Assembly: GCA_021740625.1 (NCBI GenBank)
Contig: JAIOZK010000001.1
Location: forward strand, 124,001 to 188,000
Source: Bacteroidales bacterium
GTDB taxonomy: Bacteria > Bacteroidota > Bacteroidia > Bacteroidales > JAIOZK01
Reading direction: 5' to 3'
Length of the DNA: 64,000 nucleotides
Shown one piece after another: positions 1 to 64,000 of this stretch; the first letter of the stretch is position 1, and each line of letters starts with the position of its first letter. The position numbers and the translations under genes are program-made. The notes beneath the pieces were generated by a model. That model worked only from the letters and a program-made list of their open reading frames with translations, was not told the origin of the DNA and ran no database searches.

Positions 1-2
1 AA

Positions 3-1340
3 ATTGTCCACTTTGCTTTTTCCCAGCATCCCGCTCCAAAAAAAGTACTGGTGTTTTCAGGGAACTTTGTTGCCTTGATGCGGCAAATAAAAAAGTATCC
101 TGATGCTGAAGTTGATTTCATTGAAATGAATCCGGTCCAATTCGAACAACAGAAAAAATTTCACAATGAAGCAGATTCGATGGTTTATGAAAATGTCAGC
201 CTGATCCTGGAAGACCCGGTTCTATATCTGAGAACATCGCAGAAAAAATATGATCTCATCATCATGAACATGCCGGGGCCGTCAAGTGCAATGATCAACC
301 GCTATTATACGAAATCTTTTTTTAAAAGAGTGCATGATCATCTTTCAGAGCATGGTGTTTTTGCGTTTTACCTTCCCCCCGTAGAAAACTACCTAAGCGA
401 TCAACTGCTGGCCCTCATCTCAAGCATTGTGAATACCCTGAAAATGGAATTTCAGCACATTGATATCGTAAGCAGCAAAAGGATCTATTTGCTGGCATCC
501 GCTAATTCTTTGTCAGCAAATATTCTAGACACGCTCGAAAAACGGAATATTGAAAATGAATTTGTGAATGGACATTATTTCAAAGAAGATCTTGTCAGGA
601 TGCGCAGTGAAATGATCCGTGAAAAGCTGTTGGATGAAGCCCCATTGAACAAGAACTTCAGACCAATTGCATATTATTATCAGATCAGACACTGGTTGCA
701 TCAATTCGATATCAGCATGGATTACATTTTCGCCTTGATGATCGCAATGATCATCCTGGTGCTCATACTAATCAAACCCATTAATTTCGGACTTTTTACA
801 GGAGGGTTTACCGCCTCGGCCCTTGAATTCCTGATCATTCTTTCTTTCCAGGTCATTTACGGATACTTGTATCAATTTGTAGGATTGATCATTGCTGTTT
901 TCATGCTTGGCTTGTATTTCGGAAGCAGCAAACTGACAAAACTCTTTAAACCCAGAGGCCAAAGAGAATTTTTAATCATACATGCATGTATTGGTATATC
1001 TGCTTTACTGATCCCCCTGCTGCTGAAATCACTCGACGATAAAATGTTCAACCAGTATATTATCCAGGGCATCATATTGTTGCTGACCATCCTGATCGGC
1101 TCCCTAACAGGTTTGCAATATGCAAGTGCGTGTTCACTTTTCGATCAAAAGGCAAACAGGATTGCTGCCAGCACGTATTTTTCTGATATGGCCGGCTCTG
1201 CCTTCGGAATTTTGATCGCATCGGTATTATTGGTACCTTTATTCGGGATCATGAAAAGCGGAGTAATCTTGCTTGTATTTAATGCGTTTTCCATTTTGAA
1301 CATCATGATCAGAAGCAAAGTTACCCAATTGAAATCATAA
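3..1340 (+). CDS. Spermidine-synthase-like membrane protein, 5'-truncated by the window edge
   Basis: The reading frame is open to the first bases of the window, so the GTG at 51 is not the true start; upstream codons read IVHFAFSQHPAPKKVLV, the strand and turn before the SAM-binding loop of spermidine synthases. The first ~170 residues follow the aminopropyltransferase Rossmann fold (acidic strand VDFIEMNP, YDLIIMNMPGPSSA, then YYTKSFF as in SpeE). The C-terminal half holds about six to seven membrane segments. In the family the SAM loop is glycine-rich and the catalytic aspartate lies in a D-S-x-D-P motif; here these read FSGNF and MNMPGP, so classical aminopropyl transfer is doubtful. Proteins with this fold fused to membrane segments are usually annotated as fused MFS/spermidine synthase; the substrate is unknown. 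It precedes the radical SAM gene by 15 bases and is probably cotranscribed with it. Confidence 0.7.
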   Translation: MVHFAFSQHPAPKKVLVFSGNFVALMRQIKKYPDAEVDFIEMNPVQFEQQKKFHNEADSMVYENVSLILEDPVLYLRTSQKKYDLIIMNMPGPSSAMINRYYTKSFFKRVHDHLSEHGVFAFYLPPVENYLSDQLLALISSIVNTLKMEFQHIDIVSSKRIYLLASANSLSANILDTLEKRNIENEFVNGHYFKEDLVRMRSEMIREKLLDEAPLNKNFRPIAYYYQIRHWLHQFDISMDYIFALMIAMIILVLILIKPINFGLFTGGFTASALEFLIILSFQVIYGYLYQFVGLIIAVFMLGLYFGSSKLTKLFKPRGQREFLIIHACIGISALLIPLLLKSLDDKMFNQYIIQGIILLLTILIGSLTGLQYASACSLFDQKANRIAASTYFSDMAGSAFGILIASVLLVPLFGIMKSGVILLVFNAFSILNIMIRSKVTQLKS

Positions 1341-1355
1341 AGATTTTTGCGAAAT

Positions 1356-2513
1356 ATGACGCAATTCAGTAAAAGAGAATTTATTAAAACAGGATTTTGC
1401 AGTCTCTGCGGACTGGCTTTTGGCATACCTGCAATGGGTAGGATGATCGGCAAGAATAATGCAGGATTTCTGGCCAAACTGCCAGAAGAGGAGTTGTGGA
1501 AGTGGAGCAAGGAAGCCATGTATTATATCAGCACCCCGCGCGGAATCAAATGTTTGTTATGCCCGCAGGCCTGTGTGCTGAAAGAAGGGGAAGTGGGAGA
1601 TTGCAAGACAAATGTAAATTACGGTGAAAAACTTTATTCAATAACGTATGGAAATCCATGCGCCGTACACGTGGATCCCATCGAAAAGAAACCGCTCTTT
1701 CATTTTCTACCTGAAACACTTGCCTTCTCCATTGCCACAGCAGGATGCAACCTGGCCTGCCTGAACTGTCAAAACTGGGAGATATCCCAATCTTCACCAA
1801 AAGAAACCAGGAATTATGATCTTTTTCCTGATCAAGTGGTTAAAAAAGCAAAAGAATACCAGTGCCAATCCATTGCATACACTTACTCCGATCCGGTAGC
1901 TTTTTATGAATACACCTACGACACATCAAAACTTGCGCGGGAAGAAGGTCTGAAGAATGTTCTGATTTCCGCAGGTTATATCAATGAAGAACCTCTGCGG
2001 GAACTTTGCAAGTATGCAGATGCAGCCAACATTGACCTCAAATCCTTCAGCAATGAGATCTATGAGATGCTGAATGCCGGGACACTAGAACCCATCCTCA
2101 ACACATTAAAAATACTGAAAGAGGAAGGCATCTGGCTTGAGATCACCAACCTTGTAGTGCCTGATTGGACGGATGATTTTGATATGATTAAAAAAATGTG
2201 TGCTTGGCTTGCCGAAAACGGCTTTGAAGATACCCCTTTGCATTTTAGCCGCTTTCATCCTACATACAAATTACAAAAATTGCCGCCCACCCCAAGATCA
2301 ACGCTTATGAAAGCAAGAGAAACAGGTTTTTCCGAAGGATTAAAATATGTTTATGTTGGGAACATCCCTGGTACGGATGCAGAAAATACTTACTGTCCGA
2401 ATTGTAATAAACTGATAATAAAACGCAAAGGATTTTCAATTCTGGAAAATCATATTGTAGACGCCAGATGTGCTTATTGTGAAACCAAAATAGCCGGACG
2501 ATGGGAGATATAG
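1356..2513 (+). CDS. AmmeMemoRadiSam system radical SAM enzyme (AmrS-like)
   Basis: This protein of about 385 residues has the radical SAM cluster motif CX3CX2C in TAGCNLACLNCQNWEISQ, near residues 131-138, which is characteristic of the AmrS family. An N-terminal cysteine pair (CLLCPQAC) and a C-terminal pair of CxxC motifs (CPNC, CAYC) are also typical. The family usually occurs with Memo and AMMECR1 domain proteins; neither is visible here, and they may lie left of the window. The ATG at 1356 is preferred over an in-frame TTG at 1347. The N-terminus reads SKREFIKTG followed by a hydrophobic stretch, resembling a twin-arginine signal with Lys-Arg in place of Arg-Arg, so export is possible. 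The reaction is not known for this family. Confidence 0.85.
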   Translation: MTQFSKREFIKTGFCSLCGLAFGIPAMGRMIGKNNAGFLAKLPEEELWKWSKEAMYYISTPRGIKCLLCPQACVLKEGEVGDCKTNVNYGEKLYSITYGNPCAVHVDPIEKKPLFHFLPETLAFSIATAGCNLACLNCQNWEISQSSPKETRNYDLFPDQVVKKAKEYQCQSIAYTYSDPVAFYEYTYDTSKLAREEGLKNVLISAGYINEEPLRELCKYADAANIDLKSFSNEIYEMLNAGTLEPILNTLKILKEEGIWLEITNLVVPDWTDDFDMIKKMCAWLAENGFEDTPLHFSRFHPTYKLQKLPPTPRSTLMKARETGFSEGLKYVYVGNIPGTDAENTYCPNCNKLIIKRKGFSILENHIVDARCAYCETKIAGRWEI

Positions 2514-2517
2514 ATCA

Positions 2518-2650
2518 ATGTGTTATGCATATATTCTGCGTATTCATGGGTCTTATTTTTATACAAAACGGATTGCAGATTTATCTGAGAAAGACTTTTG
2601 ATCTGGATGGGAAAAGAAAAGCCGAATCAATCACCACTCCCCTATTTTGA
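2518..2650 (+). pseudogene. Probable decayed GIY-YIG endonuclease fragment
   Basis: An ATG at 2518 opens 27 codons reading MCYAYILRIHGSYFYTKRIA and then ADLSEKDF before a TGA at 2599. This resembles the start of small GIY-YIG proteins (YYVYILxSxxDGSFYIGxTxDLxxR). A second frame continues with GKRKAESITTPLF, which resembles the following GK-x-ST-x-x-x-P stretch of the same family. The piece therefore looks like a frameshifted, truncated remnant. The match is short and made by eye, so chance resemblance is possible. Confidence 0.3.
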
Positions 2651-2653
2651 TTT

Positions 2654-5600
2654 TTAGTCATTGCCATCCGGATTTTCATTTCCCATTCCTTGCTTATAAG
2701 CTTTCATTTCCTTGCGCTGCTCTCGATTATTGTATCCAAGGGTGGATTCCACACCACTGAGTACTCCTTTCCAGAGATAATTGAATATGGATTTCTGAGG
2801 ATCACGCTGGTAAAAGATCTGTCCCACGCGTATAGGCCTTCCAAAGCGCCGGTTATTTGATTTTAGCAAAATATTATTCGCCAAAAAAGTCAGGATGCCG
2901 TCACCAATCCCACCCCTGTTTCCTTTTTGCCTGTTGATCATTTTGATCTTAAATTTGCGGTAAGGAAAATAAAGATGACCTATCGCATAATCCTTGTTTC
3001 CAAATATATTGACTGTATCTACCGAACCGTTCCCGCTCTTAATCTCCACGCCAAATAAATTGACCGAAAGGGAATTGAATTCCGGAAGATTCATCCTGGT
3101 CAAATTGGCATGAAAAGCAAAAGTATCCGAGGGATGATTTAATTTCAGATTTAACTGGGCATTCATCAGTCCTTTGTTCATGATTTGCCCCCTGGCACTC
3201 AATCCCATTACGGGGTTTCTTAAAATACGCATGCTATCATTGGTAATATTGGTGAGTCTTACCTGCATATCACTGAAGTGAATTTCGCCCGGATTGACTG
3301 ATTTTTCCACCATCTCACCATACGTAATCCTTGCATTATTCAGCCACAGCGTATCGATCATCAGGTCGAAATCAAGTGATTCGAGGAGATCCTGGGGCAT
3401 CGGACTGGTATGCCATTCCGGGAAAGGTACGCGTTTATCCCGAAATGCCTCAAATCGTGTGTTATTGACTTCTACTCTAATTGCATTCAGCTTTTGATCA
3501 TTCAGCAAATCCCGAAAATTCAACCCCCTGATTTTTATTCCCTGGAAATCAACATCCATGCGGTCGGTCTGGTAGCCCAGCTCCCTCGAAAATGTATATT
3601 TTGGATAATTGGGGTGAATTGCAAAATCTCCTATGTCAAGCCTTTCCTCTCCGGTTGAAATAACAATATCTTTCAGAGAAAAGGTATACATGCTGTCGGT
3701 GGAATATATTGTATATTCAGATTTTGTGAGATCAATGCTCTTTGAAAACAAAAAACCAGGCTTTGCGATTAAACTGGAATCAATTTTAAAGTTGTGAACC
3801 TTTCCACGTATATTATCCAGTGTAAAGCTTTTTTCCTTCTCCCTGTTATGGAATGTGAAATCAACATCCAAAAGATCAGTTTCACCAATATTCACAATAT
3901 GAAAAGGAGAAGGCAATGAAATACTTCCATCAGGTTTTCCTGTTCCTTCATTTGCATGTATACCCATTTGCATGCGAGTACTGTCAATGACCAGGTGCCT
4001 TATGATAAGACCCTTGCCCCGAAACAAGGAATCGAATTGCAATCCTTCAAAACTTAACTGCCTGTTCAATAAAATCATTTCACTGCTCACTTCCGAAATT
4101 GTATCAAAATACTTCAAATTATGCACTTGCAATTCCTGATCCTGGCTGCTGGTATACAATGAATCAATCCGAATACTTGCATTGTTTTTTTCAATTATTG
4201 AATTGACATTTTTCAACAGAATATTAAAATGATCGAGAGGCAGTTTACTTACGAGGGGTTTAAGGATCAAGGAAGAGTCAAAGTTCAGATCATAAAAGTA
4301 AGCCGAAAGATCAGTGGAAAGATAAAACTTTCCTTCTTCGATCAGTTGCATATCGGAGTTTTTTACAGAGATTTTACCAATGCGGTAAGAATCCGCGAAA
4401 TCGGGTATACGAATTACAGGAGCAGGTTTGTTGTCTGCGTTTGTGTCTCCCCGAGAATAGATCATTATTTTAGAAGTGGGTAAATCTAACTCCGCAATAT
4501 CTACATCATGTTCAAAATAATAATTGTCAAAATCAACACCATTCGCTATAAGGCGGGGGATTTTCACACGCGTATGCTGATTTTCTTCCGTGGAATCTAA
4601 TTCTGCCGGTGCATATTCTACACCCAGTAAATCTATAGAATTACTACTCTTTGAAACCCTGATCTTATCAATACTGAAATCAAAGCGTTCGTTTTTGATG
4701 GGAATCCTGATATTGTCAAAATTTAAATCAAAATCTTCCGCATAAAAAAGCTTTGATTCTGAAGTTTCAAAAACGCTATCCAATTTAACCCCAACAAACA
4801 AAGCATCAATATCCCTGAGGTGAAAATTATCATCTGCATCATTCAATACTACAAATGATGCCGATAAATCTTCCACACGGAAGGAGTCCAGCTTTATAAG
4901 TTCCAGATAATTCCGGACCTGTCTTTTAATCTTATGATGGACTTCATGTAATTTTTGGGTTTTTTGAATTTCAGGATCGATCAGAAAGTTGAAAGCCGGT
5001 TGGATTATGCTTGTATATCTTACATCCAGTTGTTGCCTGTTTATTATATTCCAGTAGTCAAAATCATGCAGTTCAAACGATGACAGGTGAAGATCACGCA
5101 AATTAACTTTCTGCTTCTTTTTATTGTTTGCAAGGATTGAAGCTTTTATCTGACTGATCTTCAGGTATTTATTTTGTGAATTAAAATCCAACTCACCAGC
5201 ATTTAAGCTGAGGTTTTCATGATCATCAAAATCCAGATCATATAGTTTAAGATCGAGAAAACCCGGTTGTTTGAAACCACTTGTATCGATAAGCAGATTT
5301 TCTGCGTAAATATCAGATCTTGTCCTGATTGTGGCATTTTTTCCTGTAGAATCAAGAAAATCCAGTTCAACTTTTCCGTTGGTAACTTCAATTGAAGCAA
5401 AACGAAGGTTATTTCCTGGCCTTCTGCCTGAAGTTGTTGATCCGTTTTTTAAAATTCGTTTGTACAGATCAATGCCCTGAACTTTAAGATCACCGAACTT
5501 GTTGAAATCACCATGGATTAGGCTCCAAATCGAAACTTCGGTCAATGTGAGATCTGGAATAGTTAGGATTAGTGTATCCTTAGCTTGGCCAGGATCAATG

Positions 5601-6898
5601 AGATTTACTTTTTGTAACTTTAACTGCTCTTTTTCAGCAGAATACTCCAATCCTCCCATGGATAAAGACATCTCAGACTGGTTTTTAAGAGAACTGTTTT
5701 TTGCAGTGATCTGAACATTACCCTTCACCATCTTTTGGGGTCCTAAAAATGCAATGTTTGAATCAAGAACAATTCTTTCTATTAATAAGGAAAGATCACT
5801 GACATGAATCAATTGGTTTTGCTGGTCCTTCTTTTGCTCAATATCCAGGTTCCCATCCATTAGCCGAAAGCAATCAACGCTTAACTTTTTGACCAATGGT
5901 GACAAAAGCTCATAAATCTTGTTGTTGCTGTAGTTGTATGTATTGGGACTTAAAGACTCTTCAGTTTTGTTGTAATGAACAAATGCTTTGTGAATGAGAA
6001 TACTATCGATCGACAAATCTTCCCCTAAAGCGAGCTTTCTGATCTCAAAACCTTTTACCTGTGTAAGCGGTGTAATAACTTCCAGTTTTCCCACAGGATT
6101 TTTGGCCATATCTGGCTTTGCCTCAAATCCAGAAATCTCAAATAACTCCTCTGAAGTTGTCAATCTGATTTTTCGTGCAGACAGAGCATGGTTCTTGAGG
6201 ATCTTCCTGAATCCTTTCAAGGAAACATCAATATGTTCAGAAAAAAACAAATTTTGACGGCTGGTATCACTTGTCTCATCCAGTTCGAAATTCGTTAACT
6301 GTATATCAAAGCTTTGAATGGATGAGTTTATGGAAGTATCGTAAGGAAACTTATATATATCAAGAACTCCATTGCTGATTTTAAAAGTATCAATGCTGAT
6401 TTTTTCAAAAAACTTCATTGCCGATTGGTGCATGGCCTTTTTTAACTCAATGTGCGGATTTTTGGTTGTATTTGTATCACCGGTATAAATTTTTATCAGC
6501 GGACTGCTGATGGAAAAGTCCTGTATGAGTAGTTTACGGGAAGGATAAATTTTAAATATGCTAATATCTCTGATCTCAAGCGTATCAATAATAATTTCAT
6601 AAACATTGTGCTTTGCATCATCCACAATTACGGTGGTATCTCCTTTCAGAAAAAAGTCCAGCAACAAAATAGAATTATCACGCAAACGGTAATCAATTTT
6701 GGAGAAACTCAATTCGTATTTACCATTGCTCTTATCATGCACCGCGTCTTTGATGACTTTCTCAAGGATATGTTCCTTGAAAACAAAGATGGATATCAGG
6801 AACAGGATCACGATAATAAGAATAACATAAAGCGCGCGCTTTTGCCAGCTCCTGCCTTTCTTCGATTTTTTTCCCTCTCTTTTTTCAGTTTCGCTCAT
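2654..6898 (-). CDS. Giant AsmA/TamB-like envelope protein (1414 aa)
   Basis: The protein has a short basic cytoplasmic N-terminus, one membrane anchor at about residues 23-44, and then more than 1300 residues of alternating short beta strands rich in Asp, Ser and Leu. This is the pattern of AsmA-clan proteins that form long lipid-conducting beta-grooves between the inner and outer membranes. No DUF490-type TamB C-terminus is recognisable; the end is basic (RRFGRPIRVGQIFYQRDPQK) and may lie at the outer membrane. The gene follows the secreted phosphatase/nuclease gene with a 4-base gap, so the two probably form an operon. Lipid transport is an inference from the clan, not seen directly. It is distinct from the TamB protein at 48935. 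Confidence 0.6.
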   Translation of the reverse strand: MSETEKREGKKSKKGRSWQKRALYVILIIVILFLISIFVFKEHILEKVIKDAVHDKSNGKYELSFSKIDYRLRDNSILLLDFFLKGDTTVIVDDAKHNVYEIIIDTLEIRDISIFKIYPSRKLLIQDFSISSPLIKIYTGDTNTTKNPHIELKKAMHQSAMKFFEKISIDTFKISNGVLDIYKFPYDTSINSSIQSFDIQLTNFELDETSDTSRQNLFFSEHIDVSLKGFRKILKNHALSARKIRLTTSEELFEISGFEAKPDMAKNPVGKLEVITPLTQVKGFEIRKLALGEDLSIDSILIHKAFVHYNKTEESLSPNTYNYSNNKIYELLSPLVKKLSVDCFRLMDGNLDIEQKKDQQNQLIHVSDLSLLIERIVLDSNIAFLGPQKMVKGNVQITAKNSSLKNQSEMSLSMGGLEYSAEKEQLKLQKVNLIDPGQAKDTLILTIPDLTLTEVSIWSLIHGDFNKFGDLKVQGIDLYKRILKNGSTTSGRRPGNNLRFASIEVTNGKVELDFLDSTGKNATIRTRSDIYAENLLIDTSGFKQPGFLDLKLYDLDFDDHENLSLNAGELDFNSQNKYLKISQIKASILANNKKKQKVNLRDLHLSSFELHDFDYWNIINRQQLDVRYTSIIQPAFNFLIDPEIQKTQKLHEVHHKIKRQVRNYLELIKLDSFRVEDLSASFVVLNDADDNFHLRDIDALFVGVKLDSVFETSESKLFYAEDFDLNFDNIRIPIKNERFDFSIDKIRVSKSSNSIDLLGVEYAPAELDSTEENQHTRVKIPRLIANGVDFDNYYFEHDVDIAELDLPTSKIMIYSRGDTNADNKPAPVIRIPDFADSYRIGKISVKNSDMQLIEEGKFYLSTDLSAYFYDLNFDSSLILKPLVSKLPLDHFNILLKNVNSIIEKNNASIRIDSLYTSSQDQELQVHNLKYFDTISEVSSEMILLNRQLSFEGLQFDSLFRGKGLIIRHLVIDSTRMQMGIHANEGTGKPDGSISLPSPFHIVNIGETDLLDVDFTFHNREKEKSFTLDNIRGKVHNFKIDSSLIAKPGFLFSKSIDLTKSEYTIYSTDSMYTFSLKDIVISTGEERLDIGDFAIHPNYPKYTFSRELGYQTDRMDVDFQGIKIRGLNFRDLLNDQKLNAIRVEVNNTRFEAFRDKRVPFPEWHTSPMPQDLLESLDFDLMIDTLWLNNARITYGEMVEKSVNPGEIHFSDMQVRLTNITNDSMRILRNPVMGLSARGQIMNKGLMNAQLNLKLNHPSDTFAFHANLTRMNLPEFNSLSVNLFGVEIKSGNGSVDTVNIFGNKDYAIGHLYFPYRKFKIKMINRQKGNRGGIGDGILTFLANNILLKSNNRRFGRPIRVGQIFYQRDPQKSIFNYLWKGVLSGVESTLGYNNREQRKEMKAYKQGMGNENPDGND

Positions 6899-6902
6899 AA
6901 AG

Positions 6903-7952
6903 TTACTTTCTAATAAGCCTTAAACGAACCGGCAAATGATCGCTATAACCACCTTGATATCGGGGGCCGGTATATGTTCGGTAAGGCTTGTACCCCAATC
7001 CCTTTTGATCCGGTACCAGAAGATAATCCATATTAAGTATATCATAATAAGTATTTGTTCTTAAGCAGGATTCTTCCTTTAAAAGATCTTCAGATACAAA
7101 AAACAAATCAAAAATATACCACTTTTCCTTAAATTTAAGACTTCCTTCAATGTTTTTTGATGAATTTGGTCTTAAATTCTGTATCTTGCCCTGAAAATAA
7201 TCAATGAAATTTTCAAGACTGGCATCTTCTGCCTCATCATTAAAATCGCCGCAAATAATAATACTGCCATCTGTTTTCAATATATTCAAAGAATCTATCC
7301 ATGCACTCAGTGTATGGGCTGCATGCATACGGTAAGGTTCAGAGGACATGGCCCCCCCATACCTTGAAGGCCAGTGATTGACAAATATATAAAGCGTATC
7401 AAAACCAAAAACTCCTTTCACAAATAAAATATCCCTTGTTTTATTATTTCTGTCGAACGGAAAAACAATTGTTTTTGTCTTGCTGAGTAAAGGTTTAAAC
7501 TTGTTTTGCCTGTATAGAAGGGCTACATCAATACCACGTTCATCTTTGGAATCGTAGTGAATAATTCTGTAATTCAATTCATACAATGGGGTGTAATGAA
7601 GTAATTTTTCCAACACCACCCTACTCTCAACTTCAGCCAGTCCTACCAGAGCTGGTGGTTCCCATTCGCCAGCACCAATGATCACTTTGTAAATGGAATT
7701 GATCTTTTTGTTCAGCCTGTAATGGTTCCAGTTTTTTTCGCCCGCCGGGGTAAAAGAATCATCATCGGTAAGACTGTCCTCTTTCAGGTCAAATAAGTTT
7801 TCAACATTGTAAAACAAGAAATAATCCTGACTGGCAAGAATTTTAGCTTTATCTGATTCCTGTGAGCAAACTTTAGTGATAAAAGGTTCAATAATCAGGC
7901 AGATAGACAAGAATGCAAAGCATATAAATACTTGTGTTGTTTTCGTTTCCAT
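6903..7952 (-). CDS. Secreted endonuclease/exonuclease/phosphatase family protein
   Basis: This 349-residue protein has a hydrophobic N-terminal signal segment (about residues 8-30). The EEP fold motifs appear in order: NVENLFDL, GLAEVE (metal-binding Glu), RGIDVALLY, VNHWPSR, GDFND and the C-terminal YSDHLPV with the catalytic Asp-His. The family includes DNase I-like nucleases, inositol and sphingomyelin phosphodiesterases; the substrate cannot be told here. All catalytic residues appear intact. It is the first gene of a likely two-gene operon with the AsmA/TamB-like gene. Confidence 0.85.
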   Translation of the reverse strand: METKTTQVFICFAFLSICLIIEPFITKVCSQESDKAKILASQDYFLFYNVENLFDLKEDSLTDDDSFTPAGEKNWNHYRLNKKINSIYKVIIGAGEWEPPALVGLAEVESRVVLEKLLHYTPLYELNYRIIHYDSKDERGIDVALLYRQNKFKPLLSKTKTIVFPFDRNNKTRDILFVKGVFGFDTLYIFVNHWPSRYGGAMSSEPYRMHAAHTLSAWIDSLNILKTDGSIIICGDFNDEAEDASLENFIDYFQGKIQNLRPNSSKNIEGSLKFKEKWYIFDLFFVSEDLLKEESCLRTNTYYDILNMDYLLVPDQKGLGYKPYRTYTGPRYQGGYSDHLPVRLRLIRK

Positions 7953-8296
7953 GGTTCGATTTCGTTATTCAAGATACAAAGTTTAAAGATAAGAACTTTT
8001 CTGAAATCATGCAATGTGATATTTTCACGATTCAATGATATATGAGGCATTTCAGCAACCGTCCGAATATTGAAGGCCTTGATTGATAATTAACTCAAAT
8101 TATTCGTATAATTGTGGATCGAATTCATTGAAGATTGCTGGGCCGCAAACATGTGCTGACATGGCATTTGTTGATAAATTTTAATATACATGAGTTATTG
8201 ACTAGCAAGCCGTTACGGTATTTTTTAATAAATTGTTAAATTTATTAGAAATAAATGGGTTACCTTTTAAGTATAAACCGAATTAATAATTGACCA
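7953..8296. other. Intergenic region between divergent genes
   Basis: This AT-rich 344-base stretch separates the minus-strand nuclease-like gene from the plus-strand sigma factor. No coding sequence or RNA gene is recognisable. Its right end carries the GGGTTACC element described separately. Confidence 0.6.
8257..8283 (+). promoter_or_regulatory. Two-block promoter-like element upstream of the sigma factor (site A)
   Basis: GGGTTACC at 8257-8264, a 12-base spacer beginning TTTT, then ACCGAAT at 8277-8283. The start codon of the sigma gene lies 13 bases downstream. The same blocks with the same 12-base spacer occur at 14488-14514 (minus strand) and 14716-14742. Site A and the minus-strand site share 18 identical bases beginning ATAAATGGG. 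Layout and spacing resemble the -35/-10 promoters of alternative (ECF-type) sigma factors. Whether it is a promoter or an activator site is inference. Confidence 0.6.
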
Positions 8297-8866
8297 GTGA
8301 GGGAATACAGTGTTGAAGAATTACTAGAGGGGATCAGACAACATAACACAGATGTCCTAAAGTTCATTTACAGGTCATATTATCCGCAAATTCAACATTT
8401 GGTTGTGACAAACAGCGGAAATGACGATGATGCACAAGATATTTATCAGGACGCACTGATTGTGATTTATAAAAAGATCCTCAAAAACGAGATTCAACTG
8501 GTTGATTGTTCTTTTGGTACTTATTTATACTCGATTTGCAAACTTCTTTGGTTAAAGCAGCTTGAAAAGAAGAAACAAAACAATGATTTTTATCCTGAGG
8601 ATGATGTTATTGTAGATGATAATGAAGAACTCTTACAAGAGTTTGAGCAGATGGAAAAATTCAAGCTTTTTCAGAAGCACTTCAGAAGTTTAAGGAAAGA
8701 TTGCAGAAAAGTTCTGGAGTTATCACTTGAAAAAGTACCCTTGAAAAAAATTGCAGAAATCATGGGATACAAAAGTGATAAATATGCAAAAAAGAGAAAA
8801 TACCAATGCAAGGAAAAACTTGTAGACAATATTAAAAAGGATCCCAAATTTAAAGAGTTTATATAA
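8297..8866 (+). CDS. Sigma-70 family RNA polymerase sigma factor (ECF-like)
   Basis: This 189-residue protein has a sigma region 2-like part (DDDAQDIYQDALIVIYKKI, about residues 44-63) and a C-terminal helix-turn-helix resembling region 4 (LRKDCRKVLELSLEKVPLKKIAEIMGYKSD, split here over residues ~130-165). Region 3 is absent, as in ECF factors. Start: an in-frame TGA lies two codons upstream, so the GTG at 8297 is the first possible start. The stop codon overlaps the ATG of the next gene (TAATG), which implies translational coupling with the membrane TPR protein. The upstream element is repeated before two nearby genes, which suggests it controls itself and those genes. Confidence 0.85.
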   Translation: MREYSVEELLEGIRQHNTDVLKFIYRSYYPQIQHLVVTNSGNDDDAQDIYQDALIVIYKKILKNEIQLVDCSFGTYLYSICKLLWLKQLEKKKQNNDFYPEDDVIVDDNEELLQEFEQMEKFKLFQKHFRSLRKDCRKVLELSLEKVPLKKIAEIMGYKSDKYAKKRKYQCKEKLVDNIKKDPKFKEFI

Positions 8867-9612
8867 TGGATACTAGAACAATAAAATTAATTGAAGAATA
8901 CCTGAATGATGAATTGGAAAGCGAAGCGCTCAAAGCATTCCAAGCAGAGCTGAATGAGAATCCTGAGCTGATGAAAGAAGTAAAGTTGCACAGTGAAATA
9001 AATCAGGCAATTATGGACAAGGACAGCCAGAAACTTCGCAATGAATTACAAGCAATTCATCAGGAACTCAAAAGAAAGCAACTTGCGGCAAGAATCATTA
9101 AAGTATTGAGTAAACCGGTGTATGCCAGTAGCCTTGCAGCAACCGTTCTCATTGCCATCATCGTAGCCGGAATATTGTTCTTTTCCGATGCAAATACCAA
9201 TAGCTCCGAGGGAATTTTTTCAAATTATTATCAGGCTGACGATGCAATCATGATGGTCAGGTCGGGAACAAGCCCCGAAGACATCAACCTTAAGGAAGCG
9301 CTCTTAGCCTATCATGAAAAGAAATATGACAATGCAATTGAACTTTTGCAGCATCAAAACAATAATATTCTGGCAAAGTATTATCTGGGTTTGTCCTATC
9401 TTGAAACGGATAAACTGGAAAAAGCCATTGAAACATTTCAGTCGATCATCGAGCACAAAAACAATTTATTCGTTGAACAAGCCGAATGGTATTTATCATT
9501 ATGCTACGTAAAAAGTGCCAGGGAAGAAAAAGCAAAAATATTGCTCGAGAAGATTAGCGATAGTAAAAGTATTTATAAAGAAAAGGCCGAGAAGATTTTA
9601 AAGAAGATTTAA
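8866..9612 (+). CDS. Membrane-anchored TPR protein, candidate anti-sigma partner
   Basis: This 248-residue protein begins with a helical domain (IEEYLNDELESEALKAFQAE) like the cytoplasmic domains of Bacteroidota anti-sigma proteins but without zinc-binding cysteines. One membrane segment lies at about residues 85-107. The C-terminal half carries tetratricopeptide-like repeats (AKYYLGLSYLETDKLEKAIE, then AEWYLSLCYVKSAREEKAK). This gives a cytoplasmic segment joined to a periplasmic TPR sensor. Its ATG overlaps the sigma stop codon, and the pair ends at an intrinsic terminator. The anti-sigma role is inferred from topology and position. Confidence 0.75.
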   Translation: MDTRTIKLIEEYLNDELESEALKAFQAELNENPELMKEVKLHSEINQAIMDKDSQKLRNELQAIHQELKRKQLAARIIKVLSKPVYASSLAATVLIAIIVAGILFFSDANTNSSEGIFSNYYQADDAIMMVRSGTSPEDINLKEALLAYHEKKYDNAIELLQHQNNNILAKYYLGLSYLETDKLEKAIETFQSIIEHKNNLFVEQAEWYLSLCYVKSAREEKAKILLEKISDSKSIYKEKAEKILKKI

Positions 9613-9653
9613 AATTCGGCCTTTGATCCTTACCTGGATTCCAAAAACCCCCG

Positions 9654-9683
9654 AAAGCCCCATTGAAAAATGGGGCTTTTTTC
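9654..9683 (+). terminator. Intrinsic terminator after the sigma/TPR pair
   Basis: The 11-base arms AAAGCCCCATT (9654-9664) and AATGGGGCTTT (9669-9679) enclose a GAAA loop and are followed by further Ts. Confidence 0.9.
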
Positions 9684-9753
9684 TTTTTATCCGATTTCCG
9701 GTTGAGTAAACGATAATAAACCAAATGATTATACTCAATTAAGGATTGAATAC

Positions 9754-12700
9754 TTAAAAACTAAATTGTGAACTGTTTTTTTTCTTTCTCCTGTTTCTGA
9801 TACAATAAATACTAACAACAATCAAAACCAATGCAGAAAATGAGATGATAAGACTGGTATAAAACTTCTCATATTTGCTGAATAAGGAAGCATCATCACC
9901 AATCGTGACATATGCTGACCAGAAATAAGGGTGAGCCCGGTATTGGGGTGATCTGGAAAGATAGTCAAGTTTTGCCTGTTGCAAAGCCTTACTTTTGGTC
10001 ATACCATTTTCCAGGTTTTCGTAAAATGAAGTCATAATTTCAGCACCTGATTTATCTTCAACTTCCCATAAGGTCATAACAATGCTGGGCACTCCTGCAT
10101 AAATAAATCCCCTGGCAAGGCTAATTACACCTTCACCTTTCCGCAATTTTCCATAACCGGTATTGCATGCGCTTAATACGGCCATATGCGCATTAAGATT
10201 CAAATTGTAAAGTTCGTAAGCGTATAACTGTCCGTCATTAATTGTATCTTCTGAATTTGTAAATACCAGCCTTGAATACATTGGGTTTACATCGTCTACA
10301 ATCGTGTGCATTGCAAGATGCAACAAATCAAATTCCCCGGCCTGATTTTTAAAATTTGTTTCTGTTGCCTTGTTGCCGGCAAACACAGATCCCCTGATCA
10401 ATTTCGTTATCTGGTTAACTTCTTTTTCCACATTTTGCAAAGGATCCAATTCCTTAAAATCTCCCGGACCTGAAGCACGGATCTCGCTACTTGTTTTGGA
10501 ATATGTAGGTGCAAATGCCAGCAATTTCTTTTTCGCCTTGTCAGGGATTTCGGCTTCAAACAATATCGTTGCAGAAAAGGTATAACTTAATGGGTGATCT
10601 TTAATCAAATAGGGCAAACCACGGTAATCCATCAGGTCAACCACCGGAATATTTTTGATGAGAGATTCGAAAGGTATGTAATTCAAACTTCCGTCAGGAA
10701 CAACAATCAGATTTTTACCTTTCAGGCTGGCCGCAACAGGTCCAATCAGCTTTTTGAATAAACTGTGTGAAACATGTAAAAATTCGTTGTATACTTCCAA
10801 TGAATGATGGAACAAACTTCTCTGATAAAAATCAACAAGAAAGTTAATGCTATTGTTAAATTCTTCACCAAGGTTCATTGAAACTGTTCGGAAATCTTCC
10901 TTGGCAATCATAAACAGAACCAGTGTTGTATCTTGCAGGGCATATTCGAGAAGCACATCGTTATTGGCCAAATTATCCTGAATATTTTTAACATTCATTA
11001 CATTTGTTTCATATTTCAAACTATAATAGGATGGGTAGTTTTTTTCAAATCTGGCGATCAAATTATCATACTTTTTCTTTAAGTCAAATATTTTGTTTTC
11101 CCAGAGTATTACTTTCGACTGGTTTTGACTCACTTTATTCCTCTCATCATATACCAATTTTTCATACGAACTGATGTTCTCTCGCAAACTACGCTCTTTT
11201 TCTTTAAGAGAGTCGGGTATGCCACCGATATCAATTGCCTCCATGTCCCGCATCGATGCTAGCAAAACAGCAGATCTACTTTTTTCAGAAAACTCAAAGG
11301 CTTCTTTCAGGTATTCTTTTTTCGAGGTTACATAATAAAGTTTTAAGCAAGTGGAGATTGCATTCTGAAAAATTTCCCTTACATCATCGGTATACCTCAA
11401 CATACTCTCTTCACGCAAATTAAGACGAATATCATCAACAATATTAACCGCAGTGCGATATGCATTCAGGGAAGCTTTCAGGTCTTCAAGATTACCCTGA
11501 TGCTGATAGCGTTTTAAAAATGCTTCGGATTTACCTACAAGCATGGGCAAAAGTTCATTTACTACAATCAATCCCTCCAGTGGAGGGTTGATGTAAACAT
11601 TGTTTTGACGGAACTCGGGCAGAAACGCGATAATTGCATTCTGATAACTTTCCAGTGCATTGGTAAAATTTTTCCTTTTCATGTAATAATCGCCCAAACG
11701 GAGATAAACTTTTGAAATATAAGGGCTTTTAAAATCAAAATTTCTATTAAAAATATTGAGGGCTTTTCTAAATTCCTGATATGCCTGATCAAGATGTCCT
11801 TTCTCCAGATAAAAATCACCTATTGCCAGAAAGGAATTCCCCAGTTCGTAATGATACACTGAGAGGTTTTTTTCAGCATGTTCGATGGATTCACGATAGT
11901 ACTTTTCTGCCTCTACAGGTCTATCCATCAATTCAAAAGTTTTTGCAATATTTCTGTAAACAATGGTTTTTGAGACTGGATCCTTTGAGATTTTTTCACT
12001 TTGCTGATAATAATCAAGGGCCTGTTCATAGTTCAGCATTTCTGCGTGAACAGCTCCAATATTATTTAACACCGTGGAAATATACTGATGTCCGGAATCG
12101 AATTTTCCACGATAAATCTGCAAGGCTTTTTTATAGTACTCCAGTGCTTTATCAAGATTTCCTTTGCGTTTAAAAATATTACCCTTGTTCACATAAACCA
12201 CCCCAAGTCTGTATGAGTCGGATAGATCATTACGTATAAAAATTTCTTCTGCCCTGTTAAACAATTTCAGTGATTCCTGGTATTTTGAAAACTGAAAGTT
12301 CAAACGACCCATGTTGGCATATAACCTGGCTAAATAGCTTGAATAAGGATCAAGGAATCCCAGAAAAAAATCAAGACTTTTATTGAACAGTTGCAAAGCC
12401 TGATCGAAATCTCCTTTGCTGGCATGAACAATGCCAATATTTTGATAATAAACTCCTATATCAGGATCTGTTAAATCCTTTTTATGGTTTAAAGCAATGT
12501 CAATTGCTTTTTGATAATATTCATTTGCTTTGTCGAAGCGTCCCAGGTAAAAATTATACAATCCTATATTGTTGTATGTTTTCGCAAGAGAAGTGTCACT
12601 TTCGCCGAAAAATTCAATCCTTGTCTTTGCAGATTTCAGCAAAATTTCAATTGCATCATTGTGAGACCCCTGGTCTCCTGTGGCAGTTCCAAGCACATGG

Positions 12701-13068
12701 AAATATTCAGCAATATGCGGAGATTTTTGAAAAGTTTGAAAGCAATCATCCTTTCTCAGTTGATGCAGCATTTCCAGGGCGCGAACATAATCTTCTTTTT
12801 TTATCAATGCATCTGCTTGCTTAATACGAGCAAGCATATAAAGTGTATCATTATCAATTTCCCGGGCAAGGTGGTAAGCTTCATCAAAACAAATCAGAGC
12901 TGAGTCGTAATTGCTATTTTGTAAATAACCCTTACCTTTTTTGATCAAATTGAAGATTGATTGTGGATTTTTCTGAGCATAACAATCAGCAAAGGATAAT
13001 AAATAAAACACTCCAAACCAAATTAAAGCCAAGCGTATTTTATATTGCTTTCCATGTTCCACTTTCAA
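9754..13068 (-). CDS. Exported TPR-CHAT domain protein (caspase-like peptidase fold)
   Basis: This 1104-residue protein has an N-terminal signal segment ending near CYAQ. About ten or more tetratricopeptide repeats follow (residues ~35-500), then a helical linker and a C-terminal CHAT domain. The presumed caspase-like dyad is present: His921 in LLHLAMHT and Cys968 in LSACNTGYG, followed by GEGVISLARGFIYAG, the usual CHAT core. A C-terminal membrane segment (~1054-1076) and a basic tail would anchor it with the TPR and CHAT parts outside the cytoplasm. The start must be TTG (13068) or GTG (13062), because no ATG lies between the upstream TAG and the signal peptide. It converges on the sigma/TPR pair. 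Substrate and trigger are unknown. Confidence 0.85.
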   Translation of the reverse strand: MKVEHGKQYKIRLALIWFGVFYLLSFADCYAQKNPQSIFNLIKKGKGYLQNSNYDSALICFDEAYHLAREIDNDTLYMLARIKQADALIKKEDYVRALEMLHQLRKDDCFQTFQKSPHIAEYFHVLGTATGDQGSHNDAIEILLKSAKTRIEFFGESDTSLAKTYNNIGLYNFYLGRFDKANEYYQKAIDIALNHKKDLTDPDIGVYYQNIGIVHASKGDFDQALQLFNKSLDFFLGFLDPYSSYLARLYANMGRLNFQFSKYQESLKLFNRAEEIFIRNDLSDSYRLGVVYVNKGNIFKRKGNLDKALEYYKKALQIYRGKFDSGHQYISTVLNNIGAVHAEMLNYEQALDYYQQSEKISKDPVSKTIVYRNIAKTFELMDRPVEAEKYYRESIEHAEKNLSVYHYELGNSFLAIGDFYLEKGHLDQAYQEFRKALNIFNRNFDFKSPYISKVYLRLGDYYMKRKNFTNALESYQNAIIAFLPEFRQNNVYINPPLEGLIVVNELLPMLVGKSEAFLKRYQHQGNLEDLKASLNAYRTAVNIVDDIRLNLREESMLRYTDDVREIFQNAISTCLKLYYVTSKKEYLKEAFEFSEKSRSAVLLASMRDMEAIDIGGIPDSLKEKERSLRENISSYEKLVYDERNKVSQNQSKVILWENKIFDLKKKYDNLIARFEKNYPSYYSLKYETNVMNVKNIQDNLANNDVLLEYALQDTTLVLFMIAKEDFRTVSMNLGEEFNNSINFLVDFYQRSLFHHSLEVYNEFLHVSHSLFKKLIGPVAASLKGKNLIVVPDGSLNYIPFESLIKNIPVVDLMDYRGLPYLIKDHPLSYTFSATILFEAEIPDKAKKKLLAFAPTYSKTSSEIRASGPGDFKELDPLQNVEKEVNQITKLIRGSVFAGNKATETNFKNQAGEFDLLHLAMHTIVDDVNPMYSRLVFTNSEDTINDGQLYAYELYNLNLNAHMAVLSACNTGYGKLRKGEGVISLARGFIYAGVPSIVMTLWEVEDKSGAEIMTSFYENLENGMTKSKALQQAKLDYLSRSPQYRAHPYFWSAYVTIGDDASLFSKYEKFYTSLIISFSALVLIVVSIYCIRNRRKKKNSSQFSF

Positions 13069-13142
13069 GATAAAATTGATGTGATAATTTTTCTAAAAGT
13101 AGCCAAAAATCCAGAATTAACAACAAGTAAATCTAAAAAAAT

Positions 13143-13179
13143 AAAAAAAAAGGATGTTGCAAAATAACATCCTTTTTTT
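13143..13179 (-). terminator. Intrinsic terminator of the type IX cargo gene
   Basis: On the minus strand, AGGATGTT and AACATCCT (plus-strand positions 13151-13158 and 13166-13173) pair across a 7-base loop and run into a long T tract. Confidence 0.85.
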
Positions 13180-13211
13180 CTAATTGAAAACGAAATTTTA
13201 CATCTAATACT

Positions 13212-14441
13212 TTACCTTTTAATCAAAAGGAGATCGTTGGTATCTAAATGAAAATTTTTGCTGTTAAAACTTATTTTGTACAGATACATTCCTTCATACA
13301 AATCACTTACATTGATAACTTCATTAACGTATCCACTCACAGATTTTGCCTCCATGTTTCTGATCAGTTTCCCCGTTAAATCAAACAACTGAATATTCAA
13401 AATTCCTTTTTCGGGTAATTCAGCACTTAAATTTACTGTATTTATAGCGGGATTTGGATAAAACGTTTCAATATTCAAGCTGAGTTTTGAAGTGTTAAGC
13501 AATGGTGATGATAAGGTATAGGTAATATTCTCAATACCCTGGCCTTTGGAATCTATCACGTGGCTGGCCGGGTCAATGCCAAGCCGTACTTCCTTTTTAC
13601 TATTTTTTAATACACCACATATTGTAATATAGTTTTCTCCCATTTGCGTGAGCTCCGATCGCTCAGTATCCATCCAGCTAACCTTAACTTTATTTTCAAA
13701 TACTTTATAATTTAGTTCCTGCAGTTCAGACTTAACATCAGTAATTTCGATGAGATCTTCAGGATAATCCAGTGCCAGATAAAATCCACCAAGATCACCA
13801 TTATAATCCATGCTGATGGGTATTTCAACATTGGGATCATTGACTGCATAGCTTTCATAATTTACATCCAGATAAGGAATTGATCTTGATCCAGGCAACC
13901 AGGAACCATCAACATCACCTGAGCTTGAACCACTCGTACTGGCTCCATCACGATTACCACCTCCGACAATAACCGTTGTTTCTTCAAACACCCAATCCCC
14001 GGCAGGGAAAGGATAACCATTTATGAACCATCCGACCACTATGGTAAAAAAGTCATTCATGGTAATTTCACCGTCAGCGTCCACGTCCGCAGCAAGAAAT
14101 TCTATTGTATTAAAGGTATAAAGGCCAAAAATATTCAATAATATGAGGTGTGCATCCTGTATTCCAATGCCACCCGCATCCAGGTCAGTCGCAAAGCTGA
14201 TCTCGTAAGTTCCATTGGGAACACCCAGAAAGGCATAGTTTCCAAGATAATCAGTCGTATCAACTCCAAAAAGGTTACCGTTCGAATCAATCAAACCTAC
14301 GTAAACATCAGACAATGGCAATGTTGGATCGCCATGATAATTCACAGTTCCACTGACAGAACCGCCCTGTGCAAAAACAGATGTACTTAATACCAAACCG
14401 CAGATAGCAGTTACCACCTTATGTAAAAGTTTCGTTTTCAT
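13212..14441 (-). CDS. Type IX secreted protein with dockerin-like and cohesin-like segments
   Basis: The ATG at 14441 is chosen because it opens a clear signal peptide (MKTKLLHKVVTAICGLVLST, cleaved near FAQ); a longer in-frame start at 14516 would run through the upstream promoter-like element. The mature protein has a prealbumin-like beta domain (VSGTVNYHGDPTLPLSDVYV), a dockerin-like calcium loop (DVDADGEITMNDF), a Gly/Ser-rich linker, a cohesin-like beta region (GFYLALDYPEDLIEITDV) and a type A C-terminal sorting domain (FYPNPA to the end). Sorting domains of this type direct cargo through the type IX system to the cell surface or medium. The function of the assembly is unknown. Confidence 0.75.
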   Translation of the reverse strand: MKTKLLHKVVTAICGLVLSTSVFAQGGSVSGTVNYHGDPTLPLSDVYVGLIDSNGNLFGVDTTDYLGNYAFLGVPNGTYEISFATDLDAGGIGIQDAHLILLNIFGLYTFNTIEFLAADVDADGEITMNDFFTIVVGWFINGYPFPAGDWVFEETTVIVGGGNRDGASTSGSSSGDVDGSWLPGSRSIPYLDVNYESYAVNDPNVEIPISMDYNGDLGGFYLALDYPEDLIEITDVKSELQELNYKVFENKVKVSWMDTERSELTQMGENYITICGVLKNSKKEVRLGIDPASHVIDSKGQGIENITYTLSSPLLNTSKLSLNIETFYPNPAINTVNLSAELPEKGILNIQLFDLTGKLIRNMEAKSVSGYVNEVINVSDLYEGMYLYKISFNSKNFHLDTNDLLLIKR

Positions 14442-14487
14442 TATTGTATATTTTAATAAGTAATCATTTAGCAATTGCTGATAGTTT

Positions 14488-14514
14488 ATTCCGTAAAAGG
14501 TGAAAAGGTAACCC
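14488..14514 (-). promoter_or_regulatory. Two-block promoter-like element upstream of the type IX cargo (site B)
   Basis: Read on the minus strand: GGGTTACC (14514-14507), a 12-base spacer, then ACGGAAT (14494-14488). It lies 46 bases upstream of the ATG at 14441. An 18-base stretch that includes the first block is identical to the one before the sigma gene. Confidence 0.6.
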
Positions 14515-14715
14515 ATTTATTACGAAAATAATTAAAATTTATTAAAATCATGCAAATGCATAGGAATGCATTCAGAGCTCTGTACTTACTTATTCAAGGA
14601 AAACATAATAAATTACACTTCATTTTATCCGACTGTTTTTTTTTGATAATGAATGGATTATTTGAAATTCAAAAACATCTTTTTCATTTTAATTAAATAA
14701 AATCTCTTTAAACAG

Positions 14716-14742
14716 GGTTACATTTTACGATTTTCAGGAATT
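14716..14742 (+). promoter_or_regulatory. Two-block promoter-like element upstream of the histidine kinase (site C)
   Basis: GGGTTACA (14716-14723), a 12-base spacer beginning TTTT, then CAGGAAT (14736-14742), 31 bases upstream of the kinase start. It matches sites A and B in first block, spacing and the GAAT end of the second block. It is divergent from site B. Confidence 0.5.
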
Positions 14743-14773
14743 AACTAAAGTAAAATAAAACGCACAGTTTTGG

Positions 14774-15709
14774 ATGGAGGAAAATAAAACCCTAACAGGA
14801 ACAAAAGAACTTTTGGAGAAGCGGATTGAATTGCTCGAGAAAAAACTCAACATTAAAACTGCAGAAGTTGAAAAATTGAAAGCCAGATTTTTGTCTAATA
14901 TCTCCCACGAAATCAGGACTCCCATGAATGCAATCATGGGCTTTTCATGTTTATTAAAAGATGCAAGTTTGAGTAAAGATGAAAAAGATTTCTACCTGGA
15001 GGCCATTCTCAAGAGCAGTGAAAATCTGATGAGAATCATCGAGAACATTATCCAGGCCGCCAGGATTGAATCCAATGATGTCGAAATTCTTGATCAGGAA
15101 GTACAGGTGAATACTCTGATAAAGGAAATGTTAAACAAATTTGAGGCATTGAAAAAGGATTTGGGCAAACAACACATTGAGTTCAGGTTTCTGGAAAGAT
15201 CGAATCAAAAAGAACTAAGCATTAAAACGGATGCTGTTAAACTTCAGCACATCTTGCACAATCTAATTGAGAACGCCTTAAAATTCACGAATGAAGGATT
15301 CATTGAAGTAGGATACAAATTAAAAAGTCCTGGAAAGATCGAATTTTATGTAAAAGATTCAGGCATCGGAATTCCCAATCAAAAGTTAAGTACAGTCTTC
15401 GATAAATTTACACAGGCTGAGTGCAATTCAAAAAAGAAACATAGTGGTATCGGAATCGGATTGAGCATTTCAAAAAACCTGACCGAAGTCCTGGGTGGTA
15501 AAATGGATGTGATATCTGCTGAAGGCATGGGATCAACGTTTTCTTTTACACTGCCTCTGAAAATTATACCGTTGCATAATTTCTCAGACAATCTTTACCA
15601 GAGATTCTCCAACACATGGCCAGAACACCATTATAAATCAATCAGCAATTCGACAAATTACTGGAAAAAAAACATCTCAGTTCATTCAAAAAATTTCAAG
15701 GTTGTTTGA
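14774..15709 (+). CDS. Soluble orphan histidine kinase
   Basis: This 311-residue protein has no signal or membrane segment. It has an N-terminal coiled coil (residues ~10-38) followed directly by a HisKA domain (FLSNISHEIRTPMNAIMGF, phospho-acceptor His45) and a HATPase domain with N box (HNLIENALKFTN), G1 (KDSGIGIP), F box (FDKFTQ) and G2 (GIGIGLSISKNL). All core residues look intact. No sensor or receiver domain is present and no response regulator gene lies nearby, so its input and output are unknown. The tail after the kinase core (~40 residues) matches nothing I recognise. The upstream element links it to the sigma gene and the divergent type IX cargo. Confidence 0.88.
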   Translation: MEENKTLTGTKELLEKRIELLEKKLNIKTAEVEKLKARFLSNISHEIRTPMNAIMGFSCLLKDASLSKDEKDFYLEAILKSSENLMRIIENIIQAARIESNDVEILDQEVQVNTLIKEMLNKFEALKKDLGKQHIEFRFLERSNQKELSIKTDAVKLQHILHNLIENALKFTNEGFIEVGYKLKSPGKIEFYVKDSGIGIPNQKLSTVFDKFTQAECNSKKKHSGIGIGLSISKNLTEVLGGKMDVISAEGMGSTFSFTLPLKIIPLHNFSDNLYQRFSNTWPEHHYKSISNSTNYWKKNISVHSKNFKVV

Positions 15710-15738
15710 TTTGAACTGAAGATGGTCAGGGGAGCATC

Positions 15739-15775
15739 GAAAGCGCATGACATTTGTTGTGCGCTTTCTTCTTTT
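15739..15775 (+). terminator. Intrinsic terminator after the histidine kinase
   Basis: The arms GAAAGCGCA (15739-15747) and TGCGCTTTC (15760-15768) are followed by TTCTTTTC. Confidence 0.75.
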
Positions 15776-15813
15776 CAAACAGATAATTTATAAATTTGCT
15801 AAAAAATTACACA

Positions 15814-17217
15814 GTGATCAAAAAACTATTTTTTACTGCAATTGTCTGTTTTTCGAATTTTGCTTTGATAAGTCAAAACAACAACTATTCGCTGCATTTT
15901 AAAGTAAATGGCCTGATGGATACCGTGGTTTACCTGGCCGGGTATTACGGTGACAGAAATACAGTTGTTGATACGGCATACCCTAAACAGGGCAAATTCG
16001 AATTTGAAGGAAAAAATGAATTGCCTGGCGGAATTTATTTTCTGGTTGATCAGGATAAAAGCAAATTATTTGAATTTATCGTAGACCGTGATCAGAATTT
16101 TACAATTAAAACCGACACCATTTCTTTTATACATAATCTTAAAATCAGGGGGTCGAATGAAAATGAGTTGTTCTTCAATTATGTGCAATTGAGTGAATCT
16201 TTGCACCAGCATGCCGGGGAAATACGAAGAAAAATGCAGGCAGAGGCTGCTGAATCTGAGCGAAATAACTATAACAATACATTAAAAGAGATAAACGACA
16301 GCATTAACCAATTTAAGCAGCAGTTTGTAGTGAATCATCCCGATCACCTGATGACACTAATTTTTAACGCGCTTCAGCAACCAGATATCCCGGATACCCT
16401 GGATCAAAGCAATCCCAACTTTAAAAGAATACAGTATCAGCTCTATAAAAATAATTACTGGAACAATGTTCCCCTTCATGATCCCAGAATTATCAGAACG
16501 CCTGTCTTCCAGAACAAGCTCAAAACTTTTTTTGATAAAATTGTTTATCAGCATCCTGATTCCCTTACCAATGAAATAGACAGGGTACTGGCGAAAACAG
16601 ACACCTCCGATATAGTTTTCAATTACCTGATCTGGCATTTCATCGAACAATACGATCAGGAGGAAGTAATGGGTATGGATAAAATATTTGTTCACCTGGC
16701 AAAAACCTATTTCGGTGATTCTACCCGTGTGATAACATCTGAATCCATACTAAATAAAATAAGAAAGCGTGCGGACCAGATAGCGCCCCTGCTCATCGGT
16801 GAGCCCGCACCCAACATGATACTGCTTGATACAAACGATCGCTTTTATTCATTTTATAACATAGAGTCTGATTTTATCATACTGTTTTTCTACGATTTTG
16901 ACTGTGGTGTTTGCAAGCAAGAAATTCGCATACTAAAACCATTGATCGATACAATACCTCTCAATGTTGAGGTATTCGCAGTTTGCACAGATACAAACCT
17001 GAAAAAATGGAGAAAAAAAATATATGAATATGATATTTCAGATTGGGCAAATGTGAATGCAACCAGGAGCATCACCGAAAATTACCACGACCTGTACGAT
17101 GTTTATGCTACTCCCATGATCTATGTCCTGAATCGGAAAAGAGAAATAATTGCAAAGAAAATAGCTGTTAATCAATTATATCAGTTTTTGATACATTACA
17201 ACCGGAAAAATGAATGA
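15814..17217 (+). CDS. TlpA-like thioredoxin-fold protein with N-terminal DUF4369-type domain
   Basis: The GTG at 15814 gives a standard signal peptide (VIKKLFFTAIVCFSNFALIS); an in-frame TTG at 15796 would add six residues. The N-terminal ~130 residues form a beta domain of the DUF4369 type found in Bacteroidota TlpA/ResA relatives. A helical middle part follows, then a thioredoxin fold with a CGVC active site at about Cys364 and Cys367 and a downstream cis-Pro region (VYATPMIYVL). Such proteins usually act as periplasmic thiol-disulfide oxidoreductases. Neighbouring exported proteins could be substrates, but nothing shows that directly. Confidence 0.82.
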   Translation: MIKKLFFTAIVCFSNFALISQNNNYSLHFKVNGLMDTVVYLAGYYGDRNTVVDTAYPKQGKFEFEGKNELPGGIYFLVDQDKSKLFEFIVDRDQNFTIKTDTISFIHNLKIRGSNENELFFNYVQLSESLHQHAGEIRRKMQAEAAESERNNYNNTLKEINDSINQFKQQFVVNHPDHLMTLIFNALQQPDIPDTLDQSNPNFKRIQYQLYKNNYWNNVPLHDPRIIRTPVFQNKLKTFFDKIVYQHPDSLTNEIDRVLAKTDTSDIVFNYLIWHFIEQYDQEEVMGMDKIFVHLAKTYFGDSTRVITSESILNKIRKRADQIAPLLIGEPAPNMILLDTNDRFYSFYNIESDFIILFFYDFDCGVCKQEIRILKPLIDTIPLNVEVFAVCTDTNLKKWRKKIYEYDISDWANVNATRSITENYHDLYDVYATPMIYVLNRKREIIAKKIAVNQLYQFLIHYNRKNE

Positions 17218-17280
17218 TTTGTATAAAATTTTTAAACTTTTTAAGAGATTTACCGTATATTCACAAGCTGATTTATTTGA

Positions 17281-20200
17281 ATGCGTAAGCCAAAATACTG
17301 TAAAATGATTGAGATTTTCACCAAAAGGAATTTACCTGCTTTATTATTCTTCCTGCTACCAGCATTCTTTCTGACAAAACAATCTAATGCGCAATGCCCG
17401 GCTAATGCAGGTTTTAATTATTATGTACAAAGTTGTAATACTTATCAGTTTACTGATCTATCCACAAGCAGCAACCCCAATTATGTCATTGTTGCATGGT
17501 CGTGGGACTTCGGTGACGGAGGAACTTCAAACATTCAAAATCCTGTGCACACTTTTGCACCCGGAGCTACGTACAATGTTACACTTACCGTAACGGCCGA
17601 TTCAAGTGGTGTTAGCTGTACCGATGATATTACGCATCCGGTTACAGTAGATGATCCACCCGTAGTTTATTTCAGCTGGGACCCGGACCCAAGTTGTTTT
17701 GGTGAAGCAACCAGTTTTTTTGGTAACAGCAGTGCCAACGTTGTTTCCTGGAGCTGGGATTTTGGAGATGGTGGCGCATCCAGTATCCAAAATCCCATTC
17801 ACTTGTATACCAGTACAGGTACGTATACGGTTACTGTTGAAATAACAGATGCTAACGGATGTACAGCAACAGAATCCCATGATGTGGAAGTAGTAGACAT
17901 ACCAGGTGTTGACTTTAGTTTTGCACCCAACCCTAGCTGCGTGGATCAGCCAACCGATTTTACCGGTACTTCCACCGGGAACATCACTTCCTGGGACTGG
18001 GATTTCGGAGATGGTTACACTGCCAATGTCCAGAATCCAACCCACAGCTTTGAAAGTTCCGGTAACTACAACGTCTCTCTTACCGTAACCGACGTTTCAG
18101 CTTGCACCAACACGGTCAGTTATCCAGTTCAGGTTAATGCACTGCCCGATCCTGATTTTCAGCATTCAGCTCCCACTTGCCTGGGTGACACAACGCATTT
18201 CAACGACTTCAGTACAACTCCAAACGGGTATATCGACTCCTGGGAATGGGATTTTGGAGATGGTACAACCATTACCATCAATTACCCGGACGATCCCAAT
18301 GTTTCTCATCTTTACACCGACGATGGAGATTACCTGGTAAGTCTGACGGTAACTGATTCTGACGGATGCAGCAACTCCATCACAAAAACAGTTTCTGTGG
18401 TGCCAAACCCCGTTGCCAATTTTGCATACACAAACGCCTGTTACGGAGAACTTGTCGAATTCACAGATCAATCATCAGCCAACAATGGAAGCCAGATCGT
18501 AGACTGGTTCTGGAATTTCGATGATCCGGCTTCAGGGTCCAACAATACTTCAACATTACAAAACCCCACACACCTTTTTACAGATGCCGGGACTTATGAT
18601 GTTAGGCTGGTAATCCAGAATCAGGAAGGCTGCGCAGATACTATCATTGAAGCAGTAGATGTTAACACTCCGGCCGGAGTGGATTTCACTGCTGACAGAG
18701 ATACCGCCTGTTTGATGGAAATTATACAATTCAATGGGATTGGTACCGATATTGTTTCCTGGTACTGGGAATTCGGGGACGGTGGCACCGACATTGTCCA
18801 GAATCCGCAGTATGCCTACTTCCAGGCTGGAACCTACAATGTGACCCTAACTGTAACCGACATCAATGGTTGCACGAATTCAGTGACTCACCCTGTCAAT
18901 ATCAAGCAATTACCAAATTCACTTTTCGATGCTTCCTCTCCAGCCTGCATGAGCGACTCTGTTTATTTTACAGATTACAGCACTTCTCCATCGAGTTATA
19001 TTGTTACCTGGCACTGGTATTTTGGAGACGGTACCGAAGAGATCATCAATTTCCCTGATGATCCCAATGTTTCGCATCTTTACACAAGTGCTGCAACATT
19101 TCAACCAAGCCTGGTTGTTACAGATTTGTATGGATGTACCGATTCAAGCAGCATGGAATTGGAGATCGTACCTTCTCCCATTGCTGACTTTGACTACAGC
19201 GATGCCTGCTACAATGCACCCGTTCTTTTCGAGGACGAATCCCTGCCAAATGGTGGTGGTAATATCGTGAATTGGTACTGGGATTTTGGTGATCCCCTGA
19301 CTGGTGTTAATAATTTTTCCAACCTGCAGAACCCAACCCATATTTTTTCTGACTCGGGAACTTTTGTAGTATCACTGCAGGTAACAAATGCAACAGGTTG
19401 CCAGGATACCATATCCAAAGAGGTTTTTATCAATTCTTTACCCAATGTTGACTTTACAATCGAACCCGACTCAACCTGTGTCGGAAGCATTACGAATTTT
19501 TATGGAACAGGAACGAATATTGTTTCCTGGTACTGGGAATTTGGGGACGGCGGAACTGCTAACCTGCAAAACCCGCCGCATATTTATACCGAACCCGGAA
19601 CTTATGATGTTACCCTGACTGTTGTAGATATTAACGGATGTTCGAATTCGGTTACCCATACGGTATGGGTAAATGATCAGCCAACGCCGCTTTTCAGTGT
19701 CGAAAACCAATGTTTTACTGACTCTACGTATTTCTATGATGAATCTTTTGTCAACAACAGCATCATTACAGAATGGTTCTGGGATTTCGACGATCCTGCT
19801 TCGGGAGCAAATAATACCTCCACGCTTCAAAACCCCTCCCATTATTTCACGAATTTCGGTACTTATGATGTGAAACTGCTTGTAACGGATATAAACGGAT
19901 GTGCAGATTCTTTGATCCGGCAGATCAGTATTTTTGACAAACCGGTTGCGGATTATACCTTTGATATTATTTGCGAACCACATGGTACCGTATATTTTAC
20001 AGATGAATCAGAACCAGGACAGAATGGAAGTGTTATCAACTCCTGGTTCTGGGAGATCGATGAAGGATACTTCTCAACGGAACAAAATCCGCATTACACT
20101 TTTGCATATTCTGATACATGCTACCCGGTTACATTAACGGTGACAGATCTAAACCTCTGTTCCGCAACTTATGTGGATACAGTTTGTATCAATGAAGAAC

Positions 20201-22077
20201 TTTCGGTAGATTTTACTGCAAACGAAGTTTGTCTGGGTGAACCCACATTTTTCGATGCTTCCTACCTGCCTGCTTTGGATAGCGTCGTAAGCTGGAAATG
20301 GGAATTTGGGGACGGAAGCACACCGCAAACTTCAGCCTATGATACTATTTCATATACCTATAATGAGGCGGGCAATTACCAGGTGGTATTAACAGCCACA
20401 AGTATCAACGATTGCCAGGCAACGGCCTATCACACAATCACAGTGAATCCCCTGCCCCAGCCAGATTTTAGCGCAACGATTGCCAAATGCGACGAGCCCA
20501 CTAAATTTACAGACCTATCGCTGGGCGGTGGTGGCACTGAAATCATTTCATGGTCATGGAATTTCGGGGATACTGCATCCGGCAGCAACAACTTTTCGAC
20601 ACTGGAAAATCCATCACATATTTACGGACCTGAAGACAGCACCTATTATGTCACACTGAGTGTGACCAATCAAAATGGCTGCACTGATTCCATTACGCTG
20701 CCGGTTGACAAAAACCCTTGCGTTACCGCCGGATTTGATGTTAGCAGTGATCCGCTATGCAACGGACAGGAAATCTGTTTTACAGATACTTCCTTTATTT
20801 TTGAGGATGCCGGAGATATTACCGAATGGCAATGGAGTTTCGGTGACGGACAAACCTATACCTACGCTAATTATCAGCAAACAATTTGTCATCAATATGA
20901 TTCCGCAGGCCTCTATAACATTACGTTAATCATAACAGGCGATATTGATGGAACCATCATTATGGATACAACCCAACGCTCAATATATGTCAATCCAAGC
21001 CCTACAGCACAGTTCGTGAATTCGGCGGGCTGTGGAAATACTGAAATTCAGTTCACTGACGAATCTCTTGAGAACGGACTGGAGATTACACAATGGCACT
21101 GGGACTTCGGATACCCGATGATGGATGATGACACCTCCACACTGCAAAATCCAGTCTTTATTTACGGACAATCCGGGACGTATGATGTGGAATTTATTGT
21201 GACCAATGCAGCGGGTTGCATGGACACTTCTGTAAAAACACTTAATGTTTTTCCAAGGCCTGCTGCCGGATTTGAATATGAAGCTCCCTGTATTGATAAT
21301 CCAACCTTCTTTTACGATATTTCCGACACTGCTTCCTCGCAAATAATTCAGTGGGCCTGGAACTTCGGGGACAGTCTCAGCATGAACGATACAAGCAATT
21401 TGCAGAATCCTTCATACTATTTTGATCAAACCGGTTCTTACGATGTAAAGCTGGTCATTACAGATCAGAATTTATGTACAGATACACTCAATGAAACAAT
21501 TCAGATTTATGATCGTCCGATAAGCTCATTTGTGTTCGAAGAAAACTACCAGGGTGTCCAGGGTCAGGTTTTCTTTGAAAACTTGTCTATTGGTGCCAAT
21601 TCTTACTTCTGGAATTTCGACAACGGAGATTCATCCTATCTAGAAGAACCCACAACCAACTACGATGAAGACGGTACTTATAATATAATGCTGGTTGCTT
21701 ATAATTCAAGAAATTGTGCTGATACATCCTATTTTGAATATGATGTATTTCTGAAAGGGCTCTATATACCAAATGCATTTGCACCACTCAGTCCAAATCC
21801 TGATGTAAGGCTGTTTAAGCCCAAAGGCTATAATCTAAAAGAATTCAGGATTGAGGTATTTTCACGCTGGGGCGAACTGGTATGGAGCTCCACCGAACTC
21901 GACAATGAAGGAAGACCTGTTGAGAGCTGGGATGGCAGATACGATGGAGATCTTCTTCCCCAGGGAGCATATATCTGGAAAGTAAAGGCTGTCTTCAGGG
22001 ATAATACCATATGGGAAGGAAGCGATATTGGCGACGGCAACACCAAAACCTATGGCAGCGTAAGCCTGGTGCATTAA
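17281..22077 (+). CDS. Giant PKD-repeat surface protein with type B type IX sorting domain
   Basis: This 1598-residue protein has a signal peptide ending at SNAQ (residue ~38). I count 17 PKD-type repeats of about 80-100 residues, each marked by a W-x-W-x-F-G-D-G or related core and by QNPTHxF-like strands. The C-terminal ~100 residues (from IPNAFAP, with EVFSRWGELVW, SWDG and GAYIWKV) are a gliding-motility-associated type B C-terminal domain. In Flavobacterium, type B cargo such as SprB needs a PorP/SprF-type partner for export; one lies 1.2 kb downstream on the other strand. An adhesin or motility-type surface role is likely. An alternative start at the ninth codon (Met) would shorten the signal peptide. 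Several repeat cores deviate (FDDPASG, IDEGYFS). Confidence 0.9.
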   Translation: MRKPKYCKMIEIFTKRNLPALLFFLLPAFFLTKQSNAQCPANAGFNYYVQSCNTYQFTDLSTSSNPNYVIVAWSWDFGDGGTSNIQNPVHTFAPGATYNVTLTVTADSSGVSCTDDITHPVTVDDPPVVYFSWDPDPSCFGEATSFFGNSSANVVSWSWDFGDGGASSIQNPIHLYTSTGTYTVTVEITDANGCTATESHDVEVVDIPGVDFSFAPNPSCVDQPTDFTGTSTGNITSWDWDFGDGYTANVQNPTHSFESSGNYNVSLTVTDVSACTNTVSYPVQVNALPDPDFQHSAPTCLGDTTHFNDFSTTPNGYIDSWEWDFGDGTTITINYPDDPNVSHLYTDDGDYLVSLTVTDSDGCSNSITKTVSVVPNPVANFAYTNACYGELVEFTDQSSANNGSQIVDWFWNFDDPASGSNNTSTLQNPTHLFTDAGTYDVRLVIQNQEGCADTIIEAVDVNTPAGVDFTADRDTACLMEIIQFNGIGTDIVSWYWEFGDGGTDIVQNPQYAYFQAGTYNVTLTVTDINGCTNSVTHPVNIKQLPNSLFDASSPACMSDSVYFTDYSTSPSSYIVTWHWYFGDGTEEIINFPDDPNVSHLYTSAATFQPSLVVTDLYGCTDSSSMELEIVPSPIADFDYSDACYNAPVLFEDESLPNGGGNIVNWYWDFGDPLTGVNNFSNLQNPTHIFSDSGTFVVSLQVTNATGCQDTISKEVFINSLPNVDFTIEPDSTCVGSITNFYGTGTNIVSWYWEFGDGGTANLQNPPHIYTEPGTYDVTLTVVDINGCSNSVTHTVWVNDQPTPLFSVENQCFTDSTYFYDESFVNNSIITEWFWDFDDPASGANNTSTLQNPSHYFTNFGTYDVKLLVTDINGCADSLIRQISIFDKPVADYTFDIICEPHGTVYFTDESEPGQNGSVINSWFWEIDEGYFSTEQNPHYTFAYSDTCYPVTLTVTDLNLCSATYVDTVCINEELSVDFTANEVCLGEPTFFDASYLPALDSVVSWKWEFGDGSTPQTSAYDTISYTYNEAGNYQVVLTATSINDCQATAYHTITVNPLPQPDFSATIAKCDEPTKFTDLSLGGGGTEIISWSWNFGDTASGSNNFSTLENPSHIYGPEDSTYYVTLSVTNQNGCTDSITLPVDKNPCVTAGFDVSSDPLCNGQEICFTDTSFIFEDAGDITEWQWSFGDGQTYTYANYQQTICHQYDSAGLYNITLIITGDIDGTIIMDTTQRSIYVNPSPTAQFVNSAGCGNTEIQFTDESLENGLEITQWHWDFGYPMMDDDTSTLQNPVFIYGQSGTYDVEFIVTNAAGCMDTSVKTLNVFPRPAAGFEYEAPCIDNPTFFYDISDTASSQIIQWAWNFGDSLSMNDTSNLQNPSYYFDQTGSYDVKLVITDQNLCTDTLNETIQIYDRPISSFVFEENYQGVQGQVFFENLSIGANSYFWNFDNGDSSYLEEPTTNYDEDGTYNIMLVAYNSRNCADTSYFEYDVFLKGLYIPNAFAPLSPNPDVRLFKPKGYNLKEFRIEVFSRWGELVWSSTELDNEGRPVESWDGRYDGDLLPQGAYIWKVKAVFRDNTIWEGSDIGDGNTKTYGSVSLVH

Positions 22078-22143
22078 TCTTTTTATAAAAGACTTCATTG
22101 TTTATATAGGAAGTATTTATCCTGTTGTCATTATTTTTATGGT

Positions 22144-23301
22144 ATGAAACTAATGCTGACCATACTCACCGGATTGATCTTTTTTATATCTGGTATTGCC
22201 CAGTCCACTGATCATGAATACGATCAGGAAGATATCCTGCTTAAGGTGATTTACTCCTTGCAATCTGATGGAAGTGGGTTTTATGAAAAGGGGGTGTTCC
22301 CTTCCCAAAGACTACACCCGGTACTTAACAAGAAGTATGAAGACAACAATATTTTTTTTACCGGACTCATTGTATTAATCCTGCAGGATGCAAAACCCTA
22401 CCTTAGCCAGAAAAGCCGGGAAATAATCGATAGCATCACGCAAAGAGCAACCCGGAATTACCAGGAATACAAAAACAAGAAAGGGTATCCCATTTACAAT
22501 TTTTGGCGCACCAGTCCATCCATGCATTTCCCAAATGACGTGGTTTTATCAAAACTCAAAAAATTCAAATTGCCCGAAGATTTTGATGATACGAGCATTA
22601 TTTACATGACCGATGAACATGAAGACGAATTGTCTGCTTGGCTGAAGTCAGAAATGAAGAATCATACAAACATGCACCGTCATCAAATTCAAAATACCTT
22701 TGAACAGTATCAGGAAATTCCGGCTTATTCTACATGGTTTGGATTGAACATGCCAATCGACTTCGATATTTGTGTGCATGCAAATACCATGAGTATGGTC
22801 TATGATTACAATTTTGAACTGAACAAATATGATTCAGCAAGCATGTTCCTGATCAGGAATATGATTCTGAAAAATTATCACCTGACAGATCCTGCATACA
22901 TTTCCCCACATTATCAAAAAGCATCCACTATATTATATCATGTTGCCAGACTCATATCCTATTCAGATGATGATTATTTCGATCCGGTAAAACCCAGGAT
23001 CATAGGAGATTTGCAATTACTACTCAGGGATTCGGAGAGCTTTATGGAGAGCATCATCCTGAGTTCCGCCCTGATGAAGCTTGGTGTTTGCCCGGAAACA
23101 AAAATAGAGTCTTCATTATTGGAATCCGACATAGGTTCCTACCATTTCTTTGTTGCCAATATGGCCTCAACCCTTGGCAATCCCTGGAAAAAATGGCTGG
23201 GGTATACTGATATTTTCGACTTTCCCTATGAATGCGAAGCATACGATTATGCTCTGATCCTTGAAAACATCATTCTTTACAAGCAAATGAATTGCGAATA
23301 G
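22144..23301 (+). CDS. Exported protein of unknown function (385 aa)
   Basis: It has a clear N-terminal signal peptide (MKLMLTILTGLIFFISGIAQ). The rest is largely helical and includes FWRTSPSMHFPNDVV followed by LPEDFDDTSIIYM and, later, NMPIDFDICVHANTMSMVYD. The DDTS-containing segment and the regular helices suggest an alpha/alpha-toroid fold as in terpene cyclases or six-hairpin enzymes, but this is a guess. It starts 66 bases after the PKD protein on the same strand and converges with the PorP/SprF gene, so it may belong to the same surface assembly. No family was identified with confidence. Confidence 0.8.
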   Translation: MKLMLTILTGLIFFISGIAQSTDHEYDQEDILLKVIYSLQSDGSGFYEKGVFPSQRLHPVLNKKYEDNNIFFTGLIVLILQDAKPYLSQKSREIIDSITQRATRNYQEYKNKKGYPIYNFWRTSPSMHFPNDVVLSKLKKFKLPEDFDDTSIIYMTDEHEDELSAWLKSEMKNHTNMHRHQIQNTFEQYQEIPAYSTWFGLNMPIDFDICVHANTMSMVYDYNFELNKYDSASMFLIRNMILKNYHLTDPAYISPHYQKASTILYHVARLISYSDDDYFDPVKPRIIGDLQLLLRDSESFMESIILSSALMKLGVCPETKIESSLLESDIGSYHFFVANMASTLGNPWKKWLGYTDIFDFPYECEAYDYALILENIILYKQMNCE

Positions 23302-23306
23302 ATTTG

Positions 23307-24377
23307 CTAAAATGGCGAACATTCCAGTGTTTCCTCAATGATCTCTCTGCCACGGAAACTGCTCCCCCCTTCATTGATCAGCCTCAGTTTGTCAAATTCA
23401 AAGATCATGCTAACCTCGTGTGTTGGTCCGGCAAATGAAAAAGCTGAATTCACTTGCATATCATAGCTGTACATGATCTTCATCCGGGAATTTCTTCCCA
23501 TGGGGATCATCAGGCCGGCCATTCCTGACACATCTGAGTAACTATCATACTCCAGGCTTTCATTCTTATACCACAAACCAAAATACATATTCCTGATATA
23601 CATATTGATACCAACCGAATAAAGCGTCATGTTGGCCTGTTGCATATAAACAACCCCGGGATTCAGCTTAAAGCTGACTTTCCTTTTAAAATACCCTTTA
23701 TAATCACCAATATCAAATATGATATCACCGTGTCCGACATATCTTCTGGCCAGAGGCGCACTTTCCTCGAAAAAGGACTGGTTGGGTTCCGTAAGATGGT
23801 AACCTGACGCGCCAAAAGTAGCCGTTGTATTATCACCATGGACCTGGAACAGAATTCCAAAACCAAAGTCGGGATACGACAGGGCGTTATCAGAAGGAGG
23901 GATAAATGTTGAAGGGTTTACATTGCCCTGTATATCATCCAACTGACCTGAGAAGATCATCTTTTCCCAGTTCACCTCCTTTCTTACATACGAAAGCAAT
24001 GGTGCTGCCTGCATAACAAAATTGCTTGCAAGCGGGATCCTGACAGATGGCGCCAATCCTACGGACAGGCTTTTCAGATAGCCAATCCCTCTTCTGTCCT
24101 GGTTGATGATAAAACCAAGACCACCCGAACCCGGTATATTTCTGTCTGCAATATCAACAGAAAAATTATAATTATGGAAATCTCCTGGAATGTTCACCCA
24201 TTGCCTCTTATAATGGAGCCTGGCCTTCAACCCCAGGTTCAATCCCGAAAAAGCAGGATTATAATATAGGGGATTGTTGTAAAACTGCGAAAAATGCGCA
24301 TCCTGGGCCGATATTTTTACAGGAGCTATAATGCTCAGTGCGAGGCAAACGAGTGTAAATTTAATCAGTGTTTTCAA
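23307..24377 (-). CDS. PorP/SprF family type IX secretion system membrane protein
   Basis: This 356-residue protein has a signal peptide (ending ISAQ) followed by DAHFSQFYNNPLYYNPAFSGL, the family hallmark, and outer-membrane beta-barrel-like strands to the C-terminus. PorP/SprF proteins are thought to hold or anchor type B cargo at the cell surface. The nearby 17-PKD protein carries a type B sorting domain, so the two are plausible partners despite opposite orientation. Several PorP-like paralogues usually exist per genome, so the pairing is not certain. Confidence 0.9.
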   Translation of the reverse strand: MKTLIKFTLVCLALSIIAPVKISAQDAHFSQFYNNPLYYNPAFSGLNLGLKARLHYKRQWVNIPGDFHNYNFSVDIADRNIPGSGGLGFIINQDRRGIGYLKSLSVGLAPSVRIPLASNFVMQAAPLLSYVRKEVNWEKMIFSGQLDDIQGNVNPSTFIPPSDNALSYPDFGFGILFQVHGDNTTATFGASGYHLTEPNQSFFEESAPLARRYVGHGDIIFDIGDYKGYFKRKVSFKLNPGVVYMQQANMTLYSVGINMYIRNMYFGLWYKNESLEYDSYSDVSGMAGLMIPMGRNSRMKIMYSYDMQVNSAFSFAGPTHEVSMIFEFDKLRLINEGGSSFRGREIIEETLECSPF

Positions 24378-24458
24378 AGCAAAAAGTATTTAACAAAACA
24401 AACCAAACCCGAAACTTGATACGTGATCAAGGTCAAATTGTTTCAACAAAACCATTCC

Positions 24459-24536
24459 TGGTGGGATATAGTGGATTCGAACCACTGACCCCCGCCCTGT
24501 CAAGGCGATGCTCTAAACCAACTGAGCTAATATCCC
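24459..24536 (-). tRNA. tRNA-Val (anticodon GAC)
   Basis: The cloverleaf reads on the minus strand with acceptor arms GGGATAT and ATATCCC, D arm GCTC/GAGC, anticodon loop TTGACAG (anticodon GAC) and T loop TTCGAAT. The 3' CCA is encoded (complement of 24459-24461). It stands alone between porP and rpsU. Confidence 0.9.
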
Positions 24537-24645
24537 GTATCACGGACAAATGTAGAAAAACAATTGTTTAGTTACAAGATTTTTATTTCGAAATCAAGAA
24601 TTTAAAAAGATTCCAGTTTAATTTATCCATATTGAATAATTTTTA

Positions 24646-24653
24646 TAATTTTG
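24646..24653 (+). promoter_or_regulatory. Bacteroidota-type -7 box for rpsU
   Basis: TAATTTTG fits the TAnnTTTG consensus. A weak TTTA stands 20 bases upstream in place of TTTG. The rpsU start lies 40 bases downstream. Confidence 0.4.
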
Positions 24654-24693
24654 CACCCACTTTTAACTAAAAAATAAAGGAAGGTATTAAAAG

Positions 24694-24891
24694 ATGATTA
24701 TTATCCCTGTTAAAGAAGGTGAAAACATCGACAAAGCTTTAAAAAAGTACAAGCGTAAATTTGAAAAAACTGGCGTTGTAAAAGAACTCAGAGAGCGGCA
24801 AAAATATACCAAGCCCTCTGTTGCAAGGCGTCAAACCAAGATGAAAGCCATCTATATTGAACAGTTGAAAAACGAAGCTGAAAATCAATAG
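24694..24891 (+). CDS. rpsU: 30S ribosomal protein S21
   Basis: This 65-residue basic protein matches S21 along its length (IIIPVKEGENIDKALKKYKR, FEKTGVVKELRERQ, KPSVARR). It belongs to the small ribosomal subunit. It is followed by xerC and hpf, a common Bacteroidota arrangement. Confidence 0.97.
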   Translation: MIIIPVKEGENIDKALKKYKRKFEKTGVVKELRERQKYTKPSVARRQTKMKAIYIEQLKNEAENQ

Positions 24892-24928
24892 GGTTTTCAC
24901 TTTTTAAGGTTTAGGGAGAGGGAGAAAT

Positions 24929-24959
24929 TTTGATCAATGCGAATTATTTCGTATATTTG
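24929..24959 (+). promoter_or_regulatory. Bacteroidota promoter for the xerC-hpf pair
   Basis: TTTG at 24929-24932, a 19-base spacer and TATATTTG at 24952-24959 match the consensus TTTG-N19/20-TAnnTTTG. The xerC start lies 32 bases downstream. Confidence 0.6.
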
Positions 24960-24991
24960 ATCAAAAGGTTCTTCCTCTTTTTTTATGGCAT

Positions 24992-25891
24992 ATGACGGAA
25001 AGGTTTATCAATTATATACGGTACGAAAAAAGGTTTTCCCAACATACAATTCTGGCTTATTCAAACGACATCCGGCAATTCACTTCCTACCTGAGGGATG
25101 CTTTTGAGCTGCGAAAACCAGAAGACGTGAAGCCCGAAATGATCAGGTCCTGGATTATTCACCTTATAGAAAGCAAGATCAGCAATCGCAGCATCAACAG
25201 AAAAATCTCCACCCTGAAAACATTCTACAAATTCCTGCAACAGGAAGACAGGATTGAGCAAAGCCCCTTTCTTACGATCATTTCACCAAAAAATGCAACA
25301 GAATTACCACAATTTCTTGAGCAGGATTCTATGACAAAACTTTTCTCTGATGATCATTTCAGTAATGATTTCAACGGACTAAGAGACAAAACGGTACTGG
25401 AAGTATTATACGGAACAGGAATACGACTGAGCGAGCTGGTAAATCTAAAAGAAGATGATATCGATTTTTACGGAAAAACACTTAAAGTTCTGGGAAAAAG
25501 AAATAAAGAAAGGCAAATTCCGTTAACAAAAAGACTAGAAGGCCAACTGAAATCATACCTTACTATGAAGGAGCAGGTATTTGCGGATACAGAAAAGAAC
25601 AATCATTTATTTGTAACAAGCAAGAACCGGCAGGTATATCCCAGGCTCATTTACCGCATTGTGAACCGCCATCTTTCTATGGCTTCTACCCTCACCAAAA
25701 AAAGCCCGCATATATTAAGGCATTCATTTGCCACCCATATGCTAAACAATGGCGCAGATTTGAACGCCATCAAGGAAATCCTCGGACATGCGAACCTATC
25801 TGCCACGCAGGTATATACGCACAGTTCGATTGGTCAACTAAAATCAATTCACAAAAATTCCCATCCCAGGGAAAAAATAAAGGAGGTATAA
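24992..25891 (+). CDS. xerC: Tyrosine recombinase XerC/XerD
   Basis: This 299-residue protein has an N-terminal SAM-like core-binding domain and a C-terminal catalytic domain. The active-site set is complete: Arg in GTGIRLSEL, Lys near LGKRNKER, His-x-x-Arg in HILRHSFATHML, His in LGHANLSA and Tyr in TQVYTHSS. The family resolves chromosome dimers at dif with FtsK. The ribosomal and hpf neighbours argue for the housekeeping enzyme rather than a mobile-element integrase. Whether it is XerC or XerD cannot be settled here. Confidence 0.92.
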   Translation: MTERFINYIRYEKRFSQHTILAYSNDIRQFTSYLRDAFELRKPEDVKPEMIRSWIIHLIESKISNRSINRKISTLKTFYKFLQQEDRIEQSPFLTIISPKNATELPQFLEQDSMTKLFSDDHFSNDFNGLRDKTVLEVLYGTGIRLSELVNLKEDDIDFYGKTLKVLGKRNKERQIPLTKRLEGQLKSYLTMKEQVFADTEKNNHLFVTSKNRQVYPRLIYRIVNRHLSMASTLTKKSPHILRHSFATHMLNNGADLNAIKEILGHANLSATQVYTHSSIGQLKSIHKNSHPREKIKEV

Positions 25892-25893
25892 TT

Positions 25894-26202
25894 ATGAATG
25901 TAAACATTAGTTCTGTACACTTTAAAGCAGATAAAAAACTGCTTTCATTCATTCAGAATAAGATTGACAAACTGTCCAATTATTACGACGGTGTATTGGG
26001 AGGAGATGTAAAACTGAAGTTGGAAAATGGATCCAATCCCGAAAACAAAATAACAGAGATCAAAATACTCATAAAAGGCGAAGATCTTTTTGCCAAAAAG
26101 CAATCCAAATCATTTGAAGAAGCAACCGATCAAGCTGTAGAAGCCTTGCGCAGGCAGTTACGAAAGTACAAGGGTAAGATTGTCGAAAAAAATCGGAAAT
26201 AA
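25894..26202 (+). CDS. hpf: Ribosome hibernation promoting factor, short form
   Basis: This 102-residue protein has the HPF/YfiA beta-alpha fold (VHFKADKKLLSFIQNKIDKL, EEATDQAVEALRRQLRKYK). It binds the 30S decoding centre and inactivates ribosomes in stationary phase. It starts two bases after xerC. An AGGAGG lies just upstream of the ATG, a rare Shine-Dalgarno-like sequence in this window. Confidence 0.93.
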   Translation: MNVNISSVHFKADKKLLSFIQNKIDKLSNYYDGVLGGDVKLKLENGSNPENKITEIKILIKGEDLFAKKQSKSFEEATDQAVEALRRQLRKYKGKIVEKNRK

Positions 26203-26224
26203 ATTGAAAAAGCCCTGTTTTTTC

Positions 26225-26256
26225 TTTGCGTATTAATTTTATAATTTATATTTTTG
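26225..26256 (+). promoter_or_regulatory. Promoter of the tRNA-tuf operon
   Basis: TTTG (26225-26228), a 20-base spacer and TATTTTTG (26249-26256) match the Bacteroidota consensus exactly. Transcription should begin near 26263, inside the hairpin that terminates the upstream hpf transcript. Confidence 0.65.
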
Positions 26257-26286
26257 CAGACCTTTTCAGACAAAGGTCTGTTTTTT
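26257..26286 (+). terminator. Intrinsic terminator after hpf
   Basis: CAGACCTTT (26257-26265) and AAAGGTCTG (26272-26280) enclose a 6-base loop and are followed by six Ts. Confidence 0.85.
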
Positions 26287-26317
26287 GTTTATTGAAGCAG
26301 GTTTCAAGGCAAATGAT

Positions 26318-26391
26318 GCCTATGTAGCTCAGTTGGTCAGAGCAGCTGATTTGTAATCAGCCGGTCGGCGGTTCGAATCCGTCCATAGGCT
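26318..26391 (+). tRNA. tRNA-Thr (anticodon TGT)
   Basis: The acceptor arms GCCTATG and CATAGGC pair, the anticodon loop is TTTGTAA, and the T loop is TTCGAAT. CCA is not encoded. It is first in the tRNA-tuf operon. Confidence 0.95.
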
Positions 26392-26417
26392 CACGTTCTT
26401 AACAGATTTGAAAACAC

Positions 26418-26499
26418 GGGGAGATACCGAAGCGGTCAAACGGGGCAGACTGTAAATCTGTTGTCTTAGACTTCGGAGGTTCGAATCCTCCTCTCCCCA
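26418..26499 (+). tRNA. tRNA-Tyr (anticodon GTA)
   Basis: The acceptor arms GGGGAGA and TCTCCCC pair, the anticodon loop is CTGTAAA, and the long variable arm is typical of class II tRNA-Tyr. Confidence 0.95.
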
Positions 26500-26600
26500 C
26501 CGCGTCAACCGTAGCTTTGGCAAAGATTGGCCATGCCAGCCGTAGCTATAGCGAAGGCCGGCCACGTCAACCGTTGTTTCAGCGAAGGTTGAGCTCGTCA
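26500..26600. repeat. Three degenerate ~31-bp tandem hairpin units
   Basis: Units beginning near 26504, 26535 and 26566 share the pattern (GTCAACC or CCAGCC)GTWGY...GCGAAGGYYG. Most units have ends that can pair (CAACC with GGTTG). They lie inside the tRNA operon between tRNA-Tyr and tRNA-Gly. A further inverted pair, GTCATTC and GAATGAC, lies at about 26654-26681. Confidence 0.5.
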
Positions 26601-26749
26601 GATGCAACGTATACAGGCATAATTTAGCCTGTTATCAGCGCAGGCTGACACCGTCATTCCAAGCTCAGGCACAGAATGACATCGTTCTTCAAAGCCCCGG
26701 CGATGAAGAACAACACCCTTTGAAACGAAAGCGAAGAGGGATAAGAGAA

Positions 26750-26822
26750 GCGGAAGTAGCTCATATGGTAGAGCGACAGCCTTCCAAGCTGTAGGTGGCC
26801 GGTTCGAGCCCGGTCTTCCGCT
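26750..26822 (+). tRNA. tRNA-Gly (anticodon TCC)
   Basis: The acceptor arms GCGGAAG and CTTCCGC pair; the anticodon loop is CTTCCAA and the T loop TTCGAGC. Confidence 0.95.
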
Positions 26823-26830
26823 CAATTTAG

Positions 26831-26902
26831 GCCAATGTAGCTCAGGGGTAGAGCACTTCCTTGGTAAGGAAGGGGTCACGAGTTCAACTCTCGTCATTGG
26901 CT
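26831..26902 (+). tRNA. tRNA-Thr (anticodon GGT)
   Basis: The acceptor arms GCCAATG and CATTGGC pair; the anticodon loop is TTGGTAA and the T loop TTCAACT. It lies 48 bases upstream of tuf. Confidence 0.95.
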
Positions 26903-26950
26903 CTAAGTTAAAAACAGTTTAACTACAAAAATAAATTAAAGCTTTTTGTT

Positions 26951-28138
26951 ATGGCAAAAGAAAAATTTGATCGCGCGAAACCACACGTCAATATTGGTAC
27001 CATTGGTCACGTCGACCATGGGAAAACAACTTTGACTGCCGCTATTACAATTAACCTGCAAGATAAAGGATTTGCTGCATTTAAATCTTTCGACGAGATT
27101 GACAACGCTCCGGAAGAAAAAGAAAGAGGTATCACCATTAACACAGCACACGTTGAGTATGAAACCGAAAACAGGCACTATGCTCACGTCGACTGTCCCG
27201 GTCACGCCGACTATGTGAAGAATATGGTTACCGGTGCTGCCCAGATGGACGGCGCCATCCTCGTTGTGGCTGCTACAGACGGCCCCATGCCACAAACACG
27301 TGAGCATATCCTGCTTGCTCGTCAGGTAAACGTTCCCAGCATCGTTGTTTTTATGAACAAAGTTGATATGGTAGACGATGATGAACTTCTCGAACTCGTT
27401 GAAATGGAAATCCGCGAACTGCTCGATTTCTATGAATTCCAGGGTGAAGAAGCACCGATCATCCGTGGATCTGCACTCGGAGCTTTGAACAAAGAAGAAA
27501 AATGGGTCGAAAAGATCTGGGAACTCATGAAAGCTTGTGATGAATGGATTCCGCTGCCGGCACGTGACGTGGACAAGCCATTCCTGATGCCTGTTGAAGA
27601 TGTGTTCTCAATTACTGGCCGTGGTACCGTTGCCACCGGTAGAATTGAAACAGGTGTGATCCACACAGGTGATCCAGTTGACATCATTGGTATGGGTGCT
27701 GAAAAACTCAAATCAGTTGTTACTGGTGTTGAGATGTTCCGTAAAATCCTCGACGAAGGACAGGCTGGTGATAACGCAGGTCTGCTCTTACGTGGTATCG
27801 ACAAGAAAGAAATCCGTCGTGGTATGGTGATCGCTAAACCCGGTTCCATCACACCGCATTCACACTTCAAAGCTGAAGTTTATGTGCTGAAAAAAGAAGA
27901 AGGTGGACGGCATACCCCATTCCACAACAACTACAGGCCGCAGTTCTACTTCAGGACAACCGACGTTACCGGTGAGATCATTCTCCCCGAAGGTGTGGAA
28001 ATGGTAATGCCAGGCGATAACCTGACCATCGAGGTAAAACTCATCGCAGAAGTAGCCATGGACACAGGTCTGAGGTTTGCTATCCGTGAAGGTGGCAGAA
28101 CAGTTGGTGCCGGTCAGGTAACTGAAATTATTGAATAA
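26951..28138 (+). CDS. tuf: Elongation factor Tu
   Basis: This 395-residue GTPase has the G1 motif GHVDHGKTT, the switch region [17 protein letters not shown] and NKVD, followed by the two beta-barrel domains ending [11 protein letters not shown]. It delivers aminoacyl-tRNA to the ribosome. It follows tRNA-Thr in the conserved tRNA-tuf-secE-nusG order and is very likely cotranscribed with the flanking tRNAs. Confidence 0.99.
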
Positions 28139-28168
28139 TAAAAAGTTCTTTAAATATACAATCACTTC

Positions 28169-28200
28169 ATTAGAGATATCCTTTTAAGGATGTCTCTAAT
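28169..28200 (+). other. Stable hairpin between tuf and tRNA-Trp
   Basis: The arms at 28169-28183 (ATTAGAGATATCCTT) and 28186-28200 (AAGGATGTCTCTAAT) pair over 15 positions with one G-T pair. No T tract follows, so RNA processing or transcript protection is more likely than termination. Confidence 0.6.
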
Positions 28201-28219
28201 TGTGGTTTATAAGGCTTTT

Positions 28220-28292
28220 ACGGGTGTAGCTCAATTGGTAGAGCGACGGTCTCCAAAACCGTAGGTTGTGAGTTCGATTCTTACCACCCGTG
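28220..28292 (+). tRNA. tRNA-Trp (anticodon CCA)
   Basis: The acceptor arms ACGGGTG and CACCCGT pair; the anticodon loop is CTCCAAA and the T loop TTCGATT. It lies 16 bases before secE, as in many bacteria. Confidence 0.95.
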
Positions 28293-28308
28293 CAAAAAGA
28301 GCAAATGA

Positions 28309-28506
28309 ATGGCAAAGTTTAGAATTGCAACATACATAAAAGAAAGTTACGACGAGCTGTTACACAAAGTATCCTGGCCAAGTTGGAGTGATTTACAAAG
28401 TAGTGCAATCGTGGTATCCATAGCTTCCCTTATAATTGCCTTCGTGGTTTATTTGATGGATATCTCATTTCAGGCAATCCTGGAAAACTTTTATAAGCTT
28501 TTCTAG
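28309..28506 (+). CDS. secE: Preprotein translocase subunit SecE
   Basis: This 65-residue protein has the SecE amphipathic helix (YIKESYDELLHKVSWPSW) and a single C-terminal membrane segment, as expected for the short bacterial form. It clamps SecY in the inner-membrane translocon. Its place between tRNA-Trp and nusG is the conserved one. Confidence 0.95.
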   Translation: MAKFRIATYIKESYDELLHKVSWPSWSDLQSSAIVVSIASLIIAFVVYLMDISFQAILENFYKLF

Positions 28507-28563
28507 ATTGTTGCTGAAGCACACATATGTTGAATCACTTAATTAAAAATTCCTGATTGGATT

Positions 28564-29106
28564 ATGAGTGAAAATACAAAAAAATGGTACGTCGTTCGGG
28601 CAATAAGCGGAAAGGAAAATAAGGTAAAAGAGTACCTTGAAAGCGAAATTAAACGTCTTGAACTGGACGACTATATTACGCAAGTGCTTATTCCCAAAGA
28701 GAAGGTGTACCAGATCAGGAAAGGCAAGAAGATCAGCAAGGAAAGGAATTATTTTCCCGGTTATGTGCTGATCGAGGCTTCTTTGGTGGGTGAAATACCC
28801 CATATTATTCAGAACATCCCCAATGTACTGGGATTTCTGGGTACCAAAGGAGAACCGGATCCTTTGCGCCCCTCGGAAGTGAACAGGATCCTGGGGAAAG
28901 TAGATGAGCTGGCTGAACAGGGCGAAGAAGTGAACGTTCCCTTCATCGTTGGTGAATCAGTCAAAGTGATCGACGGACCCTTTAACAGTTTTAGCGGTAT
29001 CATCGAGGAAATCAATGAAGAGAAAAAGAAACTGAAAGTGATGGTGAAGATCTTCGGAAGAAAAACTCCGCTCGAACTGGGATTCATGCAGGTTGAAAAA
29101 GAGTAG
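28564..29106 (+). CDS. nusG: Transcription termination/antitermination factor NusG
   Basis: This 180-residue protein has an NGN domain ([32 protein letters not shown]) and a C-terminal KOW domain ([20 protein letters not shown]). It binds elongating RNA polymerase and can couple it to the ribosome or Rho. It is followed by rplK. Confidence 0.97.
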
Positions 29107-29155
29107 CAACAGGGCGCTATCAAATTGTTAAAAACAGGAAAAGGAAAAAAGCAAA

Positions 29156-29602
29156 ATGGCAAAAGAAGTAAGCGGATTAATTAAATTGCAAATCAGAGGA
29201 GGCGCAGCGAATCCATCACCACCTGTTGGCCCTGCACTGGGTGCCAAGGGAGTGAATATAATGGAATTCTGCAAACAGTTCAACGGAAGAACCCAGGATA
29301 AAGCCGGAAAAGTTCTTCCCGTAATCATTACTGTTTACAAGGATAAATCCTTCGATTTCATTATTAAAACACCGCCCGTTGCCGTGCAGTTGCTTGAAGC
29401 CAGCAAAACCAAAAAAGGATCCCCCGAATCGAACCGGCAAAAAGTCGCTTCGGTTAGCTGGGATCAGGTGAAGGAAATTGCTGAAAACAAAATGCCAGAT
29501 TTAAACGCATTTACCGTTGAATCAGCAATGAGAATGGTAGCAGGTACTGCAAGAAGCATGGGAATCAGGGTGAAAGGAAAAGCTCCTTTTAGCGAAAATT
29601 AA
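29156..29602 (+). CDS. rplK: 50S ribosomal protein L11
   Basis: This 148-residue protein carries the L11 N-terminal motif ([20 protein letters not shown]) and the C-terminal rRNA-binding domain ([18 protein letters not shown]). It is part of the GTPase-associated centre. It is followed by rplA. Confidence 0.98.
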
Positions 29603-29653
29603 TCCCGTATAAAACTGATCTGATATAATTCAGATATTAATCGATTATTCGAA

Positions 29654-30349
29654 ATGGCTAAACATACAAAAAACAGAAAGGCAGCTTTAGAAAAGATTGA
29701 CAGATCCAAAGCTTATACCATTGCCGAGGCAGCCGAACTCATTAAGGAAATTACCAATATGAAATTTGATGCCTCCGTTGATATGGATATTCGCTTGGGA
29801 GTTGATCCCAGAAAAGCTAATCAGATGGTTCGTGGAACTGTTACCCTCCCGCACGGTACCGGAAAAACTGTCAGGGTGCTTGCTTTATGCTCCCCCGACA
29901 AAGAAGAAGAAGCAAAGGAAGCGGGTGCCGATTTTGTTGGACTCGATGAGTTCGTCGACAAAATCAAAGGTGGCTGGACGGATTTTGACGTGGTGATTTG
30001 TACGCCCAACGTCATGCCCAAAGTAGGCCCCCTGGGTAAGATATTGGGCCCCCGTGGGCTCATGCCCAACCCAAAAACAGGTACAGTTACCATGGATATT
30101 GGTAATGCCGTAAACGATGTAAAAGCCGGTAAAATCGACTTCAAAGTAGACAAATATGGTATCATACATGCATCCGTTGGCAAATCATCTTTCGAACAGC
30201 AAAAGCTGATTGAAAATGCAAAGGAGTTAATGACTACGATCATGAAACTTAAACCTCCGGCCGCAAAGGGTACCTATGTAAGAAGTGTTTATTTGTCCAG
30301 TACGATGAGCCCGGGTTTGAAAATTGAACCCAAATCATTTACGGTGTAA
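29654..30349 (+). CDS. rplA: 50S ribosomal protein L1
   Basis: This 231-residue protein has the L1 signature ([20 protein letters not shown]) and the two-domain length of the family. It forms the L1 stalk. In other bacteria L1 also represses its own operon; no clear L1-binding mimic is visible before rplK. Confidence 0.98.
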
Positions 30350-30380
30350 TTCTTTCATATTAAACTGAATATTAGCAGTT

Positions 30381-30905
30381 ATGAAAAAAGAAGAAAAAAA
30401 CCAGCTTATCGACCATATTGCAGAGGATCTGAAGCAAAGTAACTATTTCTACATTACCGACATCTCCAATCTGGATGCTGTCAAGACTTCAAAGCTCAGA
30501 AGACTCTGCTTTAACAAGAATGTTAAGCTGGAGGTTGTAAAAAACACATTGCTCAGAAAAGCAATGGAAAAAGTTGATGACAAGGATTTTGATGAATTAT
30601 TCGATATTCTCAAGGGCCCCACTTCAATCATGTATGCCGAAGCGGGCAATGTCCCTGCAAAATTAATCAAAGAATTCCGCAAGGAATCAGATAAACCCGT
30701 TATCAAGGGCGCATTTGTGGAAGAAGTCGTTTATTTGGGTGATGATAAACTGGACATGCTTGCCAGCATAAAATCCAAAAACGAACTTATCGCCGATGTT
30801 ATCGCATTGTTGCAGTCACCGGTTAAAAATGTTATTGGATCGCTGCAATCGGGTGGTAACAAACTATCCGGAATTCTGGAAACATTATCTGAAAAATCAG
30901 AATAA
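30381..30905 (+). CDS. rplJ: 50S ribosomal protein L10
   Basis: This 174-residue protein has the L10 N-terminal fold (NQLIDHIAEDLKQSNYFYIT, KLEVVKNTLLRKAME) and a C-terminal helix for L7/L12 dimers. It lies just upstream of rplL. Confidence 0.96.
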   Translation: MKKEEKNQLIDHIAEDLKQSNYFYITDISNLDAVKTSKLRRLCFNKNVKLEVVKNTLLRKAMEKVDDKDFDELFDILKGPTSIMYAEAGNVPAKLIKEFRKESDKPVIKGAFVEEVVYLGDDKLDMLASIKSKNELIADVIALLQSPVKNVIGSLQSGGNKLSGILETLSEKSE

Positions 30906-30955
30906 TTCAATCATAGTAAAGAAATTATTTTAAAAACAATTAAAAGTAAATAAAA

Positions 30956-31333
30956 ATGGCAGATTTAAAAGCTTTTGCAGAACAGTTGGTTAACTTAACT
31001 GTAAAGGAAGTAAATGAATTAGCAGATATTCTTAAAGAGGAATATGGTATTGAACCCGCAGCAGCCGCTGTTGCTATGGCCGGACCCGCAGGTGGTGGTG
31101 AAGGCGAAGAAAAAGAGGAACAAACCGAATTTGATGTGATCATCAATGCTCCCGGGCAGTCAAAATTGGCCGTTGTTAAACTGGTTAAAGAACTGACAAG
31201 TCTCGGACTTAAAGAAGCAAAAGAACTGGTTGATTCAGCCCCGAAAGCAATTAAAGAAGGTGTTTCTAAAGACGAAGCTGAAGCATTGAAAGCTCAATTG
31301 GAAGAAGCTGGAGCAGAGGTTGAGGTTAAGTAA
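30956..31333 (+). CDS. rplL: 50S ribosomal protein L7/L12
   Basis: This 125-residue acidic protein has an N-terminal dimerisation domain, a Gly/Glu-rich hinge and the C-terminal factor-binding domain (VIKLVKE-like [19 protein letters not shown]). It forms the stalk that recruits translation factors. A strong hairpin separates it from rpoB. Confidence 0.98.
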
Positions 31334-31346
31334 GTAGTTATAAAGA

Positions 31347-31385
31347 AAAGGTAGGGATTGATCGATCAATTCCTGCCTTTTTTTG
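31347..31385 (+). terminator. Terminator-like attenuator between rplL and rpoB
   Basis: A 13-bp stem (GGTAGGGATTGAT with ATCAATTCCTGCC, including G-T pairs) is followed by seven Ts and lies 62 bases before rpoB. In other bacteria partial termination here lowers rpoBC relative to ribosomal proteins. Confidence 0.75.
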
Positions 31386-31446
31386 GAACGGGCATTTGTA
31401 AATCCCTTATTAATTAACTGAACTACAAACTTAAAAACATAAAACC

Positions 31447-34400
31447 TTGGCAGTAAAAACAAAAGATAGAATAAGTTTCGCCCAGACAAAAGCATACGCT
31501 GATTACCCCGACTTTCTTGACATTCAATTAAAATCTTTTCAGGATTTTTTCCAACTGGAAACAAATCCTGAAAATCGTGTTGATGAAGGCCTGTACAAAG
31601 TATTCAGCGAAAACTTCCCGATCACTGACGCGCGAAACAACTTTGTGCTTGAATTCCTGGATTACTTTATCGATCCGCCCAGATACTCCATGGACGAATG
31701 TATCGAACGCGGATTGACATACAGTGTCCCACTCAAGGCAAAATTAAAATTGTATTGTACGGATCCGGATCATGAGGATTTCGAAACGATCATCCAGGAT
31801 GTTTACCTGGGCATGATTCCTTATATGACCCCTCGTGGAACATTTATCATCAATGGTGCGGAACGCGTTGTTGTATCGCAGTTGCACAGATCACCCGGAG
31901 TCTTCTTCGGAACCAGTTATCACGCCAACGGACAGCAATTGTACTCCGCCCGTATCATTCCCTTCAAAGGATCATGGATGGAATTCACAACCGATATAAA
32001 CAATGTTCTTTTTGCCTATATCGACAGGAAAAAGAAATTGCCCGTTACTACACTCTTGAGGGCCATCGGTTATGAAAGTGATAAAGAGATCCTGGAAATA
32101 TTCGACCTCGCGGAAGAAGTGAAGGTGAGCAAAGCCGGACTGAAACGCGTAATCGGCCGCAGACTGGCAGCCAGAGTATTGCGTTCCTGGATAGAGGATT
32201 TTGTTGATGAGGATACAGGTGAAGTCGTTTCCATTGAACGTACCGAAGTGATCGTTGATCGTGAAACCGTACTGGAAAATAAACACATCGAGCAAATCAC
32301 CGATGCCGGTGTCAAAACCATCCTTCTGCATAAAGAAGATGCCAATGTAAATGACTATGCACTAATCTTCAATACTTTGCAGAAAGATACAACCAATTCG
32401 GAGCGTGAAGCCGTTGAATATATTTACCGGCAATTGCGTAATGCAGAACCACCGGATGAAGAAACAGCCAGGGGAATCATCGAAAAATTATTCTTCTCGG
32501 ATAAGCGATACGACCTGGGTGATGTGGGAAGATACAGGATTAATAAAAAACTGGAACTTGATGTTTCTGAAGATATCAAGGTATTGACCAAGGAAGATAT
32601 CATTTCAATCATCAAATACCTGATCGAACTGGTGAATTCCAAAGCAGAGGTTGACGATATCGATCACCTGAGCAACAGAAGGGTTAAAACCGTGGGCGAA
32701 CAGCTCTATTCACAGTTCGGTGTTGGACTTGCACGCATGGCACGGACCATACGCGAAAGGATGAATGTACGGGATAACGAGGTGTTTACACCAACCGACC
32801 TGATCAATGCAAAAACACTTTCTTCTGTTATCAATTCCTTCTTTGGTACCAACCAGCTTTCCCAGTTCATGGATCAAACAAACCCGCTTTCAGAGCTGAC
32901 CCACAAGAGAAGGGTTTCGGCTCTCGGCCCCGGTGGTCTTTCAAGGGAAAGAGCAGGATTTGAAGTACGTGACGTGCACTACACGCACTACGGACGTTTG
33001 TGTACCATTGAAACGCCGGAAGGGCCCAACATTGGTCTGATATCTTCACTCTGTGTGTATGCCAAGATCAATAAGCTCGGCTTTATTGAAACTCCTTACA
33101 GGGTTGTGAATGAAGGCCAGATAGACCTGGGTGAGCAACCGGTCTACCTAAGTGCCGAGGAAGAAGAAGACAAGATCATCGCACAGGCCAATACGGTGCT
33201 GGAAAAAGACGGAAAAAGCTTCAAGAACGAAAAAGTCAAGGCAAGATATCAGGCCGACTACCCAATCATTGAAAGGGAAAAGGTAAACTTTATTGATATC
33301 GCGCCTAACCAGATCGCTTCCATTGCAGCTTCACTGATCCCCTTCCTGGAACACGATGATGCCAACAGGGCGCTCATGGGTTCGAACATGATGCGGCAGG
33401 CTGTGCCCTTGCTTCAATCGGAAGCACCCATTGTGGGTACAGGCATCGAAAGACAGGCAGCCAAGGATTCGCGGGTACTCATCACAGCAGAAGGTGACGG
33501 GATCGTTGAATACGTTGACGCCAATGAGATCGTGATACGCTACTCGAGAGCCGAAGAAGAAAAATTGGTAAGTTTCGATGATGACGTAAAAAGATACAAT
33601 CTTACCAAGTTTGCAAGAACAAACCAGAACACCTGTATCAACCTGATTCCTTCCGTCAGGAAAGGAGACAAGGTAATCAATGGACAGGTACTCTGCGAAG
33701 GTTACGCCACAGAGGATGGTGAGGTTGCTATTGGCAAAAACCTCATGGTGGCATTCATGCCCTGGAAAGGATACAATTTTGAAGATGCCATCGTATTGTC
33801 GGAGAAAGTGGTGAAAGAGGATATCTTCACATCCTTGCACATTGAGGAGTTTACCCTGGAAGTGCGCGACACCAAGCGTGGTGTAGAGGAGCTGACAAAC
33901 GATATCCCAAACGTAAGTTCAGAAGCTACCAAAGAGCTTGACGAAAACGGCCTGATCAGAATCGGCGCTGAAGTCAGGGAAGGTGATATACTGATCGGCA
34001 AGATCACACCAAAAGGTGAAAGCGATCCCACCCCTGAAGAAAAGTTACTGAGGGCCATTTTTGGTGACAAAGCAGGCGATGTAAAAAATGCATCCCTGAA
34101 AGCACCACCTTCAATGAATGGTGTCGTTATCGACAAAAGATTGTTCTCCAGGATCATCCGCGACCGTAAGTCAAAATCGAAGGAAAAGGATGTTACAGCC
34201 GTACTGGATGAAGAATACAAACAGAAACAGGCAGAATTGAAATCCAAACTCGTGGATAAGCTGACTGTTCTGGTTAGTGGAAAAACATCCCAGGGTGTAT
34301 TCAACAAATACAGCGAGGAGATCATCCCCAAGAAATCCAAGTTCACACAGAAAGTTTTGATGGGACTTGATTACGTGGATATCAATCCGAACAAATGGAC

Positions 34401-35256
34401 AACGGATAAACACAAAAATGAACTGATCAAGGTCCTGATCAACAATTATATCATTAAATATAAAGAACTACTGGGTGTTTATAACAGGAAGAAATTTGTT
34501 GCCACCGTTGGTGACGATCTTCCCAGTGGTATTGTGCAAATGGCCAAAGTTTTCATCGCCAAGAAGCGCAAGCTGAAGGTTGGTGATAAAATGGCCGGAC
34601 GACACGGCAACAAAGGCATTGTGGCCAAGATCGTACGCGAAGAGGATATGCCGTTCCTGGAAGACGGAACACCCGTTGATATCGTATTGAATCCTTTGGG
34701 CGTACCCTCCAGGATGAACCTCGGTCAGATTTACGAGAGTGTTCTCGGCTGGGCCGGAAAGAAACTGGGGCTGAAATTTGCCACCCCGATCTTCGACGGA
34801 GCCAGCGTTGATCAGATCAATGATTACCTCAAACAGGCCGGTTTGCCCGCGAACGGAAGGACCTATCTTTACGACGGAGGTACCGGAAAACGATTCGATC
34901 AACCGGCCACAGTGGGATATATTTATATTCTGAAACTCCATCACATGGTGGATGACAAGATGCACGCCCGTTCTATCGGACCCTATTCACTCATCACCCA
35001 GCAGCCACTCGGTGGTAAAGCACAATTTGGTGGTCAGCGTTTTGGTGAGATGGAAGTTTGGGCACTCGAAGCTTTTGGCGCTTCCAATGTGCTGCAGGAG
35101 ATACTCACCGTGAAATCGGATGATGTGATTGGCCGTGCCAAAGCCTATGAAACCATGGTAAAAGGCGAGAATATGCCTGTTCCCAACATCCCGGAATCTT
35201 TCAATGTACTTGTACATGAATTGAATGGACTGGGATTGAATATAACATTCGATTAA
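31447..35256 (+). CDS. rpoB: DNA-directed RNA polymerase subunit beta
   Basis: This 1269-residue protein is the complete beta subunit. The rifampicin pocket reads [20 protein letters not shown] then [10 protein letters not shown], with Asp, His and Ser at the positions usually changed in resistant mutants, so it looks wild type. Later motifs include [12 protein letters not shown] and [19 protein letters not shown]. An in-frame TAA lies five codons upstream and the next ATG is about 80 codons in, so TTG at 31447 is the only plausible start. Its last codons form the left arm of a terminator-like hairpin before rpoC. Confidence 0.98.
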
Positions 35257-35290
35257 GCCTTTCCCGGCTTAATCGAATCTTTTTTTATTT
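35247..35290 (+). terminator. Terminator-like hairpin overlapping the rpoB stop, before rpoC
   Basis: ATTCGATTAAGCC (35247-35259, containing the stop codon) pairs perfectly with GGCTTAATCGAAT (35266-35278), followed by CTTTTTTTATTT. This is a complete intrinsic-terminator structure inside the rpoBC operon; partial termination is inferred. Confidence 0.75.
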
Positions 35291-35312
35291 AAAAATAAAG
35301 GAATTCTAAAAT

Positions 35313-38300
35313 ATGGCATTCAGAAAAGAAACCACGATCAATAGCAATTTCTCATCCATTACCGTCAGTCTTGCCTCTCCCGAGCTGATTCTGGAAAGAT
35401 CAAGCGGTGAAGTGCTGAAACCGGAAACCATCAACTACAGAACGTACAAACCCGAAAGAGACGGGCTTTTCTGCGAAAGGATTTTCGGACCGGTAAAGGA
35501 CTGGGAATGTCATTGTGGAAAATATAAACGGATTCGATACAAAGGTATCGTTTGCGACAGGTGCGGTGTTGAGGTAACCGAAAAGAAAGTGAGAAGGGAA
35601 AGAATGGGACACATTCAACTGGTTGTCCCGGTTGCACATATTTGGTTTTTCAGATCACTGCCCAACAAGATTGGCAATTTACTCGGACTGCAGAGTAAAA
35701 AGCTTGAATCCATCATATATTACGAAAGATATGTGGTGATCAATCCGGGTATCAAAGAACGGGATGGTATCAAATACCTGGACTTCCTCACAGAAGAAGA
35801 ATACTTCGATATTCTGGAAGCATTGCCACCGGAAAACCAACATCTCGACGACAGCGATCCTGATAAGTTCATCGCAAAGATGGGTGCGGAAGCAATTCAT
35901 GACTTGCTCGCCCGTCTCGACCTGGACAAGACATCTTTCGATCTCAGACATAAAGCCAATACAGAAACATCGCAACAAAGAAAACAGGAAGCCCTGAAAC
36001 GCCTCCAGGTATTCGAAGCTTTCCGCGATGCCAAAACAAGGATTGAAAACCGTCCCGAATGGATGATCGTAAAAGTTGTACCGGTAATCCCGCCTGAGCT
36101 GAGACCACTGGTACCACTGGATGGTGGCCGTTTCGCCACCTCCGACCTGAACGATCTTTACAGGAGGGTGATCATCCGCAACAACCGTTTGAAGAGATTG
36201 ATCGAGATCAAGGCACCCGATGTGATCATGCGCAATGAAAAACGCATGTTGCAGGAGGCAGTCGACTCATTGTTCGATAATTCAAGAAAAGCCAACACAG
36301 TCAAAACAGAATCCAACCGGCCGCTCAAATCATTGAGCGATAGCCTCAAGGGAAAACAGGGCCGTTTTCGTCAGAACTTGCTTGGTAAACGTGTCGATTA
36401 TTCGGGACGTTCAGTAATCGTGGTGGGTCCGGAACTAAAGCTCAACGAATGTGGTTTGCCCAAAGAAATGGCTTCCGAACTTTTCAAGCCATTTATCATC
36501 CGCAAGCTGCTGGAAAGAGGAATTGTGAAAACAGTTAAATCTGCCAAAAAAATCGTCGACAGGAAAGATCCTGTAGTCTGGGATATTCTCGAGAGCATTC
36601 TGAAAGGTCATCCTGTGATGCTGAACCGCGCCCCTACCCTTCACAGGCTGGGTATACAGGCTTTCCAACCCAAACTGATCGAGGGCAAAGCCATACAGTT
36701 GCACCCCCTCGTTTGTACCGCATTCAACGCCGACTTCGACGGTGACCAGATGGCAGTACACGTGCCTTTGGGAAATGCAGCCATCCTGGAAGCCCAGATA
36801 TTGATGCTGGCCTCACATAATATTTTGAATCCTGCCAATGGAGCCCCCATTACGGTTCCATCCCAGGATATGGTTCTCGGCCTTTATTACATTACCAAAG
36901 CCCGGAAAAACACCAAAGAACATCCGGTCAGAGGTGAAGGCATGAAATTCTACGGACCTGAAGAAGCCATTATTGCATACAATGAAGGCAAAGTGGACAT
37001 GCACGCCATCGTAAATGTGATGCTGAAAGTCAGGGAAAACGGAGAACTTGTTAAGAAAATTACAGAAACCACCGTTGGAAGAATACTCTTCAATGAAGTG
37101 GTACCCATAGAATACGGTTATATCAACCAGTTGCTTACCAAAAAAGCATTGCGTGATATTATTGGCGACATATTAAAAAGAACAGGAACAGCCAAAACTG
37201 CCAAATTTCTTGATGATATCAAGGAGATGGGATATAAAATGGCCTTTGAAGGAGGATTGTCATTCAACCTGGATGATGTAATTGTTCCAAAGATCAAAGA
37301 AGATCTGATCCAGCAGGCAAATGAAGAGGTGGAAGAGGTGTTGGCCAACTATAACATGGGGTTCATCACCAACAACGAACGTTATAATCAGATCATTGAT
37401 ATCTGGACACACACCAACTCCAAATTAACCCATGCTCTGATGGAAAAAGTTTCCAAAGATCAGCAGGGTTTCAATGCCGTTTACATGATGCTCGATTCCG
37501 GTGCCCGTGGCTCCAAGGAACAAATTCGTCAGTTGTCTGGGATGAGGGGACTAATGGCGAAACCGCAGAAATCAGGCGCAACCGGAGGTGAGATCATCGA
37601 AAACCCGATCCTTTCAAACTTTAAAGAAGGACTTTCGGTGCTGGAATATTTTATTTCAACGCACGGTGCCCGTAAAGGTCTGGCAGATACTGCGCTCAAA
37701 ACTGCTGATGCCGGTTATCTGACCCGTCGTCTTGTAGATGTTGCGCAGGATGTTGTTGTATCGGAAGAAGACTGCGGAACATTGAGAGGATTGACCACCA
37801 CAGCGCTCAAGAAAAATGAGGAAGTGGTAGAAACTCTGTATGACAGGATACTGGGACGGACAACCCTGCACGATATTTATCATCCGCAAACAGGAGAATT
37901 AATCGTAAAGGCCGGTGAAGAGCTGAATGAAGAATTGAGTCAGTACATAGAGGATTCACCCATAGAGGCAGTTGAGATCCGTTCTGGGCTTACCTGTGAA
38001 TCCAAGCAGGGTATTTGTGCCAAATGCTATGGCCGCAACCTGGCTTCCGGTAAAATGGTGCAAAAGGGAGAATCTGTAGGAGTAATCGCAGCCCAGTCAA
38101 TTGGTGAACCCGGTACACAGCTCACATTGCGTACTTTCCACGTGGGGGGTACTGCTTCCAATATCGCAGTTCTTTCCAAGATCATGGCCAAATACGATGG
38201 CATCCTGGAGATTGATGAACTCAGATCGATCGATTATAAAAACAAAGAAGGCAATAAATTCGACATCGTAGTCGGGCGTTCTGCCGAAATGAGGATTCTT

Positions 38301-39617
38301 GATAAAAACACAAAGGTAATCCTCACTTCAGGAAACATCCCTTATGGTTCTCACCTTTACAAACATGATGGAGATACCGTAAAAAAAGGCGAACTAATTG
38401 CTGACTGGGATCCATACAACGCCCTGATCATTTCTGAAGCAAGTGGTACTCTGGCATTTGAGAATATTGTTGAAGGCCAGACCTATCGCATTGAATCTGA
38501 TGAACAAACCGGTTACTATGAAAAGGTGATCGTGGAGTCCCGCACAAAATCCAAAAATCCGAAGATCCTTGTAAAATCCAAATCGGGTGACACCCTAAAA
38601 ACATATGATATTCCTGTTGGCGCACATATCACAGTTGAAGAGGGACAAAATATCACTGCGGGTGATACGCTTGTCAAGATACCGCGCGCTGTTGGAAAAT
38701 CAGGTGATATCACGGGTGGTTTGCCCAGGGTTACGGAATTGTTCGAAGCAAGGAATCCTTCCGATCCGGCCACGGTTTCAGAGATTGATGGTATCGTTTC
38801 TTTCGGAAAGAAACTGAAACGCGGCAACAGGGAAGTGATCATTACCTCGAAAACAGGCGAAGAGAAAAAATACCTCATCGCTACTTCAAAACAAATCCTG
38901 GCACAGGAGAATGACTATGTGAAAGCAGGTACACCCCTTTCCGAAGGTGCTACCACACCCGCTGACATTCTTGCGATCAAGGGTCCCATGAAGGTGCAGG
39001 AATATATCGTGAACGAGATACAGGAGGTTTACCGCCTGCAGGGTGTGAAGATCAATGATAAACACTTTGAGATCATCGTACGCCAGATGATGCGTAAGGT
39101 AGAAGTGGTTGATCCGGGTGATACCAAATTCCTCGAAGGAGAACTGGTCAACAAAATCGACTTCCAGGAAGAGAATGATGAAATCTTTGGCAAGAAGGTA
39201 ATTACCGATCCGGGCGATTCGGTCAATTACAAATCAGGACAGATCGTGAGTGCCCGCAAGCTGCGTGATGAAAATTCGGTATTGAAGAGGAAAGACAAGA
39301 AGCTGATCGAATCCCGGGAAGCCCAGCCGGCAACCGCCAAACAGGTATTGCAAGGTATTACGAAAGCATCCCTGCAAACCAACAGTTGGATTTCCGCTGC
39401 TTCCTTCCAGGAAACGACCAAGGTGCTCACACAGGCTTCCATACAGGCAAAACGCGATGATCTACTCGGACTGAAAGAGAACGTGATCGTGGGTCATAAG
39501 ATCCCGGCCGGAACAGGTCTCAGGGAATATGACAAAATGATCGTTGGCTCCATGGAAGAATACGAAGCAATGATGTCGGGGAAGACCGAGGATTTCGATA
39601 CACCTGAAGAAGAATAA
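35313..39617 (+). CDS. rpoC: DNA-directed RNA polymerase subunit beta'
   Basis: This 1434-residue protein has the N-terminal zinc finger ([20 protein letters not shown]), the catalytic [12 protein letters not shown] motif, the bridge and trigger region, and the second zinc site around CAKC. It is complete with an ATG start. A terminator-like hairpin precedes it, so its supply may depend on readthrough from rpoB or on an unseen internal promoter. Confidence 0.99.
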
Positions 39618-39635
39618 AATATTTTTAAAATAAAT

Positions 39636-39670
39636 CAAATGGCCGTTGCTAAACCAGCAGCAGCCATTTG
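39636..39670 (+). other. Hairpin between rpoC and the DUF3467 gene
   Basis: CAAATGGCCGTTGCT (39636-39650) pairs with AGCAGCAGCCATTTG (39656-39670) with one mismatch. No T tract follows. The left arm holds the ATG of a 13-codon open frame (39639-39680) that ends six bases before the next start, which could be a leader peptide or chance. Confidence 0.5.
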
Positions 39671-39686
39671 CTTAAAATGATAAGTT

Positions 39687-40010
39687 ATGGCAGACAAAAA
39701 AGAAAATAAACAAAAGCAAATCAACATCGAATTAAGCGAAGAGATCGCAGAAGGCATTTATGCCAATCTTGCAATGATCACCCATTCCAACGCCGAATTC
39801 ATCGTTGATTTCATCAAGATGATGCCGGGTATTGCAAAGGCAAAGGTAAAATCACGCATCGTGCTAACACCACAACACGCGAAAAGATTATTACGTGCCC
39901 TGCAGGACAACATACAGAAGTATGAAAAAATGCACGGAGAGATCAAAGAGCCGACGCCGGGAGAAGGCATGCCGCCGATGAATTTCGGGGGGCCGACGGC
40001 ACAGGCATAA
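39687..40010 (+). CDS. DUF3467 domain protein
   Basis: This 107-residue protein has the DUF3467 pattern (INIELSEEIAEGIYANLAMI, NAEFIVDFIKMMPG, VLTPQHAKRLLRALQDNI) and a Pro/Gly-rich tail. It resembles proteins found directly after rpoC in other Bacteroidota. The role is unknown; its place suggests a link to the transcription machinery. An intrinsic terminator follows at 40042. Confidence 0.85.
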   Translation: MADKKENKQKQINIELSEEIAEGIYANLAMITHSNAEFIVDFIKMMPGIAKAKVKSRIVLTPQHAKRLLRALQDNIQKYEKMHGEIKEPTPGEGMPPMNFGGPTAQA

Positions 40011-40041
40011 GAATTTTGAGTTTTGAATTTTAAGTTATTGA

Positions 40042-40072
40042 ACAGCTTTCTGAGTAGGAGGCTGTTTTTTTT
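40042..40072 (+). terminator. Intrinsic terminator after the DUF3467 gene
   Basis: ACAGC-x-TTC and GGA-x-GCTGT form a short stem followed by eight Ts. It would end the long rplK-rpoC transcript. Confidence 0.65.
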
Positions 40073-40585
40073 ATCTGACAATATATTAATCTGTACTTCC
40101 ATAACCACCAGGCTTACTGGAATCAAAAACCAAATAACTCTCATCCGGAGAAATGTATGGATGACTGACCGGCATATTTCATTTTATTTATCACTGTATC
40201 GGCTGTCGCTATAGTTTTTCGGCTCTTGAAACATAGTCTAATTGTTATTTCATTGTTTTTTCATTCAACCTGTCTGCTGCAATTATTCGATTGGTATAAG
40301 AATTTATTGTCAGTCTAAGATTTCTATAATTGTTGTTAATGTATATATTTTTTCCTGTTTTATGAAATTTTGCTTTGTCCGTTTCTATGTTAGAATTACG
40401 ATGTTGAATAAGCCCTCTTGGTACAGATTTTTGCTTTCCTCACTTCAAAACACCTTCCCAAAAACAACCAAAAGCGTCGTAAAGTACATAGCAAGGGTAT
40501 GGATTTAGTTCAACCGGGAATACTCGCTGGGCACTGCATGCCGCTCATATTCCTATGTATTACCAAACGTATTTCTTATTTTTTT
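40073..40585. other. Non-coding spacer
   Basis: This is AT-rich sequence with no recognisable gene, RNA or promoter. Open frames here are short and have no family features. Confidence 0.5.
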
Positions 40586-40783
40586 ATCACTACTGTCCGG
40601 GTAAAAGCCCAGAGACTCCTCGCTTTCGCTCGGAGTGACAGTTTTTCAAGTATTTGGGAAGGGAGAGGGGGTACACTGGCGGCTTTGCCGCCAGTGTACC
40701 CCCTCTCCCTTCAGATATCCCAAATTACCATTCATCCCGAGCGAAGGCGAGGAATCTCCATAAATTACCCGGACACTAATGAT
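40586..40783. repeat. Nested palindromic element, about 198 bp
   Basis: The outer arms TGTCCGGGTAA (40594-40604) and TTACCCGGACA (40765-40775) are exact inverted repeats, extended imperfectly to 40586 and 40783. A second pair (about 40610-40641 and 40730-40759) holds CTCGC-TTCGCTCGG and its inverse. The core is a perfect 26-bp inverted repeat (40658-40683 and 40687-40712) around a TTT loop. No transposase is present. It may be a MITE- or REP-like element or a very stable transcript end. Confidence 0.85.
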
Positions 40784-40829
40784 ATAAAATTTTGAAATTT
40801 GAAATTCTTCGTGGGGGGCGGTTGTTTAT

Positions 40830-41621
40830 TTATCGGTTAAGCAATGCTTCAATTTTCGGATCGAAATCATAATATCCTTTTCGCTTTGCTTTCCTGAAAT
40901 ATCGAAGTGCTTTCTTTTCATTTGCATCTTCTTTATTTAACAGTACCAAACCATAGTAGTAGTTAAAATCAGGACGTTGCTTGAATTCGTCTTTAATCAA
41001 ATCGAAAGCTTTTAATGCGGTTTTATAATCTTTTAAATGGCAGTAAATTTTACCCTGTAACAATAGGCTGTAAGAATTACCGTCAGCTCCTTCCAGATGA
41101 CCTTCGATGTATTCCATCTGCATGGTGATTTTCTTGGCGCTATCCAGCAGATTTAACTTGATCAGTGATTCAGCCAGTAAAAACTGCCAGAGTGTTCCCC
41201 TCGGTTGCAACCTGCTCAGACTATCGTAATAATTTGCCGCTTTGTGATATTCCCCAGTTCTGAAAAGCAAAAAACCTTTCTGCTTAACCAGCCAGGGATC
41301 GAGGGCATTCAGGTCAAGTGCAAGATTCACCTGTTCCAAGGCTTTATCAAACTCCTGATTCTTCTTATAGGATTGAATCAATCCAAAATACGCATCACAG
41401 AAGTATTTATCCCTTGCAATGGCTCCTTTGAAATAAGCAATGGATGCCGGTACATTTTTATAAAAATTATCAACTGCCTTGCGATAATAATCCCGTGCGA
41501 TCTCATCTTTTGAATGACATTTATAACCTTCATAGGGAATGATAATCGGGATCAGGAACTGGGCCGGCAAATTAATGCTTATCAAAACCAATAGAAGGAA
41601 AAAATAATGTTTAGTTTTCAT
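40830..41621 (-). CDS. Exported TPR protein
   Basis: This 263-residue protein has an N-terminal signal peptide (MKTKHYFFLLLVLISINLPA) and about five TPR-like helix pairs (AYFGLIQSYKKNQEFDKALE, KGFLLFRTGEYHKAANYYDS). TPRs mediate protein contacts; no enzymatic domain is present. Its context (a palindromic element, a broken gene) gives no functional clue. Confidence 0.8.
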   Translation of the reverse strand: MKTKHYFFLLLVLISINLPAQFLIPIIIPYEGYKCHSKDEIARDYYRKAVDNFYKNVPASIAYFKGAIARDKYFCDAYFGLIQSYKKNQEFDKALEQVNLALDLNALDPWLVKQKGFLLFRTGEYHKAANYYDSLSRLQPRGTLWQFLLAESLIKLNLLDSAKKITMQMEYIEGHLEGADGNSYSLLLQGKIYCHLKDYKTALKAFDLIKDEFKQRPDFNYYYGLVLLNKEDANEKKALRYFRKAKRKGYYDFDPKIEALLNR

Positions 41622-41639
41622 ATTATCATCAAAAAATGG

Positions 41640-41828
41640 TTACTTCCTCAATGTAAATCCCACAGGAACTTTCAAAGTATCCGAATCGTACATATTCAGA
41701 TACAATTAGATATCTTCTTTTTGGCCCGGGTAAGTGGTCTTATACATACCCACATTGGATGAATACCTGCCTGCATCCCATGAGCCAAGCAACAATATCA
41801 GAAAAAGTTGGATAAAACTGTACTTCAT
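41640..41828 (-). pseudogene. Small exported protein gene with in-frame stop
   Basis: From the ATG at 41828 the frame reads a signal-like MKYSFIQLFLILLLGSWDAG, runs 40 codons to a TAA at 41706-41708, then continues in frame for 21 codons (LYLNMYDSDTLKVPVGFTLR) to a second stop. The sensible sequence after the stop suggests a recent nonsense mutation in a gene of about 62 codons, or the remnant of a larger one. No family is recognised. Confidence 0.4.
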
Positions 41829-41950
41829 GATAATGGTTTTGGCTATGATGGATAAATTTATAAAGAATTATATACCCATGAAGAAAATATGTAATTTATC
41901 AGGATTATAAATAGGCGGGGCCACTTTGCAAGCATAACTGGCATCCAATA

Positions 41951-41983
41951 GACGAGAGCCTCACTGTAAGTGAGACCCTCGTC
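41951..41983. repeat. Imperfect hairpin of the CGAGAGCCT family
   Basis: GACGAGAGCCTCACT (41951-41965) pairs with AGTGAGACCCTCGTC (41969-41983) with two mismatches. A related hairpin occurs at 61638-61672. On the plus strand it is followed by TTTTCC, but no plus-strand gene precedes it. Confidence 0.55.
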
Positions 41984-42028
41984 TTTTCCTGCTGGCTGTA
42001 ATTCACCAACTCTTAAGTTAATACCATT

Positions 42029-42181
42029 CTTAGCGCCTTCGCGCCTCAGCGGTTAAACAACTTCGCGCCTCCCAAAACAATTCCTTAGCGCCTTCGCGCC
42101 TTTGCGGTTAAACAACTTCGCGCCTCCCAAAACAATTTCTTAGCGCCTTCGCGCCTTTGCGGTTTTATTTCTTAGCGCCTT
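42029..42181. repeat. 55-bp tandem repeat array abutting the S41 gene
   Basis: Units starting with CTTAGCGCCTTCGCGCC begin at 42029, 42084 and 42139 (period 55), with a shortened third unit and a fragment at 42171 that ends at the stop codon of the S41 gene. Units one and two are nearly identical. The rest of the gap back to 41829 holds no gene. Confidence 0.9.
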
Positions 42182-45100
42182 TTACTTTGTTTTATCGGGA
42201 AATGACGGCTTCTCCGGCAACTCCTCGTAATCCTCCAGTTCTTTCAGGGCAACTTCAATGGCCTTGTTGAGTTGCTCATCTTCGCCCATGTATTCTTTGT
42301 AGGGATCATTGTCGATCTCTATATCGGGATCTACGCCATAGCCTTCGATCACCCATTTTTCGCCGGCCAGGTCGTAAGGTGCAAATTCGGGCTTACGCAA
42401 GTCGCCACCATCGATAAAAGGCAGTGAGCCACGAATACCCACAACACCGCCCCAGGATCTTACACCGATCACCGGACCAATTTCAAGTTGTTTGAACTGA
42501 TAGGGAAACAGATCACCATCGGAGGCAGAATAGCGGTCGATTAGCAAAACTTTAGGCCCCACGTGGATTTGAGCTGGCCGTGTGGTTATGCTTTTAATAT
42601 TTCTTGCTGTTCCCAGCATTACCAGTTCGCGGTTGAGGCGCTCGATGATCATAGGCGATACATTGCCACCACCATTGCCCCTGTCATCGATGATCAGAGC
42701 TTTCTTGCTTAACTGAGGGTAGAAATATTTCACAAACTCATTCAAACCACCTGGGCCCATATCCGGGATATGGAGATATCCAACCTGTCCGTCGGTTGCT
42801 TCATTTACCTTTTTGATGTTGTTGCGCACCCAGGTAAAATAGTATAATTGAGACTCATCATCGGTTGGAATCACCAGGACTTTATGAGCGCCTTCCTCTT
42901 TGGGTTTGTCATTTACCGCAAGTTCAACCTGCTTGCCAGCCGTATTGATCAGACTAAGATAAATGTTTTCCATGTCATTGGTCGGTTCCCCGTTCACAGC
43001 GATGATGTAGTCACCTTCTTCCACATCAACACCCACTTCTGTAAGGGGCGACCTCCCTTTGCTGGTCCAGTTTTCGCCTTTCAAAATCTTATCAATCTTA
43101 TAATATCCTGATTTATCTCTTGATAATTCGGCTCCCAGCAAACCAGTCTTGATCCGTTCGGGTTTTGTTTTATCACCACCACTCACGTAGGCATGACCAA
43201 CATTCAATTCTCCGATCATTTCCCCAATGATGTAATTCAGATCATCCCGGTTTCTTACATATTTAACCAGTGGCTTGTATTTGTCATGAATAGCATCCCA
43301 ATCCTGTCCATGCATATTATCTGCATAAAAGAAATCACCCATCTGCCGCCAGGCCTCATCAAAGATCTGTTGCCATTCGGCCTGCATTTCAACCCATACC
43401 TTCATGTTGGAAAGATCAAGGTAATCTTCGATTTTCAAAGGAGAAGTGGGTAGATTTGTTATGGCATATTTACCACCACCTTTTGAGATCAGGATCTTGT
43501 TCTGATCGGCAGAAATAATATAATTCCCGAAATCACCAAGTTTGGTTTCCTTTTCCTTTTCCATATCATAGAGATAAAAACCTATCTTAGCCTTTTTGGA
43601 GGAATAACGCACGTAATATACCTTATCCCCGATGGCATGAATGGAACGGTAATTTCCCGCGCTTGCAGGTATATGGATAATACGATCCATGATCCCGTCA
43701 AAGTCAATCTTTACATCCTCATCTTTGCCACCGTCTTTTTCAGCATCTCTCTTTTCATCCTCTTCTCCAACCTGCTCAATTTCCACCTGATCATTTTCAG
43801 GGGCCAGAGGTGATGGCGTATCTTTCTGCAGTGTCAGGAAATAAATCCCTTCCATATCCTGGTAGGCATGATTCCATTCCGTACGACTGTATATTGGATT
43901 GAAATCCCTGGAAGAGGCAAAGAAGAGATATTTTCCATCCGAGCTAAAGGAAGAAGAACCGGCATCGTACCAATCGCCGGTCACAGCATGATTTTCATTG
44001 TCCTCCAGGCCATAGATATAAACTTTCGACGAAGCCTTGTTCCTGGGGAGTGTATAAGTAATCCATTTGCTGTCGGGTGACCAGGCATAACTCCTGATTT
44101 CCCAGGCTTCGGCCTGTGTTACTTCCGTAATCTGCTTTGTTTCAATGTCGATGAAACGCAACCGCAATTCCTTGTCACTCCAGAGCAGTTTCTTGCTGTC
44201 GGGCGACCAGATCGGGTTGTATTCATATGTATTGCTACCCTCTGTCAACTGCACGGGGGATTCACTTCCATCCTGTTTAATGATGTAAAGTTCGTCTTCT
44301 CCACTCATGTCAGAAATAAACGAAAGATATTTTCCATCAGGCGACCACTCAACATTCCTGTCGTGTGCTCCCGGACTCTGGGTCAGGTTTACAGTGATGC
44401 CATTCTCTGCTGGAACGGTAAACACATCACCCCTGGCTGTAAAAGCAGCTCTTTTACCCTTGGGTGAGATCGCATAGGAAGTGATCTTTTTGCTTGCATC
44501 CTTCATCTGGTCGCGAGCCAGAATGAAGTCATTGGCAATTTTCACTTCAATTTTGTTGATCTCACCGCTGTTCAGATCATAGTAATAAAGATAGCCCCCG
44601 TTTTCATAAACAATGGCATCCTTGCCCAGGGAAGGGAACTTGATGTCATATTCTGTATAATCAGTGATCTTTTCTGTTTCGTCGGTTTTAAGATCATATG
44701 CGAATAGGTTCATGGTACGGTCGCGATCCGACAGAAAATAGATCTTATCGCCATGCCACATTGGAAAAATGTCCTGTGCTTCGGTATTGGTAATATTCCG
44801 GGATTCTTTTGTATTAAAGTCGAAGATCCAGATATCATCGGCCATACCACCCCGGTAATATTTCCAGGTTCTGAATTCACGAAACACCCGGTTATAGGCT
44901 ACTTTATCCTGATCGGGTGAAAAGCTGCACCATCCACCAACTGCAAAAGGCAATTGTTCGGGCAGTCCACCTTCCTTTGAAATTTCAAAAAGATGACCTT
45001 TGAATGCATTGAAACTTTTCATGCGGGAACGAAAAACAATCTGATCATCATTCTTCCAGGTCATCACGATATTATTCGGTCCCATGCGATCGGAAATATC

Positions 45101-45433
45101 ATCGCGCCCGAGGGTTGCTGTATAGGTAAGACGCTTGGGAATGCCGCCTTCTGATGGGATAAGATAAACCTCGGTATTTCCATCATACTGACCGGTAAAG
45201 GCAATATTGCCCCCATCTGGTGAAAAACGGGCAAAAGCTTCATAACCTTCGTCATTTGTAAGCTTCCGGGCAATCCCCCCGTCTTTTTCAACTGTATAAA
45301 GATCTCCGGCAAAGCTGAACACTACCTGTCCGCCATGGATGGCCGGGAATCTCATCAATCTTGCTTCCTCCTGTCCTCTGCTGCTCATCATTCCTGCAGC
45401 CAAGAACATTACTAATAAAATCCAATTTCTCAT
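42182..45433 (-). CDS. Tricorn-like S41 family peptidase
   Basis: This 1083-residue protein has a signal peptide (ending near SRGQ). An N-terminal beta-propeller follows (repeated FSPDGGNIAFTG, WSPDGKYLSFISD and WSPDSKKLLW blades), then an acidic linker, a PDZ-like domain (GDYIIAVNGEPTNDMENI) and the S41 catalytic domain. Likely active residues are the His of LNVGHAYVSGG and the Ser of RYSASDGD, with the oxyanion loop RGNGGGN. Tricorn-type proteases degrade peptides; the signal peptide places this one in the periplasm or outside. A TACTTTTG box (complement of 45498-45505) may be its promoter. Confidence 0.9.
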   Translation of the reverse strand: MRNWILLVMFLAAGMMSSRGQEEARLMRFPAIHGGQVVFSFAGDLYTVEKDGGIARKLTNDEGYEAFARFSPDGGNIAFTGQYDGNTEVYLIPSEGGIPKRLTYTATLGRDDISDRMGPNNIVMTWKNDDQIVFRSRMKSFNAFKGHLFEISKEGGLPEQLPFAVGGWCSFSPDQDKVAYNRVFREFRTWKYYRGGMADDIWIFDFNTKESRNITNTEAQDIFPMWHGDKIYFLSDRDRTMNLFAYDLKTDETEKITDYTEYDIKFPSLGKDAIVYENGGYLYYYDLNSGEINKIEVKIANDFILARDQMKDASKKITSYAISPKGKRAAFTARGDVFTVPAENGITVNLTQSPGAHDRNVEWSPDGKYLSFISDMSGEDELYIIKQDGSESPVQLTEGSNTYEYNPIWSPDSKKLLWSDKELRLRFIDIETKQITEVTQAEAWEIRSYAWSPDSKWITYTLPRNKASSKVYIYGLEDNENHAVTGDWYDAGSSSFSSDGKYLFFASSRDFNPIYSRTEWNHAYQDMEGIYFLTLQKDTPSPLAPENDQVEIEQVGEEDEKRDAEKDGGKDEDVKIDFDGIMDRIIHIPASAGNYRSIHAIGDKVYYVRYSSKKAKIGFYLYDMEKEKETKLGDFGNYIISADQNKILISKGGGKYAITNLPTSPLKIEDYLDLSNMKVWVEMQAEWQQIFDEAWRQMGDFFYADNMHGQDWDAIHDKYKPLVKYVRNRDDLNYIIGEMIGELNVGHAYVSGGDKTKPERIKTGLLGAELSRDKSGYYKIDKILKGENWTSKGRSPLTEVGVDVEEGDYIIAVNGEPTNDMENIYLSLINTAGKQVELAVNDKPKEEGAHKVLVIPTDDESQLYYFTWVRNNIKKVNEATDGQVGYLHIPDMGPGGLNEFVKYFYPQLSKKALIIDDRGNGGGNVSPMIIERLNRELVMLGTARNIKSITTRPAQIHVGPKVLLIDRYSASDGDLFPYQFKQLEIGPVIGVRSWGGVVGIRGSLPFIDGGDLRKPEFAPYDLAGEKWVIEGYGVDPDIEIDNDPYKEYMGEDEQLNKAIEVALKELEDYEELPEKPSFPDKTK

Positions 45434-45588
45434 ATCAATAAGTTTTTGTTAATTGATTTCTGCTTAAGCATGAAATATGCCATCGATGTAAGTCTTTCAA
45501 AAGTAATATTTTATGTTTATTCAATCTCATCGGTTTTTACGAAAACGTACGCCAGCGTTCATATTCGAACACAATTTATAAACCGGAT

Positions 45589-45654
45589 ACTGCAACTGCA
45601 ACTGCTACTGCTACTGCCACTGCCACTGCCACTGCAACTGCAAATGCAACTGTC
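45589..45654. repeat. Hexanucleotide ACTGCN tandem repeat
   Basis: Eleven 6-base units run without interruption; nine are exact ACTGCN (ACTGCA, ACTGCT, ACTGCC) and the last two carry one change each. The array lies 17 bases beyond the stop codon of the helicase-nuclease gene. Confidence 0.9.
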
Positions 45655-45671
45655 GAATGCCGACTATCAAC

Positions 45672-48600
45672 TCAAACCTCAACCACCTCATTTTCTTCAC
45701 CAACATAAACCAGTACAGTTTTTACATTTTGGTAGCCCATATCTTTCAGGATCGAGGCATACTGTTTAATTTGACTTATATGTTTCTTCTGCTGCTGACC
45801 GGTTTTATAATCCAGGATAATGGTTTCAGAATCCTTGAATACAACACGATCGGGGCGATATGATTTTCCATCGGGCAACATGATTTCCTTCTCCGCATAA
45901 ATTATGCTATCTTTTTCAAAATAAGGTTTTAATTCCGGGCTCTCCAATAGCTTGTTCAAATATTGATTCAGATCAGATCTTTCCAAGTCGTTGATCATTC
46001 CCCTGAATTTAAATTCATCCAGAACACTGTCCAGGTCATTTTTGGTATGAATGCGTGAGAGAACCAGATGTACCATTTTACCGTACTCTCTCTTTTTATC
46101 AAAATTTTCAACATCCCATTGATCGGGAGCTGCTGTAGAAAGTAAAAGACGTTCCCGCCAATCGTATGAATGAAAATCCTGCAATTCATTCAATACATTT
46201 ATCTGATCAGTCTTCCGGGACTTTGGTACCTTTTTCCCGAATTCAAACTCATTTTGGTTATTGTCGATTAATTTATGATCTGTTAAAAAAAGTGTTATCA
46301 GTTTTGGAATTGAATTGATCTCATTTTTTTTATCGGGAGCATGCTCAGAGAAAAGGTAAAGCCTGTCACTTGCCCTCGTCATGGCGACATAAACCAGGTT
46401 CAACAGATCAAGCAGGGACTTGTTCATTTCTTCCTCGTAGAGCTCCCTGAAATCGGTTTGCATTAGTTTTTTCGAAACTGGCAGATATGCCACACTAAGT
46501 TTGTCTGCAACAACTGGTTTAAGATCCACCCACATACTGTTAAGAGAGGATTTGAGATGATTGTTGGCAAATGGATAGACAACAACAGGGAATTCCAGTC
46601 CTTTGGCTTTATGAATCGTCAAAACCCTGATTGCATCCATGTTTTCCGGCATCACAATGGTAAGTTTGCTTTTTTTCTCCTCCCACCATTCCAGGAAATT
46701 GTCAAATCCTGGATTGTTCTTTCGTGAAAAATCAAATACCGCATCCAGGAAAAATTGTATGAAGGGATCCGGCTTTTCATCAAAGCCGAAAATGCGGATC
46801 AGCTCTTCGCAAAGATCGTAAATTGATAAACTTCTCAAATAATCCTTGCTAAATCCGTACCCCCATTCCTTCAAAAGACCCATCAGATTTTTATGCATAT
46901 CCAATTCCTGATCAGAAAGATCCCCTTTTGACTCCTTATCGTTCAACCCAAAAAGCACATTGTTTTCGATCATCCCTGATCTCATCAATTGCAGAAAGGT
47001 CGCGATATGCACTTCATTCAGCCTGGCTTCCGGATCCTGAAGGTATTTGATCAAAGAAACAAGAAAATTGAGATGGGGAGAATTTCCCAACAAAAGCGAT
47101 TCGGAGGAAACCACAGGAAACTCCTTTTCCAGGAGAAAAGCTGCTGCAATTCCTGCTTCATGATTGCTTCGGCAAATCACGGCAATGTCACGCAAAGCAA
47201 AATCATCCCGCAATGCATCTTTCACGGCTGATAGCAGTTGATTCAGGTTAAATTCCTCAAAATTTTCTTTGGCATTTTTTTTGTCAAATAGACAAATTTT
47301 TACATATCCTCTTTTCTCGTATTGGCCGGCAGCCTGTACATGTTTTTCGTAAATCCGCTGATAAGACTCTGCCAGCGATTTTGCAGCAGATTCAAAAAAA
47401 TCATTGTTGAACTCAATGATATCCCGCGCCGACCTGAAATTGTGATCCAGCACATATTCTTTATAATTTCTTTTGAGCATGGATTCACGCTCCCTGACCA
47501 AAGGATTTTCAGCGGCACCTGGAATTTCGGGCAACACAGCAAATTGTTTCACATCTCCGTTCCTGAAACGGTAAATAGCCTGTTTACCATCACCCACCAC
47601 AAGGTTAAAATTATCCATGGCCAGTGAGTTCTCCAGCAGTGGCAAAATATTTTGCCATTGCAGTACTGAAGTATCCTGAAATTCATCTATGAGAAAATAT
47701 TTATACTTTTCTCCAAGTCTCTCATAAATGAATGGTACCGGTTCGTTCAGCACAATCTCAGCAATCCGTCGGTTGAACTCGGAAATATGCAGGATGTTAT
47801 TGCTTTGCCTGACCTCGTCCATCCAGAAGGATATTTCGTTTAATACAGCCAGGGGATAAATATTGTTATACAAGATTTTAAACAATTGATACTTTGGATT
47901 TTCCCGCTCAATCTTTTCCACTATCTTATGGTATGCCTGGCTGAGGTCTGCTTGAATTGCATCTATAATTTCTTTCTCAGCAACGGTTGTTTTTCCTGAA
48001 GTCCATTTCCCATTAGCTATGGTTTTTGCTGCATGGCTGTTCGGCTCTAGTTTTGAAAAATCTCCATGCGCAATGCGGTCAAAATACGAATAGATACCAT
48101 TTTTACCGTAGTGGAATGCTTCCGGCCTGATCCGTTTTTTTTGTATAATCGTCATACACTGAGCTGCAATGCTTTGCAGTTCATTTTCAAAACTTGCGTT
48201 AAAGGCTCTTAGTTGATCATGAACATGTATAAAATCATCCCTGGAAAGTTGTTTTAATTTCCGGATATGCAATTGCCCATCTTCCTTCAAGAGTGAACTG
48301 GCAAAGGACCTTAGTTCCCTGTCAATGTTCCAGCTTTTTTCCTGCTCCACTTTGTCCATGGTATAACTTAACAGTATTCTGGTAAGCTTTTCGTCAGATC
48401 CAATCGTACTGATCATAAGATCTACGGCACGTGCAATCAGTTCATCTTCTTCCAGTTCCACCTCAAAATTCAGGGGGAGATAAAGATCGTGGGCAAATGT
48501 TCTAACAACACGATGGACGAAGCTATCAATGGTCCCTATAGCAAACTCGCTGTAGTTGTGGAGAATGAGACCCAGTACATTCTGTGCGCGCTGCGCAATT

Positions 48601-48866
48601 TCATTTTCCTGAAGATCGAGCCTGTTTTTCAAATCGGGAAGGATAACCTGCATGGGTAATTTATTTCTGTGATTTGATGGGTCCGAAAGCATCTCCAGGT
48701 ACTGCATTACCCTTTCCTTCATTTCATTAGCAGCCTTGTTCGTAAATGTTATTCCCAGTATGTTCCTGAAGGAATTGGGATCAGATATAACCAGCGTGAG
48801 GTATTCCCGCACCAGTGTGAAAGTTTTGCCGGAACCAGCCGATGATTTATAAACACTGAAACTCAT
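45672..48866 (-). CDS. UvrD/RecB-like helicase-nuclease (AddA-like)
   Basis: This 1064-residue protein has superfamily 1A helicase motifs: Walker A SSAGSGKTFTL at the N-terminus, TFTNKAANEM, Walker B DEFQDTS, VVGDGKQAIYRFR, and VAMTRASDRLYLF. The C-terminus has a PD-(D/E)XK-type nuclease signature (YRPDRVV then ILDYKTGQ, with QIKQYASIL). This architecture fits AddA, which processes double-strand breaks together with AddB. No AddB gene is seen next to it. It lies 68 bases downstream of tamB on the same strand. Confidence 0.88.
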   Translation of the reverse strand: MSFSVYKSSAGSGKTFTLVREYLTLVISDPNSFRNILGITFTNKAANEMKERVMQYLEMLSDPSNHRNKLPMQVILPDLKNRLDLQENEIAQRAQNVLGLILHNYSEFAIGTIDSFVHRVVRTFAHDLYLPLNFEVELEEDELIARAVDLMISTIGSDEKLTRILLSYTMDKVEQEKSWNIDRELRSFASSLLKEDGQLHIRKLKQLSRDDFIHVHDQLRAFNASFENELQSIAAQCMTIIQKKRIRPEAFHYGKNGIYSYFDRIAHGDFSKLEPNSHAAKTIANGKWTSGKTTVAEKEIIDAIQADLSQAYHKIVEKIERENPKYQLFKILYNNIYPLAVLNEISFWMDEVRQSNNILHISEFNRRIAEIVLNEPVPFIYERLGEKYKYFLIDEFQDTSVLQWQNILPLLENSLAMDNFNLVVGDGKQAIYRFRNGDVKQFAVLPEIPGAAENPLVRERESMLKRNYKEYVLDHNFRSARDIIEFNNDFFESAAKSLAESYQRIYEKHVQAAGQYEKRGYVKICLFDKKNAKENFEEFNLNQLLSAVKDALRDDFALRDIAVICRSNHEAGIAAAFLLEKEFPVVSSESLLLGNSPHLNFLVSLIKYLQDPEARLNEVHIATFLQLMRSGMIENNVLFGLNDKESKGDLSDQELDMHKNLMGLLKEWGYGFSKDYLRSLSIYDLCEELIRIFGFDEKPDPFIQFFLDAVFDFSRKNNPGFDNFLEWWEEKKSKLTIVMPENMDAIRVLTIHKAKGLEFPVVVYPFANNHLKSSLNSMWVDLKPVVADKLSVAYLPVSKKLMQTDFRELYEEEMNKSLLDLLNLVYVAMTRASDRLYLFSEHAPDKKNEINSIPKLITLFLTDHKLIDNNQNEFEFGKKVPKSRKTDQINVLNELQDFHSYDWRERLLLSTAAPDQWDVENFDKKREYGKMVHLVLSRIHTKNDLDSVLDEFKFRGMINDLERSDLNQYLNKLLESPELKPYFEKDSIIYAEKEIMLPDGKSYRPDRVVFKDSETIILDYKTGQQQKKHISQIKQYASILKDMGYQNVKTVLVYVGEENEVVEV

Positions 48867-48934
48867 TCGTTTTATTCAATTTTACTTTTTCACAGGATTA
48901 ATTGGTGTCGGAACCAAGATGTAAAATTGCTAAT

Positions 48935-51900
48935 TTACTGAATATTGGTTTCGGGTTCAGTTTTGTCTTTCTTCTTTTTTCGGAACAATTCACCAAAGGT
49001 ATTGAATTCTTTTCGATAGAAAATACCAATTCCCTGGGTGTAGGGGGCTATATCGTCAAAGGTCGTAACATCATAGAGGGAATTATAATTGGAACGGTTA
49101 AAAGCCCTTACCCGGAAACGGCCGTCCTCGGTAAGTTTCACCTCTACATTAACGTCTCCCACGATATTACTGGCATTTCGCTGGTCGTCGCCGATCACAC
49201 CAAAATTACCATCAATGATCACACGGTTGTTGAACAACTGGGTTGACAGGGCTACTTCCAGTTCTTCCTCGGAGATCTCATCACCCGGACGGTAATTCAC
49301 CCCAATATCAAAATCCTTGCTGATCTGTCCCAGCCAATTGCTCAATTGATTGGAAAGCAAACTAAAGGAAGACTGTTCAAAAGTCTGGGTTTGAAAACTA
49401 AAACTGCCCAGCACCAGCAAGGAAATCATTTGCTGGTTCATCTGGGCTTCGTTGTTTGTATCCAACACGGAATAGACCAGTTGTCTGGTTTGATCATCAA
49501 CACCAGGCAATTGTATGCTGAAGTGTATTTCGGGGTCGAATAATTGTTCCCTCAACTCGATGATACAATTCACATTTACCCTTTTACTGAAATTGGATGT
49601 ACTATCGACCTGCAAACCCAGACCGGCCAGTGAGGATTTCACCCTGTAGATCGCTCTGACCCCGATCTCTGCATCGTACGGACTGCCTGTCCATGATATC
49701 TTCCCGCCCTCAAGAAGGTCAAATCTTCTTTTAACAAGGTTTCTCAGGGTAAAAAGAAAACTTCCGCTTTTGATGACATAATCCCCGTTGATGCTGAAAT
49801 CGCCCTGCGGATTAATACCCAGGATAATGTTGCCACTGCCACTGGCTTTCAGGTTACCCAGGTTGGCCGGCAGAAACAACTGAATCTGTGCATCTGGTGT
49901 GGCGGTCAGATCCAGGTTAAGGTCGAGGCCTTCCAGCTTGACTTTGTATTCTTCTTTCTTCCTGCTTGTATCGGCAGTATTTACAAATACTATATAATCC
50001 CTGTCGTAGATCTCGGTTTGATCGGTAATTGGTATTTTAACATCGGTACCTTTTTCTGTTTCCGCGGTTATGTTCAGACGCAGATTATCAAATGGCCCAT
50101 TTATCTCAACCACACCGCTTGCAAAAGCGCTTCCATAGAATACACTGTTTTGACGACTGTTTGTATTCATCACCGCCAGATCTTCGGGGTAGATGCTTAC
50201 ATCAAGCTTCATATCATCAAAATATTGATGGCTCACCTTGCCTTCTACCCTGGCCTTGTTCCCGAGCGAGTCATACAATACCATATCTTTCAGAACAAAA
50301 GCATTCTCTGAGATCGTGATCTGGTTTGTAAAATCAAAAGGAACATTCAGATAGTTGATTCTCATTCCTGCCCGCATCAGGCTCAAAGAGCCTTGTATTT
50401 CAGGTTTTTTCATATTTCCACCCAGTCGAACATTTCCAGAGGCAAATCCTTTTAGATCATTTGCCAGGTCGGAAATCAAGGGAGCTATGGACCTCAGATT
50501 AAAATTATCAAGGTTTAAGTTAAAGTCAAGATTATCTTCAGATTGCTCGGGAAGGTACTTGCCACTGAAGTTCATCACTTCTGATGAACCGGTACTTCCA
50601 ACTTTGAGAATTTTCACTGAAGCCTGTAAGGCATTGTTGCTATTATCCCAATTTGAAAAAATGCTTAAATCTCCCAGCTTCACTTTATTTGCTGCAAACT
50701 CCTTTATTTCTATATCGCTGATAAAATTGGGTGCCTTGTACATATTGATCAGATTCACCCCACCGTTGATCCGGCCATCCAGATCAAAGGGTGAGTCCGC
50801 CATCAGCAGGTCGAAGTTGCTGAAGCGCCAGTCACTGAATATCAGCGCCATGGTATCAGCAGGATTTTCAGAAACAGCACCATTTACGGAAAAACTTTGC
50901 CCCGAACTCTTAATTTCAAAATCCTTTATGTTGATGGAAGAAGTATCGATCGAAACAAAATTGTCTTTGTCGATTCTCCAGGCAGAGTCATTCACAAGGA
51001 GATCTGCCCGAGTAATCCGGGACTCAATCATGGGCAAATTTACAAATGAAACATACCCCCTTACATCTCCCTTATTCTCATCATCAATTTCCCGGTCATC
51101 CCAGGCCAACCGGAACAAAATACTATCCTGACGGATGATGGAAGCAAAGATGGTGCTGTCCATGCCCAGACTGACACTGTCATTTTCAGTGGCCTCTTTA
51201 AAAAGCAAATTGCCAGCCCCCATCATGATCTCAATCTGTCCGGGTTTTGCATCACTGTTCATAAAAAATTTATCAAAACGAAAGCCAGCATAATAAATAG
51301 TGTCTGCATGTGCACTAAGCGATAATATGTTTTCGCGGGTATCCAGGTTACCTTCAACTCCTGCCAGTCCGTTCAGATCCAATCGTGGCAAAAACAGGTC
51401 TGTCAGTTCATCTGTCTGCTTTAGTTTAATTTCAAGCATTAATTGCTGCTCGTGGAAATTAATTCTGTTTTTCGGTGAATCCCGCACGATAAATTCAAGA
51501 TAATGATCCAAATACCTTTTCAGGGAAGGGAACAAATCGGAAAAACTGAATGTGCCCCGAATGCTGGCATCGGCATAATCTGATTTTAGCACAATATTTT
51601 TTGCTTTCAGTGAATCATGCCTCACTTCCAGTCCCAGGTGCAGCATATCATATTTCTTACCGGCTTCCAGGTAAACAGTGCTGTCGACATCGAGTTCCCC
51701 GGTCATTTCGTCCGGTTTAAGTCCCCTGAAATTTGCACGTAACACAGTCGAAAGGATCATCAACGAATCTCGTGATGCCATTTTCAATTTGTAAAAATCG
51801 GCACTATCGATATCTGCATAAAAGTCGAATACCGGAATTTCCTGGCTGAAGTCAACTTTTCCTTTGAAATCCAGGTCGATTTTTTCATCCTCAACATGCA

Positions 51901-53356
51901 GAAAACCATTGAATTTTTTATCTGCAAGATTTCCCTCTATCCTGATCTTTTCAAACATTTCGCCCTTGAATTCCAGAGAATCCACCGTACCGTTCAGTTC
52001 AACCTGTGCGGTTTTCCCGGACAAGCCGGATCCTTCAATGGCCGTATTCAGGTTCATTGTTCCAAAATAATCTGCAATGCCCAGAAACTTCCCGATATGA
52101 AAATGATGTGCCCGGAGATCACCTGCATAATAGACAGAATCGCTGCCCGGCTTGTGCGTAAGAGCAATATCGGTATTCAGATTGCCAATATTTGTTTTGA
52201 TGAGTGAGTTGGCCACGAAATCATTGTAGAATCCAGTAAAATCACCTTTCAGGTTGATCCGGCTCACCACCCCAAACTGTTGTGGGACCTGTATGGGTGC
52301 ATCACCCGGAATATTAAAAGCATGGATATCTTCTACGGTAGTTTTTAATTCGCCAATATCAAAATCAACAAAAGTTTCATAAATATCGGGCAAACCGTTC
52401 AAGGTCAGGTTGCCTTTTAAACTTGTACTTTTCCCGAAATCGAATTTAAAATTTTTTGCCCTGAGGGAGCTGACCGGGCCTTTGAAAGTACCAGAAATCT
52501 CAAATTCATTTCCCAGTTCAAACAAAGAAGGTGCAAAATAACCAATATCATAAAGATCAAGCCTGGAATTCCCGATCACAGTTTCGATCCTGACATCGGT
52601 GAGAAAATCCCCGAAAGCATTGAAATCATCGTAAATAAATTTCAGATTCATGGAAAGTTCGGAATTGTTGGTGATCATTTTTAAGTGCTCCACTGTGAGT
52701 CCGGCAGGGCTCAGTTCAACCATTCCTTTGAATTTTTTAAGATGGAATCCTGATCGTTCATCAGCGCTCAGATTCTGGATGTCGCAATGAACTGTATCAC
52801 CATTTAGCTGAAGCCCGTCAATGTTTAAATTGATATGCTTCACATCAAGATTGCTAAAATCCATTCCGGTATCCTTCCCGGGTTTGTTAAGGTCCATCAA
52901 CCTGAAACGGCTGTCATAGAGTTTGAGGTTATTGAATTTCAAAACGAGTGGTGGCGTGGTATCGGCATTGGTTTCATCAGACTGAAACTCCCGGATGATG
53001 AAATCAAAACTCATGGCTGTATCCCCCTCATATTTGATCAGTGAAATATCGGTCTGATCAAGGAATACCTGGTCAAAGCGCAAAATTTGTTTTTCCTTAT
53101 CAAAATCACCATACCGCACTTTAATCTGCCTGGATCGTAGAATATCAGCTCCCTGCCTGTCTTTAATCAACACATCTTTCAGTGTTAGACGAAGCAGATA
53201 GTCAATATACATACCTCTAATGCTGATATCGGTATCGAAGCGTTTGGAAAAGTAAACCGAGGCAATGCGGACGGCTACATCCTGAACAGCCGGCTCACGT
53301 AGAATTGCAAAGAGAGAAACGGGCAGGGTGATCAGTCCCACGAGCACATATAACAA
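48935..53356 (-). CDS. tamB: TamB-like translocation/assembly module protein
   Basis: This 1473-residue protein has an N-terminal membrane anchor, a long beta-rich groove region and a C-terminal DUF490/TamB domain (LSNQLSNWLGQISKDFDIGV, ALSTQLFNNRVIIDGNFGV, FYRKEFNTFGELF). TamB proteins bridge inner and outer membranes and act in outer-membrane protein or lipid delivery. The first usable start is TTG at 53356. Upstream in frame is a basic, helix-like stretch (KRYKTIKKRIAKIL) bounded by TAA but without ATG, GTG or TTG, so the true start may be a rare codon such as ATT. It is divergent from tsaD. Confidence 0.88.
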   Translation of the reverse strand: MLYVLVGLITLPVSLFAILREPAVQDVAVRIASVYFSKRFDTDISIRGMYIDYLLRLTLKDVLIKDRQGADILRSRQIKVRYGDFDKEKQILRFDQVFLDQTDISLIKYEGDTAMSFDFIIREFQSDETNADTTPPLVLKFNNLKLYDSRFRLMDLNKPGKDTGMDFSNLDVKHINLNIDGLQLNGDTVHCDIQNLSADERSGFHLKKFKGMVELSPAGLTVEHLKMITNNSELSMNLKFIYDDFNAFGDFLTDVRIETVIGNSRLDLYDIGYFAPSLFELGNEFEISGTFKGPVSSLRAKNFKFDFGKSTSLKGNLTLNGLPDIYETFVDFDIGELKTTVEDIHAFNIPGDAPIQVPQQFGVVSRINLKGDFTGFYNDFVANSLIKTNIGNLNTDIALTHKPGSDSVYYAGDLRAHHFHIGKFLGIADYFGTMNLNTAIEGSGLSGKTAQVELNGTVDSLEFKGEMFEKIRIEGNLADKKFNGFLHVEDEKIDLDFKGKVDFSQEIPVFDFYADIDSADFYKLKMASRDSLMILSTVLRANFRGLKPDEMTGELDVDSTVYLEAGKKYDMLHLGLEVRHDSLKAKNIVLKSDYADASIRGTFSFSDLFPSLKRYLDHYLEFIVRDSPKNRINFHEQQLMLEIKLKQTDELTDLFLPRLDLNGLAGVEGNLDTRENILSLSAHADTIYYAGFRFDKFFMNSDAKPGQIEIMMGAGNLLFKEATENDSVSLGMDSTIFASIIRQDSILFRLAWDDREIDDENKGDVRGYVSFVNLPMIESRITRADLLVNDSAWRIDKDNFVSIDTSSINIKDFEIKSSGQSFSVNGAVSENPADTMALIFSDWRFSNFDLLMADSPFDLDGRINGGVNLINMYKAPNFISDIEIKEFAANKVKLGDLSIFSNWDNSNNALQASVKILKVGSTGSSEVMNFSGKYLPEQSEDNLDFNLNLDNFNLRSIAPLISDLANDLKGFASGNVRLGGNMKKPEIQGSLSLMRAGMRINYLNVPFDFTNQITISENAFVLKDMVLYDSLGNKARVEGKVSHQYFDDMKLDVSIYPEDLAVMNTNSRQNSVFYGSAFASGVVEINGPFDNLRLNITAETEKGTDVKIPITDQTEIYDRDYIVFVNTADTSRKKEEYKVKLEGLDLNLDLTATPDAQIQLFLPANLGNLKASGSGNIILGINPQGDFSINGDYVIKSGSFLFTLRNLVKRRFDLLEGGKISWTGSPYDAEIGVRAIYRVKSSLAGLGLQVDSTSNFSKRVNVNCIIELREQLFDPEIHFSIQLPGVDDQTRQLVYSVLDTNNEAQMNQQMISLLVLGSFSFQTQTFEQSSFSLLSNQLSNWLGQISKDFDIGVNYRPGDEISEEELEVALSTQLFNNRVIIDGNFGVIGDDQRNASNIVGDVNVEVKLTEDGRFRVRAFNRSNYNSLYDVTTFDDIAPYTQGIGIFYRKEFNTFGELFRKKKKDKTEPETNIQ

Positions 53357-53411
53357 TATTTTGGCAATCCTTTTTTTGATAGTTTTGTACCGCTTTTAGG
53401 TTTAACTGATT

Positions 53412-54422
53412 ATGAGCATTTATATTTTAGGAATCGAATCTTCATGTGACGATACATCGGCTGCTATCAGCAGTGATACGAAAATTTTATCCAATGTCAC
53501 TGCCAACCAGGAAGTACACCAAAAATACGGAGGTGTTGTACCTGAGCTTGCTTCACGAGCACACCAGCAAAATATCATTCCTGTAATACACAATGCCCTG
53601 AAGGAAGCAAATATAAGCAAAAATCAGCTTCATGCCGTTGCTTTTACACGAGGACCGGGACTTCTGGGCTCATTGCTTGTAGGGGTTTCTTTTGCAAAAT
53701 CATTTGCCCTCGGGCTTGACATTCCCCTAATCGATGTGGATCATATGCAGGCCCATATCCTGGCTCATTTCATCCGGGAAGAAAGCAAATCCAATCCTGA
53801 CTTTCCTTTTTTATGCCTGACCGTTTCAGGCGGCCATACCCAGATCGTATTGGTAAAGGGTTATTTCGACATGCAGATCATTGGCAAAACCCTGGATGAT
53901 GCCGCCGGTGAAACATTTGACAAAGCTGCCAAGATCATGGGGCTTCCATATCCCGGCGGACCGGTGATCGACAAACTTGCGCGCGAAGGAAATCCCGATG
54001 CATTCGACTTTCCTGAACCCAGAATTCCAAAACTGGATTACAGCTTCAGTGGATTAAAAACTTCCATACTGTATTTTCTGAGAGATCGCCTGAAAGAAGA
54101 TCCTGATTTCATTGAAAAAAACAAGAAAGATCTCTGTGCATCCATACAAAAAGTCATCATTAACACACTGATGAAAAAACTTTTGAAAGCCTCTGAAGAA
54201 ACCGGCATCCGGCAAATCGCCATTGCGGGTGGCGTTTCGGCAAACAGCGGATTGAGAAGTATATTGAAAGAAGCAGAAAAAAAGCATAACTGGAATACTT
54301 TTATACCGAAGTTTGAATATACAACAGATAATGCCGCCATGATTGCTGTGAGCGGGTATTTCAAATACCTGAAAAAAGAATTTACCGGACAGGAGGTGGC
54401 GCCGTATACCAGGCAGAAGTAG
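53412..54422 (+). CDS. tsaD: tRNA N6-adenosine threonylcarbamoyltransferase
   Basis: This 336-residue protein has the Kae1/TsaD ASKHA fold: GIESSCDDTSAA at the start, the metal-binding HMQAHILAH, SGGHTQIVLV, GETFDKAAKIMGLPYPGG and AGGVSANSGLR. With TsaB, TsaE and TsaC it makes t6A37 on ANN-decoding tRNAs. A TAGTTTTG -7 box lies at 53380-53387 with a TTTG 16 bases upstream, shorter than the usual spacing. Confidence 0.97.
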   Translation: MSIYILGIESSCDDTSAAISSDTKILSNVTANQEVHQKYGGVVPELASRAHQQNIIPVIHNALKEANISKNQLHAVAFTRGPGLLGSLLVGVSFAKSFALGLDIPLIDVDHMQAHILAHFIREESKSNPDFPFLCLTVSGGHTQIVLVKGYFDMQIIGKTLDDAAGETFDKAAKIMGLPYPGGPVIDKLAREGNPDAFDFPEPRIPKLDYSFSGLKTSILYFLRDRLKEDPDFIEKNKKDLCASIQKVIINTLMKKLLKASEETGIRQIAIAGGVSANSGLRSILKEAEKKHNWNTFIPKFEYTTDNAAMIAVSGYFKYLKKEFTGQEVAPYTRQK

Positions 54423-54491
54423 CTGCCTGATTATGCAGGCAAATAATGACTTTATGAATTCCTCAGAAAGTTACAATTAATAACATTAACT

Positions 54492-55340
54492 CTATTCCAG
54501 CACCTCAAACCCATCCTCCAGGTCATTGAAGAATTTCCCGGTAGCGGGATCATATTGAAGATATTGTGCTTTGTAGTTCTCATCCACGATCTGTTCATCT
54601 ATATGCCTGTTCAGGAGGTAATCAAAGGTATACATGGCATATTCCGTTCCGAGGACAACTGCAAAATCGTAAATATCTTCCAGGTAAAGTGAATCTACAG
54701 TATATTCAAGTTTTACATCCCCTGTCAGTACATTCTGCCTGAACTGGCCATAGAGGTCGTCGGTAATGTAATGGGTGGCAAAAAGGAGCTGTTCTTTGCC
54801 CTGTTTTTTTTCATTCACCCTCTTGATCTCAAACCAGGCATTGCAATTGATGGCATCCAGCGGAATATTTGCTGTGTAGGTATCAAAGCCTACCATTTCC
54901 TCGAACTCGTAATCATAGAAGTATTCTTCCAGCTCAATTTGGGCCATATTGATCACAAAAGAAGTGGTATCCTGCTGCATAAAAAGATCGATATAATCCT
55001 GTGTAAAAATATCAAATCCATATGCTTTCATTTCATCAATATATTGATTCACCAACTTCTCCAGAAAAACAGAATCATCGATATATTGAAGAAACTCACT
55101 CCTGTAAAACAGCACAGAATCAAACTGAGCATCTGTATACTGATCAGCATCCTGAACTTCCTTCTCTTTCAGGCTCTTTTTAAATACATAATCAGGTGTG
55201 AACAAAAGGATTGCACCCTTGGAATCATTGTCGATGTAATCGCGGGCAATTTTGCGCTCAATACTGCATGAAGCAATGAAACCCAGTAAAAACAGGAAGA
55301 TCAGTGTATAAAATATATATTTCACCTTTTTTTTAAACAA
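54492..55340 (-). CDS. Lipoprotein of unknown function (282 aa)
   Basis: The N-terminal hydrophobic segment ends in a lipobox (FIASC, Cys near residue 25), so the protein is probably lipidated. The mature part is acidic and rich in Tyr and Asp, without a recognised domain. It is last in the minus-strand run after parC and the flavodiiron gene, 30 bases from the latter, so it is likely expressed with them. Confidence 0.8.
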   Translation of the reverse strand: MFKKKVKYIFYTLIFLFLLGFIASCSIERKIARDYIDNDSKGAILLFTPDYVFKKSLKEKEVQDADQYTDAQFDSVLFYRSEFLQYIDDSVFLEKLVNQYIDEMKAYGFDIFTQDYIDLFMQQDTTSFVINMAQIELEEYFYDYEFEEMVGFDTYTANIPLDAINCNAWFEIKRVNEKKQGKEQLLFATHYITDDLYGQFRQNVLTGDVKLEYTVDSLYLEDIYDFAVVLGTEYAMYTFDYLLNRHIDEQIVDENYKAQYLQYDPATGKFFNDLEDGFEVLE

Positions 55341-55370
55341 CTGAATAAATATAACAGTTCAAAAAACAAA

Positions 55371-56585
55371 TTATTTTTTGCCTGCCAGCAGTTCTTTACC
55401 AAAATTCAGTCCGTATTCCTCGGCTGCCTTGAGGTCATCTTCAGATGGTGTAAATTTGATAAAAACACCTTCCTCAAAATATTTCAGTTTCAGGTTTTTC
55501 AAACCTTCCCGGATGAGGTTCTCATTTTCGCCGCTCCAGCCATATGAACCAAAGCCTCCAGACAGTTTGCCCTTATCCCGGATTGGTGTCAACACCGCAA
55601 AAAGTTTGTATATGGGTAACAATATGTTCTGGTTGATCACCGGAGACCCAACAACCAAACCGGTACTTTTGGTAATTTTTGCTTCCAGTTCACCGATTGG
55701 AGCATGTTCTATGTCCTGCACATCCACTTCAATATCGCCGGCCTTTCTGATTCCTTTGGCTATGCTCTCAGCCAGCATTCCGGTTTTATTGTATGCTGAC
55801 ACATAAGGAATAAAAACATGCTGACCGAGGGGTTGTTTAACAAATTCGGCTGCCCATTTTTCCGAAAGATCTACATATTTTTTCCAGTTAGACCGCAAAA
55901 CAGGACCATGGCCTGTGCATATGGCATTGATCTCCATACCGCGGATCTTATCAATGGCTTTGAGCATAAATTTGCTATATGGTTTCAGGATCACATCAAA
56001 ATAATACTTGAAGGCATCATCGAACTTTTCTTCATTCACCTGATCATCAAAAATCTCCTGTGTACAGTAATGCGCACCAAAAGAATCGCAAGTAAAGAGC
56101 AACTTATCTTCTTCCAGGTATGTATAAATGGAATCGGGCCAGTGGAGGTTGGGTGCACTGATAAATCTGAGCATTTTGTTTCCGAGATCCAGTGTATCAC
56201 CCTCTTTCACGACCAGGTGTGGGAAATCATTCCCGATCAGATCTTTCAGGTAACGGATGGCATTTCCGCTGCCCACAACCGTTGCATCTGGTGCCAGGTT
56301 TAGCAAATTTTTCAGGTTCCCCGAATGATCCGGTTCGGTATGATTCAGTATGATGTACTGTATTTCCGCGGGATTGACTACACGTTTTATCTTATCAAGA
56401 TAAACATCCCAGAATTTCTCTTTCGTTGTTTCAACAATGGCTTTTTTTTCAGCATCGATAAAATAGCTGTTATAGGTAGTTCCGTATTTGGTTTCCATAA
56501 CGATATCAAAAGTTACGATATCCTCATCCAGAACACCTATCCATTTTACGTCTTCATTAATGTCGATTATCTTGTTATCCAGCAT
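55371..56585 (-). CDS. Flavodiiron protein (FprA family A-type flavoprotein)
   Basis: This 404-residue protein has an N-terminal metallo-beta-lactamase-like diiron domain with the ligand motif HTEPDH and later ligands in SFGAHY and [10 protein letters not shown]-terminal flavodoxin domain follows ([33 protein letters not shown]). Such proteins reduce oxygen to water or nitric oxide to nitrous oxide and protect anaerobes. No fused rubredoxin is present, so an external donor is needed. It starts 12 bases after parC. Confidence 0.93.
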
Positions 56586-56597
56586 GGTATTAGTTTT

Positions 56598-59336
56598 TTA
56601 CAGGTCCAGTGTCATTTGCCAGCTATCATTCTCATCCCCTTCGGTCTTTGTATTCGTTTTGATTTCGGATTCATTGCTGGCATGTTCATTACTTTCCACG
56701 TTCTTTTCAGTATTTTCATTTCCCTTCAACTGATCTTCCGTTTCTGCAACTTCAGGCTGATCTCCGTTTTCTTTTTCCGGCTCCTGATAAGGCAGGGGAT
56801 CGATCAGTTTGATATTCCGGATCTCTTTCCCGGAAGCTCTTTTGCCCCTGGCTGAAATGCTTTTCACAGCAATAAATTCATGCAATTCAACAATCTCATC
56901 CTCAACAGGTTTTTTAGCTTTTTGCACAAATTCAATCTTAACCCTGGGATAAACATCCAGTGAAATGGCAAGCATTTCCGAATCCCTGTGATCGCCTATA
57001 AAACCGAAATCCTTGTTTATTGCAATATTTTCCTCAAGTTGGAATCGCTTAACATAATATTTTTGTTGATCTCCTTCATAATAAACCACAGAAATGATCT
57101 TTGTAGGATCAAATTTCTGTATCATGATCATACCTTCATCAAAGTGGGTAGAAACATCGTAATGGGTAAACTTCAGGTAACCCTCTTTCATTATGGTGAG
57201 TATCTTATCCTGTCCCCTGAAAGCGCCCAGGTATATACCTCTTTCGTCGGTATTTAGTCTTTTCACGGTATCATCATACCATATATCGATGGCACCGAGG
57301 GTGGAAACGCCTTCTTCCTTTTTCACGATATCCCGGATGGAATGTCTTGTCAGTATATTTCCTTTCGCTCCGCGCCCTTTGATGGCAAGCTCGCTGAAAT
57401 CAAATTCAAAAGACAGCTTCCTCAACTTGGGTTTGGGGCGATGATAGATCTTCACCACTTCTGCTTCTCCGTTGGGATTGGCTGTAAAATAAAGGGTCTT
57501 AGTCCCTTTGGTACCTTTTGTCAGATTGTATTCCTTGTCGCGGGTAACGCCCAGCACGGGAAATCTTTTAATATAAATATTTCCACGATAGCCATCCCTG
57601 TATATCATGTTGTAAATGGTGCGGTCGTCATTTCTTTTGAAGACATCGATGTGTAGCACATTTTTCCCCACGAAAGTCTTGGGTGCCACTTTGGTTACCA
57701 CAAATGTACCATCCTCCCTGAAGACAATCAAATCGTCGATATCGGAACAATCGCAAACGTATTCATCTTTCCGCAGGGATGTTCCGGCAAAACCCTCCTC
57801 CCTGTTCACGTAGAGCTTCTGTGTGGCAGCAGCCACCATACTCGCTTCTATGGTATCAAAATTTCGGATCTCCGTTTTTCTTTCCCTGTCCTTGCCATAT
57901 TTCTTTTTGATTTGCCTGAAATAATTGATTGCAAAATCAATGAGATTATCGAGATGGTTCTGGACCTCCTCAATTTCACCTTCGATGGCTTCGATCTGCT
58001 GCTTTGTTTTGTCGGAACTGAATTTGGAAATCCGCTTGATCCGGATCTCTGTCAGTTTTACAATATCCTCCCTGGTAATTTCTCTTTTAAACTTATCCTT
58101 AAAAGGATCAAGACCTTTGTCGATGGTTTCCAGCACAGATTCCCAGGTCGTGCATTTTTCAATCTTGCGGTATATCCTTTCTTCGATGAATATTTTTTCA
58201 AGCGACAGGAAATGCCATTCTTCTTCAAGTTCAAACCTGTGGATCTCCAGTTCCTTTTTCAACAGGCTTACGGTATTGTCAGTAGAGATTTTCAGTATAT
58301 CACTGACTCCTATAAACTGTGGCTTTCCATCATATATCACACAACAATTGGGAGAAATGGAGACTTCGCAATTGGTAAAAGCGTAGAGTGCATCAATGGT
58401 TTGATCGGGCGAAATGCCCTGGTTCAGGTGAATATTGATCTCGACATGTTCGGCGGTGTTGTCGTCAATCTTTTTTACCTTGATCTTGCCTTTGTCGTTG
58501 GCAGCAACAATGCTGTCGATCAGGCTTGTTGTAGTGGTTCCGAATGGTATCTCGGTAATCGACAGGGTTTTATTGTCTACTTTGTTGATTTTAGCTCGCA
58601 GCCGGATCCTGGAACCTCTTAATCCGTCATTATACTTTGTAAAATCTCCCATACCACCTGTCAGGAAATCAGGGAATAATTCAAATTCCTTTCCCTGCAG
58701 GAAGCGAATAGAAGCATCTATGAGTTCATTGAAATTATGAGGTAAAATTTTGGAAGCCAGTCCCACAGCGATTCCCTCAACCCCCTGTGCAAGGAGAAGC
58801 GGAAATTTCACAGGCAGTGTCAGGGGTTCTTTGTTCCGGCCATCATAGGATGCTTTCCATGCAGTGGTTTTGGGATTAAAAACAACTTCAAGCGCAAATT
58901 TTGAAAGCCGTGCTTCAATGTACCTGGGTGCTGCGGAACTATCCCCCGTGAGCACATTGCCCCAGTTACCCTGGGTATCGACCAGCAATTCTTTTTGGCC
59001 GAGTTGCACCAGGGCATCCCCGATGGAAGCATCACCATGCGGATGATACTTCATGGTATGACCGATGATATTGGCTACTTTGTTGTAACGCCCGTCATCA
59101 AGCTCTTTCATGGCATGCATGATCCTGCGCTGAACAGGCTTCAGGCCGTCTATCACATCAGGCACTGCCCGTTCCAGTATGACATAAGAAGCATAATCAA
59201 GAAACCAGTTCTCATACATACCCGAAAGCTTCAGGGCTTTGTACATTTCACCCTGTGATGCAGTTGTTTCTTCCTGGTTTTCCTGAATTTCTTCTTCGTT
59301 CTGTTCTTCCGTATTCTTGTTTTCCTCTTCCGCCAT
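56598..59336 (-). CDS. parC: DNA topoisomerase IV subunit A (ParC-type)
   Basis: This protein of about 912 residues has the type IIA topoisomerase breakage-reunion domain with the catalytic Tyr in AAPRYIEARLS. The quinolone-region motif is KYHPHGDASIGDALVQLGQ with GNWGN, which I recognise as the Bacteroidota ParC form rather than GyrA. A coiled coil, a beta-propeller-like C-terminus and a Glu/Asn-rich tail follow. The ATG at 59336 is preferred; the longer TTG start at 59360 would overlap the upstream gene. parE is not in the window. Confidence 0.9.
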   Translation of the reverse strand: MAEEENKNTEEQNEEEIQENQEETTASQGEMYKALKLSGMYENWFLDYASYVILERAVPDVIDGLKPVQRRIMHAMKELDDGRYNKVANIIGHTMKYHPHGDASIGDALVQLGQKELLVDTQGNWGNVLTGDSSAAPRYIEARLSKFALEVVFNPKTTAWKASYDGRNKEPLTLPVKFPLLLAQGVEGIAVGLASKILPHNFNELIDASIRFLQGKEFELFPDFLTGGMGDFTKYNDGLRGSRIRLRAKINKVDNKTLSITEIPFGTTTTSLIDSIVAANDKGKIKVKKIDDNTAEHVEINIHLNQGISPDQTIDALYAFTNCEVSISPNCCVIYDGKPQFIGVSDILKISTDNTVSLLKKELEIHRFELEEEWHFLSLEKIFIEERIYRKIEKCTTWESVLETIDKGLDPFKDKFKREITREDIVKLTEIRIKRISKFSSDKTKQQIEAIEGEIEEVQNHLDNLIDFAINYFRQIKKKYGKDRERKTEIRNFDTIEASMVAAATQKLYVNREEGFAGTSLRKDEYVCDCSDIDDLIVFREDGTFVVTKVAPKTFVGKNVLHIDVFKRNDDRTIYNMIYRDGYRGNIYIKRFPVLGVTRDKEYNLTKGTKGTKTLYFTANPNGEAEVVKIYHRPKPKLRKLSFEFDFSELAIKGRGAKGNILTRHSIRDIVKKEEGVSTLGAIDIWYDDTVKRLNTDERGIYLGAFRGQDKILTIMKEGYLKFTHYDVSTHFDEGMIMIQKFDPTKIISVVYYEGDQQKYYVKRFQLEENIAINKDFGFIGDHRDSEMLAISLDVYPRVKIEFVQKAKKPVEDEIVELHEFIAVKSISARGKRASGKEIRNIKLIDPLPYQEPEKENGDQPEVAETEDQLKGNENTEKNVESNEHASNESEIKTNTKTEGDENDSWQMTLDL

Positions 59337-59350
59337 TTGCTTCTTCCGCC

Positions 59351-61399
59351 TTATTTCCAAAGTCTGATAATTGCAATTTCACCAGCCAGAAATGTGAGTG
59401 CTAAAATAATAAATAACTTCCAAAAACGGGTGCCTTTGTTAATATCTGTTACCGCTTTGGTGACAGATACATTTTCGTTTTTAAGCACTGAAATATTGGG
59501 TTGTCCCAATTCTTTTATTTTATTTTCCAGGCGATCCGGATCATATACTTCCAGGTTGGATTCCTTGCGATTGTAATTGAATGAAATCCCGTCAATTATT
59601 TTATTTTCGAAGAGAACCTGGAAATTACCGGCCTTTTTGATCTGGTCATGCGGATCCACATAGGTTCGGAAGTTCTTACTGCTCAATCCCGGAATAAATT
59701 CAAAATCACTGTTGGCATCAGCGATCCTGATCACATCATCTTCTCCGCCGGATGAAAAATCGATCTCAATCTCATACGTCTTGCCAATATCATATGATAA
59801 GTTTTTTTGTTCGCCAGCCGACAAAGCAATTTTATACATAACCGGAACAAAAAGGGCATGCCTGACAAAGTTTCCGGATTTATCATCAAAAGGAACATTG
59901 GATACGAATACATCACCTTTTTCAAAAGAGGCGCCGGATAAAAACACATTACCATTCTGCAAAGTTATCAGAGGGGTTTGAGAAATCCGGGTGCGAGAAG
60001 TTTGCCTGTAGTGTAATTGGGAAACGGGCAAATCCATATTGTCGGGAACTTCTTCAAAAACATCATCAAAGAAAGGATCCTGCAGGTTTAGATAATCCAC
60101 TTTTACCTTTGCAGTGTCCAAAACAGTGAACTCGTTCAGGCCGAAGTCGGAAAGAAGCCCGTTATATCCAGACAATGCTATATCTTCTGATGACGGAACG
60201 ATCAGGACCGATCCGCCATTCCTGACAAACTCCACTGATGCATTCTGTAATCCGCTGGGAATACTCTCGAGGTGACTTAAGATCAGAAGACCGTATTGAT
60301 TGATACTTGAATAATCGAGCTGATTCAGGCGCACAGCATGCAGCAAAAAGCCGGTATCATTGTCAAACAAAGCATTTATGTAGGGATTTCGGGCTTCCTG
60401 GTAGACTTCCAGAATATCAATCTCTGGCTCTGCACGCATTGTTACGAAATAAGTATCATCGAATGAAACCGGGTAATCGTTCAGGGAAACATATCCCTGC
60501 AACAGTCCTGCCTGGTGCACAGTGAACTGCAAATTGGCAAGCGCTGATGCATTTTTTTTGATATCAATGCTTGCAACCGCGCGTTGCCTCTGGTTAAGAT
60601 TTAATTTCAGTGGCAGTTTCTCAACATCGGACTCGGAATTGTTTCTAACCCTGACAAAAAGATCTACCTCCTGTCCGGGTAAAATAATAGGATCTTCAAT
60701 CCAACAGGAATCAATAAAAAGGTTCTCGAATGCATGTGGCCGGAGCGGTACAAGGAAAACACGCTGATTCGTATCGAATGTAATTTTTTCTAAATCCGAG
60801 GAAACTTGCTGGAAATCTGAGATCAGGTATATGAGTTTATTATATGACTTACTTTCTGACAGTTGCGATGATGAGCGCTCCACAACTCCTGAAAGGTAGC
60901 GGAAGTCAGGTGATATTCCGGTTTCATCTGCAAAATCTGTAAAATCTTCCAGGGAAACAAAACTGCGGTGCCTGCCAGAAAAATCATTGGTGATAAGTTG
61001 GAATTTATCAGAAGCTTTGAATGAAGCAGCGATATCAATAGCCTTGTCGCGAGCTTCCTCGATCAAAACTCCATCGACAGACTCACCCTGCATAGAGAAT
61101 GAATTATCAATATAAATCAACACGGATGATGATTCCTCGGGATTGATCATTGAGTTGGGAGAAGGTATATAAGGTTGCGCAAATGCCAGCACAATGCAAA
61201 TGATGGCCATTATCCTCAGCAGCAAAAGAATCAGATGTTTGAGCCTTGACCTCCGTTTCGTCTTTCGTTGCAATTCCCGCAACAATTTCACATTGGAAAA
61301 ATATTCCTTCCTGTACCTCCTGAAGTTGAAGAGATGTATGATGATCGGAATGGAAATGGCCGCCAGGGCATACAAAAAACCGGGATTTACAAATTGCAT
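59351..61399 (-). CDS. BatA-type von Willebrand factor A membrane protein
   Basis: This 682-residue protein starts with the BatA N-terminal signature (QFVNPGFLYALAAISIPIII, then HLFNFRRYRK) and two membrane segments. A VWA domain follows with the MIDAS motif IDNSFSM. A long extracytoplasmic part and a final membrane segment near the C-terminus (FWKLFIILALTFLAGEIAII) complete it. Its stop lies 14 bases before the parC ATG, so it heads a likely four-gene operon. Bat-like proteins have been linked to stress tolerance in Bacteroidota; the role here is unknown. Confidence 0.85.
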   Translation of the reverse strand: MQFVNPGFLYALAAISIPIIIHLFNFRRYRKEYFSNVKLLRELQRKTKRRSRLKHLILLLLRIMAIICIVLAFAQPYIPSPNSMINPEESSSVLIYIDNSFSMQGESVDGVLIEEARDKAIDIAASFKASDKFQLITNDFSGRHRSFVSLEDFTDFADETGISPDFRYLSGVVERSSSQLSESKSYNKLIYLISDFQQVSSDLEKITFDTNQRVFLVPLRPHAFENLFIDSCWIEDPIILPGQEVDLFVRVRNNSESDVEKLPLKLNLNQRQRAVASIDIKKNASALANLQFTVHQAGLLQGYVSLNDYPVSFDDTYFVTMRAEPEIDILEVYQEARNPYINALFDNDTGFLLHAVRLNQLDYSSINQYGLLILSHLESIPSGLQNASVEFVRNGGSVLIVPSSEDIALSGYNGLLSDFGLNEFTVLDTAKVKVDYLNLQDPFFDDVFEEVPDNMDLPVSQLHYRQTSRTRISQTPLITLQNGNVFLSGASFEKGDVFVSNVPFDDKSGNFVRHALFVPVMYKIALSAGEQKNLSYDIGKTYEIEIDFSSGGEDDVIRIADANSDFEFIPGLSSKNFRTYVDPHDQIKKAGNFQVLFENKIIDGISFNYNRKESNLEVYDPDRLENKIKELGQPNISVLKNENVSVTKAVTDINKGTRFWKLFIILALTFLAGEIAIIRLWK

Positions 61400-61631
61400 A
61401 AAAAGTGTTGCTGAAATTTATTAATAAACAGCACGAAGGTAAGAATATTGTCAGAGGGTGTTTTGTGTTTTGTGTTCTTCAATCCTTCATCGGTGTTCGG
61501 ATATTCTCTTTCAATTGTTTCATTGTTCTATTTTTCCTGTTTTCAGTCGAGGATCTTCGCCCGCAGGAAATAATTTCGAATCTTGATGATACACCATTTT
61601 TAAACACTATATATCTCCTGTGGGTTTAAAA
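61400..61631. other. Non-coding spacer upstream of the BatA-like gene
   Basis: No coding sequence or RNA gene is recognised. It contains whatever promoter drives the minus-strand BatA-parC run, but no clear TAnnTTTG pair was found. Confidence 0.4.
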
Positions 61632-61672
61632 TTAAAACAGCGAGAGCCTTGCTGGAAGCGAGGTTCTCGCTG
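61632..61672 (-). terminator. Intrinsic terminator after the rubrerythrin-like gene
   Basis: A 16-bp stem (61638-61653 with 61657-61672, two G-T pairs) is followed on the minus strand by TTTTAATTTT. It belongs to the same hairpin family as 41951-41983. Confidence 0.8.
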
Positions 61673-61698
61673 CCAGCATCTTACTGCAATAAAAATCC

Positions 61699-62154
61699 TT
61701 AGTTTTCCCTCAGAACATACTCGTCATATTCCAGTTCAAAGCGCAGCTTATGTTTTGATTCTTCAAGTGCCAGACCATTGAACAAATCCTTCATTTTACC
61801 TGTCGGGGCTTTGGCTGCCAAATTTGTATATAACTTGAAAGCTGATTTTTCTTTCTTCATGGCGATCATAAGCGCTTCCTGGTATGACATATTGGGATGC
61901 GGTTCCACATCCACCAGATAATCAGCGATCTTCAAATCTCTGATCTCGGTATCCCTGACTTCAAACGTACCGGTTTCTTTAACATTCATCAGTTTCTTTT
62001 TGTGCCCCATTTCCTCTCCGGCAAATTGAGTAAACACTTTTTTCATTTCCTCATTGGATGCATTGTTTGCAAGTTCGGTATAAAAATCCACAGCTTCCTG
62101 CTCTGAATTGATCGCAAAATCAAGAATGTCGTCGATATTTTTAAATTCTTCCAT
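61699..62154 (-). CDS. Rubrerythrin-like ferritin-family protein
   Basis: This 151-residue four-helix protein has the diiron ligand pattern of the rubrerythrin erythrin domain: NSEQEAVDFY, EEMGHKKKL, KKEKSAFKLY and LEESKHKLRFELEYD. The C-terminal rubredoxin domain of classical rubrerythrin is missing. A peroxide-reducing or iron-handling role under oxidative stress is likely. A TATCTTTG box (complement of 62193-62200) may be its promoter. Confidence 0.87.
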   Translation of the reverse strand: MEEFKNIDDILDFAINSEQEAVDFYTELANNASNEEMKKVFTQFAGEEMGHKKKLMNVKETGTFEVRDTEIRDLKIADYLVDVEPHPNMSYQEALMIAMKKEKSAFKLYTNLAAKAPTGKMKDLFNGLALEESKHKLRFELEYDEYVLREN

Positions 62155-62245
62155 TATATTGAATGTTTGTTGATTATTTACAGTAGATACTACAAAGATA
62201 AATTATCCTTGAAATTAATTACATACATATGGCTAAATTAACAGG

Positions 62246-62286
62246 TAAATAAAAAGCTACCCTGATACGATCCCAGAGTAGCTTTC
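62246..62286 (-). terminator. Intrinsic terminator after hppA
   Basis: On the minus strand AAAGCTAC-x-CTG pairs with CAG-x-GTAGCTTT and is followed by TTTTATTT. It lies 21 bases beyond the hppA stop. Confidence 0.85.
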
Positions 62287-62306
62287 TCATCAAATAAGCT
62301 TTATGC

Positions 62307-64000
62307 CTATTCGTCTGCTTTATTTTTCTTTATCTGTTGCTTAATACGCATCCCGTAGAAAGAGCGGTATGCAAAGAACAATCCTGCAACCAGGAATACC
62401 AGGCCGATGATGGGAGAATAATTGGTCCTGCCAGATTTTTCTGCATGCATGATCATTTCAATGGCTATCTCTGCTGCAAGCAATCCAAACAAAGTGGAAA
62501 ACTTGATGATGGGATTCAGTGCAACAGATGATGTATCCTTGAAAGGATCACCTACAGTATCTCCTACAACCGTTGCTTCATGAAGTGGTGTATCCTTTTC
62601 TTTCAGATCCACTTCCACGACTTTCTTGGCATTGTCCCAAGCACCGCCGGCATTGGCCATGTACATGGCCTGGAAGAGGCCGAACACAGCAATGGATATC
62701 AGGTATGAAACAAAGAAGTTGGGATCGAAGAACGCAAAGGCCAATGTCAGTGAGAAGATCACGCCGAATATATTCCACATCCCCGACTGGGCATATTTGG
62801 TACAAATCTTTACCACATTTTTGGAATCCTGCATATCGGCTTCTTTTTTGTCCAGATTGATGTGTTTCTTGATAAATTCAACAGCACGGTAAGCGCCAGT
62901 TGTAACCGCTTGCATGGAAGCACCTGTAAACCAGAAGATCACGGCACCTCCTGTAATAAACCCGAGGATTACCTGGGGATCGGTGAGTTCGAGTTGCAGC
63001 AATCCCACCTTCTTCAAAAGAAGAATGATGGAGAATATCATGGTTGTTGCACCGATCACCGCTGTACCGATCAGCACAGGTTTTGCTGTAGCTTTAAATG
63101 TATTTCCTGCCGAGTCATTTGCTTCGAGATGGTATTTTCCTTCTTCAAAATTAGGTTCAAAACCGTAATCATTTTTAATATCTTCTTTGATATTCGGAAT
63201 CTGTTCTATTCTGGAAAGTTCAAATACTGACTGCGCATTGTCGGTCACAGGCCCATAACTGTCAACCGCAATGGTAACAGGCCCCATACCCAGGAATCCG
63301 AATGCCACCAGCCCGAAGGCGAATATAGATGGGTAAATCATAAATTGATCCATTCCGAGTGTACTTACAAAAAAAGCACCTACCATTAATAATACTATGA
63401 CAAGGCCTTTCCAGAAGGCACTGAAATTTCCGGCAACGATACCTGACAGTATGGTCAGGGAAGCACCACCTTCACGCGAAGCGGTAACAATTTCCTGCAC
63501 ATGCCGTGAACCGGAACTGGTAAATGCTTTTGTAAATTCGGGGATAATGGCCGCTGCCAGGGTTCCAAAGCTGATGATGGTAGCCAGCTTCCACCAGAGG
63601 TCAGTAACGACTGCCCCGTCGGTCATGGTCAAATTCCCTATCAGCACGTAACTTACGATAAATGTCACAACAACAGATAGCAGTGAAGTGATCCATACCA
63701 GCGAGGTCAGTGGTATTTCAAAATTAAATTTTTTCGATTGTCCAAAACGTGCTTTTGAAACACCCTGGTTAACATAATATGAAAGCAGGGAGGTGAAGAT
63801 CATCAAAATCCTCATGGCAAAGATCCAAACGATTAGCGTTGCCTGAAACTCAATGCTGGGGATTGCAAGCACGATAAAAGCGATAAGCGCCACACCGGTT
63901 ACACCGTAAGTTTCAAACCCGTCTGCTGTGGGTCCCACGCTATCGCCGGCGTTATCACCGGTACAATCAGCAATTACACCAGGATTTCTGGGATCATCTT
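62307..64000 (-). CDS. hppA: Membrane-bound ion-translocating pyrophosphatase, 5'-truncated by the window edge
   Basis: The frame is open to 64000 and reads DDPRNPGVIADCTGDNAGDS before VGPTADGFETYG, the substrate-binding signature of the family, so the GTG at 63938 is internal. About ten membrane segments follow, with a second active-site block (GPVTDNAQSVFEL) and GGAWDNAKK. The enzyme couples PPi hydrolysis to export of H+ or Na+. At the position that separates K+-dependent (Ala) from K+-independent (Lys) enzymes the sequence is GNTFKA, which by eye suggests K+ independence. A loop of about 40 residues between the two blocks (ELSRIEQIPNIKEDIK onward) is longer than in classical forms. Confidence 0.95.
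   Translation of the reverse strand, partial: DDPRNPGVIADCTGDNAGDSVGPTADGFETYGVTGVALIAFIVLAIPSIEFQATLIVWIFAMRILMIFTSLLSYYVNQGVSKARFGQSKKFNFEIPLTSLVWITSLLSVVVTFIVSYVLIGNLTMTDGAVVTDLWWKLATIISFGTLAAAIIPEFTKAFTSSGSRHVQEIVTASREGGASLTILSGIVAGNFSAFWKGLVIVLLMVGAFFVSTLGMDQFMIYPSIFAFGLVAFGFLGMGPVTIAVDSYGPVTDNAQSVFELSRIEQIPNIKEDIKNDYGFEPNFEEGKYHLEANDSAGNTFKATAKPVLIGTAVIGATTMIFSIILLLKKVGLLQLELTDPQVILGFITGGAVIFWFTGASMQAVTTGAYRAVEFIKKHINLDKKEADMQDSKNVVKICTKYAQSGMWNIFGVIFSLTLAFAFFDPNFFVSYLISIAVFGLFQAMYMANAGGAWDNAKKVVEVDLKEKDTPLHEATVVGDTVGDPFKDTSSVALNPIIKFSTLFGLLAAEIAIEMIMHAEKSGRTNYSPIIGLVFLVAGLFFAYRSFYGMRIKQQIKKNKADE

Follow-up and report, generated by a model that had tools for sequence, protein, structure and literature searches.

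A conserved promoter-like element and a candidate autoregulated ECF sigma-factor regulon of secreted proteins in Bacteroidales

Here, we propose that a two-block element found repeatedly in a 64,000-nt stretch of Bacteroidales DNA (the window) marks an autoregulated ECF sigma-factor regulon, in which a membrane anti-sigma factor would hold the sigma factor, a CHAT protease would release it and distant targets would carry GA tracts in their leaders. To this explanation, taken as a whole, we give a probability of about 0.8, a joint figure that includes the identification of the element as an ECF sigma promoter with a -35 block (GGGTTACYTTTT) and a -10 block (GAATWAW). There are no transcription-start, binding or deletion data, and the reading of this promoter by the sigma factor encoded at 8297 is inferred, albeit strongly. 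The sigma factor would transcribe its own gene, a kinase gene, a type IX cargo gene and at least seven further places in the genome, and its self-transcription would sharpen the switch.

The pattern GGGTTACNTTTT-N11-GAAT occurs three times in the window, where 0.00 sites are expected in dinucleotide-shuffled windows. Site 1 (8257..8283, plus strand; -35 GGGTTACCTTTT, -10 GAATTAA) lies upstream of the sigma gene (8297..8866, plus strand) and ends 13 bases before its GTG start codon, as the initial annotation had it. Site 2 (14488..14514, minus strand) lies upstream of the gene for a 409-aa type IX secretion cargo protein (13212..14441, minus strand), and site 3 (14715..14741, plus strand) upstream of the gene for a soluble 311-aa histidine kinase (14774..15709, plus strand). 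The three two-block sites of that annotation are thus real, with the 12-base spacer beginning TTTT that it described and without a further copy in the window (none with fewer than two mismatches); its third site (14716-14742) was placed one base off, and the 18 bases said to be identical between sites 1 and 2 become 20 of 27 on recounting. The CHAT gene in the window has no site of its own. The 189-aa sigma protein matches TIGR02937 over residues 22-176 (51 bits, cut-off 42.9) and Sigma70_r2 (28.5, cut-off 24), with region 4 under the Pfam reporting limit.

Random occurrence throughout the genome had been named in the initial annotation as a refutation, and its own pattern, scanned over the whole genome of the window (4.02 Mb in 52 contigs), gives 5 exact matches versus 0 for the reversed pattern. 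With GGGTTACNTTTT-N11-GAAT there are 8 exact and 2 one-mismatch sites, and when two mismatches are allowed the matches past the best ten are at control level. The genomes of 20 relatives contain 77 exact GGGTWACYTTTT-N11-GAAT sites and no reversed match. The logo of the element is (G/a)GGT(T/a)AC(C/t)TTTT-N11-GAATWAW; its two blocks stand 11 bases apart in 94 cases, 10 apart in 2 and at some other distance in 3, and with the -35 block reversed the count was 0 at any spacing.

Relatives of the sigma factor were gathered by protein similarity alone, ignoring the motif, giving 80 loci from named genomes (Marinifilum, Labilibaculum, Ancylomarina, Prolixibacter, Mariniphaga, Draconibacterium, Sunxiuqinia and Bacteroidales MAGs). 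An exact site precedes the sigma gene in 40 of the 80 and a site with at most two mismatches in 61, nearly all of these at 12-16 bases from the start codon; in the sister species (G001), whose sigma factor is 57% identical, site 1 is present with one mismatch at the same 13-base distance. The site before the sigma gene is missing in 19-20 of the 80, most of which have it instead before the anti-sigma gene or a small peptide gene. Site status is clustered on the sigma tree (6 label changes versus 18.1 in shuffles), and most site-less rows form one Prolixibacteraceae clade, several rows of which have the site before the anti-sigma or small peptide gene. Site 3 is kept before kinase orthologues and site 2 is kept in G001 and in G099, a genome of another family; in both genomes the divergent cargo/kinase pair recurs with a site before each gene. 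The conservation upstream of orthologues that the initial annotation wanted checked is therefore present for the sigma gene, at a fixed distance, and for the kinase and cargo genes too. In an order-level set of 295 genomes the sigma factor occurs in 97, including all 9 genomes with at least two sites. Part of this association is circular, since six genomes (of alignment A1) had been selected for carrying the motif; without them, the sigma factor is present in 9 of 13 motif genomes (P = 0.005). At the level of sequence, such conservation of place and spacing is characteristic of an autoregulated ECF promoter, and the earlier suggestion of an autoregulated -35/-10 promoter for an alternative sigma factor has gained support from sequence conservation only.

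Could the element be read by something other than the local sigma factor? Because the window's genome encodes additional sigma modules (paralogous sigma/anti-sigma pairs, at least three in number), another ECF sigma factor could share the promoter or even be its actual reader, with the local sigma factor merely one target. We regard the latter as improbable, in that no such site stands in front of the paralogous modules in the stretches read and the site tracks relatives of the local sigma factor across families. Still a little harder to accept is that the element is an operator for a transcription factor, for example one acting below the kinase, rather than a sigma promoter. The kinase gene does have a site itself, and one frequent target in Marinifilaceae encodes a 65-74-aa HTH protein, but the element consists of two unlike, non-palindromic blocks at a single spacing and, in the sigma set, always points towards the gene. 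Moreover, it follows the sigma gene and is found even where the kinase gene is not adjacent (the two are neighbours in 16 of 80 sigma loci), and its position 12-16 bases before start codons speaks against an operator; an ECF promoter there would imply a very short leader.

Returning to promoter recognition by the local sigma factor, the genes next to it suggest how it could be controlled. Sequence comparison places it in a syntenic module with a membrane anti-sigma candidate, adjacent in 72 of 80 loci, and a putatively membrane-tethered TPR-CHAT protein, present in 64 of 80; several of the incomplete loci are interrupted by contig ends. The anti-sigma candidate (248 aa; 8866..9612, plus strand) has a predicted helical N-terminus, a transmembrane segment at 87-111 and TPRs at 137-247. 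It is a candidate by virtue of its position, its topology and an NCBIfam match below threshold (21.3 bits, cut-off 100), and its binding and inhibition of the sigma factor are inferred. The features of a transmembrane anti-sigma factor are present (a gene next to the sigma gene, one transmembrane segment and an N-terminal helical domain, the cytoplasmic orientation of which is inferred), and a fold search returned TPR proteins only, with E of 4e-3 or worse. The TPR-CHAT protease candidate (1104 aa; 9754..13068, minus strand) matches CHAT (PF12770) with 210 bits, and its structure model (pLDDT 85.1) matches separase and the Craspase TPR-CHAT protein. His921 and Cys968 are invariant in 31 of 31 aligned CHAT proteins, all of which carry a hydrophobic segment at each terminus, the C-terminal one (in the window's protein, transmembrane) with a basic tail. 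This topology, inferred from hydropathy, would put the protease domain outside the inner membrane. A defence role was considered and set aside, PADLOC having given only generic TPR matches and one weak kinase match.

In the resting state, then, the membrane anti-sigma factor would bind the sigma factor through its cytoplasmic N-terminus. The trigger, itself inferred, would come from outside the inner membrane and activate the tethered TPR-CHAT protease, which would cut the anti-sigma factor on the outer side and so free the sigma factor. By analogy with Csx29, Csx30 and CASP-sigma (see below), such cutting is the most likely mechanism, and we lean towards it with some reserve, there being no evidence that CHAT cuts the anti-sigma factor. 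The stretch directly behind the membrane, which holds the invariant residues Tyr121, Tyr122 and Arg132, is by inference a candidate cut site.

Control of an ECF sigma factor by an anti-sigma factor and a protease is already known. RseA (with DegS) and RsiW are membrane anti-sigma factors with a cytoplasmic sigma-binding end that are cut outside the inner membrane. The arrangement proposed here shares with them the membrane anti-sigma factor and a protease outside the inner membrane, but differs in having a caspase-like CHAT protease rather than DegS or PrsW, TPRs on the outer side and secreted proteins as targets. Closer in its parts is CASP, the type III-E CRISPR system, a proven circuit in which the TPR-CHAT protein Csx29 cuts Csx30 and thereby relieves an ECF sigma factor with sites in its own locus (PMC10028731). 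As in CASP/Craspase, a TPR-CHAT protease, a sigma inhibitor and an ECF sigma factor are encoded together, with sigma sites in their own locus; unlike there, both inhibitor and protease are here predicted to be membrane proteins that expose domains on the outer side of the inner membrane, and the targets are secreted proteins and peptides. Within the island, to whose ORFs and protein families this search was confined, there was no Cas7-11 or CRISPR, and no similarity to Csx30 was seen, the anti-sigma profile matching only TPR proteins among solved structures. Our proposal would suggest that sigma control by CHAT proteases exists outside CRISPR.

Literature searches on the motif, on sigma factors with CHAT in Bacteroidetes, on lanthipeptides with ECF sigma factors, on peptide signalling with sigma factors and on repeat phase variation found no description of the system, which is weak evidence because the search did not extend to most subscription papers or to the paper on ECF classification. 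As far as the searched literature shows, the membrane version of CHAT control, the promoter code, the secreted regulon and the GA-tract leaders appear to be undescribed, and together they would provide Bacteroidota with a defined ECF promoter code and a regulon of secreted proteases, surface proteins and RiPPs.

What does the regulon contain? The cargo protein encoded behind site 2 has a C-terminal sorting domain (Por_Secre_tail, PF18962, 46.3 bits over a cut-off of 27; TIGR04183, 40.4), and the kinase behind site 3 has HisKA and HATPase_c domains; no sensor domain was recognised in it, which limits the earlier description as a sensor kinase. Beyond the three sites of the window there are at least 7 in the genome, 6 of them followed by a recognisable gene for a secreted protein and one (C44:202) with its downstream region cut off by a contig end. 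The distant targets in the window's genome are secreted proteins, mostly with type IX sorting domains and including a gingipain-like C25 peptidase; those of G001 include a C25 peptidase, a C1 peptidase and an LRR protein, and in Marinifilaceae there are C25 peptidases, a subtilase, LanC with LanB, YcaO with a ThiF-like protein, and HlyD with a C39-peptidase exporter. A regulon joining the kinase and a surface protein, as first suggested, is supported by sequence, but it is not local, its targets being dispersed over the genome.

In Bacteroidota, ECF sigma factors have already been tied to type IX secretion, in both known cases through control of its machinery: SigP with PorX/PorY in Porphyromonas gingivalis (Kadowaki 2016, cited in PMC9723704), and, in Flavobacterium psychrophilum, promoter class SM6, which carries CGT as its -10 box (PMC9723704). 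The link to type IX secretion is common to these and the present system, whereas here it is the type IX cargo genes, not the machinery, that are the targets, and the -10 block is GAAT rather than a CGT box.

Is this, as the label "envelope-response" in the initial annotation implied, an envelope-stress response? Many ECF systems have such a role, and the membrane-spanning anti-sigma factor and a protease domain predicted to be on the outer side of the inner membrane would suit it here. The targets, however, are secreted proteases, surface proteins, double-glycine peptides, LanB/LanC, YcaO and a C39 exporter, with no envelope-repair gene seen among those annotated; the label has no support of its own, and we consider an envelope-stress role unlikely.

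The distant targets have a further feature in common. In the window's genome all six (GA)7+ tracts beginning Y-AG sit 54-106 bases behind a site, and in G001 all three (GA)7+ tracts do likewise; of two other tract beginnings searched, the only yield was a second run inside one of the six leaders. Behind these leaders lie genes for secreted proteins, C25 and C1 peptidases among them. Nine further genomes that bear the motif but belong outside the genus gave no (GA)7+ tract. If the six tracts were independent, chance would place them so with P near 1e-23; as several of the leaders are copies related to one another, the real value must be higher, though still tiny. That all long GA repeats of a genome lie in one sigma-linked leader set provides a sharp test of the proposal. 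Four G001 leaders, near-identical over promoter and leader with different genes behind them, have 6, 11, 16 and 18 units, a length variation observed between paralogous leaders and not between isolates. As in simple-sequence-repeat contingency loci, a variable dinucleotide tract lies between a promoter and a surface or secreted gene; unlike in those, the tracts here occur only at targets of a single sigma factor. Repeat slippage would probably vary the expression of each target, but that these are contingency loci is unproven, the effect of tract length on expression being inferred.

It is conceivable, although we think the odds are against it, that the tracts were merely copied along with a duplicated leader, neutrally and with no regulatory role. 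The leaders are paralogous copies within each species, and the frame after the tract obeys no single rule: an ATG about 30-50 bases before the tract opens a frame that reads (Glu-Arg)n, the fate of which differs by locus. Against neutrality, the leaders are otherwise unrelated (at least three types in G000 and another in G001) and always behind a site, and theirs are the sole such tracts in both genomes. A single rule of translational coupling was rejected, since an ATGA overlap with the main ATG is possible at three loci only, one of which is currently in phase. A relict double-glycine leader peptide was likewise rejected, as no GA leader fits the GG pattern and the window's island has no such peptide.

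In many relatives the site within the module precedes genes for small double-glycine peptides, of 30-33 aa in Marinifilum and Labilibaculum, where they often stand in two or three tandem copies (e.g. MKNFEVLNTEDLKNIKGG-YQDKMINEDILV), and of 34-52 aa in Prolixibacteraceae. Three of the six peptides tested exceed the cut-off of the bacteriocin leader model TIGR01847, and a C39 exporter is encoded in 6 of 6 tested genomes with peptides and in 0 of 3 with other targets (cargo) instead. ComC-like pheromones and class II bacteriocins similarly combine a short precursor, a GG leader and, as in these relatives, a C39-peptidase exporter in the same genome; control by an ECF sigma factor is what sets the present case apart, along with the lack of a peptide at the window's locus.

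A peptide under a self-amplifying sigma factor, together with TPR domains outside the membrane, suggests the hypothesis of a pheromone-like loop, self-induction by the peptide being inferred. Extending this, we raise, only tentatively and as less likely true than false, a new build of cell-to-cell signalling, in which a secreted product of the regulon would be sensed outside the inner membrane by the TPR domains of the anti-sigma factor or the CHAT protein, freeing the autoregulated sigma factor, and the output within the window's genus would be secreted proteases and surface proteins encoded at GA-tract contingency loci. The signal would be the tiny double-glycine peptides in Marinifilaceae and Prolixibacteraceae, and in the window's lineage perhaps a type IX cargo. 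Should the peptides prove to be signals, this would be a sigma-based peptide communication circuit, of which we know no example in Bacteroidota. The window's own island has no double-glycine peptide; the window's genome encodes one C39 exporter, far from the island and beside paralogous sigma modules.

Among the loci compared, six from relatives of the window's genome (L110, L112, L113, L115, L149 and L156) carry, downstream of the putative ECF sigma promoter site of the module, two to three tandem, near-identical genes for double-glycine peptides, each of 30-33 aa and repeated with a period of about 167 bases. In the Marinifilaceae, the first gene downstream of the site is often one for an HTH protein of 65-74 aa, which precedes the RiPP genes (L221, L224, L218, L234, L116, L149 and L158).

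At L078 on contig C35 of the window's genome (G000), downstream of the site at 8063, the GA tract in the leader of the C25 peptidase gene passes into a long (GT)n tract. At L074, about 8084-8120 (G000, contig C39), a frame change breaks the secreted-protein gene downstream of the GA leader; decay, an assembly error and switching cannot be told apart as its cause. In the sister species, the conserved leader of L083 (G001, contig C60) joins directly to the interior of another coding sequence and the usual start is lost, which suggests recombination at leaders.

The leaders of L005, L007, L055 and L104 contain, about 190-200 bases downstream of the site, AAAGGAGGT or a near form of it, a good match to the anti-Shine-Dalgarno sequence, and in none of these four leaders does a start codon lie at the usual distance from this stretch. 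Anti-Shine-Dalgarno pairing is rarely used in the phylum to which these loci belong.

Additional sigma/anti-sigma modules occur in the window's genome on contig C18 (L254 and L255) and at 30000-40000 of contig C1 (L258); in the stretches inspected, none of these has the promoter site in front of it. Near one of them lie a CHAT fragment, where the contig breaks off, and also a C39-peptidase exporter accompanied by HlyD. The window itself contains two tandem repeats, a 55-base unit present 2.5 times (42027-42164) and ACTGCA present 10.7 times (45589-45652).
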